Below are positions 1 through 37,769 of a stretch of 37,769 nucleotides of DNA, piece by piece. Every line of letters begins with the position of its first letter. The stretch's first letter is position 1. The notes beneath the pieces are model-generated. The model was not told the DNA's origin. It searched no databases and saw only the letters and a program-made list of their open reading frames with translations. The translations under genes and the position numbers were made by a program. The DNA is taken from positions 1 to 37,769 of the forward strand of contig JAFGNZ010000369.1 in the NCBI GenBank assembly GCA_016926755.1, in the 5' to 3' direction. This stretch comes from Myxococcaceae bacterium. GTDB lineage: Bacteria; Myxococcota; Myxococcia; Myxococcales; Myxococcaceae.

Positions 1-409
1 CAGCCTCGCGCCCGACGCTGACGCCTGGGCGCTCGCCACGTCCCCGCTCCCTCCCCACGTAGCGCCGCGCCGCTGCCACTGTCCTGCCTGCTGGGGCGCT
101 CGCCACGCGCCCAAGTCGTTGCGCTCCAGCGCCCCGAGCAGGGAGCCAGCGACGGTGACCGCCACGGGTCCGCCCGCACCGGCCGTCCCGCTCGCCCAGG
201 GCCCTCGGGCTTGCCGAGCGGAACCAGGGAGGTGTCCCCTGGGGGGGCGGGTTTGCACAGACTGGTCCAGTTGTCAGACCAGTTGCCGGCACGCTTCGGC
301 GGTGCACCCGCCTCCGGGCTCTGCCTCATGCAGGTGCGCACCTACAGCGCACAGACAAGGTGAGTCCGTGTCAGGTGACGGCGAGCAGGATTTGGGACTT
401 GCGGTAACC
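1..409. other. Gene-poor stretch upstream of transposase remnant
   Basis: No reading frame here has a recognisable product. Open frames exist on both strands, as expected at this GC content, but none shows conserved motifs. The only local structure seen is the inverted repeat at 261-283. The stretch borders an ISL3 transposase tail, so part of it may be the outer end of that element or flanking debris. I could not identify an IS terminal repeat. Confidence 0.5.
261..283. repeat. Perfect 7-bp inverted repeat, possible operator
   Basis: ACTGGTC at 261-267 and GACCAGT at 277-283 are exact reverse complements with a 9-nt spacer. Such dyads are common as operators for dimeric repressors, but no regulator or promoter is identifiable beside it, so it could be chance or part of an IS end. 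Confidence 0.3.
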
Positions 410-872
410 TCAGGCGAGCACAGGCAATGGCGGTGTGAGTTCGATACCACCGCAGCAGAGGTGAATCATCGCCGCGAGGGCCTCTGAGCTGTGAAAACCA
501 AAGGCGCGACGGGTGAGGAGGCGAATCTTGTTGTTGAGGCCTTCAACCAGACCGTTGCTCAAGCCGGTATCGACATAGGCAAGGATGCCCTCCTTGAAGG
601 TGCGCACCGTGTTGCTGAGCTTGACGAAAGGTTTGAGTTTGGAGTGAGAGGCCCATTGGGCCCAGTCCTGCAGGTGCTTCTCTGCCCGCCAGCGCTGACG
701 GTAGTCCATCCCCAGAGCCAGACTCTCCTTGAGCAGATAGGCGCGGTACAAGCGCTTGTTGGTACGCGCCACCTCGGACAGCTTCTCGCCCTGGCGTTGC
801 GTGAGGTTCCACGGGTTCTTCAACAACGCCCAGCGGCTCTTCTTGAGCGCCCGGCCCTCGGCCGTGCCGCTC
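410..872 (-). pseudogene. ISL3-family transposase, C-terminal fragment
   Basis: On the minus strand the last ~150 codons read as the C-terminal half of an ISL3-type DDE transposase. Visible family hallmarks are SRWALLKNPWNLT, YLLKESL, and near the end GLSNGLVEGLNNKIRLLTRRA, which holds the last catalytic Glu (the E of the NGLVEGLN stretch). The frame ends at a TGA at 412-410. The N-terminal zinc finger, helix-turn-helix and the first two catalytic Asp residues are absent, because homology stops near 850-872 where IS91-like sequence begins. The copy cannot be active. No terminal inverted repeats were recognised. Confidence 0.85.
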
Positions 873-975
873 AACAGGCCCATAGCGCACGCCGCCCTCC
901 CGCGGCACGAAGACGCCGTCCGGCACCAGCGAGTGGAAGTGCGGCGTGAGCGGCTTCGGCAGGGCCCGAGGCTCC
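873..975 (-). pseudogene. IS91-type transposase fragment
   Basis: About 30 codons on the minus strand read LPKPLTPHFHSLVPDGVFV followed by PREGGVRYGPV. The HFHxLVPDGVF motif is typical of the catalytic region of the IS91-like (Y2-type) transposases common in myxobacteria. The frame breaks on both sides: into the ISL3 fragment near 873 and into the histidine kinase remnant near 960-975. This is a short scar, not a functional element. The junction coordinates are estimates good to about 10 bp. Confidence 0.65.
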
Positions 976-2064
976 CGGCCTCACGCAGACCGAGAAGGCC
1001 TACGAGGTGCTGCGGGCCGTCACCGAGGGCTCGACGGACTACGTGTCCGCCAAGGACCTGCAGGGCCGCTACCTGCTCATCAACGAGGCGGGGGCTCGCA
1101 TCCTGGGGCGCCCCGTGGGGGGGGCTGGGCAAGGATGACTCGGAGCTGCTTGCTCCGGAGCAGACCGCGGCGGTGATTTCCAAGGACCGGCAGGTGCTGG
1201 CCACGGGGCAGACGCTCACGTTCGAGGACGTGGAGCACACCCCGAGCGGCGCGCGCGTCTGGCTGTGCACCAAGGGCGTGCTGAAGGACACGGCGGGGCA
1301 GGCATTCGGAATCTTCACCCTTCGCCGCGACATCACCCGGCACCAGCGGGTGGAGGAGGAGCAGGCGCTGCACGTGGAGCGGCTGCGCCTGTGCATGGAG
1401 GCGGCCCAGGTCGGCACGTGGGACTGGGATCTCGAAGCCGGGAGGATCCGCTGGTCCGAGAACATCGACTCCATCCTCGGAGGCGTACCGGGCGGGCCGG
1501 GAGACACGTACGAGGCCTTCCTGCAGCGGGTGCTGGCGGAGGATCGGACGCGGTTCGCGCAGCAGGTGGCGGCGGCGCTGAAGGCTCCGGCGGACTTCGA
1601 GGCCGAGTTCCAGGTCTACGTGCCCACGGGGGCGCCGCGGTGGATGCACTCGAAGGTGCGGGTGCTGACGCAGGGCGGGAAGGCCACGCGGATGCTGGGC
1701 ACGCTGAAGGACGTGACGCGCGAGCTGCAGATGGAGGAGGAGTCCCGCCGGGCGGTGGACTTCCAGGAGCAGCTGGTGGGCATCGTCAGCCACGACATCC
1801 GCGGCCCGCTGGGGGCGATCATCTCGTGGGCGCGCATCATGGCTGCCGGGGGCCCGGCGCCGGGCTGGGATCCGGATCGGCTGGGGCAGGTGCTGTCGAA
1901 CCTGCTGGAGAACGCGCTGAAGTACAGCCCGCCGGACACGCAGGTGCGGCTGGCGGCGCGAGGCGAGAAGGAGCATGTGGTGCTGGCGGTGCACAACCAG
2001 GGCAAGCCGATTCCGCCCGAGCTCATGCCGCATATCTTCGAGCCCTTCCGGCGCGGGCCCCAGT
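976..2064 (+). pseudogene. Broken PAS-domain sensor histidine kinase
   Basis: Two PAS-like domains (the first contains TEKAYEVLRAVTEGSTDYV and KDLQGRYLLINEAGARILG; the second contains GTWDWDLEAGRIRWSE) lead into an H box, VGIVSHDIRGPLGAI, and an N box, LSNLLENALKYSPPD. At least three lesions are visible. The N-terminus starts directly at IS91-like sequence. A run of eight G at 1117-1124 shifts the first PAS domain out of frame; removing one G restores PVGGLGKDDSELL. Near 1845-1865 the text jumps from just after the H box to WDPDRLGQVLSNL, so most of the dimerisation helix pair is missing. Homology then stops after HIFEPFRRG, before the G boxes. It cannot make a working kinase. Confidence 0.85.
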
Positions 2065-2157
2065 CCTCTTTGCGCACGGCGTGGGGCCCGGCTCCTCGGT
2101 CCTGCCCGCTGCCCCAATCCCCGCGCTCGCCTTCTCCGCACCTGCTTGGGGGAGCGG

Positions 2158-2186
2158 TTGACGTGAGCGCCAGGGCCCCCTTTGAT
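2158..2186 (+). promoter_or_regulatory. Candidate sigma-70-type promoter for the lipoprotein/DUF3396 pair
   Basis: TTGACG (2158-2163), a 17-nt spacer, then TTTGAT (2181-2186) match the -35/-10 consensus at 5/6 and 4/6. The GTG start of the following gene lies 8 nt after the -10, where a transcript would begin, and no ribosome-binding site precedes it. If correct, the mRNA is leaderless. Confidence 0.4.
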
Positions 2187-2194
2187 TCCCGCCC

Positions 2195-2758
2195 GTGCTC
2201 CACCCCCACCGAAGCATTTTCTGGCACCCCGCAGGCCTGGTGCTGACCTGTGCTCTGCTGGCGGCCTGTGCCAGCCGCCCCCAACGCTCTGGCCGCAGGG
2301 ACTTGCGCCTCGACTCGGAGACGGCCGCCAAGGTCACCCATGCCTCCGTCCTCATCGAGGGGAGCAGTTCCGCAACTGCCACCACCACTGCGACCGTAGC
2401 CTCCATCCTCGGCCAGTCTGTCCCCGCACTGCTCGCCTTGCTCGAGAACGACAACGCGGCAGGCGAGCTCGAGACGGTCAGCAAGGAAGAGGAGGTGCGC
2501 CTCATCGCTCAACGTTGCACCCGTGAGCTGTGGCGCACCATCGAGCCCGACATCGTCCTTCATGCCAACCGCAGCAGCTTGCTGCGGTCCGTACTCACCC
2601 TGGACTTCAAGTTTCCCTGCCCTGACACCAACCAGCCACAGTGGACGCGTTATGGCGAGGACAGCGCCTATGCGAGCCGCACCCAGGGTGAAATCTACAA
2701 GGAGGCACTGGGAGGAGAGGCGAGGATCATCTCGCCGCGCAGGGGAATCAGCCAATGA
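2195..2758 (+). CDS. Small lipoprotein upstream of DUF3396 gene, candidate Sit-type toxin
   Basis: A 187-residue protein with a type II signal peptide: a short basic N-region, a hydrophobic core and lipobox LLAAC (Cys at about residue 25). It should be lipid-anchored. Residues 50-85 are rich in Ser/Thr/Ala; the C-terminal ~100 residues match no domain I recognise. The GTG start at 2195 is the only one that includes the signal peptide and has no Shine-Dalgarno (see the promoter entry). Its TGA overlaps the ATG of the DUF3396 gene (ATGA), so the two are translationally coupled. In myxobacteria, small lipoproteins ahead of immunity genes include the SitA toxins passed between cells by TraA/TraB-dependent outer membrane exchange. 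That role here is inference, and a truncated C-terminus cannot be excluded. Confidence 0.7.
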   Translation: MLHPHRSIFWHPAGLVLTCALLAACASRPQRSGRRDLRLDSETAAKVTHASVLIEGSSSATATTTATVASILGQSVPALLALLENDNAAGELETVSKEEEVRLIAQRCTRELWRTIEPDIVLHANRSSLLRSVLTLDFKFPCPDTNQPQWTRYGEDSAYASRTQGEIYKEALGGEARIISPRRGISQ

Positions 2759-3675
2759 GGAGGAACATTCCCGTCATCCGCTTGCGGACAGACCTCGGCG
2801 ACGTGGTGGCCCGTGATGGCATTGTCCTCTGCTTCTTCATGCGCCGCTCTCACAAGGAGGTAGCCCCTGCCATCTGGAGGGCCCTGCAGACCTACCGCAG
2901 TGCCATCCCCCCACAGGCACTGAGCTGGTACGTCTCGGACGACGGAGACTTCCCCCCGCTCGACGACAAGAGCTGGGAGCACATCCGCTGGCAAATGCTC
3001 GAGCGCCCCTGGGGAATAGGGTGCCTCGTAGAGCTGGCGGAGAGTCCCAGCGAAGCCGCGGGCTACCACTTCACGTACGATGGCCGGCAGCTCGATGCCG
3101 ATCTCTACCGGCACGACGAGGACGCCACCAGCGCAGTAGCCTTCACCTTCCCCACCGAGTACCTCCTGGAGCACGGCCCTGCACACTTTCGCGCGCTGGC
3201 TCTCGAACTCGCTCGCGACCTGCCCTTCACCTTCGGCTACGCCAGCCTCGCCTTCGTCTCACCGGGCGGGCTCTGGTACTCGGCTCGCAGAGAACTCCTC
3301 CCTCTGCTCTCTCGTTACCTGGGCATGGACCTCTACCGGCTCGGTGAGACGAGCCGGATCATCGGCACCCGGGCTCGGGGGGCCTACTGGCTCACGTTCC
3401 TGGGCCAGCCCCTGCTCGGTCAGCTCGGTGGCATTGAGAGCCTGCGCAAGAAGCTCCCCTTCCTGGATGTCTCCTTCCAGCCCCTCGAAGGCGACCGCCT
3501 GCTGATCGCCCTCACCGAGTGGCCAGAGGCCATCGACACCGAGAAGAAGTTCTACCCGGCCCAATACCGCGAGCTGGCGCTGCTGCTCGAACCCTTCTTC
3601 TGCGAGGAGCGCACCGGCTGGTTCTCTCTCGACAAGGAGCCGTTGCGCCGCTGGATGCGCAGGCTCTGCCAGTGA
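2755..3675 (+). CDS. DUF3396 (TsiV-like) immunity-family protein
   Basis: A 306-residue soluble protein without signal peptide or membrane segment. Motifs that I associate with the myxobacterial DUF3396 family are RDGIVLCFFMRRSHKEVAPA, TFPTEYLLEHGPAHFRAL, FGYASLAFVSPGGLWY and TRARGAYWLTFLGQPLLGQL. The length is near full for the family. Members are annotated as type VI-type immunity proteins and usually sit directly after a toxin gene. The ATG overlaps the stop of the lipoprotein gene by 4 nt, which fits a toxin/immunity pair. Assignment to the family is firm; the partner and the target activity are inferred from position only. Confidence 0.85.
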   Translation: MRRNIPVIRLRTDLGDVVARDGIVLCFFMRRSHKEVAPAIWRALQTYRSAIPPQALSWYVSDDGDFPPLDDKSWEHIRWQMLERPWGIGCLVELAESPSEAAGYHFTYDGRQLDADLYRHDEDATSAVAFTFPTEYLLEHGPAHFRALALELARDLPFTFGYASLAFVSPGGLWYSARRELLPLLSRYLGMDLYRLGETSRIIGTRARGAYWLTFLGQPLLGQLGGIESLRKKLPFLDVSFQPLEGDRLLIALTEWPEAIDTEKKFYPAQYRELALLLEPFFCEERTGWFSLDKEPLRRWMRRLCQ

Positions 3676-3808
3676 GGTACGGGTGCATCATCAACGCCCT
3701 GGTGGCGGCGGAGACGCTGACCGGCGTCAACGGTGACCGGGGAGCAGTACGAGCCTGTCGGCTACAAACCCAAGCGGGCTGCTGCATAGGGTACACGCCG
3801 GCCCTAGT

Positions 3809-4264
3809 CTAGCGAGCAGCCACCGGGGGCCCGTCCACGCCCGGCCCGGCCGCGCTGCCGCGCCGCAGCTTCACCACCTCCGCCGTCACCGTCACGCTGC
3901 TGGGCAGCGGGAAGATGAAGAAGATGGCGCCCAGCACCTGCTGGCCGGGCAGGTACTGCGTCTGCCTGAAGCGGACGTTGATGGCCCCATCCCCGCCCAT
4001 CTCGCGGATCTGCGGGATGAGGGTGTCCTTGAGGCCGGCCTCGATGTCGGTGCCCACCACGTCCACGAAGCCGAAGAGCAGCACGCCGGAGCGCGTCACC
4101 TGCACCATGCCCAGCGACTCGTAGGGCTCGGGGATGTCCCCGGCGGTGACGAAGATGTCCTGGCCGCTGCGATCCGAGGGGACGGAGGCGGTGTTGATGA
4201 CGGTGCAGCCGGTGAGGGCCGCGAGCGAGAGAGCGAGGAGCAGACGCATGGGAGAAGGCCTCAC
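3809..4264 (-). CDS. Lipoprotein, third of three tandem paralogues
   Basis: About 150 residues with a lipoprotein signal ending LAALTGC. The body reads SGQDIFVTAGDIPEPYESLG, then VQVTRSGVLLFGFVD, REMGGDGAINVRF, and a hydrophobic LGAIFFIFPLPSSVTVTAEVV tail. The GTG start at 4264 overlaps the previous gene's stop (GTGA), suggesting coupling; an in-frame ATG at 4249 also gives a good signal peptide, and neither start has a clear Shine-Dalgarno. It is clearly related to the two upstream genes. The YbjQ/RcsF/DUF4156-like pattern (GG/GA-D-[GA]-[VA]-I) suggests a small alpha/beta envelope domain, but I do not recognise a named family. Function unknown. Confidence 0.8.
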   Translation of the reverse strand: MRPSPMRLLLALSLAALTGCTVINTASVPSDRSGQDIFVTAGDIPEPYESLGMVQVTRSGVLLFGFVDVVGTDIEAGLKDTLIPQIREMGGDGAINVRFRQTQYLPGQQVLGAIFFIFPLPSSVTVTAEVVKLRRGSAAGPGVDGPPVAAR

Positions 4265-4701
4265 GGAGCGGAGAGGAACTGGATGACTTCACCGGTGACG
4301 ACCACGGAGCGCTTGCGCGTCTTCACCTCGCCCTTGCCGCTGGCGACGCTGGACACGGTCTCCGAGAGATCCGAGATGCGCTCCGCGTCCGTGGGCGGGT
4401 TCTCGTCGGTGAACTCGATGTGGATGACGCCGTCGCCGCCCATCCTCGCGGCCACCTGGGAGAGCGTGCCGCGGATGGCGCCGTCCAAGCCCGCCTCGCC
4501 GAGATCCGACACGCCGGCCACGGTGACGCCATAGCCCGTCACCTGGGCGAAGCCGAGCGTGCGGTACGGGCGCGGCGCGCCGCCGGTGCTCAGGTAGAGG
4601 CCGCGTCCGTCCGTGAACGGGCGGTCCGAGAGGGGCGAGCCACGCACCGTGGCGCCACAGCCAGTGGCCAACACCAGGGGAATGAAAAGAAGGAGTCTCA
4701 C
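4261..4701 (-). CDS. Lipoprotein, second of three tandem paralogues
   Basis: A 146-residue protein. The GTG start at 4701 is chosen because GGAGAG lies 7 nt upstream and the next residues give the signal peptide MRLLLFIPLVLATGC. The body follows the paralogue plan: GRGLYLSTGGAPRPYRTLG, VTGYGVTVAGVSDLGEAGLD, ARMGGDGVIHIEF. The C-terminus differs from its neighbours, with a Ser- and Lys-rich linker before RSVVVTGEVIQFL. It starts 26 nt after the first paralogue and overlaps the third, so the three form one operon. No function is known. Confidence 0.8.
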   Translation of the reverse strand: MRLLLFIPLVLATGCGATVRGSPLSDRPFTDGRGLYLSTGGAPRPYRTLGFAQVTGYGVTVAGVSDLGEAGLDGAIRGTLSQVAARMGGDGVIHIEFTDENPPTDAERISDLSETVSSVASGKGEVKTRKRSVVVTGEVIQFLSAP

Positions 4702-4727
4702 CAGGGCTCTCCAGGAGGGAAGCAGGG

Positions 4728-5174
4728 CTAGAGGGAGGGGCCTGCGGGGGGGGCCGCCATGCCCGGGGGCGCGGCGCCGGCCTCGAGCTTCACCACCTCG
4801 CCCGTGATGGTGACTTCGCTCGGCAGGGGGATGAAGAACAGGAGCGCGAAGAGCAGGCGGGTGGGCAGCGTGTACTGCGTCTGCTGGAAGCGCGCGTTGA
4901 TCACCCCATCTCCGCCCATCATGCGGACCTGGGGCAGCAGCTGGTCCTCCAGATCCGCCTGGAGGTCCGTGCCCGCGGGATCCGCGAAGCCGAAGAGGAG
5001 CACCCCTCGCCGCGTCGCCTGCACCACCCCCAGGCTCTTGTACGGACCCTGGAGGTCCGCGGTGGACACGAAGACATCCCGCCCCCCGCCTGAAGGCGCC
5101 ACCGCGACATCCACTGCCGTGCACCCACCCAGCAGTACGACGACTCCCAGGAGCAGACCCAGCCGAGCACTCAT
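4728..5174 (-). CDS. Lipoprotein, first of three tandem paralogues
   Basis: A 148-residue protein. The ATG at 5174 is preferred because GGAGG sits 9 nt upstream; an upstream GTG at 5183 directly abuts that GGAGG and would leave no spacing. The signal peptide ends VVVLLGGC. The mature part reads GRDVFVSTADLQGPYKSLG, TRRGVLLFGFADPAGTDLQA, MMGGDGVINARFQQTQY, then the hydrophobic FALLFFIPLPSEVTITGEVV. It is closest to the third paralogue (shared FQQTQY/FRQTQY and FFIFPLPS/FFIPLPS), so the middle gene is the divergent one. First gene of the operon, divergent from the kinase gene at 5333. Envelope role inferred only. Confidence 0.82.
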   Translation of the reverse strand: MSARLGLLLGVVVLLGGCTAVDVAVAPSGGGRDVFVSTADLQGPYKSLGVVQATRRGVLLFGFADPAGTDLQADLEDQLLPQVRMMGGDGVINARFQQTQYTLPTRLLFALLFFIPLPSEVTITGEVVKLEAGAAPPGMAAPPAGPSL

Positions 5175-5332
5175 GCACTTCACCCTCCGTCACAGCGCGG
5201 GGGCGTAGCGTGAGATGGGAAACAGGAGGGGGCAAATTTCCTGCCCTCCCGGCCCCCCTCCCAACGACCGGGCGGCGAAACCCCGGAGGGAAGCGGGACA
5301 GGGGCCCGTCGGATACGTAGACTGGGCCCCCC

Positions 5333-7438
5333 GTGGGTGCTCCCGAACAGAACCCTTCGTGGCTGGGTCGCTACCGCCTCAGCGCGCGCATCGCGACGGG
5401 CGGCATGGCCGAGGTGTACCTGGGGCGCCGCATCGACGAGGACGGCCAGCGCGGCCCGGCGGTGGCGGTGAAGCGGCTGCTGCCGCACCTCGTCTCGGAT
5501 CGGCGCATCGTCCAGATGTTCCTCAACGAGGCGCGCATCACCGCCCAGGTGCACCACCCCAATGTCATCACCATCCTCGAGCTGGGGGTGGAGGACACCG
5601 AGCCCTTCATCGCCATGGAGCTGCTGGAGGGGCGCTCCTTCGCGGAGCTGCGCCAGGAGGCCGCCGAGCGCGGCCAGCGCGTGCCCCTGGGCGCCACCCT
5701 GCGCGTGCTGGTGGACGCCTGCCGCGGCCTGGACGCCGCCCACCGCGCCGTGGACGAGGCGGGCCGCCCCCTGCGCATCGTCCACCGCGACTTCACCCCG
5801 GACAACATCCACGTCGGCGTCAACGGGAGCATCAAGGTCATCGACTTCGGCATCGCCAAGGCGGAGACGCTGGGCTCCGGCACCGAGCCCGGGACGCTCA
5901 AGGGCAAGTTCTTCTACATGTCGCCGGAGATGATCGTCGGCAACACGGTGGACCACCGGGCCGACATCTTCGCCGCCGGGGTGATGCTCTACGAGCAGCT
6001 CTGCGGCCGGCGGCCCTTCACCGGCCTCAACCCCGAGGAGGTGCTGTCGCGCATCGCGGAGGGGCGCCCCAGGCCTCCCACCGCGTTCGATCCCTCCGTG
6101 CCCCACGCCCTGGAGCACATCTGCCTCACCGCGCTCCACCGGGATCCGGGGGCGCGCTTCGAGTCGCTCCAGGTGTTCATCGACGCCATCGAGAGCGTGG
6201 GCGGCCCCGCCGAGGTCGCCTCCCCCGAGCAGGTGGCCGCCTATGTCGAGGCGCTCTTTCCGCTGGATCGCGACCCGAAGCGCCAGGCGCTGCAGCGCGC
6301 CCGCTCCCTGGATCCGTCGGACTCCGGCTCTCAGCCCTCCCGGCCGCTGCTGGAGCTGGCCCAGCCTCCCACGCCGGAGAAGGGGGGGACGCCCCCGCAG
6401 ATGAGGCCGGTGGGCCTCTCCTCCTCTCCGCCCGCGCCCGCCGAGCTCCCGCCAGAGCCGGCCACGGTGCCCGACAGGCCGGCGGCGCTCCCTTCACGCA
6501 ACCGAGCTCGCGTCGCGGGGATCGCCTTGAGCGCCGTGCTGATCCTCGCCGCGGGCGGAGGGGTGACCTGGCTGCTGCTGCGCCCGAGCGCGCCCCCCTC
6601 CGAGCGCCTCACCGCCGCCGCGGCCACCACCGTCCCGCGGGAGCGGAGGTCCGCCCTGGTGGGGCTCGTGGAGGATGAGCGCGCCACCGCCCAGGAGCTG
6701 GCTCGGGCTGGCGCGCTGCTGATGGAGGTGGCGGAGCACCAGGCCACGCTGGATCTCGCGGAGGCCTTCACCCAGCGCTTCCCCAAGAGCCTGGAGGCGC
6801 ACCTGCTGGCCGCGCGGGCCGCCACCGAGCTGCGGCTGGGCAAGCGCGCCGAGCGCGCCATCGAAGAGGCCTCCACGTTGGCGCCAGAGGATGTGCGCCC
6901 CCAGCTCGCCCTGGCCGATCTGCGCGAGCGCCAGGCGGACGCGTCCGGCGCGCTCGCGGCGCTCTCCAAGGCCTACGAGCGGCGCCCCCGGGATGCCCGG
7001 ATCGCTCCCCGCTACGGCCGGCTCCTCTCCCACAGCGGCAAGCTGGACGAGGCCGCCGAGGTGCTCGGCGCCTGGACGCGGGACCACCATGACGCGGAGG
7101 CCCTGGCCGAGCTGGCCTTCGTGCGCTACCGCCAGGAGCGCGTGGAAGACGCGGCCGCCCTCCTCAAGCGCGCGCTGCGCAAGGCCCCCAAGCTCGCGGT
7201 GGCCCACTACTACCTGGGCGCCGTCCTCTTCCGGCAGGGAGACTCCGCGGGCGCCGAGCGCGCCTACCGCGAGGCGGATCAGCTCGCCCCGGATGACCCG
7301 CGTGCGCTCGCCGCCCGCTGCCAGCTGCACGCCCGCCAGGGAAACCCGTCCGCCGTGGCCGCCGTGCAGCGCGAGCTGGCCTCCCGCTTCCCGGACCGGG
7401 CGCAAGCTCTGGCGGCGGAGTGCACGGTGAGCGATTAA
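5333..7438 (+). CDS. Ser/Thr protein kinase with TPR-rich C-terminus
   Basis: A 701-residue Hanks-type kinase. Residues 14-290 form the kinase domain: glycine loop IATGGMAEVYLG, VAVK with Lys47, HRDFTPDN (Asp153), DFG at 171-173 and MSPE near 196. The catalytic loop has Phe-Thr in place of the usual Leu-Lys after HRD, a variation seen in other myxobacterial kinases. A Pro/Ser-rich linker (330-390) precedes one membrane segment near 393-417. The rest (~430-700) is helical tetratricopeptide-type repeats, for example AVAHYYLGAVLFRQGDSAGA. This gives a cytoplasmic kinase and an outward-facing TPR module. The start is a GTG at 5333; no strong Shine-Dalgarno is visible. The substrate is unknown. 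Confidence 0.92.
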   Translation: MGAPEQNPSWLGRYRLSARIATGGMAEVYLGRRIDEDGQRGPAVAVKRLLPHLVSDRRIVQMFLNEARITAQVHHPNVITILELGVEDTEPFIAMELLEGRSFAELRQEAAERGQRVPLGATLRVLVDACRGLDAAHRAVDEAGRPLRIVHRDFTPDNIHVGVNGSIKVIDFGIAKAETLGSGTEPGTLKGKFFYMSPEMIVGNTVDHRADIFAAGVMLYEQLCGRRPFTGLNPEEVLSRIAEGRPRPPTAFDPSVPHALEHICLTALHRDPGARFESLQVFIDAIESVGGPAEVASPEQVAAYVEALFPLDRDPKRQALQRARSLDPSDSGSQPSRPLLELAQPPTPEKGGTPPQMRPVGLSSSPPAPAELPPEPATVPDRPAALPSRNRARVAGIALSAVLILAAGGGVTWLLLRPSAPPSERLTAAAATTVPRERRSALVGLVEDERATAQELARAGALLMEVAEHQATLDLAEAFTQRFPKSLEAHLLAARAATELRLGKRAERAIEEASTLAPEDVRPQLALADLRERQADASGALAALSKAYERRPRDARIAPRYGRLLSHSGKLDEAAEVLGAWTRDHHDAEALAELAFVRYRQERVEDAAALLKRALRKAPKLAVAHYYLGAVLFRQGDSAGAERAYREADQLAPDDPRALAARCQLHARQGNPSAVAAVQRELASRFPDRAQALAAECTVSD

Positions 7439-7450
7439 ATCCTCCGCCCC

Positions 7451-8470
7451 ATGCCACGCTCCCCCCACCTGCTCTGCCTCGGCGCCGCCCTGCTGCTCGC
7501 TGGCGCCACGGGTTGTGACTCCGGCGCCTCCCCCACCCTCCCTGACGCGGGCACACCTCCGCCCGACAGGAGCTACCCGCCCATCGTGGACCGCACCTCC
7601 TGCTCGGGCCTCACCGTGGGGCCTGGCGACCACGCCCTGACGCTCGAACACCAGGGGTACACCCGCACCTACAAGCTCCACGTCCCGCCGGGTTACGACG
7701 CGACGAGGCCCACGCCCACCGTGGTGGCCTTCCATGGCTTCGGCTCGAACGCCGCCGAGCAGGAGGGCCTGAGCCAGATGTCCCGAGTGGCCGATGAGGA
7801 GGGCTTCCTCGCCGTCTACCCTGACGGGTTGAACTACCCGGAGACCACCGGCAAGCCGAACCCGGAGCTGGAGGACACGCGGAGCTGGAACGCGGGCGGG
7901 TGCTGCGGCCCGGCGCAGCTCTCCAACGTGGACGACGTGGACTTCGTGGAGGTGCTCTTCGCGGAGCTGGACAAGCGTGTGTGCGTGGACACCCGGCGCA
8001 CCTACGCCACGGGCCTGTCCAATGGCGCCTTCTTCTCGTACCGGCTGGCCTGCGAGCGCGCCGAGCGCTTCGCCGCCATCGGCCCCGTCGCGGGCATGGA
8101 GAACGTCCCCACGTGCGCGCCGAGCCGCCCGGTGCCCGTGATGCACTTCCACGGCACGGCCGACTCCACCATCTCCTACGAGGGGGGCACCGTCCCCCTG
8201 GGCCGCCCCTACCCGTCCGCGCCGGAGACGGTGGAGCGCTGGGCCGAGCGCAACGGCTGCACCGGCTCGCTCCAGGAGACGTACCGCCGCGGGGACAGCA
8301 CCTGCTTGACGCACACCGGCTGCGGCGCCCCCGCCACCCTCTGCACCATCCAGGGCGGCGGCCACACCTGGCCGGGCGGCCTCATGCCTTCGGAGTACGG
8401 CTACACCACGCAGGACCTCGACGCCACGCGTGAGATGTGGCGCTTCTTCGAAGCCCACCCCCGTCCCTGA
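7451..8470 (+). CDS. PHB-depolymerase/feruloyl-esterase-like lipoprotein
   Basis: A 339-residue alpha/beta hydrolase of the LpqC / esterase-D-like (CE1) type. The signal peptide ends LAGATGC (Cys22), so it is probably lipid-anchored outside the inner membrane. The oxyanion region is VVAFHGFG (residues 91-98), the nucleophile elbow is GLSNG with Ser190, a likely acid lies in HFHGTAD (Asp237), and the catalytic His is in GGGHTWPGG (His305). Paired cysteines suit an exported protein. The family cleaves esters of polyhydroxyalkanoates or plant phenolics; the substrate here is not predictable. It begins 12 nt after the kinase stop and ends 9 nt before the deacetylase gene, so the three are likely co-transcribed. 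Confidence 0.88.
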   Translation: MPRSPHLLCLGAALLLAGATGCDSGASPTLPDAGTPPPDRSYPPIVDRTSCSGLTVGPGDHALTLEHQGYTRTYKLHVPPGYDATRPTPTVVAFHGFGSNAAEQEGLSQMSRVADEEGFLAVYPDGLNYPETTGKPNPELEDTRSWNAGGCCGPAQLSNVDDVDFVEVLFAELDKRVCVDTRRTYATGLSNGAFFSYRLACERAERFAAIGPVAGMENVPTCAPSRPVPVMHFHGTADSTISYEGGTVPLGRPYPSAPETVERWAERNGCTGSLQETYRRGDSTCLTHTGCGAPATLCTIQGGGHTWPGGLMPSEYGYTTQDLDATREMWRFFEAHPRP

Positions 8471-8479
8471 GAGAGCCCC

Positions 8480-9226
8480 GTGAGCGCCCGCGCCCTCATC
8501 ATCAACGCCGATGATCTCGGCTATGATCCGGCCGTCACCCGCGGCATCCTCCGCGCGATGCGCGAGGGCGTCGTCTCCTCGGCCACCTTCATGGTGAACA
8601 CGCCCTACTCCGAGGAGGCGGCCCGCGAGGCGCGAGGCCTCTCCATCGGCCTGCACCTCAACCTCGCGCGAGGCGCGCCCGTGTGGCCGGGGTTCCCCCA
8701 GGGCCTGCTGGAGGGCGGCGCCTTCTCCGAGGCCCGCGCCTCCACCCTGCCGCCCGAGGCCGTGGAGGCCGAGGCCCGAGCCCAGCTCGAGCGGCTGGCC
8801 GCGCTGCTGGGCCGGCCGGCCACGCACGTGGACGTGCACAAGCACCTGCACCGGCACCCCTCGGTGCTCACCGGGCTGGCGCGCGCCGCCCGGGCCGTGG
8901 GCCTGCCGGTGCGCTCCATCGACGAGCCCATGCGGCGCGAGCTCCAGGCCCAGGGGGTGACCACCAACGCGCACTTCCTGGGGGATGCGGGGGCAGAGGC
9001 ATACTGGACGCTGGAGCGCTTCGAGGCCGCGGTGGCCCAGGTGCCCGCCGCCGGCGTCACCGAGCTGATGTGCCACCCCGGCTATACCCCCGAGGCGGTG
9101 AAGAGCGGCTACGCGGCTCAGCGCGAGGTGGAGCTGGCCACCTTCCTCCACCCTCGGGCGAAGGAGGCGCTGGCGCGCGCGGGGCTCACCCCCACGGGCT
9201 TCGGCGCGCTCACATCCGGACGGTGA
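8480..9226 (+). CDS. ChbG/HpnK (YdjC) family carbohydrate deacetylase
   Basis: A 248-residue cytoplasmic protein of the YdjC superfamily. The metal-binding start motif is LIINADDLGYDPAVTRGI, followed by SIGLHLNL and THVDVHKHLHRHPSV, and CHPGYTP near residue 197. These give the Asp/His ligands typical of the family, which removes acetyl groups from N-acetylated sugars (ChbG acts on chito-oligosaccharides, HpnK on a hopanoid precursor). No hopanoid genes are nearby, so the sugar is unknown. GTG start at 8480. The 3' end overlaps the convergent histidine kinase gene by 17 bp. Confidence 0.9.
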   Translation: MSARALIINADDLGYDPAVTRGILRAMREGVVSSATFMVNTPYSEEAAREARGLSIGLHLNLARGAPVWPGFPQGLLEGGAFSEARASTLPPEAVEAEARAQLERLAALLGRPATHVDVHKHLHRHPSVLTGLARAARAVGLPVRSIDEPMRRELQAQGVTTNAHFLGDAGAEAYWTLERFEAAVAQVPAAGVTELMCHPGYTPEAVKSGYAAQREVELATFLHPRAKEALARAGLTPTGFGALTSGR

Positions 9227-11105
9227 GCTCCTCCGCCACGGGCCAGCCGGGCTCGGGCGACAGGGCCAGCGTGTTGCGCACGCGGGCAATCAACTCGTCC
9301 GGGCGGTAGGGGCGAGAGCACAGCACCGTGCCCTCCCAGGCCCAGGCGGGCCGCCGCGAGCCGGCCAGGAGGATGGGCACGGGCCGGGCGCGTGGCAGGG
9401 TGGCGAACGTCTCCAGGAAGAGGCCCACCTCCTGCTGGGAGGCGCTCGCGGACAGGAGGATCAGATCCACGGGCAGGTGCGCCGCGTTGCGCAGCGCATC
9501 GTTGCCGTTGTTCACGGTGACGACCTCGAAGCCCTCGGCGCGCAGCACCCGCTCGGCCTCGGCCTCGTGGTGGCGATCCTCATCCAGCAGCAGCACGCGC
9601 GGAGGCAGCTGCCTCACCTCTCGCGCGCACATGCGCGGCAGGCTCACCGTGAAGGTGGAGCCGAGCCCCTCGGCGCTGGCCAGCGTGAGGTTACCCCCGT
9701 GCATCTTGCAGATGGAGTGGCTGATGAAGAGCCCCAGCCCCAGCCCGCCGAAGTTGCGGTGGGAGACGTTGCGCGCCCGGTAGAAGCGCTGGAACAGCTG
9801 CGCCTGGTCCGCGCCGGGGATGCCAATGCCGTGGTCCTTCACGTGGATGCGCACCTCGTCGGCCGCCTCCTCCACCTCCACGTCGATCAGCTCGCCGGCC
9901 GAGCTGTACTTGTGCGCGTTCTCCAGCAGGTTGACGATTACCTGCTCCAGCCGATCCCGATCCCCCTGCACCCACATGCGCTGGCGCGGCACGTCCACGG
10001 TGAAGGGGCGATCGAAGGCGTGGCGGAACTGATCCACCACCTCCGCCACGAGCTGCCCCACCTCCAGCGGCGCGCGCTCCAGCTCCAGCTTCCCCAGCTC
10101 CAGCCGCGACGCGTCCAGCAGATCCTCCACCAGCCCCACCAGCCGATCCACCTGCCGCTTGGACTTGAGCACGCTGGAGAGATCCACCGGCTGCCCGGCG
10201 GTGATGCGCCGCTCCATGGTGAAGAGGCTCAGCTTGAGCGGGGTGAGCGGCGTCTTCATCTCGTGCGAGGCGATGGACATGAACTCCTCGCGCACCCGCA
10301 GCGCCGCCTGCGCCTCGCGCAGCAGCCGCGCGTTCTCCACCGCCACCGCCAGCTGTCCGGCCGCCGCCGTCCACAGATCCAGCTCCTTCACGGAGAAGGA
10401 GGCGCCCTGCTCCTTGTAGAGCAGCAGCAGCCCCACCGTGCGCCGCGGCGCGCACAGCGGCACCGCGGCGAAGATGGAGCCCATGGCGTCGCCGTAGCCA
10501 CGCTGCACGCCGATCTGCGCCCGGCGGGTGCCCAGCGCCTGGAGGAAGGGATCCGCGGACGGATCAAACGAATCCTCGGGGGACTCGCACTCGGCCAGAT
10601 CCGACACCGCGGCGCGGCGCAGCCCGCCCTGGCTCCCCTCCTCGCAGAGGAACACCTCCGCGCGCCGCACCCGGGCGTAGCGCACCAGGGCCGACACCGC
10701 GGCGGCGCACACGCTGTCCACCTCCAGCGTCTCCCCCACCGCGCGGGCAATCTCCTGCACCACCTGGGAGAAGGCCCCCTCATCATCCAACCCCGAGGGC
10801 TCGAAGAGGAGCCACGCGCCAGGAGGCTCGCCCTCCCTGGGCCGCTTCACCTGGACGCGCAACTGACGCAGCGCGACGGTGATGACGTGCCCTTCATGCT
10901 CTCGGCCCTCGCGGATGGCCCGCTCCAGCGCGTCCCGGCTCCGCCCATACTCCAGCAGCTCCAGCAGCTTCCGGCCGGGCGTAGGCGTCACTCCTACCTT
11001 GCGGGCGAAGTCCGCCTCGAGCCATTGGATCTCGAGCTCAGGCCCCACGCGGAGCATGGCCTGGGGCAGGTGCGCGAGGACGTTCTCGAAGTCGGGGGGC
11101 AGCAT
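9210..11105 (-). CDS. GAF-domain sensor histidine kinase with degenerate receiver
   Basis: A 631-residue cytoplasmic hybrid kinase. The ATG at 11105 is chosen over upstream in-frame starts because GGAGGG lies ~9 nt before it. The N-terminal ~100 residues resemble a PAS domain; 115-265 is a GAF domain. The H box SIASHEMKTPLTPLK has His281, the N box NLLENAHKY has Asn392, and G boxes are DHGIGIP and FGGLGLGLF. A receiver-like domain follows from ~503 (VLLLDEDR), but the phospho-acceptor position is Ser552 (DLILLSAS), and the usual Lys region reads CSRPYRP. So the receiver keeps the acidic pair but lacks the Asp, and probably acts without phosphotransfer. Confidence 0.92.
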   Translation of the reverse strand: MLPPDFENVLAHLPQAMLRVGPELEIQWLEADFARKVGVTPTPGRKLLELLEYGRSRDALERAIREGREHEGHVITVALRQLRVQVKRPREGEPPGAWLLFEPSGLDDEGAFSQVVQEIARAVGETLEVDSVCAAAVSALVRYARVRRAEVFLCEEGSQGGLRRAAVSDLAECESPEDSFDPSADPFLQALGTRRAQIGVQRGYGDAMGSIFAAVPLCAPRRTVGLLLLYKEQGASFSVKELDLWTAAAGQLAVAVENARLLREAQAALRVREEFMSIASHEMKTPLTPLKLSLFTMERRITAGQPVDLSSVLKSKRQVDRLVGLVEDLLDASRLELGKLELERAPLEVGQLVAEVVDQFRHAFDRPFTVDVPRQRMWVQGDRDRLEQVIVNLLENAHKYSSAGELIDVEVEEAADEVRIHVKDHGIGIPGADQAQLFQRFYRARNVSHRNFGGLGLGLFISHSICKMHGGNLTLASAEGLGSTFTVSLPRMCAREVRQLPPRVLLLDEDRHHEAEAERVLRAEGFEVVTVNNGNDALRNAAHLPVDLILLSASASQQEVGLFLETFATLPRARPVPILLAGSRRPAWAWEGTVLCSRPYRPDELIARVRNTLALSPEPGWPVAEELTVRM

Positions 11106-11130
11106 GGGCAGGTTCCCTCCGAAATAAGGG

Positions 11131-11146
11131 CGCCCTGCCCAGGGCG
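11131..11146. other. Short hairpin upstream of the histidine kinase gene
   Basis: CGCCCT and AGGGCG pair perfectly around a 4-nt loop, 26-41 nt upstream of the kinase ATG on the minus strand and within the divergent interval before queF. It could form in the 5' leader of the kinase mRNA. At this GC content such stems arise often by chance. Confidence 0.25.
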
Positions 11147-11316
11147 ACAACCCACCTCTCCGCTTTTCCCATGTGTTCGCCCTCCAGGCCGTTGGGGGGA
11201 GGACAGTGTCCAGAGGTGATCTCTCCGCCGCCCAACAGCCCCCCCTCCTGGCGGGCAGGGAGGCGTTCTCTATAGAACCATGCATCCCGGGCGCCCTGTG
11301 TTAGACGACAGCCGAC

Positions 11317-11676
11317 ATGCCCTCCCAGCCTTCCAAGGAACTGCAGACCTTCCCCAACCCGGCGCCCGAGCGGGACTATGAGATCGCCTTCGACGTGCCG
11401 GAGTTCACCTGCCTCTGCCCGCTGACGGGGCAGCCGGACTTCGCGCGCTTCAAGATCCGCTACGTGCCGGACCAGCTCTGCGTGGAGCTCAAGAGCCTCA
11501 AGCTCTACATGTGGGCCTACCGCAACGAGGGCGCCTTCCACGAGAAGGTGACCAACACCATCGCGGACGACATCATCAAGGCCATCCAGCCGCGCAAGCT
11601 CACGGTGGAGGGAGACTTCTTCGTGCGCGGCGGCATCGGCACCGTCGTCACGGTGACGCACGAGAAGAAGAAGTAG
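11317..11676 (+). CDS. queF: NADPH-dependent preQ0 reductase QueF
   Basis: A 119-residue unimodular QueF. It reduces 7-cyano-7-deazaguanine (preQ0) to preQ1 with NADPH, the last soluble step before the base enters tRNA in queuosine synthesis. The active-site segment is [16 protein letters not shown]: Cys34 forms the thioimide with the nitrile and Asp41 is the proton donor. The QueF NADPH motif region is [14 protein letters not shown]. The size fits the short subfamily. It starts with ATG at 11317 and ends 3 nt from the convergent truB stop. No other queuosine genes are in the window, although one CRISPR spacer carries a QueA-like motif. Confidence 0.96.
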
Positions 11677-11679
11677 CGG

Positions 11680-12630
11680 CTAGAGCCCGCCTCGCAGCTC
11701 CGCCTCGGCCCGGAGCGCCCCGTCTCGGGCCCGCAGGAGCATCACGAGGCGCCCCTGGTGGAAGCCGCGCACGGGGGCCTCGGGATCCGGGAACCCCGGG
11801 GGCAGGCGCCAGTCCGGCGCGAGGAGCCGTCCCTGGGGGATGGGCCGCTCGCGCCGCAGCTCGCCGAGCTCCGCGTCCGAGAGCTCCCGGGCGGCGCACC
11901 ACGGCAGGAGCTCGCGCCCGTGCAGCCCCACGCGCTGCCCCGGGCCGGGATCCTCCCACGGGCCAATGGCCACGCGGTGCAGGCGGGACAGGTGCGCCCC
12001 ACAGCCCAGCTTCCGGCCGAGCTCCCTCGCCAGCGCGCGCACGTAGAAGCCGCCCCGGCAGGTGAGCTCCAGGCGGCTCGAGCGCGGCAGCGCGTGAGAG
12101 CGCCAGCGCGCCTCGTGGAGGTAGACGCGCGAGGGGGGCAGCACCACCTCCTCGCCGCGATGGGCCTTGCGGTAGGCGGGCTCTCCCCCCACCTTCTTCG
12201 CGCTGGTGGCCGGGGGCACCTGCTCATGCCAGCCCCGGAAGCCGGCCAGCGCCGCGTCCAGCGCCTCCGGCGTGAGGTGGGAGCTGTCCCCCTGGTGGAC
12301 GACGCGGCCCAGCAGATCACCGTTGTCCGTCTCCACGCCCCAGCTCACCTCCGCGACGTAGCGCTTCGGGATGGGGTGGATCAGCTCCATCACCCGCGTG
12401 GCCTGCCCCACCAGCAACAGCAGCAGCCCCTCGGCGAACGGATCCAGCGTGCCGCCATGGCACACCGGCGTGCGCTTGCCGGGGCGAGCGGCCTGGAGCT
12501 CCGCCATGAAGGCGCGCACCAGGGAGAAGCTCGTGTCGCCCACGGGCTTGTGGGCCAGGTAGATGCCGGGCTTCGGCGGAGGCCCTGGCCGGGGTGGGGA
12601 GGGCGCTGCTGAGTCCGGGCGCCGGCTCAC
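11680..12630 (-). CDS. truB: tRNA pseudouridine-55 synthase TruB
   Basis: A 316-residue TruB, which makes pseudouridine 55 in the T-loop of tRNAs. The core motif is CHGGTLDPFAEGLLLLLVGQ with catalytic Asp63, followed by KRYVAEVSWGVETDNGD and GGFYVRALARELGRKLG. The family usually reads GHTGTLDP; here it is CHGGTLDP, with the Asp kept. The start is the GTG at 12630 that overlaps the kinase stop as GTGA; longer frames would run into the kinase gene. The N-terminal ~20 residues are Pro-rich. Co-translation with a Ser/Thr kinase is an unusual neighbourhood for truB, which more often follows rbfA or infB. Confidence 0.95.
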   Translation of the reverse strand: MSRRPDSAAPSPPRPGPPPKPGIYLAHKPVGDTSFSLVRAFMAELQAARPGKRTPVCHGGTLDPFAEGLLLLLVGQATRVMELIHPIPKRYVAEVSWGVETDNGDLLGRVVHQGDSSHLTPEALDAALAGFRGWHEQVPPATSAKKVGGEPAYRKAHRGEEVVLPPSRVYLHEARWRSHALPRSSRLELTCRGGFYVRALARELGRKLGCGAHLSRLHRVAIGPWEDPGPGQRVGLHGRELLPWCAARELSDAELGELRRERPIPQGRLLAPDWRLPPGFPDPEAPVRGFHQGRLVMLLRARDGALRAEAELRGGL

Positions 12631-13787
12631 CGGCGGGGCTTCCCCCCGCCCTCTCGTGGGGGGGAGGAGGGCTTGTCGGGCTGGATCTTCTCCTCGACGA
12701 CTGGCACCCACTTGTCCTGGGTGAGGTAGACGCCGGCGGCCGTGGCCAGGCTCAGCAGCACCACCGCCGCCACCCACTTGAGCCTGCCTCGACCCGAGCG
12801 CGACTTCTGCTCGGCCGCGTATTGCTCGAGCACGCTCAGCTCCGCGTGCGTCAGGTGCGCCAGCGCCTCCGTCTCCGTGAGCTTCTCCCGCTGGCGCAGG
12901 AAGGAGACCAGCAGCGCCGAGTGCGACACCGTCACGTGGCGCGCGAGGAACAGGTCCAGCTCTCGCCGCATCGCCGCCGCGTCCGGGAAGCGCTGCTCCG
13001 GCTTCACCTCGAGCGCCCGCTTGACGATGTTCGCCAGCGCCGCGGGCACGCGGGGCGCCGCCTTGCTGAGCGGCGTGTACTTCCCGTCACGGATCCTCGC
13101 GAAGACCTCTCCCGCCGTCCTGCCCTGGAAGGGCCGCGCGCCCGTGAGCACCTCGTAGAGCAGCACCCCGAGCGAGAAGATGTCCGTGCGTGGATCCAGC
13201 GGCGCCCCCGTCACCTGCTCCGGAGACATGTACGCCGGCGTGCCCACCGCCATGCCCTGCTGGGTGAGCGCATCCATGCTCACGTCCTTGGCGATGCCGA
13301 AGTCCATCAGCTTCACCTCGCCGGCCTTGGTGAGCATGACGTTGCCGGGCTTGAGATCGCGGTGGATGATGCGGCGGAAGTGCGCGTGATCCAACGCGCT
13401 GGCGATGCGCGCGCTGATGACGGCGGCCACGTCCGCGGGCAGCGGCCCATCCTTGATGAGATCATGGAGCGTGGGCCCGTCCACGTACTCCATCACCAGG
13501 AAGAGGCTGTCGTTCTTCTCCACCAGATCGTACACGGTGACGATGTTCTGGTGACGGAACGCGCCCAGGGCCAGCGCCTCGCGCTTGAAGCGCGACAGGG
13601 TCTCCTTGTCCTGCTGCCCCTCCGGGAGCAGCTCCTTGAGCGCCGCCTCACGCTGGAGCCCCTCGTGGAGCCCCCGGTAGACCAGGGCCATGCCGCCACG
13701 GCCCAGCTCGCCCAGCACGCGGTATGCCCCGACCTTGCGATGACGGAGAGGGCCCTTGTCCGACTTATCCTTTTCGAGAACAGACAC
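12627..13787 (-). CDS. Membrane-anchored Ser/Thr protein kinase
   Basis: A 386-residue Hanks-type kinase with all key residues: glycine loop LGRGGMALVYRG, Lys51 in AALKELLP, HRDLKPGN (Asp144), DFG at 162-164, MSPEQ near 188. The domain ends near residue 290. A single membrane segment lies at about 338-357 (WVAAVVLLSLATAAGVYL), followed by a short Lys/Pro-rich tail, so almost all of the protein is cytoplasmic with no sizeable external sensor. The GTG at 13787 is the start closest to the kinase domain; upstream in-frame starts exist and no clear Shine-Dalgarno decides. The stop overlaps the truB start. Confidence 0.9.
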   Translation of the reverse strand: MSVLEKDKSDKGPLRHRKVGAYRVLGELGRGGMALVYRGLHEGLQREAALKELLPEGQQDKETLSRFKREALALGAFRHQNIVTVYDLVEKNDSLFLVMEYVDGPTLHDLIKDGPLPADVAAVISARIASALDHAHFRRIIHRDLKPGNVMLTKAGEVKLMDFGIAKDVSMDALTQQGMAVGTPAYMSPEQVTGAPLDPRTDIFSLGVLLYEVLTGARPFQGRTAGEVFARIRDGKYTPLSKAAPRVPAALANIVKRALEVKPEQRFPDAAAMRRELDLFLARHVTVSHSALLVSFLRQREKLTETEALAHLTHAELSVLEQYAAEQKSRSGRGRLKWVAAVVLLSLATAAGVYLTQDKWVPVVEEKIQPDKPSSPPREGGGKPRR

Positions 13788-13898
13788 GGCCCGCACCGTA
13801 GCGAGTTGTACGCGGACCGTCGACAGCCCAGGTTGCCCTCCTGCTGAGCAGGCCTCCAGGCCCGCGCGCCGGCCCGGAGTTGGGTAGGCTCTCTCCCC

Positions 13899-14096
13899 AT
13901 GAGCCTCCGACTCCTCCTGCCTGTCGTGGCCCTCCTCTCGCTGGGGGGATGCATCGTCCGGACCCCGAGCCTCCACCCGCCCAAGACGAAGAAGTCAGGG
14001 CGCTCCTCTTCCGAGTGCCACCCCAGCCAGTCCTGGGACGGCGAGCAGTGCCGCCACAAGGGCAAGGGCAAGGGCGCGCGCAAGCACGACGGGTGA
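13899..14096 (+). CDS. Very small basic lipoprotein
   Basis: A 65-residue product with a clear lipoprotein signal (LLLPVVALLSLGGC) and a mature part of only ~45 residues, ending in a run of Lys/Gly (HKGKGKGARKHDG). The mature part contains two Cys (SSECHPSQ and GEQCRHKG) that could pair. ATG start at 13899. It is divergent from the kinase gene and followed by the phospholipase D gene 48 nt later. The clean signal peptide is the main reason to call it a gene. Function unknown. Confidence 0.65.
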   Translation: MSLRLLLPVVALLSLGGCIVRTPSLHPPKTKKSGRSSSECHPSQSWDGEQCRHKGKGKGARKHDG

Positions 14097-14144
14097 TGGG
14101 CTCCCGCGTTCTGCTCCAAGAGGAAATCTCCAGGTCCACCAACC

Positions 14145-15269
14145 TTGAGCCCTGAACTCCCGCTCGCGCCCGCGCTGGCGCCGACTCCGGCGGCAGAGGC
14201 CGCGGAGCCGCGGCTGACGCTGCTCGACGGCGGCGCGGAGGCGTATCCGCGGATGCTCGAGGCCATCGAGTCCGCCACGCGGCGCGTCCACCTGGAGGTC
14301 TACACCTTCGAGCGGGAGGGCGTGGGCTCGCGCTTCCTGGCGGCGCTGGCGGCGGCGGCGCAGCGGGGCGTGGAGGTGAAGGTCATCGTCGACGGCTGGG
14401 GGAGCATGGGCGAGAGCGGCGCCATCACGTCGACGCTGCTAGCGGCGGGGGCGAAGGTGCGGGTGTACAACCCGCTCACGTCGATCTTCTTGGGGCGGGC
14501 CTGGCGCAACCACCGGAAGATCCTCCTGGTGGATGACCGGGTGGCGTTCATCGGCGGCATCAACATCGGGGACGAGTACGCGGGCGTGGATGGGGAGCCG
14601 GGCTGGGCGGACCTGGTGGTGGAGCTGCGCGGGGAGATCTGCGTACAGCTCGGCGCGAAGCTGCAGGCGGGGGCGGTGGCGCTGAGCTCGGGGCCGGTGC
14701 GCGTGTTCCTCTCGGGCTTTGGGGGAGGGCGGCGGCTGCAGCAGCGCTACCTGGACGCGCTCCTGGAGGCGAAGCAGCAGGTGGTGCTGGCGCACGCGTA
14801 CTTCCTGCCGGATCGGGGCTTCATGCGCGCGGTCAACCGCGCGGCGAAGCGAGGCGTCGCCGTGCACCTGCTGCTGGCGGGGCGCAGCGACGTGGCCTTC
14901 GCGCGCGCGGCGACCATGCGCCTGTACTGCTACTTCCTGCGCGGCGGCGTGCACATCCACGAGTGGACGGCCTCCACGCTGCACGCCAAGGCGGCGGTGG
15001 TGGATGGGCGGCGGCTGCTGGTGGGCAGCTTCAACCTGGATCCGCTGTCCCTGGTGAACCTGGAGACGCTGGTGGACGTGGAGGAGGCGGGGGTGGCGGC
15101 GCAGGCGACGGCGTGGCTGGACAGGCACCTGCGGGGGGCCCGGCGCATCACCCTGGAGGAGTGCGCGCGCACGGGGCTGCAGGCCTGGCTCCTGGACATC
15201 CTCGGGCTGGCGGGCGCGCGGCTCGCGGAGGCCTTCGCCCGCTTCATCGGCCGGCGCCACCGGCGGTAG
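14145..15269 (+). CDS. Phospholipase D / cardiolipin synthase-like protein
   Basis: A 374-residue PLD-superfamily enzyme with two HxK(x)4D motifs: NHRKILLVDDRVAFIGG (His123, Lys125, Asp130) and LHAKAAVVDGRRLLVGSFN (His280, Lys282, Asp287), each followed by the usual GG/GS-x-N. It lacks N-terminal membrane segments, unlike classic Cls, so it is closer to the ClsB-type or cytoplasmic PLD-like proteins. It would transfer or hydrolyse phosphatidyl groups. The TTG at 14145 is the first start after an in-frame stop and has no close Shine-Dalgarno, so the start is uncertain by some residues. Confidence 0.88.
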   Translation: MSPELPLAPALAPTPAAEAAEPRLTLLDGGAEAYPRMLEAIESATRRVHLEVYTFEREGVGSRFLAALAAAAQRGVEVKVIVDGWGSMGESGAITSTLLAAGAKVRVYNPLTSIFLGRAWRNHRKILLVDDRVAFIGGINIGDEYAGVDGEPGWADLVVELRGEICVQLGAKLQAGAVALSSGPVRVFLSGFGGGRRLQQRYLDALLEAKQQVVLAHAYFLPDRGFMRAVNRAAKRGVAVHLLLAGRSDVAFARAATMRLYCYFLRGGVHIHEWTASTLHAKAAVVDGRRLLVGSFNLDPLSLVNLETLVDVEEAGVAAQATAWLDRHLRGARRITLEECARTGLQAWLLDILGLAGARLAEAFARFIGRRHRR

Positions 15270-15288
15270 GGCGGAAGGCCCGGCGTCG

Positions 15289-15852
15289 TCAAACCTCTTC
15301 GAACTTCATGCCCGTGGCGCCCTGGCGCTCCAAGGCACTCCTGATCTCCTCGGAGACGATCAACGCGCCGGGCCATCCCTCTGGACGGAACACCTTGGCC
15401 TCCGAAACCTTCGACTTGTCGATGCGCATGTCACGAACGTCCCGGTACTGGCCAACCTTGTGAGGCACTCCATCCTCGTGAGTCCACAACCGGATTCTGG
15501 AGGACTGCTCGTCGATGCAACGGATCAACCGCGTGGCCACGAGGATGAGGTACTGATCCGGCTGGCCCTGGATATCCACCGGGATGAGCTGCACATCCCC
15601 GGGAGACAGCTCCGTGAACACGGACGCGATCCGGATGTGAACCACGGGGATCCTGGAGTTCGTCTCGGAGAAGTCCAGCGGCTTGCCATCGCGCTCGATG
15701 AGGATCTTCAAGCGCCCGTCGACGCTCACGGGAGCTCCCAGCCTGAAGTCCCAGTCGTCCACCCTACGGCCCTTTTCATCCGTGGGGTTCTTCAGGTGCC
15801 AGCGTCCCCGGATATAGAGATCGTCATACAACTCGAAGAAGCGCATCGTCAT
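15289..15852 (-). CDS. Imm11 (MXAN_0049-type) immunity protein, no toxin beside it
   Basis: A 187-residue soluble protein of the Imm11 / DUF1629 family. It opens MRFFELYDDLYIRGRWHLKN, contains DWDFRLGAPVSVDGRLKILI and PVDIQGQPDQYLILVATRLI, and ends with the KVFRPEGWPGALIVSEEIR element found near the C-terminus in this family. MXAN_0049 of Myxococcus xanthus protects against the nuclease toxin MXAN_0050. Here the neighbours are cas2 (107 nt upstream) and a PLD gene on the other strand; no toxin gene is next to it. Two ATGs (15852 and 15846) are possible; the second has GAAGG at a better spacing. Confidence 0.85.
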   Translation of the reverse strand: MTMRFFELYDDLYIRGRWHLKNPTDEKGRRVDDWDFRLGAPVSVDGRLKILIERDGKPLDFSETNSRIPVVHIRIASVFTELSPGDVQLIPVDIQGQPDQYLILVATRLIRCIDEQSSRIRLWTHEDGVPHKVGQYRDVRDMRIDKSKVSEAKVFRPEGWPGALIVSEEIRSALERQGATGMKFEEV

Positions 15853-15958
15853 GAGCCTTCTATCGAGCCTTGCCCCGGGTTACGAGTTGGTTCAGTTCGG
15901 TGCCCGGCGTGTTGATCTCTCTTGCCAGGTCATCGAGTCGAATCCTCCCCTCCTTGCT

Positions 15959-16249
15959 TCAGACAATGGTGGGGCCCGTCCGGGCCTCCGCGCACGCGCG
16001 GCCCAGGCTCTCCACGGCCTCAGCCGCCCGCCCTTCCGCAGGCCCAATGTCGATGAACAGCACCTGATCCTCTCGGGCGTTGAGGCATCCGCTCAGCCTG
16101 TCCTTCAGCTGAGCCAGCGCCATCCGCGTCAGATCACAGCGGAAGACGGAGAGTTGTAGATGCTCGCCGTACCCTTTCAATGTCCGGAACACCTGCCTCA
16201 GCCGTCGCGGCTCGCTGATGTCGTACGTCACGATATAGCGCTGTCGCAT
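15959..16249 (-). CDS. cas2: CRISPR-associated endonuclease Cas2
   Basis: A 96-residue Cas2. It begins MRQRYIVTYDISEPRRLRQV with the conserved Asp10 at the end of the first strand, then VFRTLKGYGEHLQLSVFRCDL and a DQVLFIDIG strand. The length is normal for the family. Cas2 is the structural partner that bridges two Cas1 dimers during spacer integration. The ATG at 16249 has AGGAGG just upstream, overlapping the end of the cas1 remnant. The gene itself looks intact, but the adjacent Cas1 is not. Confidence 0.95.
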   Translation of the reverse strand: MRQRYIVTYDISEPRRLRQVFRTLKGYGEHLQLSVFRCDLTRMALAQLKDRLSGCLNAREDQVLFIDIGPAEGRAAEAVESLGRACAEARTGPTIV

Positions 16250-16257
16250 GGTCCCTC

Positions 16258-16629
16258 CTATCGCGTGCGGAACCCCGGGTACTCCGGCAGCTCCCCAAGA
16301 AGGTGGCGCGCCAGGAGCCGACTCTGCACCTCCAGCACGCGTCGGTACGAGATGCGGTAGCCGAACACCGGGTGGGTCACTACCTCGTCCATCCGCCGCT
16401 CATAGGCACGCATGAAGCGCTTCCGCGCCTCGGCCTTGAGGGTGACCCCTACAGGATGGCACTGGAAATCCTCCGGCGTTACCACTCCCGTGTTCACCGC
16501 CGTGAGCACCACGGAGTCCGCGATCAGCGGCCGGAACTCCTCCATCAGATCCAACGCCAGCGCCGGGCGGCCATAACGTGGCTGATGATAGAAGCCCAGG
16601 AATGGATCCAACCCCACCGCGCGGGCAAT
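16258..16629 (-). pseudogene. cas1: cas1 remnant (C-terminal third), fused to truncated CRISPR repeat
   Basis: About 123 codons read [20 protein letters not shown], then [20 protein letters not shown] and continue to a TAG 8 nt before the cas2 ATG. This is the C-terminal third of Cas1 and contains the catalytic His (GFYH) and Asp (LALDLMEEF). The N-terminal lobe and the catalytic Glu are missing, as is the Cas4 domain normally fused in front of Cas1 in type I-G. Upstream the frame enters 17 nt identical to a CRISPR repeat. A GTG at 16617 could give a short peptide, but it would lack the active-site Glu and the beta-sandwich domain, so it is called a pseudogene. Confidence 0.93.
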
Positions 16630-19600
16630 CTCTCGGCCGTGGAGACCTGATTCGGACCTTCGGGGACACCTACCTCGTAACGCTTCAACGGAGCCACGAC
16701 CTCTCGGCCGTGGAGACCCTGGGAGGGGTGGGGAGCTGGCGGAGCCAGCGGGGCTTCAACGGAGCCACGACCTCTCGGCCGTGGAGACGACATGGGGCCC
16801 ATCACGCAGCTTGCGCCACCGCCCGCTTCAACGGAGCCACGACCTCTCGGCCGTGGAGACGCGAGCGTGGCGCCGTCGCAGGTGGCGCAGCGGGCGAGAA
16901 TGCTTCAACGGAGCCGCGACCTCTCGGCCGTGGAGACCATGTTGCGATAGGCGGCGAGCCGCCCGAGGAAATCGCTTCAACGGAGCCACGACCTCTCGGC
17001 CGTGGAGACCGTCCAGGCCTTGGAGCTGGCCGGGTGGACGGTGGTGCTTCAACGGAGCCACGACCTCTCGGCCGTGGAGACCACCAACCTCGCACGAGGG
17101 CTCTAATGGCTTTCCCGCTTCAACGGAGCCACGACCTCTCGGCCGTGGAGACGTCCGCCGCCACGTCCTGGGAGCGCAGCGTAGGCCCGCTTCAACGGAG
17201 CCACGACCTCTCGGCCGTGGAGACGGTGCAGACGACGTAGGCCGAGTCCTTCGTATCCTTGCTTCAACGGAGCCACGACCTCTCGGCCGTGGAGACTGAG
17301 CTGGGCGAGCTCACCGTCAGCAACCGCCATATGCTTCAACGGAGCCACGACCTCTCGGCCGTGGAGACGTCCACAGCCACACCAGACTTCCACAGCCCCA
17401 CATGGCTTCAACGGAGCCACGACCTCTCGGCCGTGGAGACCATCAACACCGTCCTCGAACTGGAGCGCCTGGGGTGGCTTCAACGGAGCCACGACCTCTC
17501 GGCCGTGGAGACCAATGCCGTGGAGTTGCAACTGCTCGGCAATGCCGCTGCTTCAACGGAGCCACGACCTCTCGGCCGTGGAGACTTGGAGAGGCTGCCA
17601 TCGTGTAGAGTTTGACGCCGACGCTTCAACGGAGCCACGACCTCTCGGCCGTGGAGACGTGGTGAAGCTGCTGCGCGAGGTGGGCAGTCTCATCATGCTT
17701 CAACGGAGCCACGACCTCTCGGCCGTGGAGACAGATGGGCGCGTGTGCGTGGCGACTGGCTACTTGGACGCTTCAACGGAGCCACGACCTCTCGGCCGTG
17801 GAGACTGAGCGGAGTGCAGTCGGTCGGTGCGTACGTGCGCAAGCTTCAACGGAGCCACGACCTCTCGGCCGTGGAGACGCGGGCGCGGTCGATGGGGGCC
17901 CAGCGGGTTACGTCGCTTCAACGGAGCCACGACCTCTCGGCCGTGGAGACTTGGCGTTTGCCGCGGTGGCGCACGGGTCCACCGTGCTTCAACGAAGCCA
18001 CGACCTCTCGGCCGTGGAGACGCGGGGACGGTGACGGCGCGGCTGGCGTTGCTCGAGCTTCAACGGAGCCACGACCTTTCGGCCGTGGAGACTCACCGAG
18101 GTGCGCGATCAGCTTCGGAAGACGAGCTGAGGCTTCAACGGAGCCACGACCTCTCGGCCGTGGAGACCCGCTCACCGAGACCCCCGGAGGGAGCCGGATG
18201 TTGCTTCAACGGAGCCACGACCTCTCGGCCGTGGAGACCCCTGTCCAGTCGCTCTCCTCGGTGAGGTCCGGCAGGCTTCAACGGAGCCACGACCTCTCGG
18301 CCGTGGAGACGGAAGTCATCCAGCCCAGCGGCCTCCTCGGGCGCGCTTCAACGGAGCCACGACCTCTCAGCCGTGGAGACGAAATCCCGCGCCACACCTC
18401 AGGCCAGCAGCGAGGCTTCAACGGAGCCACGACCTCTCGGCCGTGGAGACTCGAAGTTGATGCGCCCAGGCACCTCTATCGTCCAGCTTCAACGGAGCCA
18501 CGACCTCTCGGCCGTGGAGACTCGGCGGGCGTGCAGCCCAGGCGCATGGCTACGTTGCTTCAACGGAGCCACGACCTCTCGGCCGTGGAGACGTCGATAG
18601 ATCAGTCAGGGCGAAGTGGGAGAAGCAGCTTCAACGGAGCCACGACCTCTCGGCCGTGGAGACGCACCTGGAGCGGGTGCAGTCCACGCGCCTGCCGAAG
18701 CTTCAACGGAGCCACGACCTCTCGGCCGTGGAGACTCCACGCCGCCGGCCTTGGCCGCAGCGCGCATTGCAAGGCTTCAACGGAGCCACGACCTCTCGGC
18801 CGTGGAGACTGGAGGAGCTTCGCGACGGCGAGCGTGCTGACACGCACGCTTCAACGGAGCCACGACCTCTCGGCCGTGGAGACGGCGCGACGGGGGCGCT
18901 GCTGCTCCCGGACGTGTTCGGGCTTCAACGGAGCCACGACCTCTCGGCCGTGGAGACTGGTTCAGCCCACGGTGAAGGACGCGGAGGGCTACTCGCTTCA
19001 ACGGAGCCACGACCTCTCGGCCGTGGAGACTCCCAGGGCCGCGTGAGGGCGCTGCGCTTCTCATCGCTTCAACGGAGCCACGACCTCTCGGCCGTGGAGA
19101 CTTCGAGCGGATGCGCGCGCTCGACGACAGCATGAAGCTTCAACGGAGCCACGACCTCTCGGCCGTGGAGACCGCCGCCGGGAGCCCGCGGCACAGCTGG
19201 ACTTCTCGCTTCAACGGAGCCACGACCTCTCGGCCGTGGAGACGACACCGGGCACGACGTGCTGGAGCGCGTCTGTCGGCTTCAACGGAGCCACGACCTC
19301 TCGGCCGTGGAGACTCGCGGTAGTTGGCGAGCAGCTCCCTCACCTCGAGGCTTCAACGGAGCCACGACCTCTCGGCCGTGGAGACACGTTCACGGTGAAG
19401 TGCATCCAGCGCTGCGCCAAGCTTCAACGGAGCCACGACCTCTCGGCCGTGGAGACTGAGATGGCCACGGCCAGCGACTTCCCCGTTCTCCTGGAGCTTC
19501 AACGGAGCCACGACCTCTCGGCCGTGGAGACCAACCAGCACCGCGCCATGCGCTACTGGGTCGCCTGTTTCGGCTTCAACGGAGCCACGACCTCTCGGCC

Positions 19601-21266
19601 GTGGAGACCGCAGTTCCCACGCGCCCTTATCCGGCACCTGCCAGCTTCAACGGAGCCACGACCTCTCGGCCGTGGAGACCGGATGCCCGCCATCACCACG
19701 CCGTAGGGCACCTCGCTTCAACGGAGCCACGACCTCTCGGCCGTGGAGACGTAGCGCCCGGCCTCGCCCGTGCTGCCGCGGCTCCGGCTTCAACGGAGCC
19801 ACGACCTCTCGGCCGTGGAGACCGCTCGTCTTCGCCAGCGAGTACACACCGCAGGTGTTGCTTCAACGGAGCCACGACCTCTCGGCCGTGGAGACGGCCA
19901 TGGCGTTACACCTTCTCCAGCGCGGGGTTGAGGCTTCAACGGAGCCACGACCTCTCGGCCGTGGAGACTTGGCCACACGGGCTCGCATCTCGCCTTCACC
20001 CGCGCTTCAACGGAGCCACGACCTCTCGGCCGTGGAGACGGCAACCTCGAAGGCCGAGAAGGTGCGCCTCATCGGGCTTCAACGGAGCCACGACCTCTCG
20101 GCCGTGGAGACAGGCCAAGGAAGGGGCGATGGAGCTGCCGGTGCTTGCTTCAACGGAGCCACGACCTCTCGGCCGTGGAGACCGCCGACGGCGGGGCTGC
20201 ACTTCACCGAGGCCACCTTGCTTCAACGGAGCCACGACCTCTCGGCCGTGGAGACACCGCTCTTCCGCACCATCCTCATCGATCCCCCATGGCTTCAACG
20301 GAGCCACGACCTCTCGGCCGTGGAGACAGGGCGGAGACGCGGAGCTTGCGCACGCCCTCATGCGGCTTCAACGGAGCCACGACCTCTCGGCCGTGGAGAC
20401 CCACGGTGGAAGCCACGGTGGTGACGGCGGATTTCATGCTTCAACGGAGCCACGACCTCTCGGCCGTGGAGACTGCGCGGCCATGCCGAACGCGGAGGCG
20501 AGATCCGTGCTTCAACGGAGCCACGACCTCTCGGCCGTGGAGACGGTGGTGCTCACCGAGGCCCTGCGCCGCGTGCGTGGCTTCAACGGAGCCACGACCT
20601 CTCGGCCGTGGAGACGCGGATGCCGCGAGCAGCCGGCTGAGCGAAGCGGCGCTTCAACGGAGCCACGACCTCTCGGCCGTGGAGACCATGCGTTCGCGTT
20701 GTTCGGTTGCGGCTCGACCTCTGCTTCAACGGAGCCACGACCTCTCGGCCGTGGAGACCGCCACACCACCGCCCGAGGCTGCTGCGCGTAAGTTGCTTCA
20801 ACGGAGCCACGACCTCTCGGCCGTGGAGACCAAGGTGGGGGAGGGCCGGGACGCCATGACGGTGAAGCTTCAACGGAGCCACGACCTCTCGGCCGTGGAG
20901 ACGCCAGGGTTCGCGCCTTACCTGGATGGCGTCGAAGTGGCTTCAACGGAGCCACGACCTCTCGGCCGTGGAGACGAAGCACGGCCTACACGGCAGGTGA
21001 AGTACGCGTGCTTCAACGGAGCCACGACCTCTCGGCCGTGGAGACGCGGCGGATTCGGGAGACGTTCTCCGCGTGTAAGACGCTTCAACGGAGCCACGAC
21101 CTCTCGGCCGTGGAGACCTGGCAGCCACCTGAGCGCCCGCCCCTTCTCCGGGGCATGAGCTTCAACGGAGCCACGACCTCTCGGCCGTGGAGACGGGACT
21201 GGCTCGTCTCTACTCAAGCCGTGGCCCCTAGCTTCAACGGAGCCACGACCTCTCGGCCGTGGAGAC
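16630..21266 (-). CRISPR. Type I-G CRISPR array, 64 full repeats plus a 17-nt partial repeat, 64 spacers
   Basis: The 36-nt repeat, written in the inferred transcribed (minus) sense, begins GTCTCCACGG and ends CCGTTGAAGC. I counted full repeats from 16682 to 21266, with 64 spacers of 34-41 nt (mostly 35-37), and a truncated copy at 16630-16646. Four repeats carry single substitutions (16902, 17986, 18057, 18345), all in the cas1-side half; the others are identical. The transcribed sense is inferred from the TTGAAGC 3' end, the cas gene direction and the decay at the left end. CCACGGCC and GGTCGTGG can form an 8-bp stem (one G-U) closed by GAGA, a suitable site for the Cas6 domain of Csb2. The 72-nt period keeps reading frames open across the array; these are not genes. 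Confidence 0.98.
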
Positions 21267-21571
21267 AGCCCCCAGAAATTCGGGTGGCCTGACGGGTACT
21301 TACCACACCCCCTGCGAGCGAGCCTCCCATCCCTGCACGCTCCTTCCTCTTCCTTGCCAACACCTCGCCCATCCAGCGCAACAAATCCCTGAAACTCCTC
21401 GGCTTTCTTATTTGCGAGCAGTCCGCTCGTCCCCACGTATCACCTTACCGCTCGACATCCGATGTTCTATCCACTTGTCAAACAACGTCGGGCAGTCATT
21501 CCCATCCATACCCGGGCAGCTTGCTCCGCCCCCGCTCTGGTCGGGATTGCCGCCGCCCCCTTCGGCACCGC
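21267..21571 (-). promoter_or_regulatory. CRISPR leader between csb2 and the array
   Basis: These 305 nt hold no gene and separate the csb2 stop from the first (youngest) repeat. The stretch is visibly richer in A/T runs than its neighbours (for example around 21375-21415). On the minus strand TTGACA at 21481-21476 is a perfect -35 box, about 210 nt before the first repeat, but the hexamer 17 nt further (ATGTCG) is a poor -10. It should drive pre-crRNA synthesis and be the integration site for new spacers. Confidence 0.75.
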
Positions 21572-23248
21572 TCAGCGAGAGGCTTCCGGGATGAACTGGC
21601 CCAGCCCGAAGTGGGAGCCGTAACCGAGACACAGGGGACCCCGGACATCCTCAGCGAAGGTAAGTCGCAGGCCAAGGGCCGGCTGAGAGGGAGGACGCCG
21701 CGCCTCCCCAGGCCGCTCGCGCCGGAAGTGGCGCCAGCGCCGCGCGAGCACCTGCCCCCGACTGCCCTCCTCTCCCTTCACGAGCCGAACCGAGGCGCTC
21801 GAGAGGTGGAGCACCCCTCCTAGTGCCTCCGCCGGAGCGTAGTCCTTGGGTTCAACTTCGAACTCCACTGCCACCGGCTCGGGAAAGCCGCGCTCCACCA
21901 GCTCCGCGCGCACCTGACCTTCCAGCGAATTCCTCCCCTGCCGCTTGAAGTGGCGCGGCGCGAGGAATGGGGTCGCGCTCACCCATCGTCGCGCCGCCGA
22001 CGTCTGGGGAACCGCCGCGGAAAAGTCCTCCCGGCGCCCCACCTCCAGCAGCGTGACGAGCACCGAGGGCAAGCCCGCGGCGTAGAGAGCAGACACGCGC
22101 TCCAGCGCATGGCGCGCGCGCATGTCGAAGCCCATGGGTGCATGAATGAGGACATGATCCATGCGTTGGTCGCCGTCGAGATCCAACGGCATCAGCGCGG
22201 CGTGGCGATGGCCGCGCAGCGGCTCCCCTGTCTCCGCGCGGGCCGTGAAGCAGGGGGAGGGTCCCTCTCCCGCCTCCAGGTCGGATTTGCCCACAAGCGC
22301 CTGGTGGAGCTGATCCATGCGCAGCACGGCATCCACCAGCGGTGGGAGGACATCACGGCGCTTCGTCTTCGAGGTGAGCGCGAGCAGGGCTGTGTCGGCG
22401 AAGCGCGTCACCTCTCGCCTGGGTGGAGAAGGAAGCTGGTGGGACAACGCATCCTCGGGGCGCCAATACGACAGCCAACGACTCCCCGGGGGCTGGCTCC
22501 ACCCCACCTGCTGGAGCCAGCGCGTATCCACTCGGAGGGCGTCCACCAGCTCCTCTGGGAAGAGCGCCAACACCTGCGCCTCCTGTCGCTTCGTCAGCGC
22601 GGACGGGGGCGGCTTGCGCTTCTGCTCGGCATCATGCTGCTCCTGCCGCAGCCGCCGAGCCCGTTCACGCTCCAGTGACTCCTGCCGCCAGCGCGCGTAG
22701 TCAGCCGCGGGGATTGGAGCCAGCAGGGGGAAGCGCTCATAACCGAGGCCTGGGGGATGCTCGGACAGCTCGCAGGCCTCCAGCCCTCCCTGGGGCAACG
22801 CAGCCACCCGGCGCACCTCGGCCCAGGACTCCGCGCGTCCCAGGTAGCCCACGGCCGACACCAGCTCGTCAAGGAGCGCCGTCTCCTCCGCGGCGAGCGC
22901 CACGGGGAACTCCACGCCCAGGCAGGCATCGTCCCCGCGGCCCACCTGAGCGAAAGCGTCCAGCACCTTGGTCGTCTTGCCGTCGAACTTGGGGAGATAG
23001 TGGCGCGTGTGGCCCGTAGAGGCCGGGGGGAGGTGGTAGCGCGGCGGCGCGGCGGCGAGCTTCTCCAGCAGCGCTCGGCCCACGGGCGGCACCTCCGCCC
23101 AGCCACACCGGTTGAAGCCCGCGGCGAGCAGGGCCCTACACAGGCGCCAGGGGCTTGGGGGCCACTCGATGGCGCCCTCGTTGACGTGCCGACCCCAGGG
23201 TGTCGCGTGATAGCGACCCGCAAGGAAGCGGATCTCGAGCAGCGTCAT
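21572..23248 (-). CDS. csb2: Csb2 (GSU0054 family), Cas5-Cas6 fusion
   Basis: A 558-residue type I-G protein. The N-terminus (LLEIRFLAGRYHATPWGRHV, then EWPPSPWRLCRALLA) is characteristic of the family. The first half corresponds to Cas5, which caps the 5' handle of the crRNA in Cascade; the second half, with GHRHAALMPLDLDGDQRMDH and RHFKRQGRNSLEGQV, is the Cas6-like part that cuts pre-crRNA, where the GHRH histidines are candidate catalytic residues. It begins 3 nt after csb1 (TGA GCC ATG), so it is in the same operon, and it is the last gene before the leader. The coordinates and length suggest an intact gene. Confidence 0.93.
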   Translation of the reverse strand: MTLLEIRFLAGRYHATPWGRHVNEGAIEWPPSPWRLCRALLAAGFNRCGWAEVPPVGRALLEKLAAAPPRYHLPPASTGHTRHYLPKFDGKTTKVLDAFAQVGRGDDACLGVEFPVALAAEETALLDELVSAVGYLGRAESWAEVRRVAALPQGGLEACELSEHPPGLGYERFPLLAPIPAADYARWRQESLERERARRLRQEQHDAEQKRKPPPSALTKRQEAQVLALFPEELVDALRVDTRWLQQVGWSQPPGSRWLSYWRPEDALSHQLPSPPRREVTRFADTALLALTSKTKRRDVLPPLVDAVLRMDQLHQALVGKSDLEAGEGPSPCFTARAETGEPLRGHRHAALMPLDLDGDQRMDHVLIHAPMGFDMRARHALERVSALYAAGLPSVLVTLLEVGRREDFSAAVPQTSAARRWVSATPFLAPRHFKRQGRNSLEGQVRAELVERGFPEPVAVEFEVEPKDYAPAEALGGVLHLSSASVRLVKGEEGSRGQVLARRWRHFRRERPGEARRPPSQPALGLRLTFAEDVRGPLCLGYGSHFGLGQFIPEASR

Positions 23249-23251
23249 GGC

Positions 23252-24214
<963 letters not shown>

Positions 24215-26440
24215 TCAAATCTCCTCGGGGGCAGCGGTCAGGGTTTCAGCGGGGGAATCCATGTCCTGGGGGAGCACCTCGCCAGCGGTGAACTCCTGGG
24301 ACATGAGGACCTGGTGGCGCAAGCGCTCCAGATCCCGACGAGAGAGCGGAATGGCCAGACTCGCGGCGATCCGGAGCGCGCTGGCGGGGCCACCGAAGGC
24401 GAAGCGGAGCCGGGGCCGCAGCCCCGCGTTGGACAGGCGCGCGAGGGCGAGCCGCACGGCCTCTGGGAGCCGGCCAGCGAGCAGCAGGCGCACGAGGGAC
24501 GAGTCCAAGCGGGGAGCCACCGGGAAGGTCCGCAGCGGCGGAATGTCTGGGAGGTGGGCCAACCGCATGAGCGCATAGGGAGCAGGGAGCGGCGGCGCAG
24601 GCTCGGTGGCCGGCCGGGGCGTGGGGGCCTCCTCCCAGTCCAACGCCATGAGCCCGCGCACGAGACCTGAAAGGCGGCCGTCATCGGTCTGGCCGAGCAG
24701 GAAGGCGCGGACATCGGCGAGTCTGGCATAAGGGCGCCCCGCCAGGGGGAAGGCGTGCGTGCCCACCCGGGCCGCCTCCATCACACGGCGCTGGACGATG
24801 GCGGCCAGATCGGCCGAGAGCTCCCGCCCGCGCCAGACCACCGCCGGATCCGCGACCAGCTCCTTGCTGGTGCTACGGAAGTCCCTCCATGCACGCTCTG
24901 GATCCAACGGCAGGCAATGAACGCGAATGGGCCCAAGCCTCTGCTCCAGGCTTCGTTGCTTGTCCCCGGGTGCCTCCTGGGAGGCAATGGCCGCCGCGAG
25001 GAGGAACTCCGCGCGGTCCTGCCAGGCGGCAGTGAGCCACTGCCCCGAGAGCCGCGGGAGAGGCCGCAGGTTCTTGTCCACGGCCAGCTTCCGGCGCCGC
25101 GCGATGGCGTCCTCAGCCTCTCCCAAGCGAATGAGCAGATCCTGCCAGCGGACGGGATCCTCGCTGCGGCAGATGGCGAGCATCGCGTCCTCAATGCGGC
25201 GCGCGGCCTTCTCCAGCGCGGGCGTGCCGCTGCTACGCAGGCGCTCCACCCAGGGCTCGAGGGGCTCCAGCAGGTGGACATGGCCGGGCGCTTCTCCCGG
25301 ACGGGGCACGCGCACGCGCCAACGGCCCAAGGGGACTGCGAGGTTGGACTGGCCGTTGCGTTCGATATAGCCATATCGCTCGAAGGCAGTCACACCTCGC
25401 GCTGCGCCGAGCCGTGCCACGGCGAGCGCCGCCCCCAGCGCCGACTGTGCGCGGTGCGTCCCGGACTGCAACCGGCCCTCGGCAAACAGGGCCTCCACCT
25501 CCGACTGCGTTGCGGGCCCACTCCACAGAGGCATCCACTGCTCTCCACGAGAGGACTCATCGGCGGAGGCGGCGCTGGCATAACCGCTGGCGCGTCCGCG
25601 CACGGCGAAGGGAGCTGAGGCCTGGGGTAGGCCATGGCCATCGAGCCTGCGCACCGCTGCGACGCGCAGCACGAGAGCGCCTTCCAGCGCGAGGACGAAG
25701 TCCCAAGGGTTGAGGAGGCTCTTGCCCTCGAAGCCGGCGGTGCTGTTGGCGCCTCCGGCGCCGCCCGGGAGAAACTGGCCGATGGCCTTGTCTTGCTGCA
25801 GGCCCGGTATCTGGCGACCGAAGAGCGCCTGATCAAGGAGCGGCTCCGCATGGGGGCGCCCCCTGCCCGTCTCCGGATCCATCAACTCCATGAGCCTCTG
25901 CATCTGGTTGTTGGTGAAGTCGAGCCGACCATCATTGCCGCCAGTGCCGAGCAGCGCTGGGTAGTCGATGCCGTCATCTCCACCCGCGAGGACGAGAGCG
26001 GCGTCGAGCCACTCCAGCTCTCCGCCGTCCCAGCGGGCGCGCAGCTCGCGGATGAGCGCGAGCTTCTCCTCCTGCTTGGGGCTCTCCGTGCGCTTGCCTA
26101 CCGCCTCGCGAGCGCGGGCGATGGCGCCGCGGTAGGGCTCCAGCCGGACCGCGCCCCCGGACATGATGGCATCGATGCCGCCCTTGTTATCCTTGGGATA
26201 GAAGCCGCTGCCACCATTCCACGGGGCTACGAGTGGCGTGGGCTTGTAGCGGTGAAGGAAGAAGTCGAGTAACTCCGCCTCGCTCAGCCGGGTAGCAAGG
26301 TGGAATTGATCATGGCGCCAGAAGCCCCGAGCCGCTCGGTCCTCCTGGCCTGCCACGAGCCGAAGGACGCCGAGCGCCTTGAGGTAGTGCGCGAGCGGGC
26401 TGGGCGCACAGCCCGCGAGCACGTGCAGGTGGACGCTCAT
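24215..26440 (-). CDS. csx17: Csx17 (Cas8g/Cas8u2), large subunit of type I-G Cascade
   Basis: A 741-residue protein with the Csx17 signature at the start, HLHVLAGCAPSPLAHYLKAL, followed by WNGGSGFYPKD and STAGFEGKSLLNPWDFVLAL. Csx17 serves as the large subunit that recognises the PAM and binds target DNA in type I-G. The length is typical and no internal stop is present. The ATG at 26440 has no strong Shine-Dalgarno. It is separated from cas3 by 180 nt, whereas csb1 follows after 3 nt, so csx17-csb1-csb2 form a compact block that may have its own promoter. Confidence 0.93.
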   Translation of the reverse strand: MSVHLHVLAGCAPSPLAHYLKALGVLRLVAGQEDRAARGFWRHDQFHLATRLSEAELLDFFLHRYKPTPLVAPWNGGSGFYPKDNKGGIDAIMSGGAVRLEPYRGAIARAREAVGKRTESPKQEEKLALIRELRARWDGGELEWLDAALVLAGGDDGIDYPALLGTGGNDGRLDFTNNQMQRLMELMDPETGRGRPHAEPLLDQALFGRQIPGLQQDKAIGQFLPGGAGGANSTAGFEGKSLLNPWDFVLALEGALVLRVAAVRRLDGHGLPQASAPFAVRGRASGYASAASADESSRGEQWMPLWSGPATQSEVEALFAEGRLQSGTHRAQSALGAALAVARLGAARGVTAFERYGYIERNGQSNLAVPLGRWRVRVPRPGEAPGHVHLLEPLEPWVERLRSSGTPALEKAARRIEDAMLAICRSEDPVRWQDLLIRLGEAEDAIARRRKLAVDKNLRPLPRLSGQWLTAAWQDRAEFLLAAAIASQEAPGDKQRSLEQRLGPIRVHCLPLDPERAWRDFRSTSKELVADPAVVWRGRELSADLAAIVQRRVMEAARVGTHAFPLAGRPYARLADVRAFLLGQTDDGRLSGLVRGLMALDWEEAPTPRPATEPAPPLPAPYALMRLAHLPDIPPLRTFPVAPRLDSSLVRLLLAGRLPEAVRLALARLSNAGLRPRLRFAFGGPASALRIAASLAIPLSRRDLERLRHQVLMSQEFTAGEVLPQDMDSPAETLTAAPEEI

Positions 26441-26620
26441 ATGGAAAGACGGGGCTGCGGATGGAGTTGTCTCACCTGAAATTCCCCCCTACTTCGTGAG
26501 GACCATGCACTCCAAACTCTCGACGTAGTCGGAAAACGGCCTGCCCCACAACAACGTTCGCAGGGTGGTGGCGAGGGAACCGCAAAACTATCCAAAAACA
26601 GCCGATATGGCCCACCCGGC
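26441..26620. other. 180-nt gap between cas3 and csx17
   Basis: No gene is visible. The gap is less GC-rich than its surroundings, with an A-rich stretch near 26581-26600 (plus strand). A promoter for csx17-csb1-csb2 on the minus strand is plausible, but I see no confident -35/-10 pair. Confidence 0.4.
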
Positions 26621-29311
26621 TCAAGGCTGCACCTCTTCTTCCGCGGGAAGCTGAGAGGCCCTCGCGTCCGCAGCCCGCAGCAGCGCTTCGAGGTAGGCGA
26701 GTTGGAACGGCCCATGCCGCTCCAGCAACCCGGTGACGCGCTCCCGCCAGGAGGCTCCATACCGGCCGTTCCAGCCAGCAGCCGCGGAGTCGAGCCGGAG
26801 CACCATCGGAGGCACAGTGGCTGCCATGCCGGCCCGCGTCTCCAGTGTGAAGCCCGGGAGTTCATCACCCTCGCACACACCGTGAATGCCACCGTGCCCC
26901 CGCTCCTGATCATGCGGTGTACCGGTCCATGCGCAGCGGACCTTGCCGTGGTGGGTGCAGACGAGCCAGGCCAGCAGATCGAAGTCCGCTGCGGGGAGGG
27001 CAGCCACCTCACGAGCCAGGGGGTGATCCTCCGGGACACGCTCCCCCTCACTCAGCGGGGCGGGAGGAACCCCGAGCGCTTCGGACAACGACAGGTTCGC
27101 TCCCAGCAGCGCGGGATGCTCAGGGCATGTGCGCCGCAGCAGTTCGAAGAGCGCGAGCGTGCTGGCCAACTCATGGCGGAAGCCGGGGCGTTCGGGATAG
27201 GGCGGGCGCCTCCACGCCCCTTCCGGGGCCTTGGCCAGCTCACGGGACTTTCCGCGCCCCCCCGCCTCAGCGCGCTTCTCCTCGCGGATGGCGGACTGGA
27301 ACACGGCGTGTGCCTTGCCCACATCGTGCCAGCGCCCGGCCAGCTCCAGAACCTGAAGGAGTGCGGGAGGAAGCGCGAGCGCGCGTCCGATCTCTTGGGC
27401 TTCGGCGCCAGTCTCGCGTCCGTGGACGCGGATGGACTTCCAGCCACTCCCGGCGGCCACCCGGGAGAGGCTATCGTCCTCCTCAGCCCCCGATGTCTTC
27501 TCGAGCGCAGTCGCAGTGGGATCCGGATCCTTCGCCGGCTCCACCGGGAGGACCTCGTCCCTGCTTCGCGGATCCCACCCCACGAGCGGGTCATACCCAC
27601 CCGCCTTCGCTGGAAGCATCAGCGTCATCCCTGGGACGATGTGCCAGAAGCGGTGGACGCGTTCCCACCGTCCACTCACGTAATCCAGGCGATAGGCGAC
27701 GCACTCATCGCCCTTGCCGAGCCAATCCTTCAATTCATGCACTGGGACGGCGCACAGCTCCTCACGACGTACTGGCCCTACCACCTCGCGCTCGAAGCGG
27801 GCCCGCGGCTCCTCCAGGTGGCGCCAGAAGACGGAGACATCGTGCTCCTCACCGCCGCGGATGTAGCGGCTCACGTCGAGATCCACTCCGCTGAGATCCG
27901 CGCTCGTGTCGAACAGGTCCTCCAGATCCTTCCTGCGCAACACGTGATCGGGTGCAAAGGGGTAGAGGCGCGCGAGGAGGGCGGGGTCAGTGCGTGACAG
28001 CTCCTCCTCGAAGGCTTCGAGAGCACTCAGGGAGACGTCGGCTTCATCCTTGCGAAGTCTTTCGAGTGCAGCAGCGCTGGCCTCCAGTTCTGGAAGGGAG
28101 TAAGGCCGAGCCCGTTGCTTGTCGGCGGGCACGGAGCCCACCACCACGACCTCACCCGAGTCCCCTTCGTAGCGCGCGGCCCGTCCGAAGCGCTGAACGA
28201 GGCTCGGCCATGGCGCCAACTCTGTCACCAGCAACCGGGCGGAGAGGTCCACCCCCGCCTCCACCACCTGAGTGGCGATGATGATCCGGCCAGAAGGTGG
28301 CAGCTCGCCTCGAGGGCAAAGGAAATCCTTCGCCCAGTCCGCACGCTCATGCCCCCGGAAGCGGCCGTGGATGAGCCGGAGCTCAGGTGCTCCCGAAGGC
28401 GGTGCTGCCTTGCGCGCCTTCGCGCCCTTGCCACTCTTGCTGACCGCTCCCGCCTTCAATGCCTCGAAGATCTCCACGGCGCGACGGACGGTGTTGACGA
28501 TGACGAGCGTCAGGGAGCCCGGCGCATGCCCCATCAAGACACGAGCAGCCACCTCGCCTGGCTCGGCGACGGCTGGCTCGCGGTGGAGCGCCTTGCGGAC
28601 ATTCCAGAGGCCACCGGAGCGCGCCTTCGCGGGGATTCGGACGGTGGAGGCAGCCAGCGCTCGAGCCTCGGCAGCGAAGTCAACCGTCTCCAACCAGCCC
28701 GGCTGGAGCGTGGCGCTCATCCACCAGGTGCAGGTAGGCCGAGGCGCGCCATGAATCTCGGCGGCGCTCCCTCGTAGCCCGGCGAGTTGGGTGCTCGTGG
28801 CGAGGCCCACGCCCATGAGCTGCACTTCGTCCATCACCCAGAGGGTGTCCTGATGCAGGAGGCCGAACTCCATGGGCCACTTACCGCGGGCCGCGCCGAA
28901 GCCGCGGTTGAGGGCACGAGACAGGAGCATGTCCTGAGTGCCGATGAGGATGGTGGGACGCTCCGGAGTCAGGGCCCAGGGCCCGGCATCCGAGCCGCCC
29001 ATCAGGACATGGACACGCACGGTCTGCCCAAGCCCCGCACGATCCAGCCAATCGCGGACCGCACGCTCGGTCTGTTCGACGAGCACGCGCATAGGCAGGC
29101 AGAAGACGAGGCGCAGCGGCCAGCTCGCATCCTCGCGGACGACGCGATGGAAGAGCCAGGGAAGCACCACGCCCGCCGTCTTCCCGAAGCCGGTAGGGAT
29201 GCGCAGAAGCCGATTCCCACAAGCCTGTGGGCGAGCCACCTCTTCCTGCCAGCGGTGAGGAGGAAACCCCGTGGTCTTCTGGAACCAATCCGTGAATCGC
29301 TCCGCCGTCAT
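26621..29311 (-). CDS. cas3: Cas3 helicase with C-terminal HD nuclease (type I-G)
   Basis: An 896-residue Cas3 in helicase-then-HD order, as in type I-G. Helicase motifs: Walker A PTGFGKT (39-45), motif II DEVQ (161-164, in place of the more usual DEAH/DEVH), motif III SATL (199-202), motif VI QRFGRAAR (373-380). The HD domain begins near 625 with His630 (VHGRETG), then WHDVGKAH (His662-Asp663), FRHELAS (His713) and CTHHGK (His787-His788), so all metal ligands are present. Recruited by Cascade, it unwinds and cuts target DNA. ATG at 29311 with a G-rich stretch just upstream. It lies 104 nt after a Ser/Thr kinase gene on the same strand. Confidence 0.95.
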   Translation of the reverse strand: MTAERFTDWFQKTTGFPPHRWQEEVARPQACGNRLLRIPTGFGKTAGVVLPWLFHRVVREDASWPLRLVFCLPMRVLVEQTERAVRDWLDRAGLGQTVRVHVLMGGSDAGPWALTPERPTILIGTQDMLLSRALNRGFGAARGKWPMEFGLLHQDTLWVMDEVQLMGVGLATSTQLAGLRGSAAEIHGAPRPTCTWWMSATLQPGWLETVDFAAEARALAASTVRIPAKARSGGLWNVRKALHREPAVAEPGEVAARVLMGHAPGSLTLVIVNTVRRAVEIFEALKAGAVSKSGKGAKARKAAPPSGAPELRLIHGRFRGHERADWAKDFLCPRGELPPSGRIIIATQVVEAGVDLSARLLVTELAPWPSLVQRFGRAARYEGDSGEVVVVGSVPADKQRARPYSLPELEASAAALERLRKDEADVSLSALEAFEEELSRTDPALLARLYPFAPDHVLRRKDLEDLFDTSADLSGVDLDVSRYIRGGEEHDVSVFWRHLEEPRARFEREVVGPVRREELCAVPVHELKDWLGKGDECVAYRLDYVSGRWERVHRFWHIVPGMTLMLPAKAGGYDPLVGWDPRSRDEVLPVEPAKDPDPTATALEKTSGAEEDDSLSRVAAGSGWKSIRVHGRETGAEAQEIGRALALPPALLQVLELAGRWHDVGKAHAVFQSAIREEKRAEAGGRGKSRELAKAPEGAWRRPPYPERPGFRHELASTLALFELLRRTCPEHPALLGANLSLSEALGVPPAPLSEGERVPEDHPLAREVAALPAADFDLLAWLVCTHHGKVRCAWTGTPHDQERGHGGIHGVCEGDELPGFTLETRAGMAATVPPMVLRLDSAAAGWNGRYGASWRERVTGLLERHGPFQLAYLEALLRAADARASQLPAEEEVQP

Positions 29312-29415
29312 TGTTCCCCCCCGCTCACCGGGTCAGCGCATCGGAGCAGCTTGCGGGCTCCGGCCGCAACCGCTTTTCGACGCGCCCAAGCGACTCCGCG
29401 CCATGAAGTGTCACC

Positions 29416-30921
29416 TTATGGCGGGTCCGAGGTGGGCTGACGCCGGGTCGGGAACGAAGGCAGGTAACAGGCCCCGTTCCAGTCGTACGCGTCCTCCTTG
29501 CACGGGGGCGGAGCATCAGCGAGGCGGTACCAACACCCATCGCGTATCTCCACCTCGCCATGCCTCGTGCACGGAGGCTTGCGCTGACCTTCGAAGGGCT
29601 TCTCGCGCATCGGAAGTCCCACCGCCGACCTGCTTTCGGCCGTGGGCATGGGGGCCAGCGTCGATACAGGTGCGGCGATGGCGCCGTCTCCCACTGCCAC
29701 GATGCCACCTTCGCGGGAGTCACTCCCCGAGGTGGCCCGTTCCATCCCCCGGGCTCCATACAGCCACGCCACTACCAGCAGGGCAGCCAGTCCCCCCAGG
29801 CTTGCCGCCGCTCTCCGTACCCAGACGGGTGTGAAGACATGAGGTCGCGGCTGCTCGATGGCGGCCTCGGGTCGAGACTTCTCCTCCAGCTCGCGTCGCT
29901 CGATCTCCGCCTTCGCTGCAGCATCCCGTTCGGCGGCCCGGCGCACGACTGCCAGAGCGCGCCGACGAGAGCCGCTGGATGAGTCCCAGAGGAACAGCGG
30001 CGCGTCCGCTTCAGGCCCCACGCTCGCCACGGCCCGCTCCAGCGCTTCGGCTGCCTCCTGAGCCTGGCCGTTGAAGCGCTCGACAGGAGGCACTGCCAGC
30101 AATCGCAGGATGAGGCCTTCCAGGTCCGGGCAGACCTTGGGATTGAGCGCGCGTGCCGGAAGCGGTCCATCCCCTTCCTCCCGCCACACCTCCGCTCCTC
30201 TCTCCTCGGGGCAGGTGGGCGGCGGGTATTCGTCCGTCACCAAGCGGTACGCCGTGATGCCCAGCGCGAACAGGTCATCGCACGCGCTGGCCTCGTAGTG
30301 GGCCGTGGGGTGGCGCGAGAACACGCGCTGAAAGCTCCAGGCCTCGGGGCTGCGGTAGGCAGCCGTTCCCGGAGGCAGCAGGCGCGAGGTGAGGGTGGCC
30401 GCGCCCTTGTAATCCCCTGCCCCAAAATCCATGAGGAAGGCGTGAGCGTCCGCTGGCCTCACCAGCACGTTTTCTCCTTTGACGTCCCGGTGCACGCCGC
30501 CGACGCGGTGTGTGGCGTCCAGGGCCCAGGCCACCTGGGACAGCAGCCTGAGCACCTGGCGCGAGGAGGGGTTACGCCGGGCAGCCCATTCATACAGGGG
30601 CACTCCCTCCACCCAGTCCAGCACCAGGAAGGGAAAGGCACCAGACGGGTGCTCCCACAGCCCCTGATCATGGAGGCGGGGAACATGGCGGCTGTGAATG
30701 CGAGAGAGCAGCTCCGCCTCACGTGCGAAGCGCTCGTCTCGAGGATAGATGGCCAGCTTGAGGGCGAACGGGCCAGCCGCCTCACGGCCTTCACGCTCCG
30801 CCCGGTAGACGGTGCCGTAGGCGCCTCGGCCTCTCCAGCCCCGAATCCGCCACGAGCCCACCCGCATTCCCGGCGGCAGGGAGAGCGGATCGACTTCCAG
30901 CGAGGACAGCCTCTTCCCCAT
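29416..30921 (-). CDS. Ser/Thr protein kinase with cysteine-motif tail, upstream of cas3
   Basis: A 501-residue Hanks kinase: glycine loop GRGAYGTVYRAE, Lys55 in FALKLAIYP, HRDVKGEN (Asp146), DFG at 165-167, YRSPEAW near 189. The kinase domain ends near 300. A charged helical stretch (325-350) precedes one membrane segment at about 371-389. The external tail ends with two Cys-bearing motifs (PPCTRHGEVEIRDGCWY and PPPCKEDAYDWNGACYLP) that recur in other myxobacterial kinases of this layout. ATG at 30921 has GGAG 7 nt upstream. It reads in the same direction as cas3; a role in CRISPR control is possible but unsupported. Confidence 0.92.
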   Translation of the reverse strand: MGKRLSSLEVDPLSLPPGMRVGSWRIRGWRGRGAYGTVYRAEREGREAAGPFALKLAIYPRDERFAREAELLSRIHSRHVPRLHDQGLWEHPSGAFPFLVLDWVEGVPLYEWAARRNPSSRQVLRLLSQVAWALDATHRVGGVHRDVKGENVLVRPADAHAFLMDFGAGDYKGAATLTSRLLPPGTAAYRSPEAWSFQRVFSRHPTAHYEASACDDLFALGITAYRLVTDEYPPPTCPEERGAEVWREEGDGPLPARALNPKVCPDLEGLILRLLAVPPVERFNGQAQEAAEALERAVASVGPEADAPLFLWDSSSGSRRRALAVVRRAAERDAAAKAEIERRELEEKSRPEAAIEQPRPHVFTPVWVRRAAASLGGLAALLVVAWLYGARGMERATSGSDSREGGIVAVGDGAIAAPVSTLAPMPTAESRSAVGLPMREKPFEGQRKPPCTRHGEVEIRDGCWYRLADAPPPCKEDAYDWNGACYLPSFPTRRQPTSDPP

Positions 30922-31018
30922 GGGTGGTCTCCAGCGCGGACGCTCACCTCCGCCCGTCCGCCCTACCCTACCTCATGGGTCCCCAACTCGCTTGCTGCCG
31001 TGACTCGCCGGGCCGTGA

Positions 31019-31387
31019 TCATTCGAGGAGATGCCCTCCACTATCGCCTTTGTAGAGGTTTCGCTTGGGTTGGTCGAACAGGAGCCTATCGTCTCCACCC
31101 TCTACGGCCCGCCAGACCTTGTGCTGGCTGAAGTGGCGGTGGTCGCTCACCCAGCCAAGTGCCTCGTCCGAGCCGTAGCCCACCAGCACGAGGGCCTCTT
31201 GAGCTTCCACATCCGCCTCCGCCAGTGAGAGGGGTGGCATCGCCGCCCTGACCGCAGTGTCCAACTGGATGACGGCCAGGTCCGCCTTGCTCGACAGGAC
31301 GTTGCCCTGAGAGCCGAGCAGGATCTTGAGTTCAGGGTGGGGCCGAACCGCTCGGTTGGGTAGCATCCCGGCTCTCCGCGGTCGCAA
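31019..31387 (-). pseudogene. Trypsin-like serine protease remnant
   Basis: About 120 codons match the middle of an S1 (trypsin-type) peptidase: the catalytic Asp strand ADLAVIQLDTAV, LVLVGYGSDEALGW, and the nucleophile motif YKGDSGGHLLE immediately before a stop. The N-terminal part with the catalytic His (TAAHC) is not found upstream, and the ~30 residues that normally follow GDSGG are also missing. So the gene is truncated on both sides and cannot encode an active protease. It lies between ppk and the kinase gene on the same strand. Confidence 0.75.
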
Positions 31388-31459
31388 GCGAGGGCCTCCA
31401 GCGTAGCGCCAGGGAGACTACGTACCCAGTGTTCCCAGCCCACAGCCCTGCCGCGGCGC

Positions 31460-33649
31460 TCAGCTCGTCGGAGGCACCGGGGCCGTCGGCGAGCGCAGCG
31501 TCTCGGCCGGCATCTCCGGCGCCGCGGCGTGCCGGATCAGCGACTCGATGGGCTTCGGATCCGCCACGCGCCGCGCCAGCTCCAGCAACACCATCTGGCT
31601 GCGCACCGGCGCCCCATCCTGCCCCACCGGCACATAGGAGCCGTCCCGCTGCAGCCGCCGCGCCTTCACGTTGTCCTTGAGCGCCACCCCCAGCACCTCG
31701 TCCAGCAGCCGCTGGCGCAGCGCCGGATCCTCCACCGGGAACATCGTCTCGATGCGGCGCACGAAGTTGCGCGGCATCCAGTCCGCGCTGGACGCCCACA
31801 CCTCCGTCTGCGGCCCCTCCCCGAAGGCGAACACCCGGCTGTGCTCCAGGAACCGATCCACTACGCTCGTCACCCGGATGTTCTCGCTCACCCCCGGCAC
31901 CCCCGGCCGCAGGCAGCAGATGCCTCGCACCAGCAGGTCGATCTTCACCCCCGCCTGGCTCGCCCCATACAGCGCCCGGATGACGCTGGCGTCCACCAGC
32001 GAGTTCATCTTCGCCACGATGCGCGCCGGCTCTCCCTTGCGCGCCTTCTCCGTCTCGCGGTGGATCAGCGCCAGCACCTTCTCCTGCAGCCCCATGGGCG
32101 CCACCGCCAGCCGCTTCCACTGCGGCGCCGTGGAGTACCCCGTCAGCACGTTGAAGAGCGCCGTCACGTCCTCGGCGATCTCCTGCCGCGCCGTGAAGAG
32201 CGACAGATCCGTGTACTGGCGCGCCGTCGTCGGGTTGTAGTTGCCCGTCCCCAGGTGCACGTAGCGGCGGATGCCGTTGCCCTCGCGCCGCACCACCAGC
32301 GCCACCTTGCAGTGCGTCTTCAGGCCGATCAGCCCGTAGACGACGTGCACCCCGCACTCCTCCATCCGCCGCGCCCAGGCGATGTTGTTCGCCTCGTCCA
32401 GCCGCGCCTTGATCTCCACCAGCACCGCCACCTGCTTGCCGTTCTCCACCGCCCGCGTCAGCGCCCGGGCGATGGGGCTGTCTCCGCTCGTGCGGTACAG
32501 CGTCTGCTTGATGGCCAGCACGTTCGGATCCTCCGCCGCCTCCTCCAGGAAGCGCACCACCGGATCGAACGACTCGTAGGGGTGATGCAAGAGGACGTCC
32601 CGCCTGGCGATCAGCCCCAGCACTGGCTCCCCATCCCGCAGCACCGGCGGCACCGCCGGGACGAACGGCTCCACCCGCAGCTCCGGCCGCACGTCCAGGT
32701 CCGCCAGCGTCATCAGATCCGACGGCTGCAGCGGGCCCTGCAGGCGATACACGTCCTGCGTGCCCAGCTTCAGCGCCGAGGTGAGCGCCGTCTCCAGCTC
32801 CGCGCTGGCCGCCGCGTCCAGCTCCAGCCGCACGGCCGCGCCCCGATCCCGCCGGCGCAGCTCCTCCTGGATGGTGGAGAGCAGATCCGCGCTCTCCTCA
32901 TCGTCCACGTTGAGATCCCAGTTCCGAGTGACTCGGAAGGACGCCGTCCGCTCCACCGCGTAGCCGGGGAAGAGCTCCGCGGCGCACAGGGAGATCAGCT
33001 CCTCCAGCGGCATCACCGCCAGCACCGCGCCCTGGGGCGCCGGCAGGGACACCAGCCGGCTGAGCACGCTGGGCACCTGAACCACCGCCAGCGACGTCTC
33101 TCGCATGTTGCGCCTGCGCCTGGGGCCCTCGCGCCGCAGCAGCACCGCCACGTTCAGCGACTTGTTGCGCAGGTGGGGAAACGGGTGCCCCGGATCCACC
33201 GCCAGCGGGGTGAGCGCCGGGAAGACCGAGCCGCTGAAGAAGGCCTTCGCCGCCGCCTTCTGCTCCGCGGTCAGCTTGTCCCGGGTGAGCACCGCCACCC
33301 CGTGCGAGGCCAGCTTCGGCAGCAGCTCCTCGCGCCAGAGCCGGTACACCTCGTCCACCATCGCGTGCGCGCGCTCGCTGATGGCGGCCAGCTGATCGGC
33401 CGGCAGCATGCCGTCCGCCGCCGTCTCCGCCACCCCGCTGGCCAGCTGCTGCTTGAGGCCCGCCACGCGCACCATGAAGAACTCGTCCAGGTTCGACGCG
33501 GTGATGGCGAAGAACTTGAGCCGCTCGTAGATGGGCAGGCTCGCGTCCCCCACGTCCGCGCTCACCCGCTGGTTGAAGGCGAGCCAGGACAGCTCCCGGT
33601 TGATGAACAGCTGGGGGTCGTTCAGATCCACGATGGCAGACTCTTTCAT
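31460..33649 (-). CDS. ppk: Polyphosphate kinase Ppk1
   Basis: A 729-residue Ppk1, which reversibly transfers the gamma phosphate of ATP to polyphosphate. N-terminal domain: FINRELSWLAFNQRV and SNLDEFFMVRVAGLKQQ. The catalytic core has AIKQTLYRTSGDSPI, VEIKARLDEANNI, and GLKTHCKVALVVR, where His446 is the phosphorylated histidine, followed by HLGTGNYNPTTARQYTDLS. All domains are present at normal length. ATG at 33649. It is divergently transcribed from ppx, 115 nt apart, so synthesis and breakdown of polyphosphate may share a control region. Confidence 0.97.
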   Translation of the reverse strand: MKESAIVDLNDPQLFINRELSWLAFNQRVSADVGDASLPIYERLKFFAITASNLDEFFMVRVAGLKQQLASGVAETAADGMLPADQLAAISERAHAMVDEVYRLWREELLPKLASHGVAVLTRDKLTAEQKAAAKAFFSGSVFPALTPLAVDPGHPFPHLRNKSLNVAVLLRREGPRRRRNMRETSLAVVQVPSVLSRLVSLPAPQGAVLAVMPLEELISLCAAELFPGYAVERTASFRVTRNWDLNVDDEESADLLSTIQEELRRRDRGAAVRLELDAAASAELETALTSALKLGTQDVYRLQGPLQPSDLMTLADLDVRPELRVEPFVPAVPPVLRDGEPVLGLIARRDVLLHHPYESFDPVVRFLEEAAEDPNVLAIKQTLYRTSGDSPIARALTRAVENGKQVAVLVEIKARLDEANNIAWARRMEECGVHVVYGLIGLKTHCKVALVVRREGNGIRRYVHLGTGNYNPTTARQYTDLSLFTARQEIAEDVTALFNVLTGYSTAPQWKRLAVAPMGLQEKVLALIHRETEKARKGEPARIVAKMNSLVDASVIRALYGASQAGVKIDLLVRGICCLRPGVPGVSENIRVTSVVDRFLEHSRVFAFGEGPQTEVWASSADWMPRNFVRRIETMFPVEDPALRQRLLDEVLGVALKDNVKARRLQRDGSYVPVGQDGAPVRSQMVLLELARRVADPKPIESLIRHAAAPEMPAETLRSPTAPVPPTS

Positions 33650-33664
33650 GAACCCCCGTCCGTC

Positions 33665-33682
33665 ACGTCACGGAGATGTCAC
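33665..33682 (+). promoter_or_regulatory. Pho-box-like direct repeat between ppk and ppx
   Basis: ACGTCAC (33665-33671) and ATGTCAC (33676-33682) are 7-mers separated by 4 nt, giving the 11-nt period of PhoB/PhoP boxes (consensus half-site CTGTCAT). A further GTCAC lies at 33662-33666. It is 16 nt upstream of the ppk ATG and 83 nt upstream of the ppx ATG. The match is partial, so this is a candidate only. Confidence 0.4.
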
Positions 33683-33764
33683 AGTGAGCCCCTCCGGCCG
33701 CCCCCTGGCCTGGCATGAATTCCATACCCCAGGGGTTGAAGCGCTACACTCCCCTCCCCCATCC

Positions 33765-35267
33765 ATGCCCTCCTCCACGATTCAGCCCGTCCTCGCCGCC
33801 ATCGACGTGGGGACCAACGCCGTCCGGCTGGAGCTCGCCCGGCCGGACCCCGATGGAGCACTCGAGACCCTCCATCAGGAGCGGGATCCCATCCGCCCCG
33901 GCGAGGGCGTCTTCGCCACCGGCGCCATGCCCCGGGAGACGGCGGACCGGCTGCTGTCCACGCTGCGCCGCTACGCCGCGCTGTGCCGCCGCCACAAGGC
34001 CCGGGTGCGCGCGGTGGCCACCAGCGCCCTGCGCGAGGCCCGGAACAGCGAGGAGATCGTCCGGCGCGTGCACGAGGAGGCGGGCCTGGAGCTGGAGGTG
34101 GTGAGCGGCAAGGAGGAGGCGCGCCTCATCTGCCTGGGGGTGCTGCACCGCAAGCCCTCCGGGGCGCGCTCGCTGCTGGTGGACATCGGCGGAGGCTCCA
34201 CCGAGGTGGCCACCGCCACGGGCGAGAAGCCGGACAACCTCTGGAGCCTGGCGCTCGGCGCGGTCCGGCTCACCGAGGTGTTCAACGCCGCCAAGGCGGT
34301 GACGCCCAAGCAGCTCCGGCTGATGCGCAGCTTCGTGGCGGAGGTGGTGCGCAAGACGCTGCCGCCGAAGCTCCCCCGGCTCCCCAAGACGGCGCTGGGC
34401 TCGTCCGGCACCATCAACGTGGTGGTGTCCTTCGCCTCCGGAGACAGCGCCGGCAGCGCCTCGGCGCGGCAGATCTCCCACGCCGTGGAGGCGCTGGCGG
34501 AGATGCCCCCGGAGCGGCGGCGCAAGCGCTTCGATCCGCGACGCGCGGACATCATCGTCGCCGGGGCCGTCATCCTCGAGGGCGTGGTGAAGCACCTGGG
34601 CGTGGACGCGGTGACGGCCGTCAACCGGGGCCTGCGGGACGGGCTGCTGGTGGATCTGCTCTACCGGCAGGATGCCTCGCGCGAGGACACCAGCCTGGCG
34701 GACGCGGCGCGCGCCATCGGCCAGCGCTTCTTCTTCGATGAGAAGCACTCACGGCAGGTGGCCCGGCTGGCCCTCACCCTCTTTGATCAGCTCGCGGCGC
34801 TGCACCACCTGCCGCTGTCCACCCGGCCCTACCTGGAGGTGGCGGCGCTGCTGCACGACATCGGCAACGCGGTGAGCTACGAGCGCCATCACAAGCACAC
34901 CTACTACCTCATCCACCACGCGGACATCCCCGGGCTGGCCGAGCGGGAGCGGGAGCTGGTGGCGCGGGTGGCCCGCTATCACCGCCGCAGCGCGCCGGAT
35001 CTGCGGCACTCGGGGCTGGCGGGACTGCTGCCCTCCGAGGCGCGCACGGTGCGCAAGCTCGCCACCCTGCTGCGCGTGGCGGACTCGCTGGACCGCGGCC
35101 ACCAGCAGGCCGTCAAGTCGCTCAAGGCGCTGCGCGGCCGGGACGGGGTGACGCTGCACCTGCAGGCCCGGCACCCGCTGGACCTGGAGCTGTGGAACGC
35201 CGAGCGGGAGGTCGCCAACTTCCGGAGCGTCTTCGGCAAGCGGCTGTCCTTCCACGTCAGCCGCTAG
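33765..35267 (+). CDS. ppx: Exopolyphosphatase, Ppx/GppA family
   Basis: A 500-residue Ppx/GppA phosphatase that releases phosphate from polyphosphate ends (or hydrolyses pppGpp). The actin-like ATPase fold starts with VLAAIDVGTNAVRLEL; then AVATSALREARN, VSGKEEARLICLGVL, LLVDIGGGSTEVA and LGSSGTINVVV. The C-terminal half contains an HD-type domain with LLHDIGNAVSYERHHKH (His364, Asp365). The ATG at 33765 places the first motif at residue ~11, as in homologues; longer in-frame extensions would run into the divergent ppk. Ppx versus GppA cannot be settled by sequence alone; pairing with ppk favours Ppx. Confidence 0.94.
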   Translation: MPSSTIQPVLAAIDVGTNAVRLELARPDPDGALETLHQERDPIRPGEGVFATGAMPRETADRLLSTLRRYAALCRRHKARVRAVATSALREARNSEEIVRRVHEEAGLELEVVSGKEEARLICLGVLHRKPSGARSLLVDIGGGSTEVATATGEKPDNLWSLALGAVRLTEVFNAAKAVTPKQLRLMRSFVAEVVRKTLPPKLPRLPKTALGSSGTINVVVSFASGDSAGSASARQISHAVEALAEMPPERRRKRFDPRRADIIVAGAVILEGVVKHLGVDAVTAVNRGLRDGLLVDLLYRQDASREDTSLADAARAIGQRFFFDEKHSRQVARLALTLFDQLAALHHLPLSTRPYLEVAALLHDIGNAVSYERHHKHTYYLIHHADIPGLAERERELVARVARYHRRSAPDLRHSGLAGLLPSEARTVRKLATLLRVADSLDRGHQQAVKSLKALRGRDGVTLHLQARHPLDLELWNAEREVANFRSVFGKRLSFHVSR

Positions 35268-35414
35268 CGCCCGCTCCCCCTCCTGCCCCCCGGAGAGGGA
35301 GGCTGCGCTTTGCCCCTCGGGAGCCGGATGACCACGCTGGAAGGCGCGTGGGCCCGTCGTGCGGGTGGGCGCCACCCTTTGACAGCGCCCCGCGGGGGGA
35401 AGGAGTCGCGCGCG

Positions 35415-36635
35415 ATGAAAGCCGTCGTATTTCGTGGAATCGGAGACATCCGGCTCGAGGACGTGGAGGAGCCGCGGATCGAAAAGCCCACCGACGCGAT
35501 CGTGCGCCTGAACGCCAGCGCCATTTGCGGCACGGATCTCCACCTGGTTCGCGGGACGATGCCAGGCATGAGGCCGGGCACCATCCTCGGCCATGAGGGC
35601 GTGGGCTTCATCGAGGAGCTGGGCGAGGACGTGCGCAACTTCAACGTGGGGGACCGCGTCGTCATCCCCTCCACCATCGCGTGCGGCAGCTGCGTCTACT
35701 GCCGCGCGGGCTACTACTCCCAGTGCAACGAGGCCAACCCCAACGGCCCACTGGCGGGCACGGCCTACTACGGCGGCCCGGAGACGTCCGGGCCCTTCCA
35801 TGGAATGCAGGCGGAGAAGGTGCGCGTGCCCTTCGCCCACGTGGGGCTGGTGCGCGTGCCGGAGGGCGTCACGGACGAGCAGGCCATCCTCCTGTCGGAC
35901 ATCTTCCCCACGGGCTACTTCGGCGCGGAGCTGGCGGAGATCAAATCCGGGGACACCGTGGCGGTGTTCGGCTGCGGGCCGGTGGGGCAGTTCGCCATCG
36001 TGAGCGCGAAGCTGCTGGGCGCCGGGCGGGTGTTCGCCATCGACTGCTTCGAGGATCGGCTGGACATGGCTCGGGCCCAGGGCGCCGAGATCATCAACTT
36101 CGACGCGGAGGATCCGGTGGAGACGATCCGGCGGCTCACCGGCGGCATCGGCGTGGACCGGGCCATCGACGCGGTGGGCGTGGACGCCATGCACGCGCAC
36201 CACGGGCCGGCGGCCAAGGCGGCCAAGAAGGAGGCCGCCGAGTTCAAGCGCGAGGTGAAGGAGGTGGCGCCCAAGACGAACCCGGACAGGGGCAACTGGG
36301 AGCCAGGGGATGCGCCGGCGCAGGCGCTCATGTGGGCCGTGCAGTCCCTGGCCAAGGCGGGCACGCTGTCCATCATCGGCGTCTACCCGCAGACGGCGCG
36401 CACCTTCCCCATCGGCGAGGCGATGAACAAGAACCTCACGCTGAAGATGGGCAACTGCAACCACCGCAAGTACATCCCCAAGCTGCTGGAGCTGGTGCAC
36501 ACGGGGGTGGTGGACCCGACCGCCATCCTCTCGCGCGTGGAGTCGATCACGAGCGCCATCGACGCCTACCGCAACTTCGACCTGCGCAAGCCGGGCTGGC
36601 TGAAGGTGGAGCTCGAGCCGCCGATGCTCACCTGA
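35415..36635 (+). CDS. Zinc-dependent alcohol/formaldehyde dehydrogenase (MDR family)
   Basis: A 406-residue medium-chain dehydrogenase. Catalytic zinc ligands are Cys38 (AICGTDLH) and His60-Glu61 (GHEGVG); the structural zinc site is Cys90, 93, 96 and 104 (CGSCVYCRAGYYSQC). The Rossmann motif is VAVFGCGPVGQFAI, and the acidic residue in VFAIDCFEDRLD suggests NAD rather than NADP. An insertion of ~40 charged residues (AKAAKKEAAEFKREVKEV) before LAKAGTLSIIGVYP is typical of the glutathione-independent formaldehyde dehydrogenase-like subgroup. ATG at 35415 has AAGGAG 10 nt upstream. The substrate is not predictable. Confidence 0.92.
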   Translation: MKAVVFRGIGDIRLEDVEEPRIEKPTDAIVRLNASAICGTDLHLVRGTMPGMRPGTILGHEGVGFIEELGEDVRNFNVGDRVVIPSTIACGSCVYCRAGYYSQCNEANPNGPLAGTAYYGGPETSGPFHGMQAEKVRVPFAHVGLVRVPEGVTDEQAILLSDIFPTGYFGAELAEIKSGDTVAVFGCGPVGQFAIVSAKLLGAGRVFAIDCFEDRLDMARAQGAEIINFDAEDPVETIRRLTGGIGVDRAIDAVGVDAMHAHHGPAAKAAKKEAAEFKREVKEVAPKTNPDRGNWEPGDAPAQALMWAVQSLAKAGTLSIIGVYPQTARTFPIGEAMNKNLTLKMGNCNHRKYIPKLLELVHTGVVDPTAILSRVESITSAIDAYRNFDLRKPGWLKVELEPPMLT

Positions 36636-36677
36636 GCCCCGCAGCTGGACGCGCGAGCTGAGGGCCCAGACAGAGAG

Positions 36678-36709
36678 GGATCCGGCGACCCTGAAGGCTT
36701 GCCGGGTCC
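36678..36709. terminator. Hairpin between convergent genes
   Basis: GGATCCGGC (36678-36686) and GCCGGGTCC (36701-36709) form a 9-bp stem with one G-U pair around a 14-nt loop. It lies 42 nt after the dehydrogenase stop and before the convergent surface-protein gene, so it could end transcripts from both sides. No T-run follows. Confidence 0.4.
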
Positions 36710-36769
36710 TCAGCTGCCCGCGGGGGGTGACGGCCCGCGAGGCAGCTCGTACCGCTCAGGCCAGGATGG

Positions 36770-37769
36770 TCAGCGCCCCGCCATCCAGCTGGGGGCGTCC
36801 ACCGTGTAGCCGGCCTCCTGGCCGTTATCGACAGCCTCGCTGCCCTGGCCCTGGTCGTGCGGCACGGCGAACTTGCACATGGCCGTCTGCACGTTGCCCG
36901 CGCTGTCCGTCACCTTGAAGAGCACGCCGTACACGCGGCCGTCGCCAGCGCCCTGGCGCTCGGCGCGGAGCTTGAAGGTGCTCTTGCCGGTGATCACGAT
37001 GTCGTCCTCGGTGTTGCCATCACCGTTGCCCGCCGCGTTCTCCGGCTCATCGCTGTAGATGGAGAGGATGGTGCCCATGGAGTTGATCGAGTTGCTGTAG
37101 CCGCCGTGCTCGCCGTCATCATCGTCGTCGCCGTGCTCGCCGTCGTCGCCGTGCTCGCCGCGGGCGCCGTGCTCGCCATCATCGTCGTCGCCGTCGTCGT
37201 CACCGTGGTCGCCATGGTCGCCGTCGTCATCGTCGTCGCCGTGGTCGCCGTCATCATCGTCGTCGCCGTGGCCGCCGCAGCCGCCGCCGCCGCCCCCCGT
37301 GCTGCCACCGCCGCACGAGCCCGAGAGCGTGACGGAGGCGCAATCCGCGAGGCTGAAGGAACGATACTTGTGGTTCGGCGGCCAGATCTTCGTCGTGGGC
37401 TTGACGCTCACCGTGGTGCTGCAGCCGTCCATCACCGCCACGCTCCGCGTCACCGAGGCGCTCAGGCCCTCACCATCCTGCACCGTGTACTGGAGGGTGT
37501 AGGTGCCAGCCACCGCGGTGTCCACCGCGCCCGTCTTCACGATGGCCGACGTCAGGTTGCCGGAGCAGGCGTCCAGCGCCGTGGCACCCGGGTCCACGAA
37601 GGTGCCGCCGCGGGTGACGCTCATGGAGGCCGCGCCCAGCAGGGTGATGCTGGGGGCCTTCGTGTCCACCACGCTCACCGCGCGCTCCGCCCAGGCCTCG
37701 TTGTTCGAGGCATCCTTTACGCTGTAGCCCACCGCATAGCTGCCCTTGGCCGCCGCGTTCACCGCGCCG
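36770..37769 (-). CDS. Ig-like (DUF5011/HYR-type) surface protein, C-terminal part, runs off the window
   Basis: The frame is open to the right edge, so only ~330 C-terminal residues are seen. There is the end of one Ig-like repeat (GSYAVGYSVKDASNNEAW), then a full DUF5011-type repeat (APSITLLGAASMSVTRGGTF, VDPGATALDACSGNLTSAIV, GTYTLQYTVQDGEG). A KIWPPNHKYRSFSLADC motif follows, as in many myxobacterial secreted Ig-like proteins. Next is a Gly-rich turn and ~55 residues of Asp/Gly/His/Glu repeats, likely to bind calcium or other metal ions. The last ~110 residues read GDGRVYGVLFKVTDSAGNVQ and end at PSWMAGR. Probably exported; the signal peptide would lie outside the window. Confidence 0.85.
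   Translation of the reverse strand, partial: GAVNAAAKGSYAVGYSVKDASNNEAWAERAVSVVDTKAPSITLLGAASMSVTRGGTFVDPGATALDACSGNLTSAIVKTGAVDTAVAGTYTLQYTVQDGEGLSASVTRSVAVMDGCSTTVSVKPTTKIWPPNHKYRSFSLADCASVTLSGSCGGGSTGGGGGGCGGHGDDDDDGDHGDDDDDGDHGDHGDDDGDDDDGEHGARGEHGDDGEHGDDDDDGEHGGYSNSINSMGTILSIYSDEPENAAGNGDGNTEDDIVITGKSTFKLRAERQGAGDGRVYGVLFKVTDSAGNVQTAMCKFAVPHDQGQGSEAVDNGQEAGYTVDAPSWMAGR
37101..37275 (-). repeat. Imperfect tandem repeat encoding Asp/Gly/His-rich tract
   Basis: On the minus strand, GAC/GAT, GGC, CAC and GAG codons recur in units such as GDDDDDGDHG, GDDDGDDDDG, GEHGARGEHG and GEHGDDDDDG. The units are 9-18 nt multiples with frequent synonymous changes (GAC/GAT), so the tract is maintained at protein level. 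Such a region is prone to length change by slippage. Confidence 0.8.

Follow-up and report, generated by a model that had tools for sequence, protein, structure and literature searches.

The window analysed here, a stretch of 37,769 nucleotides that makes up the entire contig C84 of a draft assembly from a member of the Myxococcaceae (G000; 9,592,223 bases in 409 contigs, 100% complete, 3.67% contamination), carries on its minus strand, in this order, cas3g, csx17, csb1, csb2, a 305-nt leader region, a CRISPR array, a remnant of cas1 and cas2. The check for intact genes (INTERFERENCE) found cas3, csx17, csb1 and csb2 all full length against their models. The helicase-nuclease gene cas3g (26621-29311) matched TIGR02621 with 721 bits over positions 2-854 of 854 and agreed with relatives at 150 of 152 conserved columns, a column being counted as conserved when it is so in at least 90% of relatives. 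The corresponding values were 624 bits, positions 1-715 of 718 and 104 of 106 columns for csx17 (Cas8g1; 24215-26440; TIGR04113), positions 9-177 of 178 and 93 of 94 columns for csb1 (Cas7g; 23252-24211; TIGR02570 and PF09617), and positions 1-492 of 492 and 58 of 58 columns for csb2 (Cas5/6g; 21572-23248; TIGR02165). The large subunit of type I-G, Csx17/Cas8g, is present by its match to TIGR04113, and Csb1, Csb2 and Cas3g all scored over the cut-offs of TIGR02570, TIGR02165 and TIGR02621. Csx17 is rare in this group, being found in 4 of the 96 family genomes, in none of the six other genomes of the genus and in 9 of the 195 genomes of a search across the phylum. Judged from these genes, interference is probably retained, and crRNAs from the 64 stored spacers would still guide Csb1, Csb2, Csx17 and Cas3 to targets flanked by TTN.

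The array runs on the minus strand from its leader end at 21266 to its trailer end at 16647 and holds 64 full repeats and 64 unique spacers of 34-41 nt. The 36-nt repeat, GTCTCCACGGCCGAGAGGTCGTGGCTCCGTTGAAGC, has copies from 21266 to 16682 and resembles those of type I-G in ending in GTTGAAGC. Sixty of the 64 repeats are perfect and four carry one substitution each. These variants, at 16902, 17986, 18057 and 18345 (numbers 4, 19, 20 and 24 from the trailer end), all lie within the 24 trailer-most repeats (p = 0.017 for random placement), which is what continued growth at the leader until fairly late would be expected to produce. The leader region (21267-21571, minus strand), defined by its position only, extends from the csb2 stop to the first repeat. 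Comparison with 11 relatives aligned only the repeat there, plus a few adjoining bases in two of them (L050 and L054), and no remnant of cas2 was seen in the region.

Beyond the trailer end, the cas4/cas1 fusion is reduced to its final 123 codons and stop (16258-16629, minus strand), as delimited by profile match, alignment and the list of open reading frames; the earliest in-frame start codon is a GTG at 16617. In a profile search this remnant matched the Cas4g/Cas1g model NF049935 at positions 425-546 of 546, with 209 bits against a cut-off of 560. The locus lacks all of Cas4 and about 64% of Cas1, including its glutamate; the Cas4 part takes up about the first 208 model positions, to go by the matches of stand-alone Cas1 and Cas4 proteins. 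In an alignment with nine full-length Cas4/1 proteins the remnant starts about 60 columns past the conserved LLGxEGNAAR segment that holds the glutamate, and it retains the FYHQPR segment and a second segment of ten residues. The His and Asp kept in it are presumably the other two ligands of the Cas1 triad; the Glu segment being absent, the locus lacks the complete Glu-His-Asp triad that adaptation requires. In the type I-G protein of M. barkeri, MbCas4/1, the Cas1 active-site residue that was mutated is E375, according to an excerpt of PMC10504553. The neighbouring cas2 (15959-16249, minus strand, with an ATG at 16249; 96 aa) is intact, without a Cas1 partner, and scores above the model cut-offs (PF09827, E 1.2e-18; TIGR01573, E 5.8e-9). 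The type I-G adaptation module, a Cas4/Cas1 fusion plus Cas2, is hence present only as Cas2 and a partial Cas4/1, and from their sequences this Cas2 and Cas1 stub would be unable to add spacers.

The decay of these genes has barely begun, since the remnant agrees with relatives at 40 of 40 conserved Cas1 columns in a frame without stop codons and Cas2 does so at 13 of 13 columns, and the loss of adaptation looks fairly recent. Profile matches and conserved columns thus support the picture drawn by the first-pass annotation of broken adaptation with interference genes kept. Its list of complete genes (cas3, csx17, csb1, csb2 and cas2) agrees with the near end-to-end model coverage and the Cas2 scores, the absence of Cas4 and of the initial two thirds of Cas1 agrees with the NF049935 positions and the nine-protein alignment, in which the remnant lacks the Cas1 Glu as stated, and the suggested recency is in line with the open, conserved remnant. 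Its other suggestion, that a Cas4/Cas1 elsewhere in the genome acts on the array, found no support, as a search of the assembly for a second cas4-cas1 fusion gave only the remnant: PF01867 (Cas1) and NF049935 (Cas4/1) each found nothing else, and PF01930 (Cas4) gave no match. In 14 known control genomes the same models gave matches in nine (PF01867), eight (PF01930) and seven (NF049935, none of the seven over its cut-off), and across the 96 family genomes the Cas4/1 model had some match in 46 and one above cut-off in nine. A helper Cas1 is unlikely given the lack of any further Cas1 or Cas4 match in this draft assembly, from which a small contig with cas4-cas1 could be absent.

The locus therefore is a member of type I-G (formerly I-U; cas3-csx17-csb1-csb2-cas4/1-cas2) through its interference module and not an adaptation-competent system. 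It shares with that type the four interference genes, a remnant of Cas4/1 type and Cas2, and differs from its usual form in that the array lies between csb2 and cas1 and that Cas4 and about two thirds of Cas1 are missing.

The point at which array and cas1 meet can be read to the base. At the trailer end of the array, a 35-nt spacer (16647-16681) separates the final full repeat from a truncated terminal repeat (16630-16646, minus strand) that consists of the initial 17 of the 36 nt, read from 16646 to 16630, and the cas1 frame (IARAVGLDP...) starts right after this stump at 16629, with the junction at 16629/16630. Direct reading and a re-parse by script both recovered this arrangement, as first annotated. 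The stump is not a chance resemblance, as every 36-mer outside the array, on both strands of the window, differs from the repeat at more than 12 positions, and a single 11-mer of the repeat recurs. The breakpoint falls in the middle of the inverted repeat within the repeat, where there may be a fragile point. A mis-assembly over the repetitive array, with a whole cas4-cas1 in the real genome, would be a natural worry in a 409-contig draft in which a single contig holds 64 near-identical repeats. We consider it very improbable, because just 17 nt of repeat are shared at the join and the window has no further repeat-like stretch outside the array, a search of the assembly, rated 100% complete, did not turn up the roughly 1.3 kb of missing cas4-cas1, and in the 39 relatives listed cas1 and the repeat have at most one contiguous nucleotide in common at the join. 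In that comparison, which also bears on microhomology as a cause of the join, the nearest cas1 is only 79.5% identical in protein, there being no close relative in the data.

To place this arrangement among relatives, we used 80 type I-G loci fetched by Csx17, the best 80 of 415 relatives, with gene order taken from tblastn and repeat detection. The position of cas4/1 could be judged in 53 of them. In 44 it follows csb2 with no array in between, and 29 of these show an array beyond cas4/1; in eight it lies elsewhere or on the other strand; and a single locus (L078) has the order csb2-array-cas4/1, seen up to a contig end inside cas4/1. The 27 unjudged loci comprise six without csb2, 20 without cas4/1 and one (L103) with an array after csb2 and no cas4/1; the 20 lack cas4/1 on the stretch covered, many of them reaching contig ends, and are excluded from any frequency of loss. 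In a Csx17 tree limited to the 49 rows in which Csx17 and the Cas1 end are both present, the window belongs to a clade of nine rows (support 99/97), the other rows of which represent six distinct loci, two pairs being identical. The order is csb2-cas4/1-cas2 in five of these six relatives, and in L060, the remaining one, the module sits on the opposite strand; none has an array between csb2 and cas4/1. The ancestral order in this clade was therefore probably csb2-cas4/1-cas2-leader-array.

Deletion alone cannot turn this order into csb2-leader-array-cas1 tail-cas2, and a relocation or a duplication therefore has to be added. We infer that the junction arose by at least two rearrangements and not by one deletion from the usual order. 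Leader and array could have been relocated upstream of cas4/1 before a deletion, or losses could have followed a tandem duplication whose breakpoints lay within a repeat and within cas1; along such routes an illegitimate join inside the palindrome of the repeat would have removed cas4 and most of cas1. The single deletion proposed in the first-pass annotation requires an ancestor of the form csb2-leader-array-cas4/1-cas2. L078 provides a precedent for that order, as far as its contig goes, so that this origin is conceivable; we nevertheless lean against it and do not regard it as established, since the order occurs in one of 53 judged loci and in none of the six distinct clade relatives, and since the usual array beyond cas2 is also gone here, with no remnant of repeat or leader. 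No scar of a duplicated cas2 or leader was detected (score 22, against a shuffle maximum of 32). The Cas1 end is closest to that of G043 (79.5%), which had suggested that the adaptation module was swapped in from another I-G lineage; such a swap is not supported, as the Cas1-end and Csx17 trees put the window among overlapping relatives. The preferred reading is thus a join of two or more steps.

We also asked what the stored spacers match. All spacers were compared with the 96 family genomes, the best three candidates per genome being scored so that the matches are a lower bound, and follow-up searches of the own genome covered the best 40 of 115 and the best 40 of 110 candidates. Against phages only Myxococcus phage Mx4 was matched, at E 0.4 and in two records, by spacer 17 (20040-20075, minus strand; 28 of 36), which also matched three family genomes (G028, G017 and G058; 32, 32 and 31 of 36). 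The flanks of these four targets are TTC, TTC, TTT and TTG, all of the form TTN, yet they stem from one spacer and related targets. The published PAM of type I-G is TTN, according to an excerpt of PMC9638904. None of 16 weaker matches of other spacers to family genomes (27-32 identities) has a TTN flank, and we take these for chance or gene similarity; they lend the PAM no support, and the case for TTN at this locus comes only from spacer 17.

At least four spacers have a match of almost full length in the own assembly, outside the array. Spacer 15 (20183-20219, minus strand) is identical (37 of 37) to part of the own queA (G000:C281:9142-9178; flank TGG), a gene identified by the Pfam model Queuosine_synth (408 bits) and adjoined by tgt. 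Spacer 40 (18381-18414, minus strand) is identical (34 of 34) to contig C346:7206-7239 (flank GGC), and spacer 59 (17010-17045, minus strand) matches at 34 of 36 (flank CGC) a prophage-like contig, C391, that carries an integrase, KilA-N and a ParB-like gene. The fourth is spacer 1, also with a TGG flank. As none of the four flanks is TTN, these spacers may be harmless to their host; this fits tolerated self-spacers, but none of four would be usual by chance too. Three weaker own matches, to C149 (90% over 31 nt), C306 (21 nt) and C45 (89% over 28 nt), were not counted.

Spacer 1 (21195-21230, minus strand), which is the newest because it is leader-proximal, matches at 35 of 36 positions the msr-msd gene of the own retron on contig C160. 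The matched segment lies upstream of a reverse transcriptase that is a type XIII retron enzyme by its PADLOC match to RT_XIII (E 9.1e-185, the best of 45 families) and that also matches RVT_1. We take the layout of the region upstream of this gene to be that of a retron msr-msd gene. The predicted ncRNA is bounded by a1/a2 inverted repeats (GGGAGGGTTCG.../...CGAACCCTCCC) upstream of the reverse transcriptase, and the region folds with a z-score of -9.3, none of 200 shuffles being equally good. Rfam gave two matches at chance level and no retron family on this region, and the identity as a retron therefore rests on reverse transcriptase, inverted repeats and fold. The retron region is present in 12 of the 96 family genomes, the own included (best seven candidates per genome scored). 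The only matches outside a retron locus, among those listed, were spacer 1 and two places in G041, a genome of a second species of the same genus. Both of these are spacers as well, numbers 34 and 114 of 235 in an array of 236 repeats adjoining a Cas4/1 of subtype I-MYXAN (TIGR03983, 525 bits); from the position of the cas genes, spacer 1 and these two may be read in opposite directions.

The three spacers cover nearly the same piece, spacer 1 positions 1-36 of the segment and the G041 spacers positions 1-37 and 2-37, so that their ends agree within 1 nt. All the remaining spacers of the 64 and the 235 stay below 80% identity throughout the fetched retron locus. In the folded DNA strand the segment lies mostly in the lower 5' arm. 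The same fragment is thus held by two CRISPR subtypes, with ends within one base and with resident flanks (GTGG and GGGG) that are not TTN, and its ends are most easily explained as set by the source, which might be an arm of the msDNA hairpin. The pattern suggests that CRISPR has captured retron DNA repeatedly, and we hypothesise that the source of spacer 1 was reverse-transcribed retron DNA, not the chromosomal gene or an unseen carrier.

A carrier, in the form of a phage or plasmid with a retron-like segment from which all three spacers were taken in place of retron DNA of the host or its kin, would account for the flanks without TTN and for the lack of any perfect match to a resident retron (35/36, 35/37 and 34/36), the two G041 spacers sharing the same two mismatches. 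Such an element did not turn up: one exact pattern of the segment had no match in IMG/VR, phages had none to the ncRNA region, and plasmids gave two matches, a distant one in Methylobacterium (72%, E 2e-16) and a weak one. Moreover, each set of spacers fits its own lineage better. Spacer 1 has 35 of 36 identities to the resident allele and 29-32 of 36 to those of four other genomes, and the G041 spacers have 35 of 37 and 34 of 36 to the alleles of G041 and equally of G040, against 32 of 37 and 31 of 36 to G000. We therefore hold a mobile source to be possible but rather doubtful, and continue with retron DNA of the host as the hypothesis.

The idea does not extend readily to other retrons. Three other retron msd queries (from G077, G036 and G028; labelled 'Mx162-like' here) matched in 65 of the 96 genomes and found no spacer in them, the best six candidates per genome being scored. 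Of the short matches fetched, the one at G004:C24 is where a contig ends within a retron, those on G091:C76 and C79 look like msd-like copies standing alone, and for those on G011:C49 and G091:C14 a check showed no array at the match. This null result counts against a general form of the retron idea; retron capture, if real, is therefore not common for all retrons.

The explanation that best covers the whole locus, and in which we have high confidence, is a type I-G memory that can probably be read but not written, with a join made in two or more steps and a last spacer that matches the own retron. Loss of adaptation as such is not new, because passages of PMC11237760 already describe I-G loci of myxobacteria in which the adaptation module varies or is missing; those without the module have the same interference genes and no working acquisition genes, whereas here, by comparison with those passages, a remnant and a breakpoint inside the repeat are still visible. 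Adaptation genes have likewise been lost by deletion of cas1-cas2 in the Mycobacterium tuberculosis complex (the Beijing family, for example), as excerpts of PMC5310062 report, but that system is of type III-A and has lost cas2 too, while cas2 and a cas1 tail remain here. The locus thus adds one more example to a known kind, though its join is unusual, and the newest spacer is its surprising part. Its closest parallel is an engineered recorder, Retro-Cascorder, which puts retron RT-DNA into CRISPR arrays, as outlined in part of a review (PMC11394691); in both cases retron-encoded sequence is stored as CRISPR spacers, but here it occurs naturally, in two species and two CRISPR subtypes, and RT-DNA is only the hypothesised substrate. 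Natural capture of retron DNA by CRISPR did not turn up in searches of an open-access library, which cannot prove absence.

The locus is a clear natural example of a CRISPR memory kept after its writing machinery was lost, with the breakpoint still readable. More important than the loss itself, its newest spacer and two spacers of a second species point to one piece of a retron. As a tentative proposal, which we put below even odds, CRISPR arrays of this genus would naturally record DNA of resident retrons, a fixed piece of about 36 nt from the msDNA hairpin having been captured at least twice independently, by the I-MYXAN system of the second species and by the I-G system, where it became the final spacer stored before the destruction of Cas4/1, and the uptake of such self-made DNA may have made loss of the writer advantageous. 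Should retron RT-DNA serve naturally as a prespacer, material would be exchanged between two bacterial defence systems in nature, in the way that has been engineered. The question of which cellular DNA feeds Cas1-Cas2 would then become testable with a defined substrate, and self-acquisition would offer a concrete reason for shedding adaptation genes.

The same piece, about 36 nt long, of a type XIII retron msr-msd gene is covered by three spacers whose ends agree within 1 nt. Spacers matching the retron piece were spread over two species and two CRISPR subtypes, lying at 21195-21230 in the window and at 2431 and 8133 in L228, a locus on contig G041:C5 from a second species of the genus; the match also involves another locus, L162 (9276-9535). 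The window's own assembly, G000, carries three RT_XIII-like reverse transcriptases (contigs C160, C76 and C95), and among the matches listed a spacer match was seen only for the C160 retron region. Short stand-alone msd-like stretches, remote from any array, were found in another family genome (G091:C76:123734-123772 and G091:C79:119805-119832) and are possibly copies of retron DNA.

L228 holds a single array of 236 repeats, all perfect (G041:C5:106045-122848), in which eight spacer sequences occur twice, suggesting internal duplications. L078 (15201-19705), a relative's I-G locus with its array between csb2 and cas4/1, resembles the window in gene order, but in L078 the start of cas4 is present before the contig ends. 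On the minus strand of the window, directly after cas2, an Imm11-type immunity protein gene (15289-15852) sits where the leader and array are found in most judged relatives, and the serine/threonine kinase gene adjoining cas3 (29416-30921, minus strand) resembles a defence kinase (MAD6) at a level below the cut-off.

Lastly, spacer 15 (window 20183-20219) is identical over 37/37 positions to the assembly's own queA (G000:C281:9142-9178). Because the matched stretch also has 89-97% matches in many other genomes of the family, this spacer would target a core gene of its own host if the PAM were right.
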